62,197 nt of DNA. Source: Candidatus Nanopelagicales bacterium (GTDB lineage: Bacteria; Actinomycetota; Actinomycetes; Nanopelagicales; Nanopelagicaceae). The notes beneath the pieces are model-generated. The model did not search any database and was not told the DNA's origin. It saw only the letters and a list, made by a program, of their open reading frames with translations. Location of the stretch: the NCBI GenBank assembly GCA_030830475.1, contig JAURMX010000060.1, forward strand, positions 1 through 62,197, given 5' to 3'. Positions within the stretch are counted from its first letter, which is position 1. Each line of letters starts with the position of its first letter. The translations under genes and the position numbers were made by a program. Positions 1-62,197 of the stretch are shown piece after piece.

Positions 1-1870
1 CAATAATTAAATCGGTAAAGCTTTGTGGAGCGAACTTCCCCACCAACTCTCGCTGACCTGGACTTTCAATCTGAAATAAACCCAATGTCTTGGTTGATTG
101 AATAAGTTCGAAGGTTTTTGGATCATCTAGTGGAATAGCATCTAAATCAAGGGAAAGATTGGCACTCCTTTTCAGCTCAGATACTGAGTAAGCCAAAGCT
201 GATTGCATTCTAACTCCGAGAATATCTAGCTTTAATAGCCCAATAGCTTCTACATCATCCTTATCCCACTGCACCATTGGGTAGTTGCTGGCATTTATTT
301 CTATTGGGGCGCGATCATAAAGACCGATATCTGAGATAACTACGGCGCAAGGATGCATCGCCAAGTTTCGTGGCAAGCCATCTAATCTTTCAGCTAGGCC
401 AATTGCCATCTTCCAAGTTCCAGATGTCAGATTAAGGTTTTTTAACTCTGGCAGATTTTCTAAAGCCTGAGAGATATTTCGAGCTCGAATATGAGGCAGT
501 GATTTTGCTACTAAATCTATCTCCATCGGTGGCAGTGATAGCGCCGCACCTACATCTCGAATCGCATGACGGGCTCGATACTTATCAAACATCGCAACTG
601 TAGCGCAGCGTTGTTGGTAACTCTCAAAGACTTGATCATAAATCTCTAATCTGCGAGCTGATTCAACATCTATATCTATATCTGGCAGCGCCTTACGAAG
701 TGGTGAGCAGAACCGCTCCATTAATAGACCCAGAGATAAAGGCTCGACACCAGAAATCCCTAAAAGATGGCAGACCAAAGATCCGGCGCCACTACCTCGA
801 GCCGCCACTCGGATTCCACTATTTCGCGCTCTATCAGTTATATCTGCAACTGTTAAAAAATAAGATTCATAACCCAAGCTAGCGATGATGGAGAGCTCTT
901 TATTTAAACGCTCCTCTACCTCTGAACTCAAACCACCATAACGCCAATTAACCCCAGCATAGGCTCGACTCTGGAGCTGTGCGGTTAGCTCTAGTTGAGA
1001 TTTAGCGCCCACAACATCTGGTTCGGGAAGGTGGATAGAGCCTAAGCCGATATCTGACTGTGGCGATAAAACCGCACGCTCAGCCCACTCTGTTGTGGTT
1101 TTTAATAACTGCTTTGCATTTCTTTCTCCAGCAGCAGCTGCGATTTTATCGGCAATAAAAATCATTTCATCTGAGTTTTTCAAAAAAGCTTCTGCGTTTT
1201 TACGTTCTACAACTTTTTTATGTAGGGGCAGTAAGTTGCGAGTTGCATCTAATACATCAGCTATCGGAGCGTCTTCCCTGCTTTTCATCCTTACCGCGTT
1301 GGTTAAAACCGCCGGCAAATCATTATCTCGAGCAAAGTTAAGCATGCGGGCAGCATGGGTAGTGGATTTTGGACCATCACCATAAATCAAATGGGAAACA
1401 CATTCGATACTTTGGTCTAGAAATAAATCTCGAGCAGAGTTAAAAATTAACAAAGCTTTGTCATAACGTCTCGAGGTTAAAGCCCGGGAAATCTCTGAAT
1501 CTGGACCATGTAAAGCTAATAAGTTTTGAGTGTAGTTTGAGTTTTGTTTTAAAAAGTTAAGATCACAAGGAGCGCCATAATTCTTAAGTTGGGTAACAAC
1601 CCTGACTAAAGATGACCAGCCTTTGCCTGGTGTGGCCAGCAGGGTGATTCGAGTTTGATTTGCATATGAGATATCGACCCCGATTATTGGAGATATTTGA
1701 TTTTCCAAACAGCTTTGAGTGAATCTAATAGCACCGGATAAACCATCGCGATCAGTTAAAGCCATGGAGCGCATGCCAAAATCTCTTGCTTTAGCTACTA
1801 ATGCGTCAGGCAAAGTGGTGCCATATTTAAATGAGAAACCACTAGCTACATGTAGATGGGTGAAGCTCAT
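1..1870 (-). CDS. dnaE2: DnaE2-type error-prone DNA polymerase III alpha subunit, 3' end missing
   Basis: The reading frame begins with ATG at 1870 and stays open to the window edge (about 623 codons), so the C-terminal part is not visible. The N-terminus (MSFTHLHVASGFSFKYG) is a PHP domain that keeps the first HxH, but the usual TDHDG motif reads TDRDG, so some PHP metal ligands look lost. The polymerase core shows ARGSGAGSLVCHLLGISG followed by PDIDIDVESARR, which supplies the catalytic aspartates. This wording fits the non-replicative DnaE class of actinobacteria, which performs damage-induced mutagenic translesion synthesis, better than replicative DnaE1. It lies 12 bases downstream of the DUF6504 gene, apparently in one transcript behind a LexA box. 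ImuA and ImuB, its usual partners, are not encoded directly upstream. Confidence 0.9.
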   Translation of the reverse strand, partial: MSFTHLHVASGFSFKYGTTLPDALVAKARDFGMRSMALTDRDGLSGAIRFTQSCLENQISPIIGVDISYANQTRITLLATPGKGWSSLVRVVTQLKNYGAPCDLNFLKQNSNYTQNLLALHGPDSEISRALTSRRYDKALLIFNSARDLFLDQSIECVSHLIYGDGPKSTTHAARMLNFARDNDLPAVLTNAVRMKSREDAPIADVLDATRNLLPLHKKVVERKNAEAFLKNSDEMIFIADKIAAAAGERNAKQLLKTTTEWAERAVLSPQSDIGLGSIHLPEPDVVGAKSQLELTAQLQSRAYAGVNWRYGGLSSEVEERLNKELSIIASLGYESYFLTVADITDRARNSGIRVAARGSGAGSLVCHLLGISGVEPLSLGLLMERFCSPLRKALPDIDIDVESARRLEIYDQVFESYQQRCATVAMFDKYRARHAIRDVGAALSLPPMEIDLVAKSLPHIRARNISQALENLPELKNLNLTSGTWKMAIGLAERLDGLPRNLAMHPCAVVISDIGLYDRAPIEINASNYPMVQWDKDDVEAIGLLKLDILGVRMQSALAYSVSELKRSANLSLDLDAIPLDDPKTFELIQSTKTLGLFQIESPGQRELVGKFAPQSFTDLII

Positions 1871-1882
1871 GATCTTTAACTT

Positions 1883-2158
1883 TTAAGCCGGGCGTGAGGT
1901 GGGACGAATCCGCCATAAACCAACGCCCTCTTCACGCTCTATCTCAAAGGTCTTCATCGCCCCGATTGGAGCCGCCTCAACTCGCCAGAGAATCCGAGAT
2001 CCATCATCGGGACGGAATAAGCCATCACTGGCCCGATTCCACCAGCCGCCCGACTCCCGCCAAGAGGAGAGGACTGTGTGTATGCGAAAACGCTGCCCGT
2101 TGTGGACAAACTCGATGGGCTCGCCGCCAGCTAGGTATATTTCAGATTTTTCGAACAT
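1883..2158 (-). CDS. DUF6504 family protein, SOS-linked
   Basis: This 91-residue protein has the DUF6504 pattern: a PIEFVHNGQRFRIHTVLSSW stretch, then WWNRA, and an arginine-rich end (LWRIRPTSRP). The family is small, has no assigned biochemical role, and is regularly encoded next to ImuB or DnaE2 genes in actinobacteria. Here it is the first gene of a two-gene unit with dnaE2. The ATG at 2158 lies inside the GAAC-N4-GTTC operator, so either the message is nearly leaderless or translation starts at a later codon. The domain itself starts only around residue 12, so a later start is possible. Function beyond the association with error-prone repair is unknown. Confidence 0.75.
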   Translation of the reverse strand: MFEKSEIYLAGGEPIEFVHNGQRFRIHTVLSSWRESGGWWNRASDGLFRPDDGSRILWRVEAAPIGAMKTFEIEREEGVGLWRIRPTSRPA

Positions 2159-2164
2159 TTGTTC
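2153..2164 (-). promoter_or_regulatory. LexA operator (SOS box) of the DUF6504-dnaE2 unit
   Basis: GAACATTTGTTC matches the actinobacterial SOS consensus GAAC-N4-GTTC perfectly, inside the extended palindrome TTCGAACATTTGTTCGAA. It overlaps the annotated ATG of the DUF6504 gene. A LexA gene with similar boxes lies at the other end of the window. Confidence 0.85.
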
Positions 2165-2266
2165 GAACCTTAGCGGCCCGCCCTGACATAGACAACTCCC
2201 GGCTCTTTACAGAGTAGACACGCGTCTGTCACCAAACCGTCACCCAGTTCATGCCAGTATCCGTCC

Positions 2267-4276
2267 GTGATCACACATACCTCTCAAGCGCAGACCCAGG
2301 GCAAATCCCTCCGCCTGCGTATCTCTGCTGTTGCCAGCGCTCTAGCGCTAGCAACCTCCGCATTAGTGGTGCTCACTTCCCCGCAGGTCACTGCAAATAC
2401 CTACGCAGTACCTGCAGCTCCAGTCATTAAGAAGGCATACCTAACATCAAACGGTGTTCGAGTTGTCTTCGACAAAGTTATTGCATCACCTGCAGTCAAT
2501 GCATATGTAGTTTCTGGCGGAGAAGGCTCCTGCCCAATCACTTTGCCAGCAACAACTACCGGTGTTGTTACTCTGCCAGTAATTGAAGGTCAAACCAGCG
2601 CAACCATCTCAGTTAAAGCTGTCAATGCGTATGGTTTCTCCAAAGCTGCAACTTGGAGTAAGACATTTAGTGCAACGGATCTTTCTGGTGTGTCAAAGAG
2701 CTCTTGGAAAGCAGTTCAACTTCTACAGCTAAGCGATTTCCATGGTGCAATTGAAGGAACATCTTCCAATGCTGGTACCGCTCTATTGATGAGCGCCTTT
2801 GCCGCCGAGCGCGCAAAGAATCCAGCGACTTTTACCATGTCATCAGGTGACAACTTTGGCGCAGCTCCCCCAATCTCAAGTCAGTTTGAAGAGATGCCAA
2901 CTGTGGAGTCGATGAACCTATTGAAGTTTGATGTTTCAGGATTCGGAAACCATGAACATGATCGCAACTTGGCACATGTACAAAAAGTTATTGCCGCCTC
3001 TGACTTCCAGTGGGTTGCCTCTAACTACAGCTCCCTAGAGCCACTACAAAGTGGTGCTAAGGCAGCCAAGGCTTTCCACATTGTCGAGCGTGACGGTGTA
3101 AGTGTTGGATTTGTCGCTGCAAATACCGATGAAACTAAGGAGCAAATCTTCCCTGGAAACCTAACTTCCAATGGAAAAGATCTAGTCATCTCTGGAAATG
3201 TGAATGGCGTAAATGCAGCAATCAAGCAGGCAAAAGCTGCTGGAGCAGATTTTGTCGTTGCGCTTCTTCATCAAGGTTGGCAAGAAAACCGCGATGGCGA
3301 AGCTAAGGGTAAATTGATTGATTTAGCTCAGCAGATTAAGGGCGCAACGGTGGTATTTGGCGGTCATAGTCACCAGACTTACAACTCAGCTCTAGCCGGA
3401 AATGCAGCGGTAAATGGCGCACTTGTTGCCATGGTTCGCAATGCGGGCCAGGAGTACAACAGAGTGAATGTATGTCTTGATGGTTCAGGTCGAGTTCGTG
3501 GTTCAAGTGTTGATGTTGTTCTACGTTCTACATTTGCTTCATTAACTCCAAATGCGGAAGGTGCAGCGTTGGTCAAGAAGTACAAGGACCAACTAACTTC
3601 TAAACTTGATGTGAAGATTGGTTCAGTTAATGGAATCTTTGCTCAAGGTGGATCTCCTCAGGTACAGCGTGCCGGTGAAGCTGCCATTGGTAACTTCACT
3701 GCAGATGCAATGCGCAAGAAGTACTCCACTGATTTCGCTTACATAAATGGTGGCGGAATCCGCGATAAGTTCCCAGCTTCCACTTACGTACCTGCTGACA
3801 AGAGCTTCAACCGTCCAGGTGCCGACAAGGTTGCTCCATACGATGTAACACTGGGTGATGCTCTCGCTGTTTATCCATTTGGAAATACGGTTGGAGTTTC
3901 AGTTATCACTGGTGAAAATCTCTGGAAGGCACTAGAAAACGGCGTCAGCAACTGGCCAGGCGATGGTCGCTTCCCACAGATCTCCGGATTCAAGTTCAGC
4001 TTTGATACCTCAAAGCCAGTTGGCTCTCGAGTTCAGAGTGTGACCTTGCCAAATGGAACAGCGATTGCAAAGGACTCCCAGGAGTACACCGTTGCAGTTC
4101 CTGACTTCATGATTTACGGCGGAGATGGTTATGTCGGCTTCTTTACCCCTTCAAAGGCCAAACTACGTGGACTACTCGTAGATGTATTCATTGAAGCGGT
4201 ACAAGAGGCATCAGCTGGCGGCAAGGCGATTCAAATCCCTGCCCTAGATGGACGTATCACCAAAGTAAATCCTTAA
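2267..4276 (+). CDS. Secreted 5'-nucleotidase / UshA-like metallophosphoesterase
   Basis: This 669-residue exported enzyme probably strips phosphate from extracellular nucleotides. A positively charged start followed by a long hydrophobic alanine-rich segment (about residues 20-43) is a signal peptide. Residues about 50-140 look like a fibronectin-III-like domain. The calcineurin-type phosphoesterase domain carries LSDFHG (about 155), GNHEHD (about 227) and GGHSH (about 365). The C-terminal 5'-nucleotidase domain carries INGGGIRDKFP (about 493) and later YGGDGY. The start is GTG at 2267; the ATG at 2251 is in another frame. No cell-wall anchor motif is visible at the C-terminus. A strong terminator follows, so this is a single-gene unit. 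In a planktonic bacterium a phosphorus or nucleoside scavenging role is likely. Confidence 0.88.
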   Translation: MITHTSQAQTQGKSLRLRISAVASALALATSALVVLTSPQVTANTYAVPAAPVIKKAYLTSNGVRVVFDKVIASPAVNAYVVSGGEGSCPITLPATTTGVVTLPVIEGQTSATISVKAVNAYGFSKAATWSKTFSATDLSGVSKSSWKAVQLLQLSDFHGAIEGTSSNAGTALLMSAFAAERAKNPATFTMSSGDNFGAAPPISSQFEEMPTVESMNLLKFDVSGFGNHEHDRNLAHVQKVIAASDFQWVASNYSSLEPLQSGAKAAKAFHIVERDGVSVGFVAANTDETKEQIFPGNLTSNGKDLVISGNVNGVNAAIKQAKAAGADFVVALLHQGWQENRDGEAKGKLIDLAQQIKGATVVFGGHSHQTYNSALAGNAAVNGALVAMVRNAGQEYNRVNVCLDGSGRVRGSSVDVVLRSTFASLTPNAEGAALVKKYKDQLTSKLDVKIGSVNGIFAQGGSPQVQRAGEAAIGNFTADAMRKKYSTDFAYINGGGIRDKFPASTYVPADKSFNRPGADKVAPYDVTLGDALAVYPFGNTVGVSVITGENLWKALENGVSNWPGDGRFPQISGFKFSFDTSKPVGSRVQSVTLPNGTAIAKDSQEYTVAVPDFMIYGGDGYVGFFTPSKAKLRGLLVDVFIEAVQEASAGGKAIQIPALDGRITKVNP

Positions 4277-4292
4277 ATAATAGGGTTAGCGC

Positions 4293-4327
4293 AAAACCGC
4301 GCTCGGCTTCGGTCGGGCGCGGTTTTT
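4293..4327 (+). terminator. Rho-independent terminator after the nucleotidase gene
   Basis: AAAACCGCGC (4293-4302) pairs with GCGCGGTTTT (4317-4326) around a short GC-rich loop and leads into a T-run. It begins 16 bases after the stop codon. The stem is symmetrical enough to work in both directions, but only the plus strand needs it. Confidence 0.85.
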
Positions 4328-4351
4328 ATTTGCCTCGACATGCTGATTTAG

Positions 4352-4380
4352 TTGAAATTTCAATAAAATTGGTTTACTCT
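4352..4380 (+). promoter_or_regulatory. Probable sigma-70 promoter for the DoxX gene
   Basis: TTGAAA at 4352-4357 and TACTCT at 4375-4380 are spaced by 17 bases and lie 34 bases upstream of the DoxX start, between a terminator and the gene. The -10 fits TANNNT but is not a strong match. Confidence 0.45.
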
Positions 4381-4414
4381 TCAACTAAATCATGCCCCAC
4401 TATGAAAGGAAAAT

Positions 4415-4828
4415 ATGGATATCCTCCTCGTGCTTGGTCGTGTGCTTTTTGCACTGATCTTTATCAACTCAGGTATCGCACACCTAACCAAACTTCAGGC
4501 CATGACAGGCTATGCGCAATATAAGAAGGTCCCTGCAGCCAAACTCTCAGTGATTGTTACTGGATTAATGCTCATCATTGGCGGACTATATGTTGCACTT
4601 GGAGTTTATGCAGATCTAGGCGCGTTGCTCCTAGCTATCTTCCTCGTTGCATCAGCCTTCCTAATGCACAACTTCTGGACTATCCAGGATGATCAGGCGA
4701 AGCAGGGTGAAACCATCAACTTCTTTAAGAATCTCTCTCTCGCAGGAGCTGCACTAATCATTTTCGTCATGGTTGGCAGCGGCGTCGACTTCGGTCCATC
4801 CATTACTGAAGGGTTGTTCAACCTCTAA
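4415..4828 (+). CDS. DoxX family membrane protein
   Basis: This 137-residue protein has about four hydrophobic segments and the DoxX start pattern (GRVLFALIFINSGIAHL, then GYAQYKKVP). The later motif NFWTIQDD, after a helix, is also typical of the family. DoxX proteins are small inner-membrane proteins; some members are subunits of thiosulfate:quinone oxidoreductase or take part in thiol and redox stress complexes, but most have no assigned role. A GAAAGG ribosome-binding site precedes the ATG. It stands alone between two terminators, so it is not cotranscribed with the TauE/ArsC operon that follows. Substrate unknown. Confidence 0.8.
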   Translation: MDILLVLGRVLFALIFINSGIAHLTKLQAMTGYAQYKKVPAAKLSVIVTGLMLIIGGLYVALGVYADLGALLLAIFLVASAFLMHNFWTIQDDQAKQGETINFFKNLSLAGAALIIFVMVGSGVDFGPSITEGLFNL

Positions 4829-4860
4829 ACAAATAGTTCACTTCAGGTGAATTTCTAGTT

Positions 4861-4899
4861 AATCCCCTGTGCCAAGTGAAGCGGTACGGGGGATTTTCC
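4861..4899 (+). terminator. Terminator after the DoxX gene
   Basis: AATCCCC (4861-4867) pairs with GGGGATT (4889-4895), followed by TTTTCC. Inner TGTGCC and GGTACG extend the stem imperfectly. Confidence 0.65.
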
Positions 4900-4924
4900 T
4901 TTCCAAAGCGGCTACCTTCGGGTA

Positions 4925-5674
4925 GTGGAGTTACTGCTAGCCGTAATCTGCGGCCTGGGCATCGGCGCGGTCCTGGGTTATGTAGGTGCAGGTGGCTCCA
5001 TGTTGGCCGTTCCGGCGCTCATTTATCTATTTGGTTTAAATCCTGTGCAGGCTACAACCGCATCTCTGTCGGTAGTTTTTATTGGCGCCGCATCTGGCTT
5101 AATGCCCAAGTTCAAAAAGCAAGAGGTCTTGATCAAAGAGGCGCTTATCATTTGGGCCATTGGCTTAACTACAAATTTACTTGGCGCATATCTATTACCC
5201 AGCATTCCTGAGAGATTGGTTCTGACGGGTTTTGCTCTTGTACTTATTACCGCTGGGCTCTCAATGTTAGTCCCCTCGCCCACTGCCTCTACTGAACGAA
5301 AGATTTCACCACTTGCCCTGATCGCCATCTCTTTAGTTATTGGAGCACTTACCGGCTTATTCGGAATTGGTGGCGGATTCTTAGCAATTCCAATTCTCAT
5401 TTTGTTCTACAAAGTAGCGCCGGCAAAGGCCGCTGGTACCTCGCTGTTCATTATCGCCATCAATACCTTGACTGGATTCTTTGCTCATTTCCGGCACTGG
5501 GATGAGGTTAATTGGGCGGTTCCAGCTTTAATGGCCTTGACAGCCCTAGTTGTATCTCGCTTTGCATCGCACCACTCCTCCAAACTCTCGCCAGCCACAC
5601 TGAAGCGAGCCTTTGCGATATTTGTTTTCGCAATTGCTATTTTTACATTAGCCGATACTTGGGTGATCTCATGA
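4925..5674 (+). CDS. TauE/SafE family anion exporter
   Basis: This 249-residue polytopic membrane protein has the duplicated TauE/SafE organisation. The first half contains GYVGAGGSMLAVPALIY and the second half the matching GLFGIGGGFLAIPILI. Family members move sulfite, sulfonates or other small organic and inorganic anions across the cytoplasmic membrane. The start is GTG at 4925. Its stop overlaps the ATG of the aquaporin gene (ATGA), and that gene in turn overlaps arsC, so the three appear translationally coupled. The context suggests an oxyanion-handling role connected with arsenic, but substrate cannot be read from sequence and general sulfite or sulfur export is equally possible. Confidence 0.85.
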   Translation: MELLLAVICGLGIGAVLGYVGAGGSMLAVPALIYLFGLNPVQATTASLSVVFIGAASGLMPKFKKQEVLIKEALIIWAIGLTTNLLGAYLLPSIPERLVLTGFALVLITAGLSMLVPSPTASTERKISPLALIAISLVIGALTGLFGIGGGFLAIPILILFYKVAPAKAAGTSLFIIAINTLTGFFAHFRHWDEVNWAVPALMALTALVVSRFASHHSSKLSPATLKRAFAIFVFAIAIFTLADTWVIS

Positions 5675-6309
5675 AGATAGAGAGGTTTTTCGCCGAGCTT
5701 GTTGGAACTGCAACATTACTCATTGCCGTAGTTGGATCATCCTTCATGGCCAGTCAGCTAACTTCAGATAGCGCCATCGCACTTCTAGTAAATGCTGCTG
5801 TTACAGCGGCAGCGCTTGCGGTATTGATCAAGGTTTTTTCACCAATATCCGGAGCTCATTTCAATCCTGCGGTTTCGCTGGCGGCCGTTGTTTGTAAGCG
5901 GATGCAGCTTAAAGATTTGGTTGGGTATGTTTTGGCCCAGATATCTGGCGCCGTAATTGGAGTAGCACTGGCAAATGCTATGTTTTCGAATTCCTTTTTG
6001 GTGCTCAGTAAAGTAGAGCGTTCTGGCAGTGGACAGGTTATTGGAGAGTTGATTGCAACTCTTGGCCTAGTGTTATTGGCGCTTTCCGCAGATTCTAAGT
6101 CAGCGTGGAAAATTATTCCGCTGTGGATTTTCGGGGCTTACTTCTTTACCGTTTCGACCTCTTTTGCTAACCCAGCTGTTACTGTTTCACGATCATTAAC
6201 AGGGGCACCTGCTGGAATCGCACCATCGTCGGTAACTGTCTTTGTCCTAGTTCAACTAATTACTGCGGTAATTGCTGCATCAATAATGGTAAGAAAGGTT
6301 AGAACATGA
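5671..6309 (+). CDS. MIP-family aquaglyceroporin, probable arsenite channel (AqpS-like)
   Basis: This 212-residue channel protein has six predicted helices and both pore half-helix motifs: HFNPAV (about residue 67) and FANPAVTVSRS (about residue 170). The second NPA is followed by V rather than the usual arginine of water channels, as in the aquaporin group encoded next to arsenic genes. The start chosen is ATG at 5671, overlapping the tauE stop; a longer reading upstream would lie inside tauE in another frame. In Sinorhizobium meliloti AqpS works with ArsC: arsenate is reduced to arsenite, which then leaves down its gradient through the channel. The same pairing here (ATGA overlap with arsC) supports that role. 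Confidence 0.82.
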   Translation: MKIERFFAELVGTATLLIAVVGSSFMASQLTSDSAIALLVNAAVTAAALAVLIKVFSPISGAHFNPAVSLAAVVCKRMQLKDLVGYVLAQISGAVIGVALANAMFSNSFLVLSKVERSGSGQVIGELIATLGLVLLALSADSKSAWKIIPLWIFGAYFFTVSTSFANPAVTVSRSLTGAPAGIAPSSVTVFVLVQLITAVIAASIMVRKVRT

Positions 6310-6701
6310 GCAAAACTTCATCGGTGCTATTTGTCTGTGTTCATAATGCTGGGCGTTCTCAAATGGCGGCCGCTTATTTAAACCATTTTGCCGGAGATTG
6401 GGTTGAGGTACGTTCAGCTGGCTCTGCCCCTGCCGACTCTATTAATCCCGCTGTTGTTGCTGCGATGTTGGAGGAAGGAATTGATATCAGTGCTGAAGTT
6501 CCGAAGGTTCTTTCCGTTAGCGCAGTGGAATCCTCCGATGTCGTCATAACTATGGGCTGCGGAGATGCCTGTCCATTTTTCCCTGGTAAGCGTTATTTGG
6601 ATTGGAAGCTTGATGACCCTGCTGGGCAAGGCGTTGATGCGGTTAGACCTATTCGCAATCAGATAAAAGCGTTGGTTCAAGATTTAATACAAACTCTTTA
6701 A
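6306..6701 (+). CDS. arsC: Arsenate reductase, low-molecular-weight phosphatase fold
   Basis: This 131-residue cytoplasmic enzyme reduces arsenate to arsenite. The phosphatase P-loop CVHNAGRS holds the nucleophile Cys11 and Arg17. The second conserved block TMGCGDACPFFPGKRYLDW gives Cys85 and Cys89 and the substrate-binding region, and DDPAGQ follows. This block resembles actinobacterial ArsC proteins, some of which use mycothiol and mycoredoxin; electron donor type is inferred only. It is the last gene of the TauE-aquaporin-ArsC overlap operon. No ArsR repressor or ArsB/Acr3 pump is visible nearby, so the aquaporin would be the exit route for arsenite. Confidence 0.88.
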   Translation: MSKTSSVLFVCVHNAGRSQMAAAYLNHFAGDWVEVRSAGSAPADSINPAVVAAMLEEGIDISAEVPKVLSVSAVESSDVVITMGCGDACPFFPGKRYLDWKLDDPAGQGVDAVRPIRNQIKALVQDLIQTL

Positions 6702-6722
6702 ACACTCTCTAGACTTTGCGAC

Positions 6723-7211
6723 ATGGATGGCGTCTTAGAAAAAGCTGCAGTTCAACGGGCCAAAGCAGCAATTGCAGTAAGCGGAATGAAAGGTGAGATA
6801 AAACTACTTTCAGATAGCGCCCGCACGGCAGCAGAGGCCGCAGCCGCACTTGGTATCGAGGTTGGTCAAATCGCTTCTTCTTTGGTTTTCAAATTGCCAG
6901 AATCAAAACCACTTCTTGTAATTACATCTGGCGGACATCGGGTAGATACCGAGCTGGTAGCAGAGTTTCTTAAAGTGCCAGCACTGGGTAGAGCAGATGC
7001 GGATTTTGTTAAAGAGATCTCCGGATACTCCGTTGGTGGTGTCGCCCCTATTGGTTGGTTAAATTCTCCGGCAATTACTCTGATTGATTTAGCTTTAGAT
7101 AACTATTCGGAAATCTGGGCCGCCGCAGGTCATCCGCATACTGTATTTCCAACCTCATTTGCTGAATTAATGAAGGCTGCCCATGCGACTCCGGCGAAAG
7201 TTGGCCACTGA
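6723..7211 (+). CDS. YbaK/EbsC family aminoacyl-tRNA deacylase
   Basis: This 162-residue protein matches the YbaK/ProX-type editing domain: ASSLVFKL, then ITSGGHRVD and SGYSVGGVAPIGW. Such free-standing domains hydrolyse mischarged tRNA (for example Cys-tRNA(Pro) or Ala-tRNA(Pro)) in the cytoplasm. Which tRNA this one edits cannot be decided by eye. It begins 21 bases after arsC and its 3' end overlaps the start of the next gene by 29 bases, so it is probably transcribed with its neighbours. Length is normal for the family. Confidence 0.85.
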   Translation: MDGVLEKAAVQRAKAAIAVSGMKGEIKLLSDSARTAAEAAAALGIEVGQIASSLVFKLPESKPLLVITSGGHRVDTELVAEFLKVPALGRADADFVKEISGYSVGGVAPIGWLNSPAITLIDLALDNYSEIWAAAGHPHTVFPTSFAELMKAAHATPAKVGH

Positions 7212-8004
7212 ATTGGAATCATTGCATTGCGAGATTTCCGGAAGTGGTGAGCCACTGGTTTTGATTCATGGCTTAGGTTCTGCAAGTACGGTATGGAAAC
7301 CAGTTCGTACTCTTCTAAACCAAAACTTTCAAGTAATTTCAGTTGATCTTCCAGGGCACGGTAAGAGTTCTTACGCAAAAGGTCAGCCCATGGATCCACA
7401 TTCTCTTGCAGGCTATGTTTTAGATAAATTAAATTCAATTCAGATTGACACTTTCCACCTATCAGGAAACTCACTCGGTGGTTGGGTTGCCATGGAAATG
7501 GCCAGCTCGGCGCCAGATCGTGTTCTTTCTTTGACGGGATTAGCTCCCGCTGGATTGTGGCTAAACCCTTACAACGCGCGTTATCCAGGCACCGCACTAG
7601 CACGGTTTCTGGCGCGCAATACTGCAAAGTTGGCGCCAACCGCGTTGCACTTTGAAACCGCTCGAAAGTTGGGTTTTTCAGATGTTTCACCACGTTGGCG
7701 AGAGTTAAGTTATGAAACCTGTCTGGATGCGACACTTGCGATAGCTGGAGCTGAGGGATATTACCCGGCATGGGATGGAATGTTGATGAAAAGGTTTGAT
7801 AGTTATATCCCCGAGTCAATTCCTGTAACAATAATTTTTGGTGACAGCGATAAGACTTTACCTGCGACTACCTGTCAGGAACGGTCAATCGCTCCTGCAC
7901 ATGCCAAGTGGATAATTTTCTCCGAAACTGGTCATGCTCCCATGTGGGACTCACCTCTTGATGTGGTGCATGAGATCAAGAAGGCTGCGGAGTTGGCGAA
8001 GTGA
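7183..8004 (+). CDS. Alpha/beta-hydrolase fold protein
   Basis: This 273-residue protein has the classical hydrolase layout: LIHGLGSAS oxyanion region (about residues 26-34), DLPGHGKSS, the nucleophile elbow GNSLGGW with Ser97, and a late GHAPMWDSP that carries the catalytic histidine. A VTIIFGDSDKTL segment holds the acid. No signal peptide is visible. It overlaps the YbaK gene by 29 bases upstream and the crtA-like gene by 4 bases (GTGA) downstream. Because it is translationally coupled to the carotenoid gene, it may act on a carotenoid ester or glycolipid, but the fold alone does not reveal a substrate. Confidence 0.8.
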   Translation: MRLRRKLATELESLHCEISGSGEPLVLIHGLGSASTVWKPVRTLLNQNFQVISVDLPGHGKSSYAKGQPMDPHSLAGYVLDKLNSIQIDTFHLSGNSLGGWVAMEMASSAPDRVLSLTGLAPAGLWLNPYNARYPGTALARFLARNTAKLAPTALHFETARKLGFSDVSPRWRELSYETCLDATLAIAGAEGYYPAWDGMLMKRFDSYIPESIPVTIIFGDSDKTLPATTCQERSIAPAHAKWIIFSETGHAPMWDSPLDVVHEIKKAAELAK

Positions 8005-8666
8005 TTCGAGTTTATTTTTGGCGAATTGAAAAAAAGAGGGTTCTCTGGGCTATCTCGAGAATGGCATTGGATCGCATCTCACTTTGGCGCGCGCCCGGTA
8101 TTAGTTTTTGGAAATTGCTCGGAACAGGCAAGGGAGAAACATTTACTCCTATAGATGCTGATGCGCTGCGTTGGGGGCTTTTGATTGTGATTGATCCAAA
8201 CGAGATTTCGCAATTTGAGAATAGTGCATTGCTCCGCCGTTGGCGCGCGCACTCAATCTCCGAGTATGTAGTTGAACTCTCCCCTATTTCAGTCCACGGA
8301 GCTTGGTCAGGTAAAAAACCTTTCGCGCAGCTATCGCATTCGACAGCAAATTGGCAGGGAGCCGTGGTTGCGATTACTAGAGCCAGGATTAAGTGGCGCA
8401 AGAATTTGATTTTTTGGCGCAGCGTTCCACCCGTAACCAGTAGTTTGCATAGCTCTCCGGGCCTGAAGGCTGCGATTGGAATTGGCGAGGCGCCCATTGG
8501 CTTACAGGGAACATTTTCAATTTGGGAATCAGCAGATGCGGTACGCAACTTTGCCTACAGGGGTGAGGCGCATAAGGCCGCCATTGCTGCTACACATCGT
8601 GAAAACTGGTACGCCGAAGAGATGTTTGCTCGCTTTGCCGTCACTAAAGAGCTTGGGAGTTTATAA
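8001..8666 (+). CDS. crtA: CrtA-like acyclic carotenoid monooxygenase (spheroidene monooxygenase family)
   Basis: This 221-residue protein has the CrtA landmarks: an R-APGISFWKLLGTGKGETF block near residues 31-48, LSPISVHGAWSG, AITRARI, FWRSVPP, then IGIGEAPIGLQGTFSIWES and the end block NWYAEEMFARF. In purple bacteria CrtA introduces a keto group at C-2 of acyclic carotenoids such as spheroidene or hydroxyspirilloxanthin. The start is GTG at 8001, overlapping the hydrolase stop. The downstream cruF and glycosyltransferase genes indicate that the real substrate is a carotenoid with an open, hydrated end. The reaction position is inferred from the family. Confidence 0.82.
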   Translation: MIRVYFWRIEKKRVLWAISRMALDRISLWRAPGISFWKLLGTGKGETFTPIDADALRWGLLIVIDPNEISQFENSALLRRWRAHSISEYVVELSPISVHGAWSGKKPFAQLSHSTANWQGAVVAITRARIKWRKNLIFWRSVPPVTSSLHSSPGLKAAIGIGEAPIGLQGTFSIWESADAVRNFAYRGEAHKAAIAATHRENWYAEEMFARFAVTKELGSL

Positions 8667-8680
8667 GGCACAATTGCCCT

Positions 8681-9487
8681 ATGTCGGTACGCAATTTTCG
8701 TCCTAGACGGGATTCACGACGCACCATCACGCCACTTCAGAACTTCCTTTTGCTATCTGTCTTAACCGTTGCATTGGGGTTGCAGATTGCCTACCCAATT
8801 ACTGATGGTGAGGCGCTTCGGTTAATAACAATTGCCACCGTTTACTGGGCGGCCGGCGCGATGCTGTTGCATGCATGGTTTGCATATGGAATTTCCTATG
8901 CAATTCGTTTTTTGGTTATTACCTTTTTATATGCGCTAGTTGTAGAACAAATAGGGGTTCGAACCTCTTGGCCTTTTGGAAGTTATGAATACTCAGGAAC
9001 CTTGGGTTATCAAGTTTACGGAGTACCACTAGTTGTTCCTTTTGCCTGGATAATGATGGCTCATCCAATATTTCTTGCAGCGCGGCGCATAGCACCTAAT
9101 TGGGTATTTTTAGCAGGCGGATATGGACTTATGGCATGGGATTTATTCCTAGATCCACAAATGGTCTCTGCTGGTCGCTGGAGTTGGGAGATAACAGGTA
9201 GAACCGTTCCATTTCAGCCTGAGATTCCGCTTTCCAATACATTTGGTTGGTTGCTAACTGGCATGGGTTTGATGGCGCTATTGAATATTATGTTACCGAA
9301 AGAGCGCAGATCACTAGGTGCTAGCCGTGCAGTTCCTGAATTCTTTTTAGCTTGGAGTTTGATTGGTGGAATTGTTGCAAATGCCTTCTTCTTTGATCGA
9401 ACTGGAGTCGCAATTTTTGCCGGATCTGCTCTAGGGCTATATGTCTTGGCTTACTTCATCTCTGTGCGTTTTGGTCGTCGCGATTAA
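8681..9487 (+). CDS. cruF: CruF-type carotenoid 1',2'-hydratase (DUF422 membrane protein)
   Basis: This 268-residue membrane protein has about seven hydrophobic segments and the family blocks VEQIGVRTSWPFGSYEYS, YGVPLVVPFAWIMMAHP and AWDLFLDPQMV. CruF and its archaeal and actinobacterial homologues add water across the terminal double bond of an acyclic carotenoid end, giving a tertiary 1'-hydroxyl. The gene lies 14 bases after the crtA-like gene and two bases before the glycosyltransferase gene, the usual CruF-CruG arrangement for making carotenoid glycosides. C50-carotenoid hydratases share this family, but no lycopene elongase is encoded here, so a C40 substrate is more likely. Confidence 0.85.
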   Translation: MSVRNFRPRRDSRRTITPLQNFLLLSVLTVALGLQIAYPITDGEALRLITIATVYWAAGAMLLHAWFAYGISYAIRFLVITFLYALVVEQIGVRTSWPFGSYEYSGTLGYQVYGVPLVVPFAWIMMAHPIFLAARRIAPNWVFLAGGYGLMAWDLFLDPQMVSAGRWSWEITGRTVPFQPEIPLSNTFGWLLTGMGLMALLNIMLPKERRSLGASRAVPEFFLAWSLIGGIVANAFFFDRTGVAIFAGSALGLYVLAYFISVRFGRRD

Positions 9488-9489
9488 AG

Positions 9490-10578
9490 ATGCAGATTTT
9501 GGCCGAGTTTCTTTTGGGACTAAACCTATTAATTCTCGCAATTACAGTACTCAATGTCCTTACAGTAAGGGAAGTTAAAAACCGAGAAATACCGGATTTA
9601 TTGGATTCTGTTTCAATACTAATTCCATTGCGTAATGAATCACAAAATGTACTGGGATTGATGGAATCAGTCCTAAACCAAAAAGGCCTTAGTAACTTTG
9701 AAATAGTAGCGCTAGATGACAGCTCCTCAGATGACACTGCAGAGCAAATAAGCCAGTTTTCAGCTGCAAATCTATTTGTTCACTCTGGCTTAGAACTCCC
9801 ATTTGGTTGGTTAGGAAAGAACTTTGCCTGCCATCAGTTGGCGCAAAAGTCGCAGGCTAAGTATTTGGTATTTGTTGATGCCGATGTACGCCTCAGCCCT
9901 TACGCAGTTAGTAGTTCAATTGCTTTGATGGAGCGTTTGGACTGGGATTTTATATCGCCCTACCCGCGGCAATTAGCTATTTCATTCCTTGAAAGATTGG
10001 CCCAGCCTTTGTTGCAATGGTCATGGTTCGCCTCACTTCCACTTCGCTTGGCTGAAAAACTAAGTAGACCATCTATGGTGGTAGCAAATGGTCAGTTTCT
10101 TATTGTGAAACGAGAGGCCTATTTAAAAACTGGTGGCCACGAAGCGATTAAATCTGAGGTTCTGGATGATTTAGAGCTTGGTCGCTTATTGGTACGCGGT
10201 GGTTTTTCTGGCGGTGTTGCAGATGGTTCAAAGGTTGCGATATGTAGGATGTATAGCAACGCAGTTGAGCTTATTGAGGGATACAGTAAATCCCAATGGC
10301 GAGCATTTGTTTCTCCGATCGGAGCGGCAATAGCGATAGTGATTCTCTTTTCCTCTTCCATACTCCCACTCGCTTTAGGTTTGAGTGGCGAAGTTTCAGG
10401 GTGGTATGGGTACTTTGCCTTGGTGGCATCCAGACTCCTAGTGGCTTCAAAGACCAATTCAGTTGTTAGCAGTGCTTCTATGCATCCACTTAGTGCTGGT
10501 CTCTGGATCTATTTGATAATTCACTCTTGGTACCGAAAGAGTCGTGGTGAGCTGGTCTGGCGAGGTAGACAAATATGA
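9490..10578 (+). CDS. Membrane-anchored family 2 glycosyltransferase (CruG-like, carotenoid glycosylation)
   Basis: This 362-residue protein starts with a membrane helix, followed by a GT2 domain: SILIPLRNESQNV, then ALDDSSSDDT and FVDADVRLS (the nucleotide-sugar DxD), and a later DDLELGRLL. Two to three hydrophobic segments close the protein. The layout is that of CruG, which glycosylates the 1'-hydroxyl created by CruF. Its stop overlaps the ATG of the crtD-like gene by four bases. Sugar donor and exact acceptor are unknown. GTs of this type also act on hopanoids and other lipids, but the four-gene carotenoid context makes a carotenoid acceptor the best guess. Confidence 0.8.
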   Translation: MQILAEFLLGLNLLILAITVLNVLTVREVKNREIPDLLDSVSILIPLRNESQNVLGLMESVLNQKGLSNFEIVALDDSSSDDTAEQISQFSAANLFVHSGLELPFGWLGKNFACHQLAQKSQAKYLVFVDADVRLSPYAVSSSIALMERLDWDFISPYPRQLAISFLERLAQPLLQWSWFASLPLRLAEKLSRPSMVVANGQFLIVKREAYLKTGGHEAIKSEVLDDLELGRLLVRGGFSGGVADGSKVAICRMYSNAVELIEGYSKSQWRAFVSPIGAAIAIVILFSSSILPLALGLSGEVSGWYGYFALVASRLLVASKTNSVVSSASMHPLSAGLWIYLIIHSWYRKSRGELVWRGRQI

Positions 10579-12083
10579 GTTACCACCGGGTTACCGAGTC
10601 ACCTAAACGGGTGATTGTTATTGGAGCGGGAATGGGTGGATTAGCTACCGCTGCACGTCTAGCTAAGCGTGGCCACAAGGTTCAGATTTTTGAGGCTGCA
10701 GAGTTTGCTGGAGGTAAATGCCGAACAGAGTGGATTGATGGTTTCGCATTTGATACCGGCCCGTCACTTCTTACTCTCCCTGCGGTTTACCGTGATCTTT
10801 TTTTGAAAACCGGAAAACGAATTGAACATCTTCTAAATATCAAACCGGTCGATCCAGCATTTACATACATTTTCCATGATGGAGCTAAGGTAGTTTTTCC
10901 AAATCTCTCTCATAACAACACCGTCTCTGCGATTGCGGCGGCATTTGGTGCACAGGCAGGCCAAGAATGGCATCAACTCTTGTCTCGAGCAGAAAAAATG
11001 TGGGATGCCTCCCGGGAATCTTTTATTGAAAGTGAGCTTAGATCACCACTTCAAATCCTAAAACGCAAATCTTTTTTAAAGGATCTAAAGACAATTGCAC
11101 CAACAACCTCCTTACGAAATTTAACCAATCAATACACTAACAATCCTTACTTGAGAAACATTGTTGACCGCTATGCGACCTACACTGGATCTGATCCACG
11201 TGAAGTTCCTGCTGTTTTACTAACCATTGCTTTTGTCGAAGAGGCTTTTGGCGCGTGGCATGTTGAAGGTGGACTGGGCGGCTTGGCTACAACTTTGGAG
11301 TCTCGAGTTAGAGATTTAGGTGTCGAACTTCGATTTAACTCGGCGGTGAAAAGCATCTTACTCAAGGACAAGGCTGCTATTGGGGTTAAGTTAGAAGATG
11401 ATTCTGAGCATTATTCCGATGTTGTAGTGGCAAATGCTGATTCTGATTTGGTTTATAACAAACTACTTCCTAAAGTTAGGATGGTAAATAGCGCGAGAAA
11501 AGCGTTGAAAAAAGCCACACCTTCGCTCTCGGGATTCAGCTTATTGCTTGGCTTATCGGGAAAATCTAATCTGGGCCACCACACCGTTTTCTTTCCAGAA
11601 AATTATGATGCTGAGTTTGATCAGATCTTTAAAGAAAAACATCCGGTTAGCGATCCCGCAATCTATATTTGCAATCCAAATGATCCTAAAATGCTTAAAG
11701 ATGAAACTTCAGAAAATTGGTTTGTTCTAATTAATGCTCCAAGACATGAGCCACTTACCGGTTTTGACTGGCTGCAGCCCGGATTAAAAGAGAGTTATGC
11801 CAACCACATTATTGATCTGATGGAGAGTCGTGGCTTGGAGGTTCGCTCAAGATTGCAGGTAATGGAGATTCGAACTCCTGCAGATTTGGAAATCAACGTA
11901 AGAGCTCCTGGTGGATCTATATATGGAACATCTAGCAATGGGGCGCGCTCGGCATTCTTACGTGCCAAGAACCGCTCTCCGATTAAGAACCTTTACTGCG
12001 TAGGTGGATCTGCCCATCCAGGAGGCGGACTGCCTCTGGTAGGAATTAGCGCTGAGATTGTCGCAACAGCTGTCGAAGAGTAA
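10575..12083 (+). CDS. CrtI-family carotenoid desaturase, probably CrtD-like (3,4-desaturase)
   Basis: This 502-residue flavoprotein has the N-terminal dinucleotide fold VIVIGAGMGGLATAARLA, the family block AGGKCRTEWIDGFAFDTGPS, and the C-terminal signature YCVGGSAHPGGGLPLVGISA. It is one of two CrtI-family proteins in the window and differs clearly from the crtI at 14607. Its place directly after cruF and the glycosyltransferase gene suggests a CrtD-like job: desaturating the 3,4 bond of a 1-hydroxylated end group. A CrtO-type ketolase is an alternative. The 3' end overlaps the convergent CDP-alcohol phosphatidyltransferase gene by 38 bases. Confidence 0.8.
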   Translation: MSYHRVTESPKRVIVIGAGMGGLATAARLAKRGHKVQIFEAAEFAGGKCRTEWIDGFAFDTGPSLLTLPAVYRDLFLKTGKRIEHLLNIKPVDPAFTYIFHDGAKVVFPNLSHNNTVSAIAAAFGAQAGQEWHQLLSRAEKMWDASRESFIESELRSPLQILKRKSFLKDLKTIAPTTSLRNLTNQYTNNPYLRNIVDRYATYTGSDPREVPAVLLTIAFVEEAFGAWHVEGGLGGLATTLESRVRDLGVELRFNSAVKSILLKDKAAIGVKLEDDSEHYSDVVVANADSDLVYNKLLPKVRMVNSARKALKKATPSLSGFSLLLGLSGKSNLGHHTVFFPENYDAEFDQIFKEKHPVSDPAIYICNPNDPKMLKDETSENWFVLINAPRHEPLTGFDWLQPGLKESYANHIIDLMESRGLEVRSRLQVMEIRTPADLEINVRAPGGSIYGTSSNGARSAFLRAKNRSPIKNLYCVGGSAHPGGGLPLVGISAEIVATAVEE

Positions 12084-12675
12084 AGAAAACAGTTATTGCT
12101 GAGAAGGTTTGAAGCACAGCCCAGAAAACTGATATTCCAAAACTGAGATCGAGTTCGACAGCTCTTGCAACCAAGACGATAAAAACCATGCTGGCTCGGA
12201 TTGGCCTTTCTGCAGCTGTGACCACCCCAATGTTATGAAAGCCCAATCCTCCAGCACGTGCTCTCATGTACTCCTGCACAAAGGCCGCCAACCAAGCCAA
12301 GGCAACCAACTCTAAAGGAGCACCTAAAGAGTAAAGGCCAACCGCCCATATAGCTTCGACTATTCGATCCGCTACAGCATCAAGTGCTGCGCCCCAATTA
12401 CTGACGCGCTCAGTAATAATTGCCAGTGTTCCATCCAGGCCATCTGCCGCAAGTGATAGCACCAGTAGCGCAATTGCCCAGTTTGTATCAATAAATATTA
12501 TAAAACCAGCGGCCAAAAGCAAGGATAAATAACTCAATCCGTTAGGGGTAACCTTTAATTTAGAAATGAAACTGCAAACTGCAAAACTAATAGATAACCA
12601 GCCTTTGACTATGCCTTTAACCTCTGCATCACCATGCAGCTTGCTCCACTCTAAAAAGAAATCTTCCCGCTTCAT
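12046..12675 (-). CDS. CDP-alcohol phosphatidyltransferase family membrane protein
   Basis: This 209-residue integral membrane protein carries a CDP-alcohol phosphotransferase motif beginning DGLDGTLA near residue 80 and ending ALDAVADR. The four aspartates and the first glycines are present, but the arginine that normally follows the alanine (DGxxAR) is isoleucine here. Related actinobacterial sequences seem to share this change. The family joins a CDP-activated lipid to an alcohol to make phospholipids such as phosphatidylglycerol or phosphatidylinositol derivatives; the alcohol used here is unknown. The start overlaps the metF stop (ATGA) and the 3' end overlaps the crtD-like gene, so this minus-strand pair splits the carotenoid genes. 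Confidence 0.8.
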   Translation of the reverse strand: MKREDFFLEWSKLHGDAEVKGIVKGWLSISFAVCSFISKLKVTPNGLSYLSLLLAAGFIIFIDTNWAIALLVLSLAADGLDGTLAIITERVSNWGAALDAVADRIVEAIWAVGLYSLGAPLELVALAWLAAFVQEYMRARAGGLGFHNIGVVTAAERPIRASMVFIVLVARAVELDLSFGISVFWAVLQTFSAITVFFTLRQLLRQSQR

Positions 12676-13520
12676 TTTAAACTAATCCGTTTGACAATTT
12701 CCTTAGTAGAGATTGCAGAGTTCATAGTATAGAAGTGCAAGCCAGGTACTCCATGATTTAACAACTCTTGGCAAATTTCTACAGCAATCTCGATTCCAGC
12801 CTCTCTTAAACGTTTGGGATCGGAATCATGTTTCAAAATTCTCTCTTGCACATGAGTTGGAAGTGGTGTCCCTGAAAGCTGCGACATGCGATTTAATTGT
12901 GCAATATTTGTTATGGGCAATATCCCGGGGTAAACAGCAAGTTTAGAACCAGCCAACTTCAAACTTTGAACTAAATCAAAGTACCTATCTACCTCGAAGA
13001 AAAATTGAGTGGTCGCAAAACTAGCCCCTCTTCTCTCCTTTTCCAATAAGACCGCAATATCTCTTTTGAAATTCCCTTTTGATGATGGGTGGCCATCTGG
13101 AAAAGCGGCAACGCCAACTTCAAAACCTTTCTGTACTCCTAAAGACACTAATTCGTCAGCGTGATCAAATCCATTTGGTGTTGAAATCCAATCCGCTTGT
13201 GGTCCGCCTTGAGGATCGCCGCGTAAGGCTAAAATGGATTTAATTCCAGATTCTGAATACTGCTGCAGAATATTTTCCAACTCTGTTTTGGTGGATCCAA
13301 CACATGTTAGGTGAGCGATAGTTGGAATGCCGGTGCGCGTGGTTATGGCAGAGGTAATTCTTATGGTGCGATCTCTAGAGGAACCTCCGGCGCCGTAGGT
13401 CACAGATGCGAAATCGGGAGGACAATCTGCGAAGGCTGCTAAAGCCTCCCAAAGTCGGCTCTCTCCCGCCTCATCCTTGGGCGGAAAGAATTCAACGGAA
13501 AAAGTAGGCGAGCCAGACAT
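12672..13520 (-). CDS. metF: 5,10-methylenetetrahydrofolate reductase
   Basis: This protein of about 282 residues reduces 5,10-methylene-THF to 5-methyl-THF for methionine synthesis. It has the family start FSVEFFPPKDEAG, the VTYGAGGSSRDRT block and the folate/FAD region LALRGDPQ. ATG at 13520 is chosen because the conserved start block follows at once; a longer reading to 13577 would run into the divergent crtE gene. The neighbouring gene order (metF-like gene, polyprenyl synthase, PASTA kinase, aroG) is reminiscent of the Mycobacterium pknL region, where a MetF-like gene also sits beside a prenyl synthase. It is followed by the overlapping phosphatidyltransferase gene. Confidence 0.92.
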   Translation of the reverse strand: MSGSPTFSVEFFPPKDEAGESRLWEALAAFADCPPDFASVTYGAGGSSRDRTIRITSAITTRTGIPTIAHLTCVGSTKTELENILQQYSESGIKSILALRGDPQGGPQADWISTPNGFDHADELVSLGVQKGFEVGVAAFPDGHPSSKGNFKRDIAVLLEKERRGASFATTQFFFEVDRYFDLVQSLKLAGSKLAVYPGILPITNIAQLNRMSQLSGTPLPTHVQERILKHDSDPKRLREAGIEIAVEICQELLNHGVPGLHFYTMNSAISTKEIVKRISLK

Positions 13521-13544
13521 ATAGCGGGAGGGTACCGTTGCGCC

Positions 13545-14606
13545 GTGAAATCTTTGGAACTTTCTCAGATTAGACATGAGCTGAATCAGATGCTGGCGGA
13601 GTTCACCACCTCTCGAAGTGCCAACCTAGAGGGTATTGGCTCAGAGCTAAGGCCTGTAGCTAAGGCGATGACAGATTTCATAAACGATGGTGGAAAAAGA
13701 TTGAGGCCCCTTTTTGCTTACTTGGGCTACCTGGCAAGTGGCGCAAACCCTCGGCCAGAGATTTTAAAGGCCTGTACAGCGCTGGAGCTAGTCCATGTTT
13801 GCGCTCTAATTCATGATGATGTTATGGATGGGTCAGATACCAGGCGCAATAAACCTGCCATTCACAAATTATTTGAAGGTATTCATCGATCGGAGAATTT
13901 AAAAGGCGATCCACAAAGATTCGGCACCGCATCTGCAATTTTGTTAGGTGATTTGGCTTTGGTCTGGGCGGATCGAATGTTAGTGGAATCTGGAATCGCT
14001 CAGTCAGAGTTTATTAATTGCCAAGTGGTATTCTGTGAAATGCGTGATGAGTTGATGGCTGGACAGTATCTGGATGTTTTGGAGGGTGCGCTAGCTACGA
14101 CAAGTGTTGAGAGATCTCTAAAAGTAGCTCGATTCAAATCAGGCAAGTACTCCATAGAACGGCCCTTGCACTTTGGAGCCGCACTTGCAGGGCGAAGCGA
14201 TCTCTTCCAAACTTTCTCCAGTTATGGATTACCGCTTGGTGAAGCTTTTCAATTGCGTGATGATCTCCTTGGGGTATTTGGCGATTCCGAAATCACTGGA
14301 AAGCCATCTGGTGATGATTTGCGAGAAGGAAAGCGCACTGTACTAATCGCAACAACTATGGAGCTTGCAACTCCAGCAGAAAAGGAGAAACTGCAGAATG
14401 GTCTTGGAAAACAGGATATCTCTGATGGAGAAATTGCCGAACTACAGCAAATAATCCAGGGTTGCGGTGCAAAGGACAAGGTTGAGAAGCTAATCACAGA
14501 GTTGACCGAGCAAGCTGTTTTAGCATTGCGAAATCCACTTATTGATACCAAGATTGCCTCTGGATTAGAGGAAATGGCCATCATCGCTACCCAACGGAGC
14601 TTATAA
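13545..14606 (+). CDS. crtE: Geranylgeranyl diphosphate synthase (polyprenyl synthetase)
   Basis: This 353-residue enzyme condenses isopentenyl diphosphate with allylic diphosphates, most likely to the C20 geranylgeranyl diphosphate needed by CrtB. Visible motifs are GGKRLRP, the first aspartate-rich motif DDVMD (residues 91-95), the second one RDDLLGVFGD (about 239) and GKRT. The start is GTG at 13545 behind a GGGAGG stretch at 13525-13530; metF starts only 25 bases away on the other strand. The stop TAA is directly followed by the crtI ATG. Product length is inferred from the neighbours, since related enzymes also make longer prenyl chains. Confidence 0.9.
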   Translation: MKSLELSQIRHELNQMLAEFTTSRSANLEGIGSELRPVAKAMTDFINDGGKRLRPLFAYLGYLASGANPRPEILKACTALELVHVCALIHDDVMDGSDTRRNKPAIHKLFEGIHRSENLKGDPQRFGTASAILLGDLALVWADRMLVESGIAQSEFINCQVVFCEMRDELMAGQYLDVLEGALATTSVERSLKVARFKSGKYSIERPLHFGAALAGRSDLFQTFSSYGLPLGEAFQLRDDLLGVFGDSEITGKPSGDDLREGKRTVLIATTMELATPAEKEKLQNGLGKQDISDGEIAELQQIIQGCGAKDKVEKLITELTEQAVLALRNPLIDTKIASGLEEMAIIATQRSL

Positions 14607-16088
14607 ATGCGCACCATCAAAGGTAAGAGCGATCATGTTGTTGTAGTTGGGGCTGGATTGGCTGGACTCAGCACCGCTTTACGTCTCGCCGGTGCAGGTA
14701 GAAAAGTTACTGTAATTGAGCGGGAATCTGTTCCTGGTGGTCGAAATGGTTTACTTGAAAAATCCGGTTATTCATTTGATACCGGACCAACTGTATTGAC
14801 GATGCCGGACTTAATCTCTGATGCTCTCGACTGCGTTGGCGAGAAGTTGGAGGATTGGCTTGAGTTGATGCCCCTTCAGCCTTTGTATCGAGCTTTTTAT
14901 CATGATGGATCTCAGTTAGATGTGCATGCCGATACCGCTCAAATGGAGGCTGAGATTGAAAAGGTAATCGGAAGTGATGAAGCGGCGGGATATCGTCGGT
15001 ATGTCGAGTTTGTTACCAAGCTTTACCGCTATGAAATGAATGATTTCATTGATAGAAATATTGACACGCCATTTAACTTGCTTACTCCAAATTTGGCCCG
15101 GTTGATTGCACTTGGTGGATTTAGAAGATTAGCGCCAAAAGTGTCACAATTTCTAAAAGACCCGAGAACTCAGAAGGTTTACTCATTCCAGGCTATGTAT
15201 GCCGGAGTGTCTCCACAGCAAGCATTGGCAATTTATGCGGTTATTGCCTACATGGATTCAGTTAATGGCGTCTTCTTTCCAAAGGGTGGAATGCATGCAC
15301 TTCCGCGCGCTTTGGCTGGAGCAGCTGCAAAGCATGGCGTTGAGTTTAAGTACAACACAACAGTAGAAACAATTGAGAAGAGTGGTTCTAGAGCTACAGC
15401 TGTAATTACCTCGACTGGCGAACGGATCGAATGTGATGCACTGGTCCTAAATCCTGATCTACCGGTAGCATGGCGAGATCTATTAGGGAAATCCCCGTTA
15501 TCAATCAAGCGCCTTAACTACTCACCTTCTTGCGTAACAATTTTGGCCGGCTCCTCACGAAGCTATGATCACCTAGCTCATCACAACATTCACTTCGGTG
15601 AATCATGGGATGGTGTATTTGATGAACTAATCAAGAAGAAAACTTTAATGAGTGACCCAAGCCTTTTAGTTACCGTTCCTTCAAAGGATGATCCTGCACT
15701 CGCCCCCAAAGGTAAACATAGTTATTACATTCTCTTCCCTACCCCAAACCTCGATGCTGATATTGATTGGAAGAAAACCAAACTCCAGTACCGCGATCAA
15801 ATGTTAAGAACTATGGAACAACGTGGTTACACAGGTTTTGCCGATTCAATCGAGGTTGAACACATAACCACGCCATTGGAGTGGGAAGCCATGGGACTAG
15901 AACGTGGTGCACCCTTTGCTAGCGCACACACCTTCTTCCAAACCGGACCATTCAGACCAAAGAATTTAGCTAAGGGCTTTGACAATGTGGTGTTTACTGG
16001 AAGTGGAACACAACCTGGGGTTGGTGTTCCAATGGTTCTTATTTCGGGAAGATTAGCAGCTGAGAGAATTGTTGGACCGGTCAAGTAG
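14607..16088 (+). CDS. crtI: Phytoene desaturase
   Basis: This 493-residue FAD enzyme converts phytoene to lycopene (or a related polyene). It shows the N-terminal VVVVGAGLAGLSTALRLAG fold, PGGRNGLLEKSGYSFDTGPT, and a C-terminal GSGTQPGVGVPMVLISG signature typical of bacterial CrtI. It starts immediately after crtE and is followed 13 bases later by crtB, giving a compact crtE-crtI-crtB operon. Length is normal for the family. Desaturation step number (neurosporene, lycopene or didehydrolycopene) cannot be read from sequence. The second CrtI-like protein at 10575 probably performs a later step. Confidence 0.92.
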   Translation: MRTIKGKSDHVVVVGAGLAGLSTALRLAGAGRKVTVIERESVPGGRNGLLEKSGYSFDTGPTVLTMPDLISDALDCVGEKLEDWLELMPLQPLYRAFYHDGSQLDVHADTAQMEAEIEKVIGSDEAAGYRRYVEFVTKLYRYEMNDFIDRNIDTPFNLLTPNLARLIALGGFRRLAPKVSQFLKDPRTQKVYSFQAMYAGVSPQQALAIYAVIAYMDSVNGVFFPKGGMHALPRALAGAAAKHGVEFKYNTTVETIEKSGSRATAVITSTGERIECDALVLNPDLPVAWRDLLGKSPLSIKRLNYSPSCVTILAGSSRSYDHLAHHNIHFGESWDGVFDELIKKKTLMSDPSLLVTVPSKDDPALAPKGKHSYYILFPTPNLDADIDWKKTKLQYRDQMLRTMEQRGYTGFADSIEVEHITTPLEWEAMGLERGAPFASAHTFFQTGPFRPKNLAKGFDNVVFTGSGTQPGVGVPMVLISGRLAAERIVGPVK

Positions 16089-16101
16089 TCTTTAATCAAC
16101 T

Positions 16102-17010
16102 ATGGATGAGTTAACAGCGGCTGGAATTATGCAACCAGCTCTTCGAGCCTCTTATGCAGAATGTAAAAGACTAAATTCGCTGCATGGTAAGACTTATTAC
16201 TTGGCGACTTTGCTGCTTCCAAAAGCTAAACGTCCCCACGTGCATGCCTTATATGGATTTGCTCGCTATGCCGATGAAATCGTTGATGATTTATCCTCCA
16301 CACTTTCAAATCAGGAAAAATCAGATTATCTGAGACGCTGGAGCGATCAGATGCTACAGGACATCTCTAACGGCAGAAGCTCTGACCATGTTGGGGCGGC
16401 CTTAGTAGACACGGTACAGAAATTTGAAATTCCCATCTCCTACTTTGAAGCATTCCTACATTCTATGGCTATGGATTTAACTGTGACCGAGTATCAAGGC
16501 TTTGATGATCTCATGGAATATGTTTATGGATCAGCTGCGGTAATCGGATTACAAATGGTTCATGTGTTGGGAACGTTAGAAGGTAAAAAGAATGAAGCGC
16601 TGCCTTTGGCGGAAAATCTCGGAGTTGCCTTCCAGCTTGCCAACTTCATTAGAGATGTTGGCGAGGATTTGCAGCGCGGTCGTGTTTACTTGCCCTTACA
16701 AGAGCTGAAACATTTTGGAGTCTCCAGAAAAATGTTGGCAGAGCGAAAGTTAACGCCACAGGTAATAGAAGCTTTGAAGTTTCAAATTAATCGGGTGCGT
16801 GAGCTTCAAGCCAAAGCTAATACAGGTATTGCCCTGCTAAATCCCGAGGCACGTCCCTGCATAGAAGCAGCCAGCGAACTTTATTGTGGAATCGTTGACG
16901 AGGTTGAAAAGGTTGATTACGACGTTTTCAATAACCGTGCCAAAACCTCAACCCTGCGTCGCGCCAAAGTGGCTCTACCAGCTTGGTTTAAAGCGATCCA
17001 GGCTCGGTAA
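16102..17010 (+). CDS. crtB: Phytoene synthase
   Basis: This 302-residue enzyme couples two geranylgeranyl diphosphates to phytoene, the first committed carotenoid step. It has both metal-binding motifs of the squalene/phytoene synthase family: DEIVDD (residues 58-63) and DVGEDLQRGRVYLP (about 185-198). The family block YVYGSAAVIGLQM lies between them. It is the last gene of the plus-strand crtE-crtI-crtB unit and ends two bases before the convergent crtYd stop, with no room for a separate terminator. Confidence 0.93.
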   Translation: MDELTAAGIMQPALRASYAECKRLNSLHGKTYYLATLLLPKAKRPHVHALYGFARYADEIVDDLSSTLSNQEKSDYLRRWSDQMLQDISNGRSSDHVGAALVDTVQKFEIPISYFEAFLHSMAMDLTVTEYQGFDDLMEYVYGSAAVIGLQMVHVLGTLEGKKNEALPLAENLGVAFQLANFIRDVGEDLQRGRVYLPLQELKHFGVSRKMLAERKLTPQVIEALKFQINRVRELQAKANTGIALLNPEARPCIEAASELYCGIVDEVEKVDYDVFNNRAKTSTLRRAKVALPAWFKAIQAR

Positions 17011-17012
17011 CC

Positions 17013-17318
17013 TTAATCTCGCTGTATGCCTTTTCTACCCCAATACATCCATAATGAAATGGTCATTACGATCATTGTAAAACCGAAAAGTAAATCTTCT
17101 AAAGGGGCGGCAGCAATTCTCAGTCCTGTTATCGCATCAGCACTGTAGGTAAGTATTCCTCTAGATGTGAGCCACCAGTTTGTTATTAATTGGAAAAATA
17201 CCAAAATTGCGTATGAGTTCCAAAAGCTTTTACGCTTCAAAATCCTAGAGCGGGTAATGTATAGATCAAAAACTACTACCAATGGAACGGCAATCAGAGC
17301 TAATTGGGTGTAGGTCAT
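17013..17318 (-). CDS. crtYd: Lycopene cyclase subunit CrtYd
   Basis: This 101-residue membrane protein has three hydrophobic helices and the cyclase motif APLEDLLFGF near residue 72, the C-terminal-half counterpart of PLEEFLFF in CrtYc. In actinobacteria CrtYc and CrtYd form a heterodimeric lycopene beta- or epsilon-cyclase. It is translated as the second gene of a two-gene unit: its start overlaps the crtYc stop by four bases. Cyclisation at one end (gamma-carotene) or both (beta-carotene) cannot be decided from sequence. Confidence 0.88.
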   Translation of the reverse strand: MTYTQLALIAVPLVVVFDLYITRSRILKRKSFWNSYAILVFFQLITNWWLTSRGILTYSADAITGLRIAAAPLEDLLFGFTMIVMTISLWMYWGRKGIQRD

Positions 17319-17647
17319 ACTTCATCTCCAAATGACCAGTGTTTCTTAACGGCGCGAACCGCTTCAATTGTCATCAAAGCTGCTAGCGGAACTACCAAGA
17401 AAAATAGAAACTCTTCTAACGGGATGCCAGATGGTCCATAAATCCCAACAACTTGTTGTTTATCAAAAAACCAGTGTCCAGAGTGGACAGCGTAATAATC
17501 CCACATCAGAAAAACTGTTGCGGTCGGAATAATGCTTAACAGCGCCCTTTTCATCCTTCGCAATACGCCAACTTTGAAAATAAATTCCAGCCAAAAAGAC
17601 CCCACCACTGTAAAGGCCAGCATGGCGAAGTAACTGTATTGGAGCAC
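17315..17647 (-). CDS. crtYc: Lycopene cyclase subunit CrtYc
   Basis: This 110-residue membrane protein has three hydrophobic helices and the conserved IPLEEFLFFLVVP motif near residue 76, together with DYYAVHSGHWFF. It is the first subunit of the heterodimeric CrtYc/CrtYd lycopene cyclase. It is divergent from the TPP riboswitch-pnuT unit with about 25 bases between its start and the aptamer. The enzyme would supply the cyclic end of the carotenoid, whose other end is treated by the CruF/CrtD-like/CrtA-like set, or feed beta-carotene to retinal synthesis encoded elsewhere. Confidence 0.88.
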   Translation of the reverse strand: MLQYSYFAMLAFTVVGSFWLEFIFKVGVLRRMKRALLSIIPTATVFLMWDYYAVHSGHWFFDKQQVVGIYGPSGIPLEEFLFFLVVPLAALMTIEAVRAVKKHWSFGDEV

Positions 17648-17671
17648 GTCTTATGTTAATCTCTATTCCAA

Positions 17672-17749
17672 TCGGGAGCCAAAAGTTGGCTGAGAGGACC
17701 TAAGGGTCGACCGTTAGACCAGTTCGGTAATGCGAATTGGAAGGGAGCT
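17672..17749 (+). ncRNA. TPP riboswitch (THI element)
   Basis: The segment has the conserved TPP aptamer parts in order: GGGAGCC, GGCTGAGAGG (CTGAGA at 17690-17695), ACCGTTAGACC, then GGTAATGC and GGAAGGGAG. The final AAGGGAG lies a few bases before the ATG at 17754, so it is both the closing strand of the aptamer and the ribosome-binding site. TPP binding would therefore hide the ribosome-binding site and shut translation. The conserved UGAU-type segment is a variant here. Confidence 0.85.
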
Positions 17750-17753
17750 AATC

Positions 17754-18335
17754 ATGTCTGTTTTCTTCACCGCTTGGGGTTATGGCGTCACCTATTTGGA
17801 GTTTGCCTCTGTAATTGCATCTTTTATTGCGGTAACTCTCGGGGCTTTAGGTAAGAGAATCGCCTGGCCTTGGTGGGTAATTAGCAGCACCTTGTACGGA
17901 ATCTTTTTTTACCAGGTTGATTTATTAGCCAGCGCCTTATTACAGATTGTTTTTATTTCAGCCGCGGTTTGGGGCTGGTTTGGTTGGAACGCCACTGGTG
18001 CCCAACCCAAATATATGAGCAACAAGGAACGCTGGATGTGGGCGCTGGCACTGATCGGCATGTGGTTGGTTAGCGCTCCGATTCTCTCTGACATTGGAGC
18101 AGCAGCATCTAGGCCAGATTCATTCCTATTGGTTTCCAGCACAGTCGCACAAATTGTTATGGTCTTGCAGCGCCATGAAGCTTGGAATTTATGGATTGGC
18201 ATAAATCTTTTTGCCACCTATCACTACTCAAATCAAGAGTTTTGGTTCACTGCAGTTCTCTATGTTGTGCTAACGTTTCTCGCAGTATTTGGCTGGTTTA
18301 GCTGGCGCAAAATGCAGCAGAAGGCTCAACTATGA
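17754..18335 (+). CDS. pnuT: PnuC-family transporter under TPP control, probable thiamine importer PnuT
   Basis: This 193-residue membrane protein has the PnuC fold: about seven hydrophobic segments, WWVISSTLYGIFFYQVDLLA, VWGWFGW, WNLWIGINL and a final FGWFSWRKM. PnuC proteins import vitamins by facilitated diffusion and need a cytoplasmic kinase to trap the product; PnuT is the thiamine branch. The TPP riboswitch directly upstream is the evidence for thiamine rather than nicotinamide riboside. The start is ATG at 17754 after the aptamer; an earlier in-frame ATG at 17730 lies inside the riboswitch and is rejected. The stop overlaps the kinase ATG. Confidence 0.85.
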   Translation: MSVFFTAWGYGVTYLEFASVIASFIAVTLGALGKRIAWPWWVISSTLYGIFFYQVDLLASALLQIVFISAAVWGWFGWNATGAQPKYMSNKERWMWALALIGMWLVSAPILSDIGAAASRPDSFLLVSSTVAQIVMVLQRHEAWNLWIGINLFATYHYSNQEFWFTAVLYVVLTFLAVFGWFSWRKMQQKAQL

Positions 18336-18910
18336 CAAAGAGTTCAGCTTTATCCCTTTCTGATGTTGTTTCAACCATAGAGACTGGTGAAAGACGAAGT
18401 AGATTTGCTCGGATAATTGCGATCGATGGTCATGCGGGCGCGGGTAAGACCACCCTCGCAAAAAAGCTGCAGAGTAACTACTCCGACCTAAAGGTTGAGG
18501 TAGTTCATATGGATGACCTCTATGACGGTTGGGATAACGCGCTCAGTGTGGCATTAACTAAGAACTTAGAGATTGGTATCGCAAAGCCAGTTAGTGAAGG
18601 CAAGTCATTCGAATACCGTAAGTTTGATTGGCTAAACATGAAGTACGGTGAACTTCAAAGATTCATGGTTCCAGATCTTTTAATTCTCGAAGGGGTTGGA
18701 TCTGGGCAACGGGCGGTGCGCAAGTATTTAGACCAGCTCATTTGGATTGATATTGAAGCTGAGGTCGGTTTAAATCGAGTTCTACGGCGTGATGGTGATT
18801 ACATTCAAAATCACATGATTCTCTGGCAAATGCAGGAATCAGAGCATTTTATGCAGGAAAACACCCGCGATTGCGCGACTATTCGCATCGATGGGATGAG
18901 TTTCATCTAA
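18332..18910 (+). CDS. P-loop NTPase of the uridine-kinase-like type, coupled to pnuT
   Basis: This 192-residue protein has a Walker A motif GHAGAGKTT (residues 33-41), a possible Walker B/acidic site HMDDLYDGW (about 58), LLILEGVGSG and an RDGDYIQNHMILWQMQESEHF lid-like segment. It resembles small-molecule kinases such as uridine kinase rather than any named enzyme I can identify. Its ATG overlaps the stop of the TPP-controlled transporter gene, so both would respond to TPP. A vitamin-trapping kinase, acting on thiamine, is a reasonable but unproven guess. No thiN or thiamine kinase gene is otherwise visible in the window. Confidence 0.75.
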   Translation: MTKSSALSLSDVVSTIETGERRSRFARIIAIDGHAGAGKTTLAKKLQSNYSDLKVEVVHMDDLYDGWDNALSVALTKNLEIGIAKPVSEGKSFEYRKFDWLNMKYGELQRFMVPDLLILEGVGSGQRAVRKYLDQLIWIDIEAEVGLNRVLRRDGDYIQNHMILWQMQESEHFMQENTRDCATIRIDGMSFI

Positions 18911-18920
18911 AATTCCATCC

Positions 18921-20807
18921 GTGTCAGATTTAACGGGTGAAGTAATTGATGGTCGATATCAACTCACTCGAATTGTTGCCTCGGGTGGCATGGCCACCAT
19001 TTATGCAGCATTAGATTTGCGTCTTGACCGGCAGGTTGCGGTAAAAGTCATGCATCCTCATTTGGCTCAGGATGAACAATTTGTCTCTCGCTTCATCCGG
19101 GAGGCAAAAGCTGCGGCCTCACTATCCCACCCCAATATTGTCGCCGTATTGGATCAAGGTTGGAATCAAGGTGGAACACCATGTGTTTTCATAGTCATGG
19201 AGCTAATTGAAGGTTCAACTCTAAGAGACTATCTACATGAGCAGGGTGCACTACCAGTTGAAAGAGCCCTGCAATTAGTTACCCCGGTGGCAAGTGCGCT
19301 CGCGGCCGCGCATAGGTTAGGAATTGTTCATAGAGATATTAAGCCGGAGAACATTTTGGTTTCCAAAGAGGGCCGCATAAAAATCGCTGATTTTGGATTA
19401 GCTCGTGGAGCTCTGCTCGGTAGCACCATGACCGCAGAGTCCAGTGTTATTTTAGGAAGCGTTTCATACCTCTCTCCCGAGCAGGTACAAAGAGGTGTTT
19501 CCGACGCTAGAAGTGATGTTTACTCACTGGGTATTGTTTTGTTTGAACTTCTTACTGGTCAGAAACCTTATCAAGGTGAAGATCCGGTTCAGATCGCAAT
19601 ACGCCATGTAAATGATCGTGTACCGGCTCCTTCAACACTAAACCCAAATATCTCACCAGAGGTCGATGAGTTGGTTTTGAAGGCAACCGATATAAATCCT
19701 GATAAAAGGCCAAAAGATGCTGGCGAGTTACAGGAGTTACTAAGAACTCTCTCTGAAAAGCTTGACCCCAAGCGAAGGCAGTTGAGTTTGGAGTTGGATC
19801 TTCCTCCAGTACAAATCAAATCAAACGCAAAAGAGAGCAAAAACCGAAACAAGAAAACTATCCAGAAAGAGGAAACTGTGGCGAAAAGAGAGAAAACCGC
19901 GTCCACAAAGAAGAGCAACGCCTCTCCACGGGTTAAGCGAAATCGGAGGATTGCGGTTGGGCTGGCATTAGTCCTCGGAATCTTTTCCTGGTACATAGTT
20001 GTTGGTCCGGGCTCAAGGGTTGTTGTGCCATCTCTGGCTGGCCTGACCACAAAGCAGGCTAAAAGCCAATTAGAGGATTTGGGTTTAAACCTAGTGATTG
20101 CCCGCGAAGAGTTCAGCGAGGATATTCCGGAAGGAAAGGTAATCTCTTCACAACCGGCTGGTGGAGGCAGAGTTGATACCAATGGAACTGTTGAAGTAAC
20201 CGTATCTCGCGGTAAAGAACGTTATTCAGTTCCCAATTTACAAGGTTTAAAGATTGAAGTTGCAGAGAACTTATTAAAGGATAAAAAGTTATTTTTGGGT
20301 GAGATATTAGAAGAGTTTTCCTCGGAGTTTCCTAAAGGTTTCATCATGCGCTCCGCTCCCACAGCAGGTGAACGGATTAAACGTGATAGTCAGGTCAACA
20401 TTTTTGTTTCAAAAGGTATTGAGCAGATTAGTGTAAGTAGTTACAAAGGAAAGAGTGGAGAACAAGCTCTAAATGAGCTGACTGAAGCTGGCTTCGAGGT
20501 AGATATCAAGTACATCTTCAGCGAAGATTTACCAATAGGTGCCGTAATAAGCCAATCCCCTTCAGCTGGTGAATTAGATAAGGGAGGCAAGATAAACCTA
20601 TTGGTATCAAAGGGTTCAGAGTTTGTCTTTATTCCTAATATTTTTTCCCTTGATCAAGACAAAGCGGTTGCAACGTTGAAGGATTTGGATCTCAAGGTGG
20701 TCGTTAAGACAGTTGGAAACAAGAAGACTAAGGTGGTTACCAACGTCTCACCAAAGGTAGGAACCAAGGTAAAACGTGGCTCATCAGTGACTATCACTGT
20801 AGGGTGA
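18921..20807 (+). CDS. Serine/threonine protein kinase with PASTA repeats (PknB/PknL type)
   Basis: This 628-residue membrane kinase has an N-terminal kinase domain with glycine loop VASGGMAT, Lys42 in VAVKV, HRDIKPEN (137-144) and DFGLARG. A basic, lysine-rich linker follows, then one transmembrane helix (about 343-361). The outside part carries four PASTA repeats, which bind muropeptides or lipid II; the last is short. Such kinases link cell-wall state to growth and division. The start is GTG at 18921. The region resembles the Mycobacterium pknL neighbourhood (prenyl synthase, kinase, aroG), although Mycobacterium PknL itself lacks PASTA repeats. Direct substrates are unknown. Confidence 0.92.
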   Translation: MSDLTGEVIDGRYQLTRIVASGGMATIYAALDLRLDRQVAVKVMHPHLAQDEQFVSRFIREAKAAASLSHPNIVAVLDQGWNQGGTPCVFIVMELIEGSTLRDYLHEQGALPVERALQLVTPVASALAAAHRLGIVHRDIKPENILVSKEGRIKIADFGLARGALLGSTMTAESSVILGSVSYLSPEQVQRGVSDARSDVYSLGIVLFELLTGQKPYQGEDPVQIAIRHVNDRVPAPSTLNPNISPEVDELVLKATDINPDKRPKDAGELQELLRTLSEKLDPKRRQLSLELDLPPVQIKSNAKESKNRNKKTIQKEETVAKREKTASTKKSNASPRVKRNRRIAVGLALVLGIFSWYIVVGPGSRVVVPSLAGLTTKQAKSQLEDLGLNLVIAREEFSEDIPEGKVISSQPAGGGRVDTNGTVEVTVSRGKERYSVPNLQGLKIEVAENLLKDKKLFLGEILEEFSSEFPKGFIMRSAPTAGERIKRDSQVNIFVSKGIEQISVSSYKGKSGEQALNELTEAGFEVDIKYIFSEDLPIGAVISQSPSAGELDKGGKINLLVSKGSEFVFIPNIFSLDQDKAVATLKDLDLKVVVKTVGNKKTKVVTNVSPKVGTKVKRGSSVTITVG

Positions 20808-20811
20808 CCAA

Positions 20812-21693
20812 ATGGCAGCAAAGAGCAATAGCTCATCTGTAAAGAAGCCAAGAATTGGCGCTCATGTTCCAACTACCGGAGGCATGGCAAAGCGTTCAAT
20901 TCAATATGCACAAACCATTAAAGCGGAGGCAATTCAGGTTTTTGCATCCAGCCCCAGAACGTGGGCTATGCCTCCTGCTAACCCAGAAGCGGACCAAGCA
21001 TTTATTGTTAAAGCTCAAGATTTGGATATTGAAACCTACGTGCACGCCCCATTCTTAATCAACTTGGGCTCCCCTACTGAAGCAACCTATAAAAAATCTC
21101 TGGCCTCAACACAGTACTCACTAAAGCGAGGCCGAGATATCGGTGCTCTTGGCGTAGTAATCCATACCGGATCGGCGGTCGACGAGGCTCATGTTAAGCA
21201 AGCTTGGAAACAGATCCATCAGGGCATGATGCCGATCTTAGAAAAATTAGATGACAAAGATCCTTGGTTACTTCTCGAACCAACAGCGGGTCAAGGTCAA
21301 TCACTTGTTAAGAAATTAGATGATTTAACAAAATACTTTGAGGCTCTGGAGTGGCATCCCAAGGTTGGTGTCTGTCTTGATACCTGCCATGTTTTCGCAG
21401 CTGGCCATGACATTAAGACCAAAGGTGGCATGACCAAAACTATTGATCTGTTAGTTGAAGTTGCTGGTAAGGAGCGTATCCAACTAATACACGCCAACGA
21501 CTCGATGGATGTTTTGGGTTCACTTAAAGACAGACATCAGAGCTTAGGCGAAGGAGAGTTAGGAATTAAACCCTTTGCCGAATTAATCGCACATCCTGCT
21601 ATTGCAAATGCACCACTTATATTAGAAACCCCCGGTGAAGAACCTGAGCATGGTCGCGAAGTTGCCGCCCTTAAGAAAATGCGAGATAAATAA
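20812..21693 (+). CDS. nfo: Deoxyribonuclease IV (endonuclease IV, AP endonuclease)
   Basis: This 293-residue enzyme cuts DNA at abasic sites during base-excision repair. The TIM-barrel family pattern is clear: IGAHVPTTGG, VIHTGS, LLLEPTAGQG, VGVCLDTCHVFAAGHDI, LIHANDSMDVLGSLKDRH and ETPGEE at the end; these hold the histidine and acidic ligands of the three zinc ions. It begins four bases after the kinase stop and its stop TAA shares a base with the ATG of the EamA gene. The close packing suggests cotranscription rather than functional coupling. Confidence 0.92.
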   Translation: MAAKSNSSSVKKPRIGAHVPTTGGMAKRSIQYAQTIKAEAIQVFASSPRTWAMPPANPEADQAFIVKAQDLDIETYVHAPFLINLGSPTEATYKKSLASTQYSLKRGRDIGALGVVIHTGSAVDEAHVKQAWKQIHQGMMPILEKLDDKDPWLLLEPTAGQGQSLVKKLDDLTKYFEALEWHPKVGVCLDTCHVFAAGHDIKTKGGMTKTIDLLVEVAGKERIQLIHANDSMDVLGSLKDRHQSLGEGELGIKPFAELIAHPAIANAPLILETPGEEPEHGREVAALKKMRDK

Positions 21694-22565
21694 TGCAGAT
21701 GAAATTAGCACCGTGGGCTCTGCTTGCGGTCGCAGCAATGTGGGGAATTTCCTTTGTCTGGATGAAAGATATATTGGATCAACAGGATGTTTATAGCTTT
21801 CTAGTATCTCGATTCTTGGTTGCAGCCTTTGCAATGGTGTTGATAAAGCCATCGGTACTTCGCGTCTTCAATAAGGAGTTGATTGTCAAAGGTTTGACCA
21901 TAGGAACCGCCCTGGGGGCTGGCTATATTTTGCAAACGCTTGGTCTAGAACGTACTACTCCAGCAATCACAGGATTCATAACCGGCCTCTATGTTGTATT
22001 TACCCCTCTTCTAGCTTTTCTATTTCTAAAGGAAAAATTAACTCTTTTAATGAGTTTTTATATAGCCCTGGCAGTGGCTGGTCTTGCCATTCTTTCAGTA
22101 GATAGTTGGAGTATCGGAGTTGGAGAGCTATTTGTCTTAGCTTCGGCAATCTGTTTTGCACTGCACATAATTCTGCTTGGTGCCTGGAGTAAGAGTTTTG
22201 ACGCTTACGCATTAACCATTATCCAGTTAGTTGGATGCGCAATCTTGTCTGCTATCCCTGCATTTCTAAATGGGTATAACGCTCCGCCAGATTTACAGGT
22301 TTGGTCAGTGGTTATTTTCACCGCGGTGTTTGCAACAGCCTTTGCTTTTGTAATTCAGACCTGGTCACAAGCCAGAATCTCTACCACGAAGGTGGCGGTG
22401 ATTCTCACTATGGAAGTGGTATTTGCCGCCATATTCTCCTTCATGTACGGCATGGAGCCATTTACTCTCCGTCTTGCTGTAGGTGGAACCTTGGTTTTAA
22501 TTGCTATGTTGGCGATTGTGCAACCTAAAGTTTCTGCAAGGGTTCACAATAACGAGACCACCTGA
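21693..22565 (+). CDS. EamA/DMT superfamily transporter
   Basis: This 290-residue protein has about ten hydrophobic segments and two EamA repeats. Characteristic pieces are WGISFVWMKDILDQQD near the start, GLYVVFTPLLAFLFLKE in the first half, and VILTMEVVFAAIFSF in the second half. EamA proteins are drug/metabolite transporters that often export amino acids or other small molecules. Substrate cannot be assigned. Its ATG overlaps the nfo stop and ltaE follows after 12 bases. A second unrelated EamA protein is encoded at 29041. Confidence 0.85.
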   Translation: MQMKLAPWALLAVAAMWGISFVWMKDILDQQDVYSFLVSRFLVAAFAMVLIKPSVLRVFNKELIVKGLTIGTALGAGYILQTLGLERTTPAITGFITGLYVVFTPLLAFLFLKEKLTLLMSFYIALAVAGLAILSVDSWSIGVGELFVLASAICFALHIILLGAWSKSFDAYALTIIQLVGCAILSAIPAFLNGYNAPPDLQVWSVVIFTAVFATAFAFVIQTWSQARISTTKVAVILTMEVVFAAIFSFMYGMEPFTLRLAVGGTLVLIAMLAIVQPKVSARVHNNETT

Positions 22566-22577
22566 GATTATTCCTCT

Positions 22578-23639
22578 ATGAAGGAATCTATGGAGTTAAT
22601 CGACCTGCGTTCAGATACCGTTACCAAGCCTTCTGCTGGGATGCGAGCTGCAATTGCAGAGGCTGTGGTTGGTGATGATGTTTATGGTGATGATCCAACC
22701 GTTAACTCACTTGAGCAAAGGGTCGCGGATTTGTTTGGTAAAGAGGCAGCGGTTTTCACTCCGACTGGATCACTGGCCAATCAACTAGGTATTAGAACTT
22801 TGGTTGCTCCCGGAGAGGAGCTTCTGTGTGAAGCAAACTCACATATTGCACGGGCAGAGTTAGGCGCTGCCGCGGTATTTAGCGGAATAACAACTAGGAC
22901 CTGGCGGGATGAGAGAGGTCTTTTGGACCATTCCAATGCGCTTAGTTTTGCCAGACCAAACTCTGGACCATATCTGGTTTCTACAACAGCAATTGCTATT
23001 GAGAATACCCATAACTTTGGTGGTGGAACAGTGCAATCACTCTCTGAGATTCAGAGGTTGCACGCTGCGGTCCAAGGTCAAGGAATTGCCATGCACCTAG
23101 ATGGGGCCAGAATTTGGAATGCCCATGTTGCCAGCGGTGTAGCTTTAAAAGAGTACGGAAGATACTTCGAAACAATTAGCGTCTGTTTATCAAAAGGTCT
23201 AGGCGCACCTGTTGGATCACTGATGATTTCAACCAAGGAGAGGGCCGCAAAAGCCAGAGTTTGGCGTAAGCGATATGGAGCAGGCATGAGACAGATCGGT
23301 TTGCTCGCAGCAGCTGGCCATTACGCCTTAGACAATAACATTCCACTTCTAGCAAATGACCATGACAATGCAAAGAAGCTAGCAAAAGCGTGCCAAGAGG
23401 CCCAAGCGACAGTTGTCAATCCAGATTTTGTCGATACTAATATCGTGGGATTAGATCTTGCGGGAGCTAAGTTATCCGCTGCAGAGTTTGCCTCAAATGC
23501 AAAATCTGAAGGATTATTGATAAGTGCCTTAGGGCCTAATTATGTAAGGCTGGTAACCCACATGGACATCACACCACCGGAGATTCAACGGGCCAGTGAA
23601 ATCTTGCAGAGTTTGTTACAACGCGCCTTCGTGGCTTAG
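22578..23639 (+). CDS. ltaE: Low-specificity L-threonine aldolase
   Basis: This 353-residue PLP enzyme splits threonine or allo-threonine into glycine and acetaldehyde. It has the family start IDLRSDTVTKPS, GDDVYGDDP, ALFTPTGSLANQ-like (here AVFTPTGSLANQ), and the PLP lysine Lys206 in SVCLSKGLGAPVGS, followed by KRYGAGMRQ. The start is ATG at 22578, with a second ATG four codons later. Its 3' end overlaps the convergent alkyltransferase gene by 24 bases. It may supply glycine and one-carbon units when serine is short. Confidence 0.9.
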   Translation: MKESMELIDLRSDTVTKPSAGMRAAIAEAVVGDDVYGDDPTVNSLEQRVADLFGKEAAVFTPTGSLANQLGIRTLVAPGEELLCEANSHIARAELGAAAVFSGITTRTWRDERGLLDHSNALSFARPNSGPYLVSTTAIAIENTHNFGGGTVQSLSEIQRLHAAVQGQGIAMHLDGARIWNAHVASGVALKEYGRYFETISVCLSKGLGAPVGSLMISTKERAAKARVWRKRYGAGMRQIGLLAAAGHYALDNNIPLLANDHDNAKKLAKACQEAQATVVNPDFVDTNIVGLDLAGAKLSAAEFASNAKSEGLLISALGPNYVRLVTHMDITPPEIQRASEILQSLLQRAFVA

Positions 23640-24107
23640 TAACCACTCTTTAGCTTTAAGACCATAAGCGTAATTTCCTAATCCGCCACCGGTTTTGACA
23701 ATGCGATGACATGGAACAACTATGGCCACTCGGTTTTTAGCACAGGCAGAACCTGCTGCCCTAACTGCTTTCGGTGAACCAGCTTTATTTGCAAGCTCTG
23801 CATAGGAGATTACATTTCCAACTCTGACTTTGCGCATCGCACGCCAAGCTGTTTGAGAGAATTCCCCTCCAGGCTGCCTTACCTTTATCCCATTAATTGC
23901 CGACAAATCTCCCTCAAAGTAATCTCTAATTAATCCAGTTATATGATTGGGTTTAACACTTCGCTTAATCTCTGCATCAAGAGAGCCTTGGATAAATTTA
24001 TTGACTGAGAGAAAGCCGCAGGCAACCAAGGTATCGGCCTCAGTTAATATGGTTAGTTTTCCAATCGGGGTTTTTAATTCCTGATAGTTCAGAATTTCAA
24101 GGTTCAT
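23616..24107 (-). CDS. ogt: Methylated-DNA-[protein]-cysteine S-methyltransferase
   Basis: This 163-residue protein repairs O6-alkylguanine by transferring the alkyl group to its own cysteine. The active-site block IVVPCHRIVKTGGGLGNYA contains Cys133, and the DNA-binding block FSQTAWRAMRKVRVG-ISYAELA precedes it. The lack of an Ada-like regulatory domain favours Ogt/MGMT over Ada. It lies six bases downstream of aroG on the minus strand and its 3' end overlaps ltaE. Each molecule acts once. Confidence 0.9.
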   Translation of the reverse strand: MNLEILNYQELKTPIGKLTILTEADTLVACGFLSVNKFIQGSLDAEIKRSVKPNHITGLIRDYFEGDLSAINGIKVRQPGGEFSQTAWRAMRKVRVGNVISYAELANKAGSPKAVRAAGSACAKNRVAIVVPCHRIVKTGGGLGNYAYGLKAKEWLLSHEGAL

Positions 24108-24113
24108 TCGCTC

Positions 24114-25475
24114 TTACAACTTGCGGTCGCGCAACATCTCAGCGACTAAAAATGCGAGCTCGAGAGATTGGGTGTGGTTTAGTCGAGGATCACAGGCGGT
24201 TTCATAGCGAGTTGCCAGGTCATCATGGGAAATTTCCTCTCCCCCGCCTACACACTCAGTTACATCATCACCAGTTAGCTCGATATGAATGCCACCTGGA
24301 TGAGTTCCTAGCGCTTGATGAACCTCAAAAAATCCCTTTACCTCTTCCAAAACATCATCAAATTTACGGGTTTTATAACCACTTGGAGCCTCGTAAGTAT
24401 TTCCATGCATGGGATCGCAGACCCAGAGAGTCTTTGCGCCAGAATCCTTTACCGCTTTAACGATGGCTGGTAAAACCGCTCTGATATTTCCAGCTCCCAT
24501 GCGGGTAATAAAGGTTAAACGACCAGGTTCATTATTGGGATTCAACTCTTTTATTAGCGACAAAGCATCTTCAGGAGTGGTCTTTGGACCAATTTTCACA
24601 CCGATTGGATTCTTAATCTTCTTCGCAAAATCCATGTGTGCGCCATTAATCTGTCTGGTCCGTTCTCCTATCCAGACAAAGTGTGCGGAAACATCATAAG
24701 GATCACCAGTACGGGAATCGACTCTGGTGAGCGCCTTTTCGTACTCCAGAATTAATGCTTCATGGCTAGCGTAGAAATCAACGGTCTTGAACTCTTCAGG
24801 ATTGACACCAGCGCTGCGCATAAAGTCCAGCGCACGTCCAATCTCATTTGCCATTGCTTCATAGCGGGCACCAATTTTTGAATCTTTTATAAAACCCTTA
24901 TTCCATTCATGGACCAATCTGAGATCAGCAAAACCACCTTGAGTAAAAGCTCGAACTAGATTTAGGGTCGCTGATGAGGTGTGATAAACCTTTACTAAAC
25001 GAGAAGGATCTGGGTTTCTGGCCTCGGCGGTGAACTCAAGATCATTAACCGCATCCCCTCTGTAAGCAGGAAGGGTTACCTCACCTCTTTTTTCAAAATC
25101 ATTACTGCGCGGCTTAGCAAACTGCCCAGCCATGCGTCCCACCTTGATTACCGGCAAGCTCGCCCCGTACTGCAAAACCGCTGCCATCTGCAAAATTGTT
25201 TTAATGCGATTTCTGATCGAATCAGCGGTAGCGGCAGCAAAGGTTTCAGCACAATCTCCACCTTGCAACCAGAAGGCTTTGCCTTCTGCTGCCTCAGCAA
25301 TACGTGCCTTTAAGTTGTCACATTCACCTGCGAACACCAAAGGAGGTAAAACTTTTAACTCATTTACCGCTTTATCAAGCGCCTGAGCATCTGGCCATGA
25401 AGGCTGCTGAGCAGCTGACAGTGTTGAATTAAAAAGATTCTCTAACACAACTACGCCGCCGGGATTGCTATTCAT
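24114..25475 (-). CDS. aroG: Class II 3-deoxy-7-phosphoheptulonate (DAHP) synthase
   Basis: This 453-residue enzyme joins phosphoenolpyruvate and erythrose 4-phosphate in the first shikimate step toward aromatic amino acids. Class II (plant/mycobacterial type) signatures are FWLQGGDCAETFA near residue 80, KVGRMAGQFAKPRS, DFYASHEALILEYE, WIGERTRQ, and CDPMHGNTYEA. The conserved GGDCAE cysteine, histidine in DPMHGN and the later ELTGDDVTEC block supply metal ligands. It is followed by ogt after six bases. The position near a PASTA kinase matches other actinobacteria. Confidence 0.94.
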   Translation of the reverse strand: MNSNPGGVVVLENLFNSTLSAAQQPSWPDAQALDKAVNELKVLPPLVFAGECDNLKARIAEAAEGKAFWLQGGDCAETFAAATADSIRNRIKTILQMAAVLQYGASLPVIKVGRMAGQFAKPRSNDFEKRGEVTLPAYRGDAVNDLEFTAEARNPDPSRLVKVYHTSSATLNLVRAFTQGGFADLRLVHEWNKGFIKDSKIGARYEAMANEIGRALDFMRSAGVNPEEFKTVDFYASHEALILEYEKALTRVDSRTGDPYDVSAHFVWIGERTRQINGAHMDFAKKIKNPIGVKIGPKTTPEDALSLIKELNPNNEPGRLTFITRMGAGNIRAVLPAIVKAVKDSGAKTLWVCDPMHGNTYEAPSGYKTRKFDDVLEEVKGFFEVHQALGTHPGGIHIELTGDDVTECVGGGEEISHDDLATRYETACDPRLNHTQSLELAFLVAEMLRDRKL

Positions 25476-25517
25476 GGCTCTAAGGGTAGATAACTCGGTA
25501 TGGCTCGTGACGGGTAA

Positions 25518-26543
25518 TTATCCGAAGAAGACTTCTGCTTCAGCTAACAAGGCTGGATCTACCGTCTTCAACTTTTCAGTTGCTGAAGCTAGTGGAACAC
25601 GAGCGATGTTGGTTCCATGAAGCGCGACCATCTTGCCCCAATCACCCTCGTGAGCTGCGGTAATCGCATGAAGTCCGAAACGGGTAGCTAGAACTCGATC
25701 AAATGCGGTCGGGGTTCCACCACGTTGAATGTGACCCAAGATTGAAGTGCGGGCCTGTGTTCCAGTGCGCTTTTCAATCTCCTTGGCCAGCCATTCACCA
25801 ATTCCCGACAACTTAACATGTCCGAAAGCATCCAAGGTTGAGTCTTTGGTAATCAGGTCGCCATCCTTTGGCAGAGCACCTTCGGCCACCACAAGGATTG
25901 GTGCGTAAGACTGCTCAAAGCGTGACTCGACATATTTGCAAACCTTGTCGATATCAAAGGGAACCTCAGGGATCAAAATGCAGGATGCTCCGCCAGCTAA
26001 ACCAGAGTGCAATGCAATCCAGCCTGCATGGCGACCCATAACCTCAACAATTAAAGCGCGGTGATGTGATTCTGCGGTTGTGTGCAAACGATCAATCGCC
26101 TCGACTGCGATATTGACCGCAGTGTCAAAACCAAATGTGTAATCAGTATTGTTTAGATCATTATCAATAGTCTTAGGAACACCAATTACCTTTACGCCCA
26201 ACGCATCTAACTTGGTAGCTACGCCCAAAGTATCTTCGCCGCCAATTGCGATCAAGGCATCGATATTCATTTTGGCAAGATTTTCCTTGATGCGCTCTAC
26301 GCCATTCTCAATCTTGAATGGATTGGTACGTGATGAACCAAGAATGGTTCCGCCTCGCGGCAAAATGCCTCGCGTCGCAGCGATGTTGAGTGGCATGGTT
26401 AGACCTTCAAGTGGTCCCTTCCAGCCATCACGGAAACCTACAAACTCGTAGCCGTACTCTTTCTCACCTTTGCGAACTACTGCGCGGATTACCGCATTCA
26501 GACCTGGGCAATCTCCGCCACCTGTCAGCACACCAAAACGCAT
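25518..26543 (-). CDS. pfk: 6-phosphofructokinase, probably pyrophosphate-dependent
   Basis: This 341-residue glycolytic enzyme phosphorylates fructose 6-phosphate. The start MRFGVLTGGGDCPGLNAVIR and the sites TIDNDL and MGRHAGW are clear. Two residues decide the phosphoryl donor in this family. Residue 104 is Asp (GGED) rather than Gly, and residue 124 is Lys (PKTIDND) rather than Gly. This is the pattern of PPi-dependent enzymes such as the Amycolatopsis one, so PPi use and reversibility are predicted. It has a GGAG ribosome-binding site and about 85 bases upstream of glgC with a TATATT-like -10. Confidence 0.88.
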   Translation of the reverse strand: MRFGVLTGGGDCPGLNAVIRAVVRKGEKEYGYEFVGFRDGWKGPLEGLTMPLNIAATRGILPRGGTILGSSRTNPFKIENGVERIKENLAKMNIDALIAIGGEDTLGVATKLDALGVKVIGVPKTIDNDLNNTDYTFGFDTAVNIAVEAIDRLHTTAESHHRALIVEVMGRHAGWIALHSGLAGGASCILIPEVPFDIDKVCKYVESRFEQSYAPILVVAEGALPKDGDLITKDSTLDAFGHVKLSGIGEWLAKEIEKRTGTQARTSILGHIQRGGTPTAFDRVLATRFGLHAITAAHEGDWGKMVALHGTNIARVPLASATEKLKTVDPALLAEAEVFFG

Positions 26544-26628
26544 AAGAACAACTCCGATTAATTTGGAATATAGTGAAGTGGTCTTCTTTGACCTGGACTA
26601 ATTCTAGCCTATGAAAAAATCCTTGATA

Positions 26629-27852
26629 TTAACGACTTACCGTTATGCCTTTGCCAACCACAACAATCCCACCAGGTGAAACAGTAAAACGTTGACGATC
26701 ACGTTCTAGGTCGTAACCAATAGTTGCACCAGGTTCCACTATTACATTCTTATCCAAAATCGCATTCTTGATCTTGGCACCCTCACCAACCTTGACCGCT
26801 GGCATCAGTACTGCACTCTCGATTGCCGCATCCCGGTTAACCATTACATCGTAGGAGGCAACGGATCTGCGCAACTCTCCCCCGGAAATAATGGAGCCTG
26901 CGCCTACAACCGAATCAAAGGCGATGCCACGCTCAGAGAATTTAGCTGGTGGGTTTGAAGGTGGATTTGTGAGTATGGGCCACTGACGGTTGTAGAGATT
27001 GAAGATAGGAAGCGGGGAAACTAAATCCATGTGGGCATCAAAATAAGAATCTATTGAACCTACATCGCGCCAATAACCTTTGTCACGTTCTGTTTCACCA
27101 GGCACTACATTGTTTGCAAAGTCATAAACCTTAGCTAAGCCCGCTTTGGTCATCGCAGGAATTATGTTCCCGCCAATATCGTGACGACTTTCTATATCCT
27201 CAGAATCAATTATCAACGACTCTTCCATTGCATCGCGTCGGAAAATGTAATTTCCCATGGACACCAAAGCTAAATCAGGATGTCCTGGCATAGCTGGTGG
27301 ATCTTTAGGTTTTTCATGGAATGCTTTTATGGTTATGCCATCTTCGGCTAGTTCGATTACGCCAAAATCTGAAGCCTCGCTGCGCTTAACTCGGATGGCT
27401 GCCACGGTAACTCCAGCATCGGTTTGCAGATGTTGTTTGTACATTTGATCAGGATCCATGCGATATACGTGATCGGCACCAAAAACAATTACATGTTTTG
27501 GATTTTCATCATGAATTAAATTGAAGTTTTGCAGAATTGCATCTGCGCTTCCCGTGTACCATCGGGGACCTAGTCGCTGTTGTGCAGGTACTGGAGTTAT
27601 GTAATTACCCAATAAATTTGACATGCGCCAAGTAGTGGTTATGTGACGATCTAGAGAATGTGATTTGTATTGAGTCAACACTGCAATTTTCAGAAAACCT
27701 GCATTAACCAGATTAGATAGAACAAAATCAACCAAACGATACGAGCCACCGAAAGGAACCGCTGGTTTTGCTCTATCAGCTGTTAGCGGCATCAAACGCT
27801 TGCCTTCACCGCCAGCAAGAACTATTCCTAGGGGAAGATCAAGGCGGGCCAT
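26629..27852 (-). CDS. glgC: Glucose-1-phosphate adenylyltransferase
   Basis: This 407-residue enzyme makes ADP-glucose for glycogen. The nucleotidyltransferase start [29 protein letters not shown], and [13 protein letters not shown] are visible, followed by a left-handed helix C-terminal domain with repeated isoleucine/valine and GA patterns ([12 protein letters not shown]). It is divergent from glgA with only 19 bases between the start codons, as in mycobacteria (glgC/glgM). Promoters must therefore overlap the two coding starts. Together the pair predicts glycogen or maltose-1-phosphate storage. Confidence 0.94.
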
Positions 27853-27871
27853 GTCCTAACGATACTCTTGG

Positions 27872-29041
27872 ATGGTGGGCAATAAACAGGTCAAGGTCGC
27901 CATGATTACTAAGGAATGGCCCCCACATATTTACGGTGGCGCTGGTGTGCACGTAGCAAATTTGGTCTCGGCACTAGAACAGATCTCTGAGATTTCCGCT
28001 GAGGTGCATTGTTATGGCCCAACTCGCACAGGCGCCATTGGTCATCAACTTGCCGAAGAGTTGAACCAAATAAACCCAGCCTTTCAAGCCTTGCTTCTCG
28101 GTGAGGAGATTTCAAGATGCCTGGCGGAAGTTGATGTCGCACATAGCCATACCTGGTACGCCAACTTTGCAGGTCATCTCGCCGCAAAGATATTTGGTAT
28201 TCCTCATGTTGTAACCGCTCACTCTCTCGAGCCACTTAGACCTTGGAAAGCAGAGCAATTAGGTGGCGGCTACCAAATTTCTTCCTGGATTGAAAATTCC
28301 GCTTATGAAAACGCCTCTGCGATTATTGCTGTTAGTGACGGAATGAGGGCTGACGTTCTGAACTCTTACCCTGAAATTTCAGAAGATAAGGTTGTCACGA
28401 TTAGAAATGGGATTGACACAGAACTTTTCAAACCTAATCCTGATGATTCGATTTTAACTAAGTACAAAATCAAAGCTCCTTTTGCAATGTTTGTCGGAAG
28501 AATCACCCGACAAAAAGGTTTGGTGCATTTGTTGCGTGCTTGGAGGGATATTGCCTCGGAATACACCTTGGTATTAGCCGCCAGTTCACCAGATGAACCA
28601 GCCATTGGTAAAGAGGTTGAGACCCTCATTGAGGAATTATCTAATTCAAAAGGTAATGTCATTTGGATTAAGGAAATGCTGAATAGGTATGAACTAACCG
28701 CACTTCTCACTCAGGCACAAGTTTTTGTTTGTCCCTCAATCTACGAGCCACTCGGAATTGTTAATCTAGAAGCGATGGCTTGTGAAACTGCGGTAATCGC
28801 CTCTCGGGTGGGTGGAATACCAGAAGTGGTAAATCATGAGGAAACCGGCCTACTTGTCGATTATGTAGCGGATTCACAAATATTTGAATCAAATCTAGTT
28901 GCAGCCTTAAACAAAGTTTTGAGTGATGGTGATTTGGCACACCGCATGGGCAAAGCTGGCCGGTCGCGAGCAATTAGCGAATTTGGCTGGGATAAGGTTG
29001 CACAACAAACACTGAATTTGTATCGGAGCGTATTGAAGTAA
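27872..29041 (+). CDS. glgA: Glycogen synthase of the actinobacterial GT4 type (GlgA/GlgM)
   Basis: This 389-residue GT-B enzyme uses ADP-glucose (or UDP-glucose). Its start VAMITKEWPPHIYGGAGVHV is the mark of the actinobacterial GlgA/GlgM group, and HSHTWYANFAG, VTAHSLEPLRPWK, GRITRQKGLVHLL and the retaining-GT block CPSIYEPLGIVNLEAMAC follow. In mycobacteria the homologue makes maltose 1-phosphate for the GlgE route, so the glycogen synthase name is only one reading. The start is ATG at 27872 with GTG at 27875 as alternative. The stop shares a base with the next ATG. Confidence 0.9.
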   Translation: MVGNKQVKVAMITKEWPPHIYGGAGVHVANLVSALEQISEISAEVHCYGPTRTGAIGHQLAEELNQINPAFQALLLGEEISRCLAEVDVAHSHTWYANFAGHLAAKIFGIPHVVTAHSLEPLRPWKAEQLGGGYQISSWIENSAYENASAIIAVSDGMRADVLNSYPEISEDKVVTIRNGIDTELFKPNPDDSILTKYKIKAPFAMFVGRITRQKGLVHLLRAWRDIASEYTLVLAASSPDEPAIGKEVETLIEELSNSKGNVIWIKEMLNRYELTALLTQAQVFVCPSIYEPLGIVNLEAMACETAVIASRVGGIPEVVNHEETGLLVDYVADSQIFESNLVAALNKVLSDGDLAHRMGKAGRSRAISEFGWDKVAQQTLNLYRSVLK

Positions 29042-29919
29042 TGACAAAAAGAGGGTGGGGGCTTTTTGCTCTCGTGGGATTGCTATGGGGAATCCCCTAC
29101 TTATTCATGAAAGTCGCCGTTGAGGAGTTATCGACCCCACTTATTGTCTTCGCCCGTGTGCTCATTGGCGCTGTCGTACTTATCCCACTTGCTTATTTTA
29201 AGAAGGAATTACTCTCAGCATTAAAGTATTGGAAATACATTGCTTTGTACGCAGTTCTAGAGATGGTTATTCCCTGGAGTTTGATTACTAGCTCTCAGCG
29301 CGATCTTTCTTCGGGCGTAGTTGCCCTATTGGTAGCAACGGTTCCAATTTGGGCGACATTTTTCGCTCATCGTAGCGGAGATACATCTGCAGCTCATCGC
29401 ACACGTGTTTTCGGAATCGCAATTGGTCTAGTAGGCATCGCACTGATTGTTGGAATCGAATCACTCAACGATGTAAACAACTTGGTGGCGCTATTCAATG
29501 TTTTGATCGCGGCATTCTCTTATGCCTGGGCGGTCAACATGATTACTGCAAAAGCGCCAAATGTCTCTGGAATCGCGATTAATGGATTGGCGATGGCCAT
29601 ATCAACTTTGGTTTTTGCTCCATTTGCCTTAACCCACTTGCCAGAACAAATGCCTTCTAATGAAGCCATACTCTCTACTTTGGGACTAGGCGTCTTGTGC
29701 ACTGCAGCTGCTTTTTGGATTTTCTTCAAGGTCCTAAAAGATATAGGTCCGGCTCGCGCCTCTCTCGTGGTCTACCCCAATACCGCAATCGCCGTGGTTC
29801 TTGGAATCATCTTGCTTAACGAAGAGCTAACTGTGGCAATACTTGTTGGTTTACCTTTGGTGTTGATTGGTTCCTATTACGCAAGCCGAAAGCCGAAGAC
29901 CCCGATTATTGCTGGTTGA
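29041..29919 (+). CDS. EamA/DMT superfamily transporter
   Basis: This 292-residue protein has ten hydrophobic segments and two EamA repeats (GLLWGIPYLFMKVAVEELS at the start, CTAAAFWIFFKVLKDIGPARA and a late GIILLNEELT). Substrate is unknown. It starts on the last base of the glgA stop, so it is probably cotranscribed with it. Its 3' end overlaps era by 14 bases on the opposite strand. It is a different branch from the EamA gene at 21693. Confidence 0.85.
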   Translation: MTKRGWGLFALVGLLWGIPYLFMKVAVEELSTPLIVFARVLIGAVVLIPLAYFKKELLSALKYWKYIALYAVLEMVIPWSLITSSQRDLSSGVVALLVATVPIWATFFAHRSGDTSAAHRTRVFGIAIGLVGIALIVGIESLNDVNNLVALFNVLIAAFSYAWAVNMITAKAPNVSGIAINGLAMAISTLVFAPFALTHLPEQMPSNEAILSTLGLGVLCTAAAFWIFFKVLKDIGPARASLVVYPNTAIAVVLGIILLNEELTVAILVGLPLVLIGSYYASRKPKTPIIAG

Positions 29920-30832
29920 ATCCCAGTTTAGATAAAGCTTTTGTATCGCTTTGCCAATTTGGCATTACCTTTACATGTAGACCTAAAAAGACTCGACCTT
30001 TTAATTTCTTCTCAATCTCTTGACGAGCGTTAGTGCCTACTTGTTTTAGTCGCTCGCCTTTGGCGCCGATAATGATTGCCTTCTGGCTATCGCGCTCGAC
30101 CACAATCGAGGCGTGTATATCAAAAAACGGCCTCTCATCTGGGGTGCGTTTTTCACGCTCTGAAATCTCATCGATTATCACCGCAATCGAGTGCGGCACC
30201 TCTTCAAATACATCAGCGATCGCTGCTTCCCTAATTAAATCAGCGAGCTGATTTTCTAGCTCTTGATCGGAGGTCATATCAGCTGGGTAAAAGGCTGGTG
30301 ACTCTGGAGCGTACTTTGCTAAGAGATCTAGCAATAGCTGTACCTGATCATCGGTCTTGGCAGAGAGGGGCACAATGTCATCCCAAGAAAAACCGGCCTG
30401 CTCTGCCAATTTGCTTGCTGCAATTAACTGTTCTGGAAGTTGAGGCTTTTTAGCCATATCAATCATGGTTATTGCACAGATCTTCTTTGCAGTTTTGTGG
30501 GTTGCTATTTCTTGTGCAATAAAGAAATCTCCCGCTCCGATAGCTTCGACGGCAGGGATGCACAAGACAATTGCATCGACTGAATCCATGCTTTCACTGA
30601 CCATGGAGTTGAGCGCCCCACCCAAGAGTGTTTTCGGTTTGTGCACTCCCGGCGTATCTACTACCACCAATTGAAAATCATCTCTAGTCACGATGCCGCG
30701 GATTGCGTTACGAGTTGTATTTGGGTGATGAGAGGTAATAACAATCTTCTCGCCAACTAACGCGTTTACTAAGGTTGATTTTCCAGTATTGGGCCGACCG
30801 ACAATCGCTACAAAAGCTGCTTTATGTGACAT
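29906..30832 (-). CDS. era: GTPase Era
   Basis: This protein of about 308 residues is the essential 16S-rRNA-binding GTPase that helps 30S maturation. Motifs are G1 GRPNTGKST, G2 around TTRNAIRG and G3 DTPG. A KH domain follows with IIGAKGERLKQVGT and LFLGLHVKVMPNW-like ending (here VFLGLHVKVMPNW). The guanine-specificity motif that is normally NKxD or TKxD reads TMID (ITMIDMAK), so the lysine is missing. The start is ATG at 30832; the TTG at 30841 is less likely. The gene overlaps dprA by 11 bases. Confidence 0.92.
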   Translation of the reverse strand: MSHKAAFVAIVGRPNTGKSTLVNALVGEKIVITSHHPNTTRNAIRGIVTRDDFQLVVVDTPGVHKPKTLLGGALNSMVSESMDSVDAIVLCIPAVEAIGAGDFFIAQEIATHKTAKKICAITMIDMAKKPQLPEQLIAASKLAEQAGFSWDDIVPLSAKTDDQVQLLLDLLAKYAPESPAFYPADMTSDQELENQLADLIREAAIADVFEEVPHSIAVIIDEISEREKRTPDERPFFDIHASIVVERDSQKAIIIGAKGERLKQVGTNARQEIEKKLKGRVFLGLHVKVMPNWQSDTKALSKLGFNQQ

Positions 30833-31715
30833 CAGCCCCAAGGGTACTAGTAATTAATGGTGCTAATGGCATCAGAAGTTCTAGCGCATCACTGACTGAG
30901 GTAACAATCTCAGCACATCTCTCGCCTATCAACCTATGACAACCATCGCTGGTTGGAGAAGAAATGGGCCCAGGAACCGCCATAACTATGCGCATTAACT
31001 CTGCCGCATCTCGCGCAGTTCGCAGAGATCCACTTCTAAAAGCCGCCTCTACGACGATAGTGCCCTGTGTCATCGCTGCGATAATTCGATTTCGGGTTAA
31101 GAATCGGTCCTGTCTAGCTTTCTCATTAGGCATCACCTCGGATATCAAGGCACCTGTTTCGCAGATTTCGGCAAACAATCTCTCATTTCCTGCTGGATAG
31201 TTGATAGATACCCCTGATGCTAATACCGCAAAAGTTTTACCCTCTGCTGCAATTGCTCCGCGATGTGCGTGGGTATCAATTCCATAGGCGCCGCCACTTA
31301 CCACTCGCCAATCCCGATCGGAAAAACCTGCGGCAAACTGACTAGCAATTTTGGCTCCGTAAATAGTCGGATTTCTAGTTCCCACAATCGCAACTGCATT
31401 TCCCTCTATCTCGTTGCCTTTAACTATCAGGCCAATCGGAGGCGCTGCTAAATCATTTAGGGCTCCCGGCCACTCTGATGATTCTTTGGTTATGAAGCGT
31501 GAACCAGAGTTGGAAATTTGCTCGTACAGCTCATCGGAATTACTATTCAAAATCTTATTTTTAATGCGTTCGGCTGATTTTCGCTGATCAAGGTAAAAAT
31601 CAGCGAGAATTCTTTCAATTAACTCAGAGGCGCCTAGTCGTATTAACTCTTCACACCAGAATTTGGAGCCACCCTCTATTGCGTTGAATAAGACAACTTT
31701 GTCTCTATCAATCAT
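30822..31715 (-). CDS. dprA: DNA-processing protein DprA
   Basis: This protein of about 297 residues loads RecA on incoming single-stranded DNA during transformation. The Rossmann-like core shows VAIVGTRNPTIYG, VVSGGAYGIDTHAHRGAI, LASGVSINYP, SEVMPN, RNRIIAAM and VVEAAFRSGSL, all typical of DprA. A wider reading would start at 31811, but ATG at 31715 overlaps the yifB stop (ATGA) and matches the domain start. With yifB (comM) it suggests that natural transformation or its remnants persist, although no pilus or ComEC genes lie here. Confidence 0.93.
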   Translation of the reverse strand: MIDRDKVVLFNAIEGGSKFWCEELIRLGASELIERILADFYLDQRKSAERIKNKILNSNSDELYEQISNSGSRFITKESSEWPGALNDLAAPPIGLIVKGNEIEGNAVAIVGTRNPTIYGAKIASQFAAGFSDRDWRVVSGGAYGIDTHAHRGAIAAEGKTFAVLASGVSINYPAGNERLFAEICETGALISEVMPNEKARQDRFLTRNRIIAAMTQGTIVVEAAFRSGSLRTARDAAELMRIVMAVPGPISSPTSDGCHRLIGERCAEIVTSVSDALELLMPLAPLITSTLGADVT

Positions 31716-33235
31716 GCGGCTATCTCCGTAGCCGATCGCAGACTTATTGCAATCTCTAACTCTTCGATTCCAGGTATCGTGACCTCTCGGAGATCGGCAA
31801 TACTCCAACATAAGCGAAGTAATTTATGAAATCCCCTTGCGGTAATTTCCTCACGATCAATCAGATTGTGTAGCGCGCTCATAGCTTTTTGCTGAGCCTT
31901 AAAACGGGTTCGAAGCAGCTCGGAGGGAATTTGGGAGTTAAGCGAAAAACTATATTCAGTAAATCTATCTGCTGATATTTGCCGGGCTTTTTCTACCCGA
32001 GCCCTAATTTGAATACTGTTTTCTCTTGGTGATAAGTCTGCCAACTCCACCCTAGTGGGAGTATCAACTTTGAGCCGTAAATCAATACGATCTAGTAACG
32101 GTCCAGATAATTTGCTTAAGTAACGTCTAACCTGCAGTGAGGTGCATTGACAGCCTCTGCCTTTACCGGAAAATCTGCCACAAGGGCAAGGGTTAGCTGC
32201 TAAAACCAACATGAACTGCGCAGGAAATTTAAAACTGCCAATCGCTCGGGTTATCTCCACGATTCCCGATTCCAGTGGTTGGCGGAGTGAGTCAAGAATT
32301 CCATTGCCACACTCGGGAGCCTCATCTATGAATAGCACCCCGTTATGAGCCAGGGAACAAGCCCCCGGTCTAATTGTTCTTCCACCTCCGCCAACCATTG
32401 CGACGGTAGTTGTGGTGTGATGTGGAGCGATAAATGGTGGACGTTTTTCCAATACATATCCGATATCAAATGTGCCAGCGACAGAGTGAATAGCTGCAAC
32501 CTGTTTTGTCTGACTACTTGAAAGCCTAGGCAAAATTGTAGGTAGCCTTTCAGCCAACATGGTTTTCCCGGTTCCGGGTGGGCCAATCATTAAAAGATGA
32601 TGGCCGCCAGTAGCTGCAACCTCCATGCCAAACTTAGCAATTTGCTGCCCTGCAACTTGAGAGAAATCTAAGTTTGAATTCAATTCAGCGGTATCTCGAT
32701 GTTGTAAAGGCGCTATTTGGCAGGAGCCACTTAGGTAGCCAATAACCTGAGAGAGATTTGTGGCCGGCAAAATCTCCAGATCCTCAATCAGTGATGCTTC
32801 ATCAGAGTTTTCTACTGGAAGTATTGCCCGCCTTGTTCCTTGTTTGGCGGCGGCCAACAACATCGGCAATATCCCCCGAATTGGTTTTAGGGCACCTTCT
32901 AGCGATAACTCTCCAATCAAGATCAGCCCATTAAGGGCTGTAGAAGGAATCTGACCGCTAGCGGCAAGAATTGCAATGCTGATCGGTAAATCAAACCCAG
33001 AGCCACTTTTTGGCAACCATGCCGGAGAAAGCGAAACGGTAATTTTGTGTTGTGGCCAAATTAATTTGGAGTTTTGAATTGCAGAGCGAATTCGATCTCG
33101 AGATTCATTTAGAGCAGCATCGGGTAAGCCCAAAAGTTGATAGCTCGGTAATCCCTTGGAGACATCAGCTTCAATGCTGACTAACTCACCATCAATTCCC
33201 AACAGAGCGACACCCTGAGTCATAGCAAAGCTCAT
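31712..33235 (-). CDS. comM: YifB/ComM family AAA+ ATPase (Mg-chelatase-like)
   Basis: This 507-residue protein has an N-terminal Lon-protease-like domain (GVALLGIDGELVSIEADVS), a Walker A GPPGTGKTM, Walker B VLFIDEAPE, and Mg-chelatase-like C-terminal regions with a zinc-like cysteine cluster CPCGRFSGKGRGCQC. ComM is a helicase that promotes branch migration in transformation of Haemophilus and Vibrio. The gene sits between yraN and dprA with four-base overlaps on both sides, the arrangement kept in many actinobacteria. Confidence 0.92.
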   Translation of the reverse strand: MSFAMTQGVALLGIDGELVSIEADVSKGLPSYQLLGLPDAALNESRDRIRSAIQNSKLIWPQHKITVSLSPAWLPKSGSGFDLPISIAILAASGQIPSTALNGLILIGELSLEGALKPIRGILPMLLAAAKQGTRRAILPVENSDEASLIEDLEILPATNLSQVIGYLSGSCQIAPLQHRDTAELNSNLDFSQVAGQQIAKFGMEVAATGGHHLLMIGPPGTGKTMLAERLPTILPRLSSSQTKQVAAIHSVAGTFDIGYVLEKRPPFIAPHHTTTTVAMVGGGGRTIRPGACSLAHNGVLFIDEAPECGNGILDSLRQPLESGIVEITRAIGSFKFPAQFMLVLAANPCPCGRFSGKGRGCQCTSLQVRRYLSKLSGPLLDRIDLRLKVDTPTRVELADLSPRENSIQIRARVEKARQISADRFTEYSFSLNSQIPSELLRTRFKAQQKAMSALHNLIDREEITARGFHKLLRLCWSIADLREVTIPGIEELEIAISLRSATEIAA

Positions 33236-33600
33236 GAAATATCCTCACGGTAATCAATGCTGAGCTCTCCAGAGCGGCCTAACAAAACCCCTGAAACATC
33301 TATGCGATAGGCGCAACCCAGTCTCTGATGCGTTGCGAGCCAGGCGAGGGCCAACCTCTGCAATCTGTGCAGCTTGACGGCGGAGATTGCCTCTAATGGT
33401 TCTCCATAATCATTACTGGTTCTAGTTTTTACCTCGACAAAGATAATTTCATTTATTGGAGAGAGAGCGACTAAATCCAACTCTCCTTCCTTAATTCTCC
33501 AATTTCTATCGAGAATTTGATATCCCCTAGAAACTAAGAGTTCGGCAGTTGCTTTCTCCCCCGCATGACCAAGTAACTCCGCTTTTTTGTTGAGCGCCAT
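33232..33600 (-). CDS. YraN/UPF0102 family nuclease-like protein
   Basis: This protein of about 122 residues belongs to the YraN family, which has a restriction-endonuclease-like fold. Visible motifs are GEKATAELLVSRGYQILDRNWR, EGELDLVAL and FVEVKTR, which form the D/E-x-K nuclease core. ATG at 33600 is chosen over a TTG at 33645 because the family starts just before the LGHAGEKA block. It is the first gene of the yraN-yifB-dprA overlapping block. Its substrate is not known; it may process recombination or branched DNA. Confidence 0.88.
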   Translation of the reverse strand: MALNKKAELLGHAGEKATAELLVSRGYQILDRNWRIKEGELDLVALSPINEIIFVEVKTRTSNDYGEPLEAISAVKLHRLQRLALAWLATHQRLGCAYRIDVSGVLLGRSGELSIDYREDIS

Positions 33601-33662
33601 GGCGCGAAGGTAGTTTTCAAGTTGCTGACCTAAATTTAACTGCAAGCAAATTGTGTGAAAAT

Positions 33663-34265
33663 CTAATTGTTGATAAGTGCTGCAATGTTGGCGTAGGAGC
33701 GACGGTGTACCTCGCTGACGCCATATTTCTTCAAACTCTCTTGGTGATTCCGGGTGACATATCCCTTATGTGCTGCAAAACCGTACTCCGGGTATTTGGA
33801 ATCTAGATCCTCCATAACCCGATCCCGATAAACCTTTGCCAAGATTGAGGCGGCTGAAATTGAAAGTGCAACTTGATCTCCCTTCCAAACCGCAAGCGCA
33901 GGGGCCGGCAATCCCACGATCTCGTATCCATCAGTCAAAATGTAGTTAGGGTTGATAGAGAGAGCGCTAATTGCGCGCCGCATCCCATCTAGATTTGCGC
34001 GATGTAATCCGATGGCATCAATCTCTGAGGGAGGGATTTCGATAATTGAATAAACCAGGGATTCGGAAACAATCACATCAAAGAGAGTCTCGCGTTTTTT
34101 TGGGGTCAGCTCTTTAGAGTCTTTAACCTCTTCCAAATCCGGCGAGTTCAAATTACGCAAGATGACCGCTGCAACGACTAATGGTCCAGCGCATGCACCG
34201 CGTCCAGCCTCATCAACGCCAGCGATTCTGGAGATTCCGGCATCGATTAACTTTTGCTCAATCAT
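33663..34265 (-). CDS. rnhB: Ribonuclease HII
   Basis: This 200-residue enzyme removes single ribonucleotides and RNA from RNA-DNA hybrids. The catalytic block GVDEAGRGACAGP lies at residues 17-29, with DSKELTPKKRE and a later DGYEIVG and SAASILAKVYRDR block supplying further acidic residues. The start is ATG at 34265, 20 bases after the lepB stop. It lies in the lepB-rnhB-yraN-yifB-dprA order that is common in actinobacteria. Confidence 0.93.
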   Translation of the reverse strand: MIEQKLIDAGISRIAGVDEAGRGACAGPLVVAAVILRNLNSPDLEEVKDSKELTPKKRETLFDVIVSESLVYSIIEIPPSEIDAIGLHRANLDGMRRAISALSINPNYILTDGYEIVGLPAPALAVWKGDQVALSISAASILAKVYRDRVMEDLDSKYPEYGFAAHKGYVTRNHQESLKKYGVSEVHRRSYANIAALINN

Positions 34266-34285
34266 GCTCGGTCAATCACTTAAGA

Positions 34286-34966
34286 TTATTTTGAAGTTAC
34301 AGGAATCTCTGAAAGATCTTTGCCAACCTCTAATAAGCCGATATTTTTCCAGGGCCAGATAATAAATAGAGCTCTACCGGTAACTTTATCTAGCGGAACC
34401 ATGCCTTTATTTGGATCGTCGGTATGAAAACGTGAGTCAGCACTTGCGCCGCGATGATCTCCCATCACCCATATGAAATCTTTTGGAACAGTAACATCGA
34501 ACTCGGAGTCTGATGGTTTATCGCCTGGATAAATGTATGGTTCATTTAGAGCAACTCCATTTACCTCAATCTTGCCTTCTGCATTACAGCAAAGGACTCG
34601 ATCACCGCCAACGCCAATCACTCTTTTAATTAAATATTGCTTGGCAGGGTCTGGCATAACTCCTACAAAAACCAAGGAATCTCTGACAACTTTTGCTAAA
34701 CCAGTTTTTTCATCATACGGAGCAGATAACCAGTTGGCGGGATCTCTGAAGACAACCACCTCTCCCCTTTTTATATCTGAGAAAAGTGCACCTAATTTGT
34801 TTACTCCGACTCGATCATTCACCAAAAGAGTGTTCTCCATCGAGCCTGATGGAATATAGAAAAATTGGACGAGAAAAGTTTTAACGACAATTGATAAAAC
34901 TAAAGCGGAGACCAGCAGGATTGGAAGTTCGCGAAGCGTTGACTTCTTAGCTTTCGCAAACATCAA
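34286..34966 (-). CDS. lepB: Signal peptidase I
   Basis: This 226-residue membrane protease cuts signal peptides from exported proteins. An N-terminal transmembrane helix (about 15-35) precedes the catalytic serine block FFYIPSGSMENTLL with Ser42. The catalytic lysine is in YLIKRVIGVGGDRV, and MGDHRGASADSR completes the signature. It lies 23 bases downstream of rplS and would process the secreted 5'-nucleotidase and PKD-like protein of this window. Confidence 0.94.
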   Translation of the reverse strand: MMFAKAKKSTLRELPILLVSALVLSIVVKTFLVQFFYIPSGSMENTLLVNDRVGVNKLGALFSDIKRGEVVVFRDPANWLSAPYDEKTGLAKVVRDSLVFVGVMPDPAKQYLIKRVIGVGGDRVLCCNAEGKIEVNGVALNEPYIYPGDKPSDSEFDVTVPKDFIWVMGDHRGASADSRFHTDDPNKGMVPLDKVTGRALFIIWPWKNIGLLEVGKDLSEIPVTSK

Positions 34967-34989
34967 TCTACGACCAAAATAGGTCGGAT

Positions 34990-35511
34990 TTAAGACTTAG
35001 CTTCGTCTGTGGTTGTCTCAACAGCTGGGGTTTCTTCAGCTGGGGTTGCTACCGCTTCCGGCTCAACTACTGGAGCTGTTGCTGGAGCAGACTCTGCGAC
35101 AACTGGAGCTGTTGCTGGAGCAGACTCTGCGACAACTGGAGCTGAGTAGATTGCCTCTAGATCCTCTGCACCACGACGCTCGCGAATTTTGGCGGCCTTG
35201 CCACGAAGTTCGCGTAGGTAGTAAAGCTTGGCACGTCGAACTTCACCTTTACGCACCAACTCAATCTTTTCAATGACCGGTGCATGAACTGGGAAAATTC
35301 TCTCCACGCCAACACCATAGGAAAGCTTGCGAATTGTGAAGGTCTCGCGTGCGCCAGATCCCTGACGAGCGATTACTAAACCTTGGAAAACCTGAATACG
35401 GCTCTTGTTACCTTCGATAACTCGGACGTGAACCTTAAGTTCATCGCCAGGACGGAAGTTTGGGATGTCCTTACGTAGGGTGGCGGCATCAACCGCATCA
35501 AGAACGTTCAT
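34990..35511 (-). CDS. rplS: 50S ribosomal protein L19 with a long acidic alanine-rich tail
   Basis: The first 115 or so of 173 residues are normal L19, with [34 protein letters not shown] and [18 protein letters not shown]. The remaining roughly 50 residues are an extension rich in Ala, Pro, Val, Glu and Thr, built in part from a tandem repeat. L19 sits at the 30S-50S interface. The tail is longer than in textbook L19. The gene is preceded by a 128-base spacer after suhB; the usual rpsP-rimM-trmD genes are not upstream here. Confidence 0.93.
35071..35136 (-). repeat. 33-bp direct tandem repeat in the rplS tail
   Basis: Two perfect copies of a 33-base unit (35071-35103 and 35104-35136), plus a shorter third start, encode an 11-residue [11 protein letters not shown] repeat. 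Being a multiple of three, it can gain or lose units without breaking the frame. Confidence 0.9.
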
Positions 35512-35639
35512 GGTTTGTCCTAACAGCTTGGTATTGAAAGTTTTGTGGCTTATTAACGGCGGTATCTTGCCACACCAGCTCCCGAACTGCTAAATCACGC
35601 TCAATCCGGGCTGGCCCATCCGGAGTAAAGGCTCCCCGG

Positions 35640-36416
35640 CTACTTGGCCTCAATCTGGGCCAGCAAGGCATCATGCAAGGCAGCTCCCGCCACAATCACC
35701 ATGTGCTTTTCACCATTCCAGATTCCAGATCTGATGGTCAGTTTCGCACCAGCCTCAGTAGCTATTAGACCCGCTGCCGCATAATCCCATTCATTAACAC
35801 CAGCCTCGAAGTAGGCATCAAGTGAACCACTGGCGACATGACAGATATCGACAGCGCAAGCACCAAGACGTCGCAAATCTCGAATATTCGGAAGAAGTTT
35901 CTCGATAAAACTTGCTTGTGCTTTTCTCCTCTCTAAGTCGTATGCAAATCCCGAGCCAACTAAAGCTCGATCAAGGGCTACAGGGTCATTGCACTTTAGG
36001 GGTTGGTTATTCAAGAACGCTCCCGCCCCACGGCTGGCTTTCCATAATGAATTGGTGGAAGGAGAGTAAACAACACCGGCTAAGAAACCCTTCTCATCTT
36101 TGGCGGCAATACTTATGCACCAACCAGGTAGATCGTAAAGATAATTGACTGTTCCATCTATCGGATCAATAACCCAGGTGATCCCGGATTTGCTCTCTTT
36201 ATTTGCACCCTCTTCACCCAACAAACCATCATCGGGGCGCGCCTTAAGTATTTGCGCCACAATCAACTTTTCACTCTCGTGATCCATTTGAGTAGCGAAA
36301 TCAAATACTCCACTCTTTTGATCCAATTCAAACTTTGAGGGACGTTTCTGTAGAAGTTCGCCAGCCTGTAGAGCTATCTCCTCTGCAAGTTGCAATAGTT
36401 CCGAACCTAATTTCAT
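35640..36416 (-). CDS. suhB: Inositol monophosphatase family protein
   Basis: This 258-residue phosphatase has the two family signatures: LGEEGANK and WVIDPIDGTVNY in the first half and VNEWDYAAAGLIATEAGAK in the second, which hold the lithium-sensitive metal sites. Substrate may be inositol 1-phosphate (for phosphatidylinositol or mycothiol) or another sugar phosphate. It is followed by rplS after a 128-base gap, so cotranscription is uncertain. It lies divergent from an MFS gene with 63 bases between starts. Confidence 0.9.
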   Translation of the reverse strand: MKLGSELLQLAEEIALQAGELLQKRPSKFELDQKSGVFDFATQMDHESEKLIVAQILKARPDDGLLGEEGANKESKSGITWVIDPIDGTVNYLYDLPGWCISIAAKDEKGFLAGVVYSPSTNSLWKASRGAGAFLNNQPLKCNDPVALDRALVGSGFAYDLERRKAQASFIEKLLPNIRDLRRLGACAVDICHVASGSLDAYFEAGVNEWDYAAAGLIATEAGAKLTIRSGIWNGEKHMVIVAGAALHDALLAQIEAK

Positions 36417-36479
36417 GTTCTCATCTAATCACATAAATACGCGGTAAATGTTAAAAGAGGGCTCAAGTAGACTTGCTGC

Positions 36480-37700
36480 ATGCTCTCCTCCTACAAACAA
36501 CTCTTTGCTATTCCCGGAGGGTGGAGATTCTCATTTGCCGGCTTCATATTGCGCATGCCAATCTCCATGCTTTACATAGCAATCGTCTTGTTTGTAGTTT
36601 CAGAGACAGATTCATACGCTCTAGCGGGCGCCTTATCTATGTTCGCCTCTGTTGTACTCGCTATTGCTACCCCTCTTTGGTCACGGGCAGCTGATCAATT
36701 TGGACAAAATAGAGTCCTTTCTATTACCGCCCCTGTACACCTAATATTTTTAGGGTTATTTGTTTACTTAGTTAAATCTGATGCTCCAACCTGGAGCTGG
36801 TTCTTGGCAGCCATGATTTTTGAAGGTTTTGTTATTGGTTCAGGACAGATGGTGCGACGCCGTTGGATTCACGCTATAGGCGAAGATCGAAAACTAATTG
36901 ACACCGCTTATTCTTTTGAGGCGATGGTTGATGAGATTATCTTTACGAGCGGTCCGGTAATTGCAACGATATTTGCATCTATTTTTTACCCGGCTGCAGC
37001 CATATTTGCCGCAATGGCATTTTTGGCTGTGGGCGCAGTGCTGTTCTTGCTGCAAAGAAATACTGAACCACCGGCACATCCCAAAGAGCCAGGAGATGAC
37101 CACTCTCTATTGATTAAAGATAGATTCATCAGAGCGCTCTTTATTCCCATGATGATGGTGGGTGCTTTTTTTAGTTCAACGGGTTTAGTCATTGTTGGCT
37201 ACTCAGATGAGTACGGAGTGCGTGAGTACAGCGGGCTTTTTATCGCAATCTGGTCTCTAAGCTCAGGAATATCCGCCTTCATAAGTGGCACGATTCATTG
37301 GAAACTTAATGAAGCAAAGAGATTTATCCGTTCTTTAATTGCATTAACTCTGCTGACTTTACCTATTTTTCTTTCAGCGCAGATATTCCCTGGAAATCTA
37401 TGGATCATGGCATTAGTTTTATTTATCAACGGTTTAGCGATTGCACCACTATTGACTGCAGGGCTCGCGGTTGCAGAACGCTCTGTTAGCGAAAAAAGAA
37501 CTACAGAGGTCTTGGCTTGGGCGATTGCTGCCTTAAATCTGGGCGGTGCTATACCTACCGCACTTACGGGCTACATCATTGACACATTTGGTCCATCTGT
37601 CGCATTTATTGTCCCGGTTGGATGTGTGGCGATTGCGATGCTGACACTTCTTCCCTATTACTCAGTCTGGCGTCAGAAAATGGCCCAAATCCCAGCTTAG
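36480..37700 (+). CDS. MFS transporter
   Basis: This 406-residue protein has about twelve hydrophobic segments. Typical MFS loops appear, such as PLWSRAADQFGQNRV after helix two-three, VRRRWIHAIG, and a middle loop RNTEPPAHPKEPGDDHS. No substrate can be inferred; drug or solute efflux is typical of the subgroup. It precedes sepH by 40 bases on the same strand. Confidence 0.85.
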   Translation: MLSSYKQLFAIPGGWRFSFAGFILRMPISMLYIAIVLFVVSETDSYALAGALSMFASVVLAIATPLWSRAADQFGQNRVLSITAPVHLIFLGLFVYLVKSDAPTWSWFLAAMIFEGFVIGSGQMVRRRWIHAIGEDRKLIDTAYSFEAMVDEIIFTSGPVIATIFASIFYPAAAIFAAMAFLAVGAVLFLLQRNTEPPAHPKEPGDDHSLLIKDRFIRALFIPMMMVGAFFSSTGLVIVGYSDEYGVREYSGLFIAIWSLSSGISAFISGTIHWKLNEAKRFIRSLIALTLLTLPIFLSAQIFPGNLWIMALVLFINGLAIAPLLTAGLAVAERSVSEKRTTEVLAWAIAALNLGGAIPTALTGYIIDTFGPSVAFIVPVGCVAIAMLTLLPYYSVWRQKMAQIPA

Positions 37701-37740
37701 GCTCCAATGAATTTTCCACCTACTATGGCAATCTTTACCC

Positions 37741-38559
37741 GTGACTGAACTAAGAGTTGTCGGCAAATCTGAAGATGGAGATAATCTCGAGTTGGCTGAC
37801 TCAGAGGGAAATAAATTTACCGTTCGGGTAAATGATTCTCTAAAAGCCGTAATAAATGAAAGAAGATTGGCATCAGTTGCTGAACCTACTCCACAGTTCT
37901 CAATCAAAGAGATTCAATCCCGTTTGCGCGCCGGAGAAAGTTATGCCGAAGTTTCGCGAATCTCTGGGTTATCGCTAGAAAAAATTGAACGTTATGCCAG
38001 TCCTATCATGCAGGAGCGGGCTTGGATTATTGAGCAGGCAGAGAAAGCTTCACCAAAGGGAAGTTCCATGCCTTTATCGGAGTTAGTGATTCATAGATTG
38101 GCTCCACGTGGCGTGAATATGAATCAGATTTCCTGGAGTACCTGGCGTCTCGATGATGGAACTTGGAATCTAGTTTTGAGCTATCCCTCCAGTGAAGGAC
38201 ATTCGGAAGCAACTTGGACATTCGATTCCAACAAGAGAACTCTCTCATCAAAGGATGATGGTGCTCGTTGGATAAATGGTGAAGAGATTCCCGCCAAGCA
38301 AGCGCAGCGAAATGATCGTATGAGTGATCATGGAGTCTTGTTCCCAGTTGAAGGAGAACAACTTCAACCACCGAGGCTGGTTGCGGTGCGTACTGATCCA
38401 CTTGTAGATGAAAGTGGTGTAATCGAAGAATCTCCAGCTAAAGAAATCACCCCAGATGCGAAGAAAGATGGAGTAACTCGTCGTATTTCTATCCCGTCAT
38501 GGGATGACATTATGTTTGGCAAGAGTAAGAAAAGAGATGGCGAGGAAGAGGAAAACTAA
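37741..38559 (+). CDS. sepH: Septation protein SepH
   Basis: This 272-residue protein matches SepH (DUF3071), an actinobacterial cell-division factor that promotes FtsZ assembly. The N-terminal half, ELRVVGKSEDGDNLEL then FSIKEIQSRLRAG, AEVSRISGLSLEKIERYA, contains a helix-turn-helix-like region (about 55-85). The C-terminal part is charged and probably disordered, ending in EEEEN. The start is GTG at 37741. The neighbouring minus-strand alkaline phosphatase-type gene is also near SepH in Streptomyces. Confidence 0.9.
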   Translation: MTELRVVGKSEDGDNLELADSEGNKFTVRVNDSLKAVINERRLASVAEPTPQFSIKEIQSRLRAGESYAEVSRISGLSLEKIERYASPIMQERAWIIEQAEKASPKGSSMPLSELVIHRLAPRGVNMNQISWSTWRLDDGTWNLVLSYPSSEGHSEATWTFDSNKRTLSSKDDGARWINGEEIPAKQAQRNDRMSDHGVLFPVEGEQLQPPRLVAVRTDPLVDESGVIEESPAKEITPDAKKDGVTRRISIPSWDDIMFGKSKKRDGEEEEN

Positions 38560-39662
38560 AGCTGATGAAGTAAGAGAGGAATATCTAACTCAGCTTTTGT
38601 AATACCTCCGTGGTGTCCCACCATTGCCAACTGCAACTCCTCACGTTCTTTCTCCACCAAAATTAACTCCCCATTTGCAATTGCGATCAAATCCCCTACT
38701 CGCTGTTGATTTGTCTCAGTAAAAGTTGCTCCAAACAAGCCATTTCTTATTGCCTCTTCTCGAGTAAATAGTGTTACTTGATCTCCAAAGTACTCCTGCC
38801 ATTGTGACTTAGTTTCCGCCACAGCACCTTCTCGTATATATAAGTAACGTACCCGCGGTTCCCCTCCGAGTAAATCAACGTTTTTCAGTAACTCATTTTC
38901 TTTGCCCAGTACGCAATAGTCAGAACGGTTGATCATCCCGTGATCAGCAGTAATCCATAACCTGGTTCCTTTTGGAAGATTCTCGATGAGCTTGTTTATT
39001 AACTCAGCGGCCTTTCGCATAGCAACATAAAACCTCTCTGATCCAAAACCTTCTCTATGCGAGGCGTCATCTACATCGTTTATATAGACATAGGCGAATG
39101 AATTTGGTTTTCTTAAGGCGACCACAGCATTTGAAATTAGGTCATCAACTTGATTTGCACCTAAATAATCAGCACCGCGAAGTGCGGCTCGAGTGAAACC
39201 GGTATCTTCATAGCGTTTTGCGGCAACATGTGAAACTTTTACTCCTTGTGCTTTAGCTCTTTCAAACAGGGTTTGTTGTGATTGCCAAATGTACGGATCA
39301 ACACGTTCATCCCATTTCAGGGCATTGAGCAATCGTTCTGGAGTACCGCTATGCGGTACCCGCATCGTGTAGCCCACCATGCCATGCACACCTACATCAG
39401 CACCTGTTCCTAAGGAGGTGAGGCTGGTAGATGTTGTGGAGGGAAAGGTGGCGGTTAAGAGATCCAAACTAGACAACTCACTAAAGATTGATAGCTCCTT
39501 CTTGCACAACTCAAGGGCGTTTTTACCCATGCCATCTATCAACAACAAACACTCTCGCTGCCCAGGATTGTCAGAGATTCCCAGCGGGTTGTTTGTTCCC
39601 GGCACTCCTAGAGTTGAGAAAACTGATTGAGATAGATCAGAGAGCAGTGCCATCACAGCCAT
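38556..39662 (-). CDS. Alkaline phosphatase superfamily / nucleotide pyrophosphatase-like phosphodiesterase
   Basis: This 368-residue protein shows an alkaline-phosphatase-superfamily core: LLIDGMGKNAL near the start (metal Asp), FPSTTSTSLTSLGTGADVGVHG with the catalytic Thr, VYINDVDDASHREG and TADHGMI with metal ligands, and GHHGG near the end. The family hydrolyses phosphodiester and pyrophosphate bonds. No signal peptide is visible, so a cytoplasmic role is likely. It converges with sepH with a four-base overlap. Substrate unknown. Confidence 0.87.
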   Translation of the reverse strand: MAVMALLSDLSQSVFSTLGVPGTNNPLGISDNPGQRECLLLIDGMGKNALELCKKELSIFSELSSLDLLTATFPSTTSTSLTSLGTGADVGVHGMVGYTMRVPHSGTPERLLNALKWDERVDPYIWQSQQTLFERAKAQGVKVSHVAAKRYEDTGFTRAALRGADYLGANQVDDLISNAVVALRKPNSFAYVYINDVDDASHREGFGSERFYVAMRKAAELINKLIENLPKGTRLWITADHGMINRSDYCVLGKENELLKNVDLLGGEPRVRYLYIREGAVAETKSQWQEYFGDQVTLFTREEAIRNGLFGATFTETNQQRVGDLIAIANGELILVEKEREELQLAMVGHHGGITKAELDIPLLLHQL

Positions 39663-39685
39663 ATCTTTCCAGTAATCTTGAGTTC

Positions 39686-40591
39686 ATGATTCGCTATTCC
39701 GAGGAGGTAAAGAGCGCGCTAGCCAAAAATCTACCTCTAGTTGCTCTGGAGTCAACCATCATCAGCCATGGGCTTCCCCGGCCGACAAATATTGAGGTAG
39801 CTAGTGAGGTTGAGGAGATTGTTCGCGCAAATAGCGCTACCCCAGCCACTATCGCCATCATTGATGGTGACATCCATGTCGGTCTCGAAAAAAACTATTT
39901 AGATCGAGTCGCAAATGATGAATCAATTTTGAAGGCCTCAATTAGAGATCTAGCAACAGTAACCGCCAAGAAATTGAGCGCCGCAACCACGGTGGCCGCA
40001 ACATCACACATCGCACATATTGCTGGCATCTCATTTTTTGCAACCGGCGGACTGGGCGGCGTACATCGCGGAGCGCAAGAAACTTGGGATGAATCAGCAG
40101 ATCTACACTCACTTGCATCAATTCCGGTATTGGTTGTAAGCGCGGGGGCTAAGTCGATTCTAGATGTCGCTGCAACACTAGAAAGATTAGAGAGCTTCTC
40201 CGTTCCCATTATTGGATATCGAACCAATCGATTCCCTGGGTTCTATCTATCTGATTCTGGTTTTGATTTGGAATATAGGGCTGACTCTGCCGCTGAGATT
40301 GCGGAAATCTGGCAGGCGCGAAATACTGTTTCTACCAATAACTCTGGCATGGTGGTTGCAAATCCCGTTAAGAATCAGATGGATAAAGCTTTGCATGAAA
40401 AAACTTTGCAGGATGGTTTAGCGGCTTCGCAAAAGGCTGGCATTAAAGGAAAAGCGGTCACCCCTTTCCTTCTTGAGTACTTCCACTCCAACACAAATGG
40501 GGAATCCCTAAGAGTGAATATTGAAATCATCAAAGAAAACTCAGCTTTAGCGGCACAAATTGCAGCCGCAGATTCAAAGTTGAAGCATTAG
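39686..40591 (+). CDS. psuG: Pseudouridine-5'-phosphate glycosidase
   Basis: This protein of about 301 residues splits pseudouridine 5'-phosphate into uracil and ribose 5-phosphate. The family blocks LVALESTIISHGLPRPTN, ATIAIIDGDIHVGL, FFATGGLGGVHRGA and SAGAKSILDVAATLE are all visible. The ATG at 39686 gives the normal start; an upstream in-frame start at 39488 would lie in the opposing gene and is rejected. PfkB-type psuK follows after two bases, so the two form the pseudouridine salvage pair. Confidence 0.92.
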   Translation: MIRYSEEVKSALAKNLPLVALESTIISHGLPRPTNIEVASEVEEIVRANSATPATIAIIDGDIHVGLEKNYLDRVANDESILKASIRDLATVTAKKLSAATTVAATSHIAHIAGISFFATGGLGGVHRGAQETWDESADLHSLASIPVLVVSAGAKSILDVAATLERLESFSVPIIGYRTNRFPGFYLSDSGFDLEYRADSAAEIAEIWQARNTVSTNNSGMVVANPVKNQMDKALHEKTLQDGLAASQKAGIKGKAVTPFLLEYFHSNTNGESLRVNIEIIKENSALAAQIAAADSKLKH

Positions 40592-40593
40592 AA

Positions 40594-41484
40594 ATGCCAA
40601 GAATCTTATGTGTTGGCGATTTGATGCTTGATGTAGTCGTACTAATCGACTCCCCAATCAACTACGCCAGCGATACACCTGCCAAGATTTCAACCCATGG
40701 TGGTGGAGCCGCTGCAAATACCGCAACCTGGCTCTCGTACTCGGGCCATGATGTCTACTTTGTAGCCCGCACCGGCGATGACGCGGCAGCTGATGCGGTA
40801 ATTCGAGAGTTGGATGCCTGGAAAATCGAACATGGAGCGCTCAGGCATGCTGGTTTAAAGACCGGCGTGGTCGTTGTAATTGTTGATGAAAGTGGACAGC
40901 GCACCATGTTTCCAGATTCAGGGGCAAACTCTGGATTGAGTAGCTTCGACTTACCGAGCTTAGATGGATTTGATGCCGCCTTTATTTCTGGCTACTCACT
41001 ATTTAATAAAGCTTCTAACTCGGGCGTATTAGAAATGATAGATCAGATAAAGTCAGCGGGAATTCCTTTGTTTTTTGATCCCGCTTCAGTTGGAACTATC
41101 TCTCAATTTGGAAAAGATGCAGCTGTTTCATATCTCTCCAAGATGGATATTTTGCTAATGAATGAGGAGGAGGCGCTCTATCTATCAAATCAAAATAATT
41201 GCGAAGCAGCCCTTGTTGAGTTAACAAAACAGGTTGAAACCGTTGTTATCAAACGTGGAGCTGCTGGTGCAATGGGAACCTCTCTAAACAGCTCGCCGGT
41301 AGTAGCTAAAGCTGATGCAATTAATCCAATTGATACCACCGGTGCTGGTGATGCTTTTGCTGCTGGTTTTATTCCAAGTTGGATAGAAAACAAAGAATTA
41401 GATCTAGCTATGTCTGCTGGAAACAAGTTAGCAGCCCAATGTGTTGCAATTATCGGGGCTAGACCGAGCGTCAATCCCCAATAA
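40594..41484 (+). CDS. psuK: PfkB-family kinase, probable pseudouridine kinase
   Basis: This 296-residue sugar kinase has the PfkB pattern: GDLMLDVVVLI near the start, HGGGAAANTATWLS, and the catalytic DTTGAGDAFAAGF near residue 250. Next to psuG it would phosphorylate pseudouridine to pseudouridine 5'-phosphate. PfkB kinases acting on other sugars or nucleosides cannot be excluded by motif alone, but the pair is diagnostic. It may recycle modified bases from RNA turnover. Confidence 0.87.
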   Translation: MPRILCVGDLMLDVVVLIDSPINYASDTPAKISTHGGGAAANTATWLSYSGHDVYFVARTGDDAAADAVIRELDAWKIEHGALRHAGLKTGVVVVIVDESGQRTMFPDSGANSGLSSFDLPSLDGFDAAFISGYSLFNKASNSGVLEMIDQIKSAGIPLFFDPASVGTISQFGKDAAVSYLSKMDILLMNEEEALYLSNQNNCEAALVELTKQVETVVIKRGAAGAMGTSLNSSPVVAKADAINPIDTTGAGDAFAAGFIPSWIENKELDLAMSAGNKLAAQCVAIIGARPSVNPQ

Positions 41485-41513
41485 ACCTCTCTTTACTTGG
41501 CAGAATCCCGCCC

Positions 41514-43028
41514 ATGGCAAAATCAGATTCGGGTAAGAGCTCTAAGAAGGCAGCAGGACCAAAGCCTGGAGAGTTCCCTGGCAAAATCGTTGATGTCGAT
41601 GTTTCATCAGAGATGTCCGACTCTTTTCTAGAGTACGCCTATTCAGTTATCTACTCACGTGCGCTTCCTGATGCGCGAGATGGATTGAAACCGGTACATC
41701 GCAGAATCCTGCATCAGATGTCTGAGATGGGCTTACGTCCAGATAAAGGACATGTAAAGAGCGCCCGTGTTGTTGGAGAGGTAATGGGTAAGCTGCACCC
41801 GCACGGAGATGGTGCGATTTACGATGCCTTGGTTCGCATGGCGCAAGGTTTTTCTATGCGATTGCCGTTGATAGATGGGCATGGAAACTTTGGCTCTCTT
41901 GATGCTGGCCCAGCTGCAATGCGCTACACCGAAGCGCGCTTGGCTAACTCAGCATTACTGATGGTGGAAGAGGCTGATGAAGATACGGTTGATTTCGGCG
42001 CCAACTACGACGGTCAGATTATGGAACCGCTTGTACTCCCTGCAGCTTTTCCAAATCTTCTAGTTAATGGTGCAACTGGTATTGCAGTTGGTATGGCTAC
42101 CAATATGGCGCCGCACAATCTCGGTGAGGTAATTGCGGCCACAAAACATCTGATTGAGAGCCCTAATGCAACTTTGAAACAGTTAATGAAGTTTGTTCCA
42201 GCTCCAGATTTTCCGACCGGTGGCTCAATAATAGGTAAGGAAGGGATCTTGGAGGCGTATCAAAACGGTAAAGGCGCTTTCAAAGTACGTGCCAAGGTAG
42301 AAATAGGCAAGGTCACCTCTCGCAAACAGGGCATAACTATTACCGAACTTCCTTTCAATATCGGACCGGAGAAGGTTGTAGAGCGAATTAGCGATCTAGT
42401 AAAAGCCAAGAAGATTCAAGGGATCTCGGACATCATTGATCTAACTGATGGTCAATCCGGAACCAAGGTAGTCATCGAGGTTAAGAATGGCTTTGAGCCT
42501 GAGCAGGTATTAGAGAATCTGTACAAACTAACCCCGTTAGAGGATGCCTTCTCAATTAATGCTGTTGCATTAGTGGAAGGAAAGCCAAAGACTCTAGGAT
42601 TAAAAGAGCTGCTTCAGGTCTTTATTGATCACCGCATTGAGGTAGTCACTCGCCGCTCTAACTTCCGTAAAGAAAAGGCCACCGCCCGACTTAACCTGGT
42701 CGATGGATTACTAAAAGCGATTATTGATATTGATAAAGTGGTGAAAATTGTCCGAGGCAGCGATGATGCCAATGAAGCAAAAGTTGCATTAATCAAGAGC
42801 TTTAAGCTCACCGATGAACAGGCTACCTACATCCTTGATATGCCACTTCGTCGCTTGACCAAGATGTCCAAGATTGAACTTGAAACCGAGCAAAAAGAGT
42901 TGAAATCCACCATCTCTAAACTGACCGCGTTGCTAAAGAGTGATGAAGCTTTGCGCAAGCAGGTTGCAGATGAGTTAAGCGAGGTTGAGAAGAAGTTTGC
43001 TACCCCGCGCCGAACCCTTATCGCCTAA
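41514..43028 (+). CDS. parC: DNA topoisomerase IV subunit A lacking its C-terminal domain
   Basis: This 504-residue protein contains the complete breakage-reunion core of a type IIA topoisomerase: YSVIYSRALPDARDGLKPVH, HPHGDGAIYDALVRMAQ, AMRYTEARLA with the DNA-linking Tyr141, and the coiled-coil dimer region. It stops at FATPRRTLIA, exactly where the beta-pinwheel C-terminal domain starts in homologues of 750-850 residues. The next gene, parE, converges ten bases later, so no remnant of that domain exists. This resembles a deliberate truncation, because the stop lies at a domain border. Confidence 0.9.
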   Translation: MAKSDSGKSSKKAAGPKPGEFPGKIVDVDVSSEMSDSFLEYAYSVIYSRALPDARDGLKPVHRRILHQMSEMGLRPDKGHVKSARVVGEVMGKLHPHGDGAIYDALVRMAQGFSMRLPLIDGHGNFGSLDAGPAAMRYTEARLANSALLMVEEADEDTVDFGANYDGQIMEPLVLPAAFPNLLVNGATGIAVGMATNMAPHNLGEVIAATKHLIESPNATLKQLMKFVPAPDFPTGGSIIGKEGILEAYQNGKGAFKVRAKVEIGKVTSRKQGITITELPFNIGPEKVVERISDLVKAKKIQGISDIIDLTDGQSGTKVVIEVKNGFEPEQVLENLYKLTPLEDAFSINAVALVEGKPKTLGLKELLQVFIDHRIEVVTRRSNFRKEKATARLNLVDGLLKAIIDIDKVVKIVRGSDDANEAKVALIKSFKLTDEQATYILDMPLRRLTKMSKIELETEQKELKSTISKLTALLKSDEALRKQVADELSEVEKKFATPRRTLIA

Positions 43029-43038
43029 AAATTGTGGT

Positions 43039-45123
43039 TTAAGCGTCAATTCTTTCGCGGTCAATATCGGCGGTTGCTATGAACTCCTTGCGTGGAGCAA
43101 CTTCGTTGCCCATCAGAAGTTCAAACATCTTTTCTGCATCAGCCGCATCCTTGATTGTTATACGACGCAAAGTGCGATGATCTGGATCCATGGTTGTCTC
43201 CCGCAGCTGGTCGGCATCCATTTCACCTAAACCTTTGTAACGTTGAATTGGCTCTTTCCAGCGTTTGCCATTTTTCTTCAAATCATTGAGTAACTTCTTC
43301 ATTTCATCATCGGAGTAGGTGTAATGCACCTCGCCTTTTTTGCCTCCCCCGCCCATTACCTCAATACGATGCAGTGGCGGAATTGCTGCAAATACCCGGC
43401 CATCATCAATTAATGGCTTCATGTATCGATACAACAAGGTAAGCATCAAACATCTAATGTGGGCGCCATCAACATCGGCATCTGACATCAAAATAACCCG
43501 GCCGTACCTGGCATCTTCTAATGAGAAGGATTTTCCAGAGCCCGCGCCGATCACCTGAATTATAGCAGCGCACTCAGCATTGTCGAGCATCTGTGACAAT
43601 GAAGCTTTCTGCACATTTAGGATCTTGCCCTTCAACGGCAAAATAGCTTGGAACTCAGAGTTACGTGCCGCTTTGGTAGTTCCCAAAGCAGATTCACCCT
43701 CAACGATAAACAACTCGGTACGAGAAACATCCTCAGAACGACAATCAGATAATTTGGCCGGTAGTGAGGAGCTCTCCAAGGCATTTTTTCTGCGCTGTAA
43801 CTCTTTATGAGCACGAGCAGAGATTCTGGTGCGTGAGGCATTGGCCACCTTCTCCAAAATCAACAAACCATTAGCTTTATCGATGCGCTTTGTAGTTGTG
43901 AAAAACTTCTTGAGCTCATCAGAAACTACCTGCTGCACGATACGGGTAACCGCCGGGGTGCCCAACACCTCTTTGGTCTGACCCTCAAATTGTGGTTCAG
44001 ACATACGCACTGTTACAACTGCGGTCAAACCCTCAACTATGTCATCTTTAATGACATCTTGTTCATTTTTCTTCAATACACCTTTGGAACGTAGAAACTC
44101 ATTAAAGGTTTTGGTTAGGGCTTTTTCAAATCCTTGAACATGAGTTCCACCCTTTGGGGTAGCAATAATGTTTACAAAGGATCTAACGGTGGTTTCATAT
44201 CCATTGCCCCATTTAACGGCGATATCTACATCCATATCCCGTTCCACCTCTTTGGGCTCTAGATGGCCTTTCTCATCAAGGACTGGAACGGTTTCTTGAT
44301 AATGGCCCTTACCGGTTAAGCGAATTACATCGCCAACAGCTTGATCAGGTTGAATGAAGTCGCAGTACTCAGAGATACCGCCTTTATGGAAAAAGGTTTG
44401 CGAGCTTTTATCCTTGGTGCGATTGTCATTTACAACCAATGTTAAACCAGGAACCAAATACGAAGTTTGTCGAGCACGGGTATAAATCTCTTCTAGGTCA
44501 TACTCTGCATCTTTAAGGAAGATTTGCTTGTCTGACCACCATTTGACTCTAGTGCCAGTTACCTTTGAGGAAATCTTTCCAATTACACGTAAGCCGGATT
44601 GCGATTCAAATGAAGCATTAGGTCCATCGCCATCAAATACTCCAGCAACACCACGTTTGAATGACATCCAATAAATCTTGCCATCGCGATCTACCTCAAC
44701 ATCAAGACGAGATGACAACGCGTTAACAACTGAAGCGCCAACACCATGTAGACCACCGGTGGCTGCATAAGAGCCCCCTCCAAACTTTCCACCTGCGTGC
44801 AGTTTGGTCATTACAACCTCAACGCCGGTTAACCCAGTCTTTGGCTCCTTATCAACTGGAATTCCACGACCATCATCATGCACCTCAACTGAGCCATCTT
44901 TTTCTAGGTTTATCTCAATCTTTTTGCAATGACCAGCTAGCGATTCATCAACCGCGTTATCAATAATCTCCCATAAGCAGTGCATCAATCCGCGACCGTC
45001 GGTCGAACCGATATACATTCCGGGACGCTTGCGGACCGCATCTAGACCCTCCAGAACGGAGAGATCTTTTGCGGAGTAAGAGGTTTCTACGCTGCGATTA
45101 TCTTTGTCAGCCACGATGCGCAA
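43039..45123 (-). CDS. parE: DNA topoisomerase IV subunit B
   Basis: This 694-residue ATPase subunit shows the GHKL site RKRPGMYIGSTDGRGL, DNAVDESLAGH, and GGLHGVGASVVNAL, and the TOPRIM part EGESALGTTKAARN, ILPLKGKILNVQKA, and MSDADVDGAHIRCL. It partners the convergent ParC to decatenate chromosomes. TTG at 45123 or GTG at 45114 could be the start. Gene order near sigA and DUF7455 matches Streptomyces, where parE lies by hrdB. Confidence 0.92.
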   Translation of the reverse strand: MRIVADKDNRSVETSYSAKDLSVLEGLDAVRKRPGMYIGSTDGRGLMHCLWEIIDNAVDESLAGHCKKIEINLEKDGSVEVHDDGRGIPVDKEPKTGLTGVEVVMTKLHAGGKFGGGSYAATGGLHGVGASVVNALSSRLDVEVDRDGKIYWMSFKRGVAGVFDGDGPNASFESQSGLRVIGKISSKVTGTRVKWWSDKQIFLKDAEYDLEEIYTRARQTSYLVPGLTLVVNDNRTKDKSSQTFFHKGGISEYCDFIQPDQAVGDVIRLTGKGHYQETVPVLDEKGHLEPKEVERDMDVDIAVKWGNGYETTVRSFVNIIATPKGGTHVQGFEKALTKTFNEFLRSKGVLKKNEQDVIKDDIVEGLTAVVTVRMSEPQFEGQTKEVLGTPAVTRIVQQVVSDELKKFFTTTKRIDKANGLLILEKVANASRTRISARAHKELQRRKNALESSSLPAKLSDCRSEDVSRTELFIVEGESALGTTKAARNSEFQAILPLKGKILNVQKASLSQMLDNAECAAIIQVIGAGSGKSFSLEDARYGRVILMSDADVDGAHIRCLMLTLLYRYMKPLIDDGRVFAAIPPLHRIEVMGGGGKKGEVHYTYSDDEMKKLLNDLKKNGKRWKEPIQRYKGLGEMDADQLRETTMDPDHRTLRRITIKDAADAEKMFELLMGNEVAPRKEFIATADIDRERIDA

Positions 45124-45306
45124 GGGTATCTATCACCCTCAAAGCAGAGCGGATTACGCGCCGAAGAGGCTGAGAATTTGTAGATTAATTCACAGAATTA
45201 GGCGAGAAATGTAAAAAAGTATCGTTTTCACCTGCGGGGAATAAGTAAGAGGTGGTTTGATGTTCCACTGTAAGCATCTGTACTAGGTAGGAAAGGTAGG
45301 CTCCAA

Positions 45307-45525
45307 ATGACCGAGAATGTAGTACTCGACTCCACGCCCCTTAACGCCCTTGACCGCTGTGACCGTTGTGGCGCACAGGCTTATGTTCGTGCAGTTATGG
45401 CAAATGGGTTTGAATTACTTTTCTGTGGTCATCACGCCAAGAAATATCAAGAGGGCCTAGCAAATGCCGCAACCCGAATTGATGATGAAACCGCTCGTCT
45501 CAGCGAAGGATCAACGGCGCTATAA
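45307..45525 (+). CDS. Small zinc-ribbon-like DUF7455 protein
   Basis: This 72-residue protein has a Cys/His cluster with CDRCGAQA (Cys18, Cys21) and LFCGHHAKKY (Cys40, His43), which looks like a zinc-binding knuckle. Homologues of the same length are encoded between sigA and parE in actinobacteria. Its function is unknown. A 183-base spacer separates it from parE on the other strand, and it ends 26 bases into the FAD oxidoreductase gene on the opposite strand. Confidence 0.85.
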   Translation: MTENVVLDSTPLNALDRCDRCGAQAYVRAVMANGFELLFCGHHAKKYQEGLANAATRIDDETARLSEGSTAL

Positions 45526-46843
45526 GTTTTGAGACCACACTTGGTCTATTTGTTAGCGCTTCTTCTCGATCTGCAACGCCACTCAATTTAACTAAGCTGT
45601 TGACCGCTATATATCGCAGAGGCTCCGGTTCCCAATTACGAATCTTTCGATTCACAAAATGCAGGTTTGTTAACTCACTTGAATTACCAACAACTAAATT
45701 AGCCATGATTTTTGCTGCTAGAAAACTCATGGTTACACCATCACCGGCATAGCCTCCAAGACGGCCAAAGCCAGTTTTTATGTCAAATTGAATGTAAGGC
45801 TCCCAATCACGGGTAATGGCAACCGCTCCGCCCCAAGCATGGGTAAAGGAAACATTCTCCAACTGCGGAAACCATTTTCTTGCTAATTGACGGATGTTTT
45901 GATGAACCGAGTTTGTGTACTCCTTGCCCTCCATTAAACGAGAGCCAAATGGGTAAGTTGCGCCCCTTCCTCCTATCGCTAGTCGATTATCAGCGGTGCG
46001 CTGCGCATAATTAATTAGATGAGAACCTTCCGCAAATGTGAACCGCTCTTTTACCCCTATTTCATCCCAAAAATCTGCAGGTAAGGGCTCAGTAGTAACC
46101 ATTTGGGAATACAGCGGAATGAACTCCCGTCCCGCTGCTCCATATACCTCGGTGGCCTGAATAACCACATTAGCTCTCATGCTTTGGCTATTTACCAATA
46201 CTCCGCTCGGGATAGGAGTGGCAAATGAGTTCTCAAATAAATCAACTTTTCTAGATTTCAAGTACTCGAAAATTCCATGCAGCAATCCCATCGGATTTAC
46301 CGTTGCACACTCAGGGTTGAATAGACCGCCTCGGGCATCACTTACCCTGATTAAGTGAGAGAGCTCTTCCGCACTTTTCCAAATATGAAGTTCATCTGCA
46401 CTCTTGCTCAAACGTTTTTCTTGCGCTGAGTTTCTGGCAAACGTCACTGTGCCGGATTTAGTGAAATGAGATTGTGGGGCAAAACGCTGGGCAAAACTGC
46501 CAATCTCATCAATGGATGAAATCAGAGCATTAAATAGTGAATTGGTGCGATATAAGCCATGACGTTTAATCAACCTAGAACGAGAGACTGGGTAATCAGA
46601 TGAGGCCCAACCACCATTTCTACCGCTGGCACCAAATCCAAAAACCTTAGCTTCAAATACCGCAATCTTTAAATTTGGATTGAGATTAATTAAATGAAAG
46701 GCAGACCATAGACCGGAAAACCCACCACCGATGATGGCAACATCGTATGAATCTGCAAACTGCGATTTAGATTCAAAACACTCTGCGGTGTCAGCCCAGA
46801 GTGAGTTATTCGGCTTGGAATCCAGCTTCGCGGTGAGAGCCAT
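45500..46843 (-). CDS. FAD-dependent amine/amino-acid oxidoreductase (DAO superfamily)
   Basis: This protein of about 447 residues has a DAO/GlpD-like FAD domain. The region SLWADTAECF then DVAIIGGGFSGLWSAFHL, FEAKVFGFGASGRNGG, and a late GRLGGYAGDGVTMSFLAAKI are typical. Substrate may be a secondary amine, amino acid or polyamine. The start at ATG 46843 lies within the 3' end of the CDGSH gene (38-base overlap). A longer start would run into that gene and is rejected. Confidence 0.82.
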   Translation of the reverse strand: MALTAKLDSKPNNSLWADTAECFESKSQFADSYDVAIIGGGFSGLWSAFHLINLNPNLKIAVFEAKVFGFGASGRNGGWASSDYPVSRSRLIKRHGLYRTNSLFNALISSIDEIGSFAQRFAPQSHFTKSGTVTFARNSAQEKRLSKSADELHIWKSAEELSHLIRVSDARGGLFNPECATVNPMGLLHGIFEYLKSRKVDLFENSFATPIPSGVLVNSQSMRANVVIQATEVYGAAGREFIPLYSQMVTTEPLPADFWDEIGVKERFTFAEGSHLINYAQRTADNRLAIGGRGATYPFGSRLMEGKEYTNSVHQNIRQLARKWFPQLENVSFTHAWGGAVAITRDWEPYIQFDIKTGFGRLGGYAGDGVTMSFLAAKIMANLVVGNSSELTNLHFVNRKIRNWEPEPLRYIAVNSLVKLSGVADREEALTNRPSVVSKLIAPLILR

Positions 46844-46997
46844 CGCAGAATGGTTTTTCTTTGGAGTGGCCACAGCGGCAAAGTGAGAAGTTCTCTTTGG
46901 TTTCGATGACATTGCCATCGGCATCAACAAAATCCGCAACTCCAGTTACTCGAACTGAACCATTTGGCTTTACGAAAATCTTTACTCGATCGGACAT
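46806..46997 (-). CDS. CDGSH iron-sulfur domain protein
   Basis: This 63-residue protein is a single CDGSH (mitoNEET-like) module. The ligands are in CRCGHSKEKPFCDGSH: Cys40, Cys42, Cys51 and His55, which hold a [2Fe-2S] cluster. It has a GGAG ribosome-binding site and begins nine bases downstream of sigA. It overlaps the start of an FAD oxidoreductase, suggesting that electron transfer between the two proteins is possible. Its role is otherwise unknown. Confidence 0.9.
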   Translation of the reverse strand: MSDRVKIFVKPNGSVRVTGVADFVDADGNVIETKENFSLCRCGHSKEKPFCDGSHREAGFQAE

Positions 46998-47006
46998 TAA
47001 TAACTC

Positions 47007-48485
47007 CTAATCTAGGTAATCGCGTAGAACTTGAGAACGTGATGGGTGACGCAGTTTGGACATGGTCTTTGATTCGATTTGGCGGATACGTTCGCGGGTA
47101 ACACCGTATACCTTGCCGATTTCATCAAGAGTCTTTGGTTGCCCATCGGTTAGACCAAAACGCATCGCAACTACCCCGGCCTCACGCTCTGACAAGGTGT
47201 CTAGAACTGAGTGAAGCTGCTCTTGAAGCAAGGTGAAGGAGACCGCATCTGCGGGAACAATCGCTTCAGAGTCTTCAATCAAATCACCGAACTCTGAATC
47301 TCCTTCTTCACCAAGTGGGGTGTGAAGTGAGATTGGCTCGCGACCATACTTTTGAACCTCAACAACCTTTTCTGGGGTCATATCAAGTTCTTTTGCTAAC
47401 TCTTCCGGGGTTGGTTCGCGCCCTAAATCCTGCAACATCTGGCGTTGCACACGAGCTAATTTGTTGATGACCTCAACCATGTGAACTGGAATACGGATAG
47501 TGCGGGCTTGATCAGCCATCGCGCGGGTAATCGCTTGGCGAATCCACCAGGTCGCATATGTAGAGAACTTGTAACCCTTTGTGTAATCAAACTTTTCTAC
47601 GGCGCGGATGAGACCGAGATTTCCTTCCTGGATTAGATCCAAGAACAACATACCGCGGCCGGTATAGCGCTTTGCTAGTGAAACAACCAGACGCAAGTTA
47701 GCCTCTAAAAGATGGTTCTTGGCGCGCTTCCCATCTTCTGCAATCCACTCTAATTCGCGCTTGAGAGAGCGATCTAGTTTTTCACCAGAGTTCAACCGCT
47801 CTTCAGCAAATAATCCCGCCTCGATTCGCATCGCAAGCTCAACCTCAAGCTCTGCATTTAGCAGCGCAACGCGACCAATCTGCTTTAAATAATCTTTAAC
47901 TGGATCTGCGGTTGCACCAGCGGTAAGAACTGTTTGAGGTGGTGCGTCATCCTCTTCCGAATCCTTAAGGGTGAACTCGCCCTCTTCCTGCTTTGCCTCT
48001 TCATTTAAGTTAACAACACGAACATCTGATTGTGGCTCTGCCACCTCTTCGCCGGTTTCTGCAGCAAGTTTCTCTAGATCCTCTAACTCAACCTCTTCGA
48101 GTTCAACATCTTCGCCATCAATCTTCTCTACAAGTTTTTTGCCTGATGACTTTGTTGTAGCCGATAATTCTGAAGTTTGCGCTACTCCTGCTGCCTGAGC
48201 CGCAGCAGCGGCCTTCATCGCCTCTAACTCAGCTTTGGTTGGGAATCTACGCGGACCTTTTTTCTCAACTGGTGCAGCGGCTTGTGCTTCCTTTGCCGCC
48301 TTCATCGCCTCTAGTTCGGCTTTAGTTGGGAATCTACGTGGACCTTTTTTCTCAACTGGTGCACTCTTCTTTACTGGTTTTTTGGCTAGTGCCGCTTTAG
48401 CAACCTTCTTAGGTGCGGATTTCTTCGCACTTGTTGCAGCGCTCTTTTTCTTTGGAGCGTTTTTGGGCGCACGAGATACAGCCAC
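47007..48485 (-). CDS. sigA: Primary RNA polymerase sigma factor (SigA/HrdB/RpoD)
   Basis: This 492-residue housekeeping sigma factor has an N-terminal basic and repetitive tail (about residues 1-110) and an acidic middle, then regions 1.2 ([16 protein letters not shown]), 2 ([34 protein letters not shown]), 3 and 4 ([32 protein letters not shown]). The start is GTG at 48485. The lysine/alanine N-terminus is normal for actinobacterial HrdB proteins. It is upstream of CDGSH and downstream of a promoter with a perfect TATAAT. Confidence 0.95.
48214..48363 (-). repeat. Duplicated 63-base module in the SigA N-terminal tail
   Basis: Two nearly identical 63-base copies (48214-48276 and 48301-48363) are separated by 24 bases. 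They encode the same 21-residue module built around [15 protein letters not shown]. The copies differ at a few silent-looking positions, so the duplication is not very recent. Confidence 0.85.
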
Positions 48486-48561
48486 GAAATAGTCCTTTGT
48501 TAATTTCTGACGAATTGTCAGAGCTACTTGCCAGCCATTTGGGGAGTTTGGCTATGGCTAT

Positions 48562-48567
48562 ATTATA
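48562..48567 (-). promoter_or_regulatory. -10 element of a probable sigA promoter
   Basis: TATAAT on the minus strand lies about 80 bases upstream of the sigA GTG, in a short AT-rich patch. A 17-base spacer leads to TGCATT, a weak -35. Confidence 0.5.
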
Positions 48568-48601
48568 AATTGTCCACAGGCCGAAATGCACATTTAAAGA
48601 G

Positions 48602-49699
48602 TTATCGACGGCTGGCGTGGGCTAAATCCAAGCTCTCTCTGATGATTTGCCCGACGGTTTCAACCTCAATTAGGAAGCCATCGTGACCGAAGGGCGAGGA
48701 GATCTGCTTCAAAGGTGCTGCGGTTGGGCTCAAATCCACTATCTCCTGCTGAAGCCGGGGTGGAAATAGTCGATCGGTATCAATAGAAGCTACCACTACT
48801 GGCACCTTGGTTTGAGCCAGCGCAGCGGCTACCCCGCCTCTATCCCGGCCAATATCGTGAGAGTTCATCGCCTCAGTTAGAGCAATGTAGGTATTAGCAT
48901 CAAACCTCTTTTGCAGCTTTAGAGCTTGATGATCCAGGTAAGAGGCCACCGCATAGCGACCGGTGTCATCACCCTGCATATCCCGGCCAAAACGCATATC
49001 CATTTCATACTCGGTGCGATAGGTCAGATGAGCGATCTTACGTGCGATTCCCATTCCCTCCACCGGTCCTTTTTCCAACTCATAGTAATCACCATTGTTG
49101 AAATAAGAATCAGCTTTAATGGCGTGAATCTGAGTAGCAGCGGTACCAATTTGATCTCCGGTTGCTACCGCCGATGAGCCGATGGTGCAGATGGCGCTAA
49201 CTTTTTCCGGATGGGTAATAGCCCATTCCAGCGCTCTCATGCCCCCAAGTGATGGACCTACAGAGAGTAAGTAATTTGAAATTCCTAGTTGTTCACTAAA
49301 AAGAACCTCCGCAGAAACCATGTCGCGGATTGAAAGAAATGGAAAACGCGATCCCCATCGTCGGCCATCGGGTGCCAACGATGAAGGACCGGTACTTCCC
49401 TGACAGCCGCCAATTACATTTGGACAGATGACAAAGTACTTATTGGTATCAAAGGGAAGCCCGGGTCCGACCATCTCTGGCCACCAAGAAGGCACATCAG
49501 ACCAACCAGTTAATGCATGATTAATCAAAATCGCGTTGGACTTCTCCGTGTTTAACTCTCCCCAACTTTGATAAGCGATTGTTACATCAGGCAAAAACTC
49601 ACCCGACTCCAACTCCAAATCACCTAACTTGTGGAATTTACGTTCGCCTGGATCATGGAACTCCAGCCAAGCCCCCGTTACTGAATGAGAGATACTCAT
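48602..49699 (-). CDS. metX: Homoserine O-acetyltransferase
   Basis: This 365-residue alpha/beta-hydrolase-fold enzyme activates homoserine with acetyl-CoA in methionine synthesis. Key blocks are LINHALTGWSDV, the nucleophile elbow SVGPSLGGMRALEW, ASIDTDRLFPP with the acid, and SPFGHDGFLIE with the catalytic histidine. Its ATG follows the metY stop directly, so the metY-metX pair is translated from one message beginning at a SAM-IV riboswitch. Length is normal. Confidence 0.93.
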   Translation of the reverse strand: MSISHSVTGAWLEFHDPGERKFHKLGDLELESGEFLPDVTIAYQSWGELNTEKSNAILINHALTGWSDVPSWWPEMVGPGLPFDTNKYFVICPNVIGGCQGSTGPSSLAPDGRRWGSRFPFLSIRDMVSAEVLFSEQLGISNYLLSVGPSLGGMRALEWAITHPEKVSAICTIGSSAVATGDQIGTAATQIHAIKADSYFNNGDYYELEKGPVEGMGIARKIAHLTYRTEYEMDMRFGRDMQGDDTGRYAVASYLDHQALKLQKRFDANTYIALTEAMNSHDIGRDRGGVAAALAQTKVPVVVASIDTDRLFPPRLQQEIVDLSPTAAPLKQISSPFGHDGFLIEVETVGQIIRESLDLAHASRR

Positions 49700-51022
49700 T
49701 TACTTTGCGGCGGCAAAAGCTTTTTCTAAATCCGCCTTTATGTCGTTGATATTTTCAATACCGAGACTCAAGCGAACTAAACCTGGAGTGACGCCAGCTT
49801 GCAGCTGCTCTGCCGGAGTCAACTGTGAATGGGTAGTTGAAGCTGGATGAATAGCCAACGAGCGCACATCACCGATATTTGCTACGTGGGAGAAGATATT
49901 CAAAGCCTCAATGAACTTCTTGCCGGCCTCTACCCCGCCTTTGATCTCAAAGGAAAGCACTGAACCACTTCCTCTTGGACAGTACTTCTTGGCCAGAACG
50001 TTCCATGGTGAAGATGGAAGTGATGCGTAATTTACCTTTTCAACCTTCGGATGCTGCTCTAACCAACTTGCTACTGCAAGAGCATTATCAACGTGGCGTT
50101 CGATGCGGAGTGAAAGGGTCTCCAAACCTTGCGCCAACAACCAAGCATTAAATGGGGCCACAGCAGCACCAATATCGCGCAATAGGGTTAAGCGAATCTT
50201 GAAAATGTAAGCCAAATTCGCACCAAATGCGGAGCCAACCCCCAGTGCTTGGGCGTAAACCAAACCGTGATAGCTCGGATCGGGTTGATTAAAGTTCTTG
50301 AACCGCTCTGGATGCTTCGCATAATCAAATTTGCCAGCGTCAACAATTGCGCCAACTACCGCATTGCCATGTCCTGATAGGAATTTAGTTGCTGAGTGCA
50401 CAACGACATCTGCACCATGCTCAATTGGTCTGATCAAAAATGGTGTCGCAACTGTGTTATCAACAATTAAAGGAACACCAACAGAGTGCGCCACCTCTGC
50501 AACCGCAGCAATATCAAGAACATCATTCTTAGGGTTAGCGATGGTCTCGCCAAAGAAAGCCTTGGTGTTTGGTCGCACCGCTTTCTTCCAGCTCTCTGGA
50601 TCCTCTGGGTTTTCTACAAAGGTGACATCAATACCGAATTTCGGCAAGGTGTAATGAAACAGGTTGTAGGTACCACCATAAAGTGAGGGCGAGGAGACAA
50701 CATGATCACCAGCTTCAGCAACATTAAGAATTGCAAAGGTTGTCGCAGCAGATCCAGAGGAAACTAACAGAGCAGCTACTCCACCTTCAAGTGAAGCGAT
50801 GCGCTGTTCTACAGCATCCTGAGTTGGATTCATAATGCGGGTATAGATGTTGCCTAGCTCTGCCAAACCAAATAAATCCGCAGCATGTTTTGTATCGCGG
50901 AACTGGTATGCGGTGGTTTGGTAGAGAGGTAACGCCCTTGCTCCGGTAGTTGGATCTGGAACCTGTCCGGCATGAACCTGCCGGGTTTCAAACTCAGCAT
51001 TAGTAACGGAAAAAGATGACAT
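49700..51022 (-). CDS. metY: O-acetylhomoserine sulfhydrylase
   Basis: This 440-residue PLP enzyme turns O-acetylhomoserine and sulfide into homocysteine. It shows the Cys/Met-metabolism signature: ARALPLYQTTAYQF, ALLVSSGSAATTFA, and the PLP lysine in VVHSATKFLSGHGNAVVGAIV, then TPGLVRLSLGIENI. It lies behind a SAM-IV riboswitch and has a strong GGGGAGG ribosome-binding site. metX follows immediately. Together they give direct sulfhydrylation, without cystathionine genes in the window. Confidence 0.94.
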   Translation of the reverse strand: MSSFSVTNAEFETRQVHAGQVPDPTTGARALPLYQTTAYQFRDTKHAADLFGLAELGNIYTRIMNPTQDAVEQRIASLEGGVAALLVSSGSAATTFAILNVAEAGDHVVSSPSLYGGTYNLFHYTLPKFGIDVTFVENPEDPESWKKAVRPNTKAFFGETIANPKNDVLDIAAVAEVAHSVGVPLIVDNTVATPFLIRPIEHGADVVVHSATKFLSGHGNAVVGAIVDAGKFDYAKHPERFKNFNQPDPSYHGLVYAQALGVGSAFGANLAYIFKIRLTLLRDIGAAVAPFNAWLLAQGLETLSLRIERHVDNALAVASWLEQHPKVEKVNYASLPSSPWNVLAKKYCPRGSGSVLSFEIKGGVEAGKKFIEALNIFSHVANIGDVRSLAIHPASTTHSQLTPAEQLQAGVTPGLVRLSLGIENINDIKADLEKAFAAAK

Positions 51023-51039
51023 GAACTAACCTCCCCAAA

Positions 51040-51183
51040 TAACAGGGGGCCTGACTAACTTTGGCAGACCCACGCTTGTCGATTGCGCCTTGCTATCGAC
51101 CTGGTCTTCACCCGGAGCACCCCACCGTGGTGGAGGGTTGCCGTCCAGTTAGCCGGGGCTTGAAACTGGAGCTCGTGACCTAT
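51040..51183 (-). ncRNA. SAM-IV riboswitch
   Basis: On the minus strand the leader reads, in order, GGTCACGAGCTCCAG, AGCCCCGGCTAACTGG, CGGCAACCCTCC, GGTGGGGTGCTCCGGGTGA and AGACCAGG, the blocks of the SAM-IV aptamer. After it, CCCCC (51045-51049 plus strand) can pair with the GGGG of the ribosome-binding site at 51033-51036. The 3' pseudoknot region continues to about 51050. SAM binding would thus shut off metY translation. Confidence 0.88.
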
Positions 51184-51205
51184 GACGGACTATAGGAAAT
51201 GAAAA

Positions 51206-52309
51206 CTAAAAAGTCCACTTAAGTGAGGTTAGGCCGTGCGCCTCTGCGACAGCTTGGTAGTAAACCTTGCCCTCATGAACATTAAGCCCCTTTGCCAATG
51301 CAGGATCTGCGGCTAAGGCTGCCTGCCAGCCGTTGTTGGCAAGAGCTAACGCGTAAGGCAAAGTGGCGTTGGAGAGTGCGTAAGTAGATGTAAATGGAAC
51401 CGCACCCGGCATATTTGCAACGCAGTAAAATAGAGTGTCATGCACTTTGAATGTCGGATCGGCATGGGTGGTGGGTTTGGAGTCTTCAAAACAGCCACCT
51501 TGATCAATAGCGATATCAACTAAAACCGCGCCTGGTTTCATTTTCTTTACCAACTCGTTGGTAATTAACTTTGGAGCCTTTGCTCCATGAACTAAGACCG
51601 CTCCGATAACCAGATCGGCCGCCATCGCCTGCTCTTCAATCTCATGTGTGTTGGAGATTAAAGTCTTTACCGTGCCATTGAAGTTTTGATCAATCTCTCC
51701 CAGTCGCCTTTGATTGATATCAACCACTGTTACATCTGCTCGCATGCCGTGAGCGATGGTTGCGGCAGCTAGACCTGCGATTCCGCCTCCCAAAACCAAG
51801 ACTTTGCCAGGCCGAACGCCTGGTACACCACCCAACAAAACACCACGCCCGCCGGCGCTCTTTTGTAGCGCCGCTGCACCAACCTGTGCCGCCATACGTC
51901 CAGCTACCTCACTCATTGGAGCAAGAAGTGGCAGACCGCCATTTACCTCGACAGTTTCGTAGGCGATGGCAGTTATTCCGCTGGCGATTAACGCATCGGT
52001 GCACTCTTTAGAGGCGGCTAGATGTAAATAAGTGAATAGCACCTGACCGTCCCGCATTCTGGAGTACTCCGCAGCGATCGGCTCTTTAACCTTTAAAACT
52101 AAATCCGCTTTGGCCCAAACCTCATCAGCGGTTGGCAGTATCTGTGCGCCAACTTTCTGATAATCAGCATCCGAGATAGCGCTGCCAGTTCCAGCGTTGG
52201 TTTCGATGAAAACTGTGTGGCCATTTTTAACAAACTCCCGCACCCCAGAGGGTGTAATGGCAACTCGGTACTCATTATTTTTGATTTCTTTAGGAACGCC
52301 GATGTTCAT
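51206..52309 (-). CDS. ald: Alanine dehydrogenase
   Basis: This 367-residue NAD enzyme interconverts alanine and pyruvate plus ammonia. Landmarks are MNIGVPKEIKNNEYRVAITP, KVKEPIAAEY, FTYLHLAAS, the NAD fold VLVLGGGIAGLAAATIA, and DIAIDQGGCFE, followed by YCVANMPGAVPFTST. Its start overlaps the stop of the DUF4192-like gene (ATGA). Downstream, 23 bases separate it from the riboswitch region. It may serve alanine catabolism or ammonium assimilation. Confidence 0.95.
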   Translation of the reverse strand: MNIGVPKEIKNNEYRVAITPSGVREFVKNGHTVFIETNAGTGSAISDADYQKVGAQILPTADEVWAKADLVLKVKEPIAAEYSRMRDGQVLFTYLHLAASKECTDALIASGITAIAYETVEVNGGLPLLAPMSEVAGRMAAQVGAAALQKSAGGRGVLLGGVPGVRPGKVLVLGGGIAGLAAATIAHGMRADVTVVDINQRRLGEIDQNFNGTVKTLISNTHEIEEQAMAADLVIGAVLVHGAKAPKLITNELVKKMKPGAVLVDIAIDQGGCFEDSKPTTHADPTFKVHDTLFYCVANMPGAVPFTSTYALSNATLPYALALANNGWQAALAADPALAKGLNVHEGKVYYQAVAEAHGLTSLKWTF

Positions 52310-52845
52310 GGATTTATGCTACCTGAGAAAATTGCGTCGCAAACTCTTGGGTGTAGCTCCTCTCTCATAACGGCAAATGTGTTGGGAGACCACCCTGCAG
52401 AAAATACTTGGCGCAATAACCTCGTCAACGCATATTCCAGGTCATCATTTTTGGCCCGATCTAGTGCTCGATGTGCAAGTGCAACATCACCTTTTTCATA
52501 CGCGACCGCCGCCAACAAATTTGCAACCGGTGCAATAAATCCTCGTGGAGCAGAACGCAATAACCAACTCCAAGCATTGAAGTAAAGTTCGAGGCTCTCT
52601 GTAGTCACACTTCCCAGAGCAAAATCTCTAACCTGTAAATCCTTCAATCTAGTTAATACCAATGCCACTAAACCTTTGTCTCTGACCACACCATCAGCTG
52701 AAAAATCTGCGATGAAATCAATTACCGCCTCTGCTCCTTGTCGTTGAAGTGGAGCTGGATCTTGTTCGTAATCTATTTCGGAAATCTTGGTTAACTCTGC
52801 TAGCAGCAAGGAGTCTTCGGGTAGCGGAGATGTAAGTATTGTCAT
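52306..52845 (-). CDS. DUF4192-like protein
   Basis: This 179-residue soluble protein resembles the DUF4192 family of actinobacteria, chiefly in AYEKGDVALAHRALDRAK and YALTRLLRQVFSAGW; full DUF4192 proteins are often longer, so only the C-terminal half may be represented. It has no signal peptide or recognisable catalytic motif. The start is preceded by ATG at 52845. It overlaps ald by four bases. Function unknown. Confidence 0.65.
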   Translation of the reverse strand: MTILTSPLPEDSLLLAELTKISEIDYEQDPAPLQRQGAEAVIDFIADFSADGVVRDKGLVALVLTRLKDLQVRDFALGSVTTESLELYFNAWSWLLRSAPRGFIAPVANLLAAVAYEKGDVALAHRALDRAKNDDLEYALTRLLRQVFSAGWSPNTFAVMREELHPRVCDAIFSGSINP

Positions 52846-52904
52846 GGCCGAAGGATGGATTTGAAAAGCTTAAGCAAAATCAAAATCTCTGAAACTGTTG
52901 AAAA

Positions 52905-53612
52905 CTATGGCCTGTAGGTAATGGCACCGGGTCTTACCATAATCCGCTTTTGAGCCTTTTGAGTTATAGAGCCGTTAATCGGCGCTCCTAGTGTCCCCGC
53001 CCGCCAAAAACCACTCCATCTCGTAGTTAGCAAAACATTCTTTTCTCCGGAAGTTTTGTAAGTGTTTTTAATCAGAGCTAACGGATATGGCGCACCAGGA
53101 AGTTTGGTGGTCGATTTATTTCCATCACCGAAATCCCATTCAAATATAGGTGTGAGATGAATTGTGATTGGAACTCCAAGCACAATGATTACAGTTGTGA
53201 AGATCTGAGGGGTATTGGTCATGAAGTTGATAGGTTGTTGCACGAGAGCATCACCTAACGGCTGAGTTATGATGCCGCCCTTGGGTAACAAACTCTTTAC
53301 TTGATCAGAGATTTGCGATCCGGAGATGATCTTTACCTTGGGCCGCACAGTGATTGTTGGTCTTGGGCGGGGCTTCGCTGTGGAAGCGGGCCCTGGCAAC
53401 CAAGGAATCCAGGGTTTTTTTAGCCCTGGCGTAGCAACTGGTTGCGGGGCTCTAGTACTACTACTTCTTGATTTACCCTTTTGTACGGTGATGACAACCT
53501 GATTGTTATCTTGATCCGCACTCACGTCGATACAGGTATTCCCCTCACACTGCGCAACAGAGGCATTTGATCCCATGAAAACCAGCACAACAGCTATGAC
53601 CATAAATCTCAT
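52905..53612 (-). CDS. Secreted protein with a PKD-like domain
   Basis: This 235-residue protein begins with a hydrophobic signal peptide (about residues 1-20). CEGNTCID follows just after the likely cleavage site. A proline-, serine- and lysine-rich linker then leads into a beta-sandwich-like region with FEWDFGDGNKSTTKLPGAP, the hallmark of PKD folds. No lipobox is clear and no membrane anchor is visible. It stands between dinG and the DUF4192-like gene. PKD modules usually bind proteins or polysaccharides; I do not recognise this family. Confidence 0.7.
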   Translation of the reverse strand: MRFMVIAVVLVFMGSNASVAQCEGNTCIDVSADQDNNQVVITVQKGKSRSSSTRAPQPVATPGLKKPWIPWLPGPASTAKPRPRPTITVRPKVKIISGSQISDQVKSLLPKGGIITQPLGDALVQQPINFMTNTPQIFTTVIIVLGVPITIHLTPIFEWDFGDGNKSTTKLPGAPYPLALIKNTYKTSGEKNVLLTTRWSGFWRAGTLGAPINGSITQKAQKRIMVRPGAITYRP

Positions 53613-53671
53613 GGCTGATGATTTACATCGCTAGAGCGGTTTCGGCAGGAAAAAACCTTTTGGTGGAAAAC

Positions 53672-55669
53672 TCAAGCTGTGAATTGTTGATGCAGACGCT
53701 TGAGCGACTCTTTCACCACCGCACCTTCGCTGGTGCGCCAAAGTGGTGGCATAGAGTTCAAGAGGATTGCTCCATAACGTTTGTTCACAATGCGGGAGTC
53801 CAAAATGGCAACCACTCCCCGATCCTCAACCGACCTAATCAACCTGCCGGCCCCTTGCGCCAACAACAGCGCAGCACGGGGCAGTGAAACCTGCATGAAA
53901 CCAGAGCCACCTGCTGCATCGGCCTCAGCCGCTCTTGCTGACATAACCGGATCATCAGGCCTCGGAAAGGGAATGCGATCAATCGCGACCAATGTGCATG
54001 AGGGGCCAGGAACATCAACACCTTGCCAAAGGCTCATCGTCCCAATCAAAACTGAGGTTGGATCATTTGCAAACTTCTCTACTAATGCACCAACACTATC
54101 CCCACGTTTTTGGGTAATGATGGAGATGGGCAGCTCGGCTAATACCCGACGCAAATGTTCGTCAGCCATTTCCACTCCACGCCATGATGAGAACAGCGCC
54201 AAAGTTCGGCCACCTGCAGCATCGATTAATTCACCCAATTCAACAAGGGCTTCCTTAGAAGGCCCATCGCGTCCTGGCTCTGGAAGTTGCTTCGGTAGAT
54301 AAAGCATCCCTTGATTAGCGAAATCAAATGGCGAGCCAACATCAAGCATCTGAACATTAGAAGGGTCAAGGTTCCAATCTTCATTCTTCTCCTCCACATC
54401 ATCGTGTGCGGTACCAAATATCCCTAAACTCTTAGCAATTGGATCAAAACTCTTTCCTACGGTGAGAGTTGCACTTGTTGCTATCACAGGAGTTTGGGTG
54501 AAAAGGTTTTCCCGCAGTACATGTGAAACGGCAAGAGGAGCCAAGTAAAGTGTTGAGAAGGTTGGTTCGTACCAAAGCACCTGACCATTTCCTACCTTCA
54601 TCAATTTTTGCGCGGTGGTTTTGATTTCATTAACCGCACCTTTAACCCTGGCTCGATCCGCCAAAGTATCTGGATCAACAATCTCACTATCGGCATTAAT
54701 CGCTGCGATAACCGCCTCGCATGCTTCTTTAACTTTGCGGACCGGGGCGGCCAAAGCGCTAGGAATCTCGCTTAGCTTTCGTTCTTGTTCCGGGGCGGAG
54801 CGGTATTCCAGACCATACTCCTCCATCGCATCAGCAAATCCATCCGCTGCTTTAATAAAACTATCCGCCAATTTTCCGGGCATATGGCGGCGCACCATAT
54901 TTGCAGCGCGCGATACTCGACCGGCGGTCAACTCCTCGGTCACTGCCTGAGTTGTGCGATCCATAAACTCATGAGCTTCATCAAGTATCACCGCATCTCG
55001 CTCAGGAAGTATGGGGTGTGAATCAACAATTTCTATTGCTAACAAGGTGTGATTGGTGACCACGATATCTGCGGTCTGCGCCTTTGCCTTTGCATTAACT
55101 GCAAAGCACTCGCTACCAAAGCGACACTCATCAGCGCCAACACACTCTCTGCCTGATGTCGAGTTGGCTAACCAAACTCTGCGATCAACATCAGGAGCAT
55201 CATCTCTATCCCCCGATATACCTGGTTTTTGCGCCCACTCTCGTAATCTTCGAGAGTCTCTTTCTAAGCCAGAGAACTCCACCAATACTTCACTATCCGC
55301 GGTGCCATCATCGGCGTTCATCTTTTGTAGACAGAGATAATTTCCAACACCTTTGTAAACCGCAAATGTGATTGACCTACCCAGCTCTTTTTCTAGCGCC
55401 TCTTTAACCCGCGGTAGATCTCTTTCTACTAACTGACGTTGCAAAGCTAATGTTGCGGTAGCTACTAGAACTCTTTTGCCATGAACCAAAGCTGGCACCA
55501 GGTAAGCCAATGATTTTCCGGTACCGGTTCCGGCTTGGACCAAGAGGTGATGACGATCAGATAAGGCGTTTGCTACCGCCTCTGCCATCTCAATTTGGCC
55601 GGTGCGGGATGCGCCATTAATAGAAAGGACCGCAGCGCTTAAAGCGCTACGGACCTTTTCTATACTCAC
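53672..55669 (-). CDS. dinG: DinG-type ATP-dependent DNA helicase
   Basis: This 665-residue helicase of the XPD/DinG group has Walker A AGTGTGKSLAY near residue 45, DEAH (AVILDEAHEF), four cysteines in a small loop (YLC, REC, ADEC, GSEC) likely binding [4Fe-4S], and QGAGRLIRSVEDRG near the end. The start is GTG at 55669. DinG unwinds forked DNA, R-loops and G-quadruplexes during repair. No SOS box is visible upstream. Confidence 0.9.
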   Translation of the reverse strand: MSIEKVRSALSAAVLSINGASRTGQIEMAEAVANALSDRHHLLVQAGTGTGKSLAYLVPALVHGKRVLVATATLALQRQLVERDLPRVKEALEKELGRSITFAVYKGVGNYLCLQKMNADDGTADSEVLVEFSGLERDSRRLREWAQKPGISGDRDDAPDVDRRVWLANSTSGRECVGADECRFGSECFAVNAKAKAQTADIVVTNHTLLAIEIVDSHPILPERDAVILDEAHEFMDRTTQAVTEELTAGRVSRAANMVRRHMPGKLADSFIKAADGFADAMEEYGLEYRSAPEQERKLSEIPSALAAPVRKVKEACEAVIAAINADSEIVDPDTLADRARVKGAVNEIKTTAQKLMKVGNGQVLWYEPTFSTLYLAPLAVSHVLRENLFTQTPVIATSATLTVGKSFDPIAKSLGIFGTAHDDVEEKNEDWNLDPSNVQMLDVGSPFDFANQGMLYLPKQLPEPGRDGPSKEALVELGELIDAAGGRTLALFSSWRGVEMADEHLRRVLAELPISIITQKRGDSVGALVEKFANDPTSVLIGTMSLWQGVDVPGPSCTLVAIDRIPFPRPDDPVMSARAAEADAAGGSGFMQVSLPRAALLLAQGAGRLIRSVEDRGVVAILDSRIVNKRYGAILLNSMPPLWRTSEGAVVKESLKRLHQQFTA

Positions 55670-55692
55670 TTTTATTTGCTCAATGCCCTTAC

Positions 55693-55719
55693 CTTAACTT
55701 CTAAAGAAGTTTAGTTAAG
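55693..55719. repeat. 27-bp inverted repeat between nrdJ and dinG
   Basis: CTTAACT at 55693-55699 and AGTTAAG at 55713-55719 form a dyad, with a smaller inner hairpin. It has no T-run after it on either strand, so it could be an operator or a weak terminator. Confidence 0.4.
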
Positions 55720-55733
55720 AGTTTATTCACTTT

Positions 55734-58547
55734 TTAGCTGCAACCAGAGGTAGAGCCGCAACCTTCGCATACGTAGCATGCACCTGATGCACGCATCTTT
55801 ACGCCGCAGGTTACGCAAAGTGGAGCATCTGATTTAATGCCCGCAATCTTCTCTAGTAGTTCAGTTGAAGATCCGACCTGAACTGGTGCGGCTTCGATCT
55901 TTACCTCTACTGGCTTTGCAGCAGGTTTTGCTTCAACCTTGTTTTCAACTACAGGAGCTGCAACCTCTTGCACCTGTGCATACTCGCCGGTCTCAAGTGC
56001 CTGGGCACGCTCCGCTGCGGTGTAGATACCGTAAGCAGCGCGCTCTTCATATGGCAGATAATCAAGAGCCAGGCGACGGAAGATGTAATCCATCATGGAT
56101 TGCGCCATGCGGATATCTGCATCATCTGTCATACCTGCTGGCTCGAAGCGGGAGTTGGTGAACTTCGAAACATAGGTTTCTAGTGGCACTCCGTACTGCA
56201 AACCAATTGATACAGCGATTGAGAACGCATCCATTACACCGGCAAGAGTTGAACCCTGCTTACCAAGCTTTAGGAAGATTTCGCCAAGCTGGCCATCTTC
56301 GTAGGTTCCTGCTGTCATGTAACCCTCTGCGCCACCTACTGAGAATGAGGTGGTGCGTGAAGGACGTGACTTTGGAAGACGCTTGCGGGTAGCTGGGGCT
56401 GGAGCAGATGCTTCTGCAGCATCCTCTTTCTTTGCAGCCTTCGCATCAGAAAGTGGCTGACCAACCTTGCAGTTATCGCGGTAAACAGCGAGCGCCTTTA
56501 GACCCATCTTCCAGCCCTCGTAGTAAACCTCTTCAACATCTTCGATTGTTGCATCCTCTGGAAGGTTAACTGTCTTTGAGATTGCGCCTGATAGGAATGG
56601 TTGGCAGGCCGCCATCATTCTGACATGGCCCATTGGAGCGATTGATCGTGCACCAAGTGCGCAATCAAAAACATCGTAATGCTCTGGCTTTAGTCCAGGT
56701 GCATCAACAACATTTCCATTTGCAGTGATGTACTCGACAATTGCTTCGATGGTCTCTTCGGTGTAGCCAAGTTTGCGAAGAGCTTGTGGAACGGTTTGAT
56801 TAACGATCTGAAGTGAACCGCCACCAACCAACTTCTTAAATTTAACTAGTGAGAAATCAGGCTCAATACCGGTGGTATCGCAATCCATCATCAAACCAAT
56901 TGTTCCGGTTGGAGCCAAAACAGAGGCCTGCGCATTGCGCCAGCCATTCTTTTCTCCGATTGATAGGCAGGCATCCCATTGCTTATTTGCCTCTGTCCAA
57001 ACATCGCGATCCAATGTTGATACAGATTTTGCCGATACAGATGCTGCATGGTGCTTCTTCATGACTCGGGTATGTGGAGCTGCGTTGCGGGCATATCCAT
57101 CATATGGACCAACAATTCCTGCCAACTCAGCGGAGCGGCGGTATGAGGTACCGGTCATCAAAGAGGTGATTGCACCAGCTAGTGCGCGGCCACCCTCTGA
57201 GTCATATGCCAAACCGGAGGCCATCAAAAGCGCACCGAGGTTTGCATAGCCAATACCGAGCTGACGGTAAGCACGTGTTGTCTCGCCGATCGCCTCTGTT
57301 GGGAAATCTGCAAAGCAGATTGAGATATCCATTGCGGTGATAATGATTTCAACCGCTTTTACAAAGTTCTTGGCATCAAAAGAGCCATCGCTCTTTAGGA
57401 ACTTCATCAAGTTCAAAGATGCAAGGTTGCATGATGAATTGTCTAGTGACATGTACTCAGAGCATGGGTTGGATGCGTTGATGCGTCCAGTCTCTGGGTT
57501 GGTGTGCCAATCATTAATGGTCGTGTCATATTGAATCCCAGGATCAGCACAGGCCCATGCCGCCTCTGCCATCTTGCGGAATAATGCACGTGCATCAACC
57601 TCTTCAATAACCTCGCCGGTGGAGCGAGCACGTAGGCCAAACTGTGTGCCATTTTCATAAGCACGCATGAACTCTTCATTTACACGGACTGAGTTGTTGG
57701 CGTTCTGGTACTGGACAGAGATGATGTCCTTGCCTCCAAGATCCATATCAAAACCAGCATCACGAAGGGCGCGGATCTTGTCCTCTTCACGAACCTTGGT
57801 CTCGATGAACTCTTCTACATCTGGATGATCAACATCTAGAACAACCATCTTTGCTGCGCGACGGGTAGCGCCACCTGATTTGATTGTTCCAGCTGAAGAA
57901 TCAGCGCCACGCATAAAGGAAACCGGTCCTGATGCGGTTCCACCAGATTTCAAAAGCTCTTTTGAAGAGCGGATTCTGGAGAGGTTTAAACCTGCACCTG
58001 ATCCACCCTTGAAAATCATGCCCTCTTCGCGGTACCAGTTAAGGATTGAATCCATGGTGTCATCAACGGAGAGGATGAAACATGCTGATACCTGTTGTGG
58101 TGCTGCGGTTCCAACGTTGAACCAAACTGGAGAGTTAAATGAGAAGATCTGGTGCAACAACATATGGGTTAACTCATGCTCGAAAATCTCTGCATCTTGA
58201 GTTGTTTCGAAGTAGCCGTACTCCTTACCAGCTTTAACGTAGGTAAGTACTACGCGATCAATAACCTGCTTGAGTGACCATTCACGGTTGTCATGACCAA
58301 CCGCACCACGGAAGTATTTGGTGGTAACAATTGTCGATGCATTTACTGACCAGAAATCTGGATACTCAACGCCGCGTTGTTCGAAAACAACCTCGCCAGT
58401 TTTCCAGTTGGTCTGTACTACATCGCGACGCTCCCAAGTGACATTGTCATATGGGTGCACACCTGGGGTGCTAAACACTCGCTCAATTGTTAAGCCTTTT
58501 CCAAGCTTGTTTTTTCCTGATGAGCGATTGATTACCGTGTCCGACAT
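55734..58547 (-). CDS. nrdJ: Adenosylcobalamin-dependent class II ribonucleotide reductase
   Basis: This 937-residue enzyme makes deoxyribonucleotides with vitamin B12 and without an oxygen step. Visible are the specificity region ACFILSVDDTMDSILNW, GGSGAGLNLSRIRS, radical-site block NPCSEYMSLDNSSCNLASLN, and the C-terminal cysteine cluster CVTCGVKMRASGACYVCEGCG. It is preceded by GGAG ribosome-binding and follows nrdR at a distance of 101 bases. A cobalamin requirement is implied. Confidence 0.95.
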   Translation of the reverse strand: MSDTVINRSSGKNKLGKGLTIERVFSTPGVHPYDNVTWERRDVVQTNWKTGEVVFEQRGVEYPDFWSVNASTIVTTKYFRGAVGHDNREWSLKQVIDRVVLTYVKAGKEYGYFETTQDAEIFEHELTHMLLHQIFSFNSPVWFNVGTAAPQQVSACFILSVDDTMDSILNWYREEGMIFKGGSGAGLNLSRIRSSKELLKSGGTASGPVSFMRGADSSAGTIKSGGATRRAAKMVVLDVDHPDVEEFIETKVREEDKIRALRDAGFDMDLGGKDIISVQYQNANNSVRVNEEFMRAYENGTQFGLRARSTGEVIEEVDARALFRKMAEAAWACADPGIQYDTTINDWHTNPETGRINASNPCSEYMSLDNSSCNLASLNLMKFLKSDGSFDAKNFVKAVEIIITAMDISICFADFPTEAIGETTRAYRQLGIGYANLGALLMASGLAYDSEGGRALAGAITSLMTGTSYRRSAELAGIVGPYDGYARNAAPHTRVMKKHHAASVSAKSVSTLDRDVWTEANKQWDACLSIGEKNGWRNAQASVLAPTGTIGLMMDCDTTGIEPDFSLVKFKKLVGGGSLQIVNQTVPQALRKLGYTEETIEAIVEYITANGNVVDAPGLKPEHYDVFDCALGARSIAPMGHVRMMAACQPFLSGAISKTVNLPEDATIEDVEEVYYEGWKMGLKALAVYRDNCKVGQPLSDAKAAKKEDAAEASAPAPATRKRLPKSRPSRTTSFSVGGAEGYMTAGTYEDGQLGEIFLKLGKQGSTLAGVMDAFSIAVSIGLQYGVPLETYVSKFTNSRFEPAGMTDDADIRMAQSMMDYIFRRLALDYLPYEERAAYGIYTAAERAQALETGEYAQVQEVAAPVVENKVEAKPAAKPVEVKIEAAPVQVGSSTELLEKIAGIKSDAPLCVTCGVKMRASGACYVCEGCGSTSGCS

Positions 58548-58648
58548 TCTTATTTCTCCGTCTTCTGCTTCGAATTTTGAATTTTTGTTTTTCTTACTTC
58601 ATTGTTTTGTTGCTGATATTCAGTTTTTTTCACTACTTATCGGACCCG

Positions 58649-59176
58649 TTATGGCGTTTTTGGTGCCAGAAGTTGCGGGGAAACAACTTGAGAATCTTTA
58701 TTACTTAACTGTACTTCTGAGTTTTTCTCGAAAGGCAGAGCGCGGAGAAGTGCTATCTCACCTTCGAAATCTTCAAGGGAGGAAAAGTTACGGTATACCG
58801 AGGCATATCGCAGGTAGGCCACCTCATCTAATTCTCGCAATGGTGAGAGAATTGCCATACCGACCTCTTGAGCCTCGATCTCTGCCTGCCCGGTAGCGCG
58901 CAGAGCCTCCTCCACACGCTGGGCAAGCAGGGCTAGATCATCATCATCGACGGGACGGTTCTGGCAGGCCTTACGTACGCCATTGATGACCTTCTCGCGA
59001 CTAAATGGCTCGGTGGCCCCACTTCGCTTAATGATCGAGAGGACCGCGGTCTCAGCGGTTGAAAAACGTGAGCCGCAGTTGGTGCACTCACGACGACGAC
59101 GGATTGAACTGCCCTCATCGGTCGGACGGGAGTCGATTACTCGAGACTCTTCGTGACGACAAAATGGACAGTTCAC
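58649..59176 (-). CDS. nrdR: Transcriptional repressor NrdR
   Basis: This 175-residue repressor has an N-terminal zinc ribbon (Cys3, Cys6, Cys31, Cys34) and an ATP-cone domain ([19 protein letters not shown]). It senses ATP/dATP and represses ribonucleotide reductase genes. The C-terminus (past residue 145) is a longer Ser/Glu-rich tail. The start is GTG at 59176. nrdJ lies just downstream, the usual arrangement in actinobacteria. Confidence 0.93.
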
Positions 59177-59268
59177 GGCGTGTCATCCTTTCAATGCTGG
59201 TAAAAATCTGATTCTGGGTGTATTCACTTAGAAGTTCCGCACCACAAGGGATGGAAGCATATCGTAAA

Positions 59269-59284
59269 TTGACCCCAACATCTA
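59269..59284 (-). promoter_or_regulatory. Possible NrdR box
   Basis: Around these positions CCCCTAGATGTTGGGG reads on the minus strand, about 95 bases upstream of nrdR. It is palindrome-like and matches roughly 10 of 16 positions of the NrdR consensus acaCwAtATaTwgtgt. A partner box could not be identified confidently. Confidence 0.35.
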
Positions 59285-59340
59285 GGGGTAAGAGTAAAGC
59301 AAGGGTTGAGAGTTACCGCAACTTGAAAGGGTGTTGAGCG

Positions 59341-59724
59341 TTATGGGCGTGTCGGGATGTAGATCTTCTGACCGGCCTGAAGCTCTGGCGATTTGAGGTT
59401 ATTGATCTCAACGATGTCGGCTACGACTGAACGGCGATCCCCATCAGCATCAACCCCATCAGCGATAGACCAGAGGGTCTCTCCTGGCTTCACACTGATC
59501 TTGATGTAGGGGGTCGGGATTGCGGTATCTGATGAACCAGCAGATGCCCCGGTGACCGCAGCGAATCCGGAAAGAAGCAGTATGGAGAGCGAAGTGATCA
59601 CAGCCAACCTTGCAACAGCGCGACCACGGGGGGTAAGTCGAACACCAGAAAGTGAGCTATTTACGGGGGTTTTTTCGCTCAAATTAGCAAGGGACGGATT
59701 GATGGCTAGCGTAGTCATCTTCAT
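59341..59724 (-). CDS. LysM-domain membrane protein, ChiZ/DivS-like position by lexA
   Basis: This 127-residue protein has one transmembrane helix (about residues 37-59) and a C-terminal LysM domain (VKPGETLWSIADGVD to LQAGQKIYIP). In mycobacteria and corynebacteria the gene divergent from lexA (Rv2719c/ChiZ; DivS) is SOS-induced and halts division. Position and domain match that role. A GAACGTCTGTTC operator lies about 50 bases upstream. A function as a peptidoglycan-binding division inhibitor is inferred. Confidence 0.82.
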   Translation of the reverse strand: MKMTTLAINPSLANLSEKTPVNSSLSGVRLTPRGRAVARLAVITSLSILLLSGFAAVTGASAGSSDTAIPTPYIKISVKPGETLWSIADGVDADGDRRSVVADIVEINNLKSPELQAGQKIYIPTRP

Positions 59725-59772
59725 CTCTCCAGTTACTTCTAGATCAGATCATTGAGAGCGGGGATACTCTTC

Positions 59773-59784
59773 GAACGTCTGTTC
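59773..59784. promoter_or_regulatory. LexA operator between the LysM gene and lexA
   Basis: GAACGTCTGTTC fits GAAC-N4-GTTC perfectly. It is the closest box to the LysM gene (49 bases from its ATG). Confidence 0.85.
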
Positions 59785-59830
59785 TAACAGCAAAGGTACA
59801 CCTCCCCACTGACATCGGCAAGTTTTTTTA

Positions 59831-59842
59831 GAACATTTGTTT
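59831..59842. promoter_or_regulatory. Second LexA operator, one mismatch
   Basis: GAACATTTGTTT fits the SOS consensus with one mismatch in the last base. It lies 34 bases upstream of the lexA start. Confidence 0.6.
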
Positions 59843-59851
59843 GATTTATTC

Positions 59852-59863
59852 GCACTTCTGTTC
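59852..59863. promoter_or_regulatory. Third LexA operator, one mismatch
   Basis: GCACTTCTGTTC fits the SOS consensus with one mismatch in the first half-site. It lies 12 bases upstream of the lexA ATG, where it could block ribosome access or transcription start. Confidence 0.6.
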
Positions 59864-59875
59864 TAACCTTTACCC

Positions 59876-60547
59876 ATGGCTAAAAAACCCACCAAGATCA
59901 CCGAACTGCCTGATGGCCCTGTTGATGAGAATGGCTTGACCCCTCGTCAGACCAAGATCCTGATGGCGATTAAGAAGGCTATGGAGACCAATGGTTATCC
60001 CCCTTCAATGCGTGAGATCGGTGAGGCGGCCGGCCTCTCCTCTCCCTCCAGCGTCAAATACCAACTCGAGGCACTAGAGGAAAAGGGTTGGATTCGCAGA
60101 GATCCCTCCCGTGGTCGCGCTCTTGAGGTTCTAACCCCTGGTGATGATCGATTTGTAGATATCACTCCGGAGAAAACCCACAATGTTCCTTTGGTGGGAC
60201 GTATTGCCGCTGGTGGCCCAATCCTGGCCGAGCAAAATGTTGAAGAGCTATTCCCACTTCCCGCATCACTTGTTGGCGAAGGTGAGTTGTTTATGCTCAA
60301 GGTGGTTGGAGATTCCATGATCAACGCCGCAATCTGCGATGGTGATTATGTAGTTATCCGCGCCCAGAAAGATTGCAACAAAGGCCAGATCGTTGCTGCA
60401 ATGATTGATGGTGAAGCCACAGTGAAGACCTTCACCAAAAAAGATGGTCACATCTGGTTAATGCCAGCAAATGATGATTATCCACCAATCAATGGTGATG
60501 AGTGCGAAATACTTGGAATCGTTACCGCGGTTCTACGCTCTATTTAG
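59876..60547 (+). CDS. lexA: SOS repressor LexA
   Basis: This 223-residue repressor has an N-terminal winged helix ([31 protein letters not shown]) and an S24 peptidase-like C-terminal half. The self-cleavage bond is Ala112-Gly113 in [12 protein letters not shown], and the catalytic pair is Ser147 (GDSM) and Lys184 (EATVKTF). It controls its own promoter and the divergent LysM gene through the boxes at 59773-59863, and probably the DUF6504-dnaE2 unit at 2153. The 3' end overlaps hflX by eight bases. Confidence 0.95.
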
Positions 60548-61997
60548 CAACAACATATTTTTCAAGCGCATGCGCTAGTGAGCCATCGACCATGGCATGA
60601 AGTGCGGTGCCTTCAGGCAAATACTCCTCACTAATAATCTCTCCATATTCATGAACCTGACTAACTAAATCACCTCTGTCATATGGCACAACTGTTCGCA
60701 TCTCTATTCGAGGTCTAGGCAAAGAGATTTCAATTGCTTTAACTAACTCTGCGACCCCAGCACCAGTTAAAACCGAGATGGCATAGGCATCTGGCTCCTG
60801 TCGCATAATCTGAGCAATCACCTCAGGATCGGCGATATCAGCCTTATTTATCGCGATAATTTCGGGGATCTTCGCACCGCCAATTTCATCGATAACTCCC
60901 CTAACCGCCCTGATCTGTCCAAGTGGATCAGAATGTGATCCATCAACAACATGAACAATTACATCTGCGCTAGAGACCTCCTCCAAAGTTGATTTAAATG
61001 CGTCGATCAGGTCATGTGGCAGGTGCTTAACAAAACCCACGGTGTCACTCAATGTGTAAACCCGACCATCAGCGGTCTCAGCTCTTCTAACGGTTGGATC
61101 CAAGGTCGCAAACAAAGCGTTTTGCACCAACACTCCAGCATTTGTGAGACGGTTCAATAGCGATGATTTTCCTGCGTTGGTGTAACCAGCGATTGCAACA
61201 GATGGAATCTGATTTCGCTTTCGCTCTTGACGCTTCGTGTCACGAGCTGTTTTCATCGCATTTATCTCGCGACGTAACTTGGCCATCTTGTCGCGAATGC
61301 GCCTTCTATCAACCTCAATCTTGGTTTCACCAGGACCACGGCCACCAATGCCGGCGGCACGACCAGCCTGACGGGAAAGTGAGTCACCCCAACCACGCAG
61401 CCTTGGAAGTAGATAACTAATCTGCGCTAACTCAACCTGGGCTTTACCCTCTTTGCTTTTAGCGTGTTGTGCGAAGATATCCAAAATCAAAACGGTGCGG
61501 TCAACAACCTTTACCTTGATTCGATCCTCTAAGTTTTTTAATTGCGAAGGGCTCAACTCACCATCGCAGATGACCGTATCAGCACCAGTTGATTTAACAA
61601 TCGCCTTTAACTCGCTGACCTTTCCAGAGCCAATAAAGGTTGCTGGATCGGGTTTGTCTCTTCTTTGAATAATCGCATCCATCACAGTTGAACCCGCGGT
61701 CTCGGCAAGAGCGGCTAACTCCTCCATAGAGTTCTCCGCATCCTTTACCGTTCCCTCTGTCCAAACACCAACTAAAACAACCCGCTCTAATCGAAGCTGG
61801 CGGTACTCGGCTTCAGAGATATCGGTTAACTCTGTTGAAAGTCCTACAACGCGGCGCAGAGCCTGACGATCACTTAACTCCTGCTGAGTGGATTGAAAGG
61901 AATCTGGAATAAAAATCTCTGAGTCGTAATCAGCCGCTACCTCTTGGCTCTCTTGAATGAGCGCATCAAGCTCATCAAACTCACGGGGATCAGACAA
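60540..61997 (-). CDS. hflX: Ribosome-associated GTPase HflX
   Basis: This protein of about 485 residues splits stalled 70S ribosomes under stress. The N-terminal domain carries [16 protein letters not shown] and [13 protein letters not shown]; the G domain shows [34 protein letters not shown] and NKAD. The [14 protein letters not shown] segment is diagnostic for HflX. The start is uncertain: TTG at 61997 overlaps the dapF stop, and another TTG at 62042 would add 15 residues. It lies downstream of dapF and converges with lexA. Confidence 0.93.
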
Positions 61998-62197
61998 GAA
62001 ATGGCTCCAAATTGTGATCTGCCAGTAAAACCGCTGGTCCAATTAATACCGCGTTGGAGTGCGGATCAATCTCAACAACTAACCGTCCTCCGGGAGGATG
62101 GATTACCCAGCGAGCCGGCAATCGCATGCCCTTTTTTATAGTCGCTGCCAGAGCAACTGCGCAGGTTCCAGTTCCACAGGAACGGGTTTCGCCACTG
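61990..62197 (-). CDS. dapF: Diaminopimelate epimerase, 3' end
   Basis: The last 68 or so codons of dapF enter from the right edge and end in TGA at 61990-61992. The visible residues start SGETRSCGTGTCAVAL, the block containing the second active-site cysteine, followed by PPGGRLVVEID near the end. DapF isomerises LL- to meso-diaminopimelate for lysine and peptidoglycan. It is immediately upstream of hflX, as in many actinobacteria. Confidence 0.93.
   Translation of the reverse strand, partial: SGETRSCGTGTCAVALAATIKKGMRLPARWVIHPPGGRLVVEIDPHSNAVLIGPAVLLADHNLEPFLV

Follow-up and report, generated by a model that had tools for sequence, protein, structure and literature searches.

A candidate non-orthologous thiamine kinase encoded beside the riboswitch-controlled PnuT carrier of acI actinobacteria

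In lakes, the acI actinobacteria rank among the most numerous cells. They are thiamine auxotrophs, and the route by which they convert imported thiamine into TPP has been a gap. The passages of Kang et al. 2017 (PMC5301498) that bear on this question describe a THI element before pnuC in acI, propose thiamine import by PnuT and state that acI lacks almost every enzyme of thiamine salvage; the kinase considered here goes unmentioned in these passages. Which enzyme, then, could phosphorylate the vitamin once it has entered the cell? The question is raised by one locus in a window of 62,197 nucleotides (the whole stretch of DNA that was analysed), located on contig C52 in the draft genome (1.22 Mb, completeness 90.7%) of a Nanopelagicaceae (acI) actinobacterium. 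An earlier note had picked out a P-loop protein at this locus, coupled by an ATGA overlap to a PnuC-type carrier, as a candidate for the missing thiamine kinase or pyrophosphokinase of a thiamine importer. Whereas PnuT and its THI element in acI have been described before, a candidate non-orthologous thiamine kinase is new, and naming it makes the gap directly testable.

The pnuT–kinase operon and its TPP riboswitch

The kinase ORF occupies positions 18332–18910 of the forward strand and encodes a protein of 192 residues with a phosphoribulokinase/uridine-kinase fold, a putative thiamine kinase that would form TMP from thiamine and ATP. Its ATG overlaps the TGA stop codon of the PnuC-type carrier gene as ATGA (CTATGACAAAG). 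The carrier gene lies at 17754–18335 on the same strand, and its product matches NMN_transporter PF04973 (E 3.5e-34, Pfam) and TIGR01528 (75.9 bits, NCBIfam). Because a TPP riboswitch sits just 5′ of the gene, we take the carrier to be PnuT, a putative facilitator with probable specificity for thiamine. The start of pnuT is more likely the ATG at 17754 than the mechanically assigned 17730, since the latter falls within the TPP aptamer. Automatic annotation may begin the carrier 8 codons early (17730–17753).

The aptamer of the TPP riboswitch (THI element) spans 17662–17759 on the forward strand. Its match to RF00059, with an E-value of 4.7e-07 on the local stretch, reaches 40.8 bits and stays below the Rfam gathering score of 54.3; it is the sole TPP riboswitch match in the source genome. 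The call at this sub-gathering score is supported by conservation, since the motif lies just 5′ of pnuT in 81/81 loci with enough upstream sequence (at least 120 bases), as compared with 1/1660 shuffled stretches. A single-sequence RNA fold missed the aptamer (z −1.38); its identification relies on the covariance model and on conservation. Judging from the sequence and the aptamer alignment, a likely Shine-Dalgarno sequence, GGAAGGGAG (17739–17747, forward strand), overlaps the 3′ strand of the aptamer's closing stem P1, in which UUCCAAU (17666–17672) can pair with AUUGGAA. This overlap suggests that TPP binding should hide the Shine-Dalgarno sequence, that is, that pnuT would be under translational control.

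Genes outside the pathway flank the operon and serve as syntenic anchors. On the 3′ side of the kinase slot lies a gene for a PknB-type Ser/Thr kinase with PASTA repeats (18921–20807, forward strand); on the other side, at 16102–17647, are carotenoid genes encoding a phytoene synthase-like protein (forward strand) and two lycopene cyclase-like subunits (reverse strand). The carotenoid genes were identified by reading their translations, and the same neighbours recur in the loci of relatives.

We surveyed 121 Nanopelagicaceae genomes, 76 of which were classed as good (≥90% complete and ≤5% contaminated). The kinase was found in 112/121. In 81 loci read, with one genome counted twice (as L021 and L116), pnuT lies immediately 5′ of the kinase on the same strand. 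Apart from ten kinase-only loci and cases at contig ends, every locus read has the two genes side by side on one strand, and most genera of the family retain the coupled pair. This sustained adjacency argues against a chance ORF arrangement. An order-level search reached only this family again and is therefore not independent. Nine genomes lack the kinase: five are ThiE-positive (G005, G014, G020, G032 and G044) and four are incomplete (G056, G096, G102 and G110; 60–81% complete), and the contig of G096 breaks off within pnuT or at its end. In the genome G011, which has a ThiB transporter, a divergent kinase copy with ∼31% identity occupies the same syntenic slot (L080:1450–1995); this copy may be diverging in function or may belong to a fast-evolving genome.

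Fold, motifs and family membership of the kinase

Membership of the phosphoribulokinase/uridine kinase superfamily is indicated both by domain score (PF00485, 35.4 bits against a Pfam cut-off of 22) and by fold. When a profile was built from 44 relatives, its PDB matches included uridine kinases. The AlphaFold2 model of the kinase, with a mean pLDDT of 95.5, superimposes on human uridine-cytidine kinase 2 with a Z score of 19.2 (rmsd 2.4 over 166 residues), and on the related fold of NRK1 (2ql6) with a Z score of 13.0. With members of the superfamily such as UCK2 (1uej) and the Thermus thermophilus enzyme (3asy), the acI kinase shares the fold, the P-loop, the DxxY motif and an RD-type lid motif.

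Invariance of individual residues was scored in a 44-row alignment (A1). The Walker A motif or P-loop, GHAGAGKTT (residues 33–41; 18428–18454, all motifs being on the forward strand), has Gly33, Ala35, Gly36, Gly38, Lys39 and Thr40 invariant. It is followed by HMDDLYDGW (residues 59–67; 18506–18532), in which Asp61, Tyr64, Gly66 and Trp67 are invariant and Asp61 is the likely catalytic base by analogy with the uridine-kinase fold. Glu120-Gly121-Val122-Gly123 are invariant in the Walker-B-like region EGVGS (residues 120–124; 18689–18703), as are Arg153 and Asp154 in the lid arginine region RRDG (residues 152–155; 18785–18796). Trp100 (18629–18631) is conserved in 91/91 sequences of the family and in 33/35 distant homologues, and may contribute an aromatic side chain to the substrate pocket. 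The P-loop protein of the earlier note is thus confirmed in its ORF, its overlap with the carrier gene, its Walker A motif and its PF00485 domain.

The kinase does not qualify as a uridine kinase proper. It scores 33.4 bits against 220.3 for TIGR00235 and 37.3 bits against 180 for PRK05480, and it is missing the ydhpdafd segment that follows the DxxY motif. In uridine kinases this segment has a ribose-binding role; in the T. thermophilus uridine kinase it is an insertion relative to the profile of the acI family, which instead conserves Trp67, Trp100 and Trp138. The acI kinase scores highest against NCBIfam PRK06547 (NF005115), an actinomycete family annotated as ‘hypothetical protein’, which aligns at full length over residues 23–186 with the same core motifs; its score of 111.9 bits is under the equivalog cut-off of 173, making the acI kinase a homologue but not a member by cut-off.

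The protein had been described as unlike ThiN or other known thiamine pyrophosphokinases, and this description holds, since neither the ThiN/TPK families (TIGR01378 and PF04263) nor ThiK (TIGR02721) or an APH domain are among the Pfam and NCBIfam matches listed for it. ThiK/YcfN of Escherichia coli resembles the acI kinase in the reaction, thiamine to TMP, and the place upstream of ThiL that are proposed here for the latter; however, it has an APH protein-kinase-like fold, whereas the acI kinase is a P-loop protein of the PRK/uridine-kinase type with no sequence match to it. ThiN/TPK would share the role of trapping imported thiamine, but it is unrelated in sequence, is absent from the family and would bypass ThiL. 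In architecture, a facilitator with a trapping P-loop kinase, the pair resembles PnuC with a ribosylnicotinamide kinase (NadR or NRK), from which it differs in standing under a TPP riboswitch and in the context of the thiamine pathway. The carrier and riboswitch are the same as those of the acI PnuT with its THI element in the corresponding passages of Kang et al. 2017 (PMC5301498).

Thiamine pathway gaps and natural exchanges in the family

The distribution of thiamine enzymes across the family is marked by a conserved last step and few sources for its substrate. ThiL, the TMP kinase that converts TMP to TPP, was found in 118/121 genomes and in 76/76 good ones. ThiE exceeded its cut-off in only 7/121 genomes and ThiC was present in 2/121; ThiN was found in none of the 121, nor was ThiK over its cut-off. 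Since ThiL is kept without ThiE, TMP must come either from phosphorylated thiamine or from import. The earlier note had called for a search for thiN, thiL and thiE elsewhere in the genome and had counted a standard thiN gene against its proposal; in the source genome ThiL is present on contig C62, thiE was not found, and thiN was absent there as in all 121 family genomes. The absence of ThiN throughout supports the proposal that this protein is the missing thiamine kinase or pyrophosphokinase of these importers, as far as gene content can indicate. No match to ThiE, ThiC, ThiN or ThiK was obtained in the source genome, where, at 90.7% completeness, single absences are not final. The ThiL of the source genome (G000:C62:4–786, L111) is cut by the contig start and covers model positions 45–319 only, its N-terminus missing.

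Several weaker candidates for the missing enzymes were set aside. Weak ThiE matches (18–25 bits) were treated as unrelated barrels. Weakly ThiK-like proteins of the APH type (55–78 bits) occur in about one-third of the family, and for both of those examined the top-scoring model is choline kinase PF01633. The sole strong APH match in the source genome adjoins an acyl-CoA dehydrogenase-like gene, an unrelated context, and with 32.5 bits for the ThiK model stays below the cut-off of 299. Some genomes of the family encode choline-kinase-like proteins next to ssb/rplI-like genes (L261:1801–2739 and L263:1617–2546), and these could be auto-annotated as thiamine kinase.

Exchanges of neighbouring genes have occurred around the kinase within the family. 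Where pnuT is missing, at ten kinase loci, the kinase keeps its position next to pknB and the carotenoid genes. The TPP riboswitch of these genomes is found elsewhere, ahead of ThiB-type ABC transporter genes in the loci read, and all four ThiB proteins tested scored over the thiamine-binding-protein cut-off; the kinase of these ThiB genomes is without riboswitch control. Mapping the PnuT or ThiB label onto a tree of the neighbouring PknB requires at least six changes, so the transporter has been exchanged repeatedly while the kinase stayed.

A second exchange concerns the source of TMP. All well-covered genomes that lack the kinase belong to one clade and carry thiE. Of the 76 good genomes, three lack the kinase, and each of them has ThiE (Fisher p 1.4e-4 with relatives treated as independent, a value that overstates the complementarity because the ThiE clade is a single clade and represents one evolutionary event). 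Across all 121, the ThiE-positive, ThiC-negative genomes are exactly the five named above, each without the kinase; ThiC, ThiE and the kinase occur together in G003 and G076. The genes thiE, thiO and thiG fill the kinase slot between the carotenoid genes and pknB in the three loci read (G005, G014 and G032), so that pknB adjoins the kinase in kinase-only loci and the thiE/thiO/thiG slot in these kinase-less genomes. The TPP motif was matched in two of the three thiE–thiO–thiG loci (L101, L108 and L112). Alternative routes to B1 replace one another at this slot. G005 also encodes a CytX-like permease, which the HMP transporter model scores at 205 bits, and from their gene content the bacteria of the ThiE clade appear to import HMP and to make TMP with ThiE, in which case a thiamine kinase would not be needed.

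A thiamine kinase weighed against other functions

The explanation that we favour, and consider probable, is that the kinase is a non-orthologous thiamine kinase of the uridine-kinase fold that makes TMP from thiamine and so feeds ThiL. TPP control, coupling to the carrier, the retention of ThiL without another source of TMP and the repeated exchange of transporter together argue for it, and carry more weight than the complementarity of ThiE and kinase. We infer thiamine as the substrate and TMP as the product, along with the specificity and direction of transport. Low TPP would open the riboswitch and allow translation of pnuT and the coupled kinase; PnuT would equilibrate thiamine across the membrane by inward diffusion; the P-loop kinase would phosphorylate thiamine with ATP to TMP, which would be unable to leave and thus be trapped; and ThiL, encoded elsewhere, would convert TMP to TPP, which would close the switch. 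Several points count against a thiamine kinase. Imported TMP would also feed ThiL. The kinase is kept in place without a riboswitch once pnuT has been lost, which would also fit a function unrelated to thiamine. The joint presence of ThiC, ThiE and the kinase in G003 and G076, the weakly ThiK-like APH proteins in part of the family and the distant homologues without thiamine context count on the same side.

The same trapping of imported thiamine would be achieved by a thiamine pyrophosphokinase of a new fold class forming TPP in one step, as ThiN does, and ThiN is absent throughout. Such an enzyme is nevertheless unlikely because ThiL, kept in nearly every genome with ThiE nearly absent, would then be idle; moreover, the fold is that of kinases transferring a single phosphate. 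Between the kinase and the pyrophosphokinase that the earlier note had left side by side, these counts thus favour the former and make the latter less likely. Still less credence goes to a nucleoside-like substrate (nicotinamide riboside, uridine or similar) with a merely historical link to PnuT. PnuC carriers, the family of this carrier, classically pair with ribosylnicotinamide kinases, and the fold is closest to uridine-cytidine kinases, with NRK1 in the same fold class; however, TPP control at all pnuT loci with enough upstream sequence is unexpected for nicotinamide riboside or uridine, the TIGR00235 score and the missing ydhpdafd segment point away from a uridine kinase, and salvage of either nucleoside would not explain the loss of the kinase in the ThiE clade.

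TPP regulation would fit equally if the kinase salvaged a precursor from broken-down thiamine (HMP or hydroxyethylthiazole), but neither precursor can yield TMP without ThiE, almost every kinase-bearing genome lacks ThiE, and it is the ThiE clade with its CytX-like permease that has no kinase, which makes this role very improbable. We give just as little weight to a function unrelated to thiamine, for example a general role like that of PRK06547, in which coupling to pnuT would be a chance of position. The persistence of the kinase without pnuT and the occurrence of relatives elsewhere without thiamine context agree with such a function, but it would leave thiamine importers without a recognisable thiamine-phosphorylating enzyme, and both the coupled pair across most genera and its absence from the ThiE clade without explanation.

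Should the kinase indeed be a thiamine kinase, predictions of the B1 pathway in such genomes from ThiL and ThiN alone would be corrected, and an uncharacterised actinomycete protein family would gain a function. A survey of gut genomes (PMC6593275) takes ThiK, ThiM and ThiN as the signature enzymes of B1 salvage, and our search of the open-access literature, which covered PRK06547, uridine-kinase-like thiamine enzymes and new or missing thiamine kinases, found no account of the enzyme described here. The broader proposition, that a thiamine kinase of the uridine-kinase type is standard in acI and that PRK06547-like relatives do the same in other actinomycetes, is tentative, with the balance tilting somewhat against it. 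At the loci examined in Streptomyces-, Kribbella- and Cellulomonas-type actinomycetes, the distant homologues have neither pnuT nor a TPP riboswitch nor other thiamine genes nearby, so that context lends no support there. A phylum-wide profile search in other classes returned mostly P-loop-only matches, which were not counted.

The window also holds a SAM-IV riboswitch at 51067–51180 on the reverse strand (107.8 bits), just 5′ of a 440-residue O-acetylhomoserine sulfhydrylase-like ORF (49700–51022) and a 365-residue homoserine acetyltransferase-like ORF. From its gene content, this locus reads as an ordinary methionine operon.
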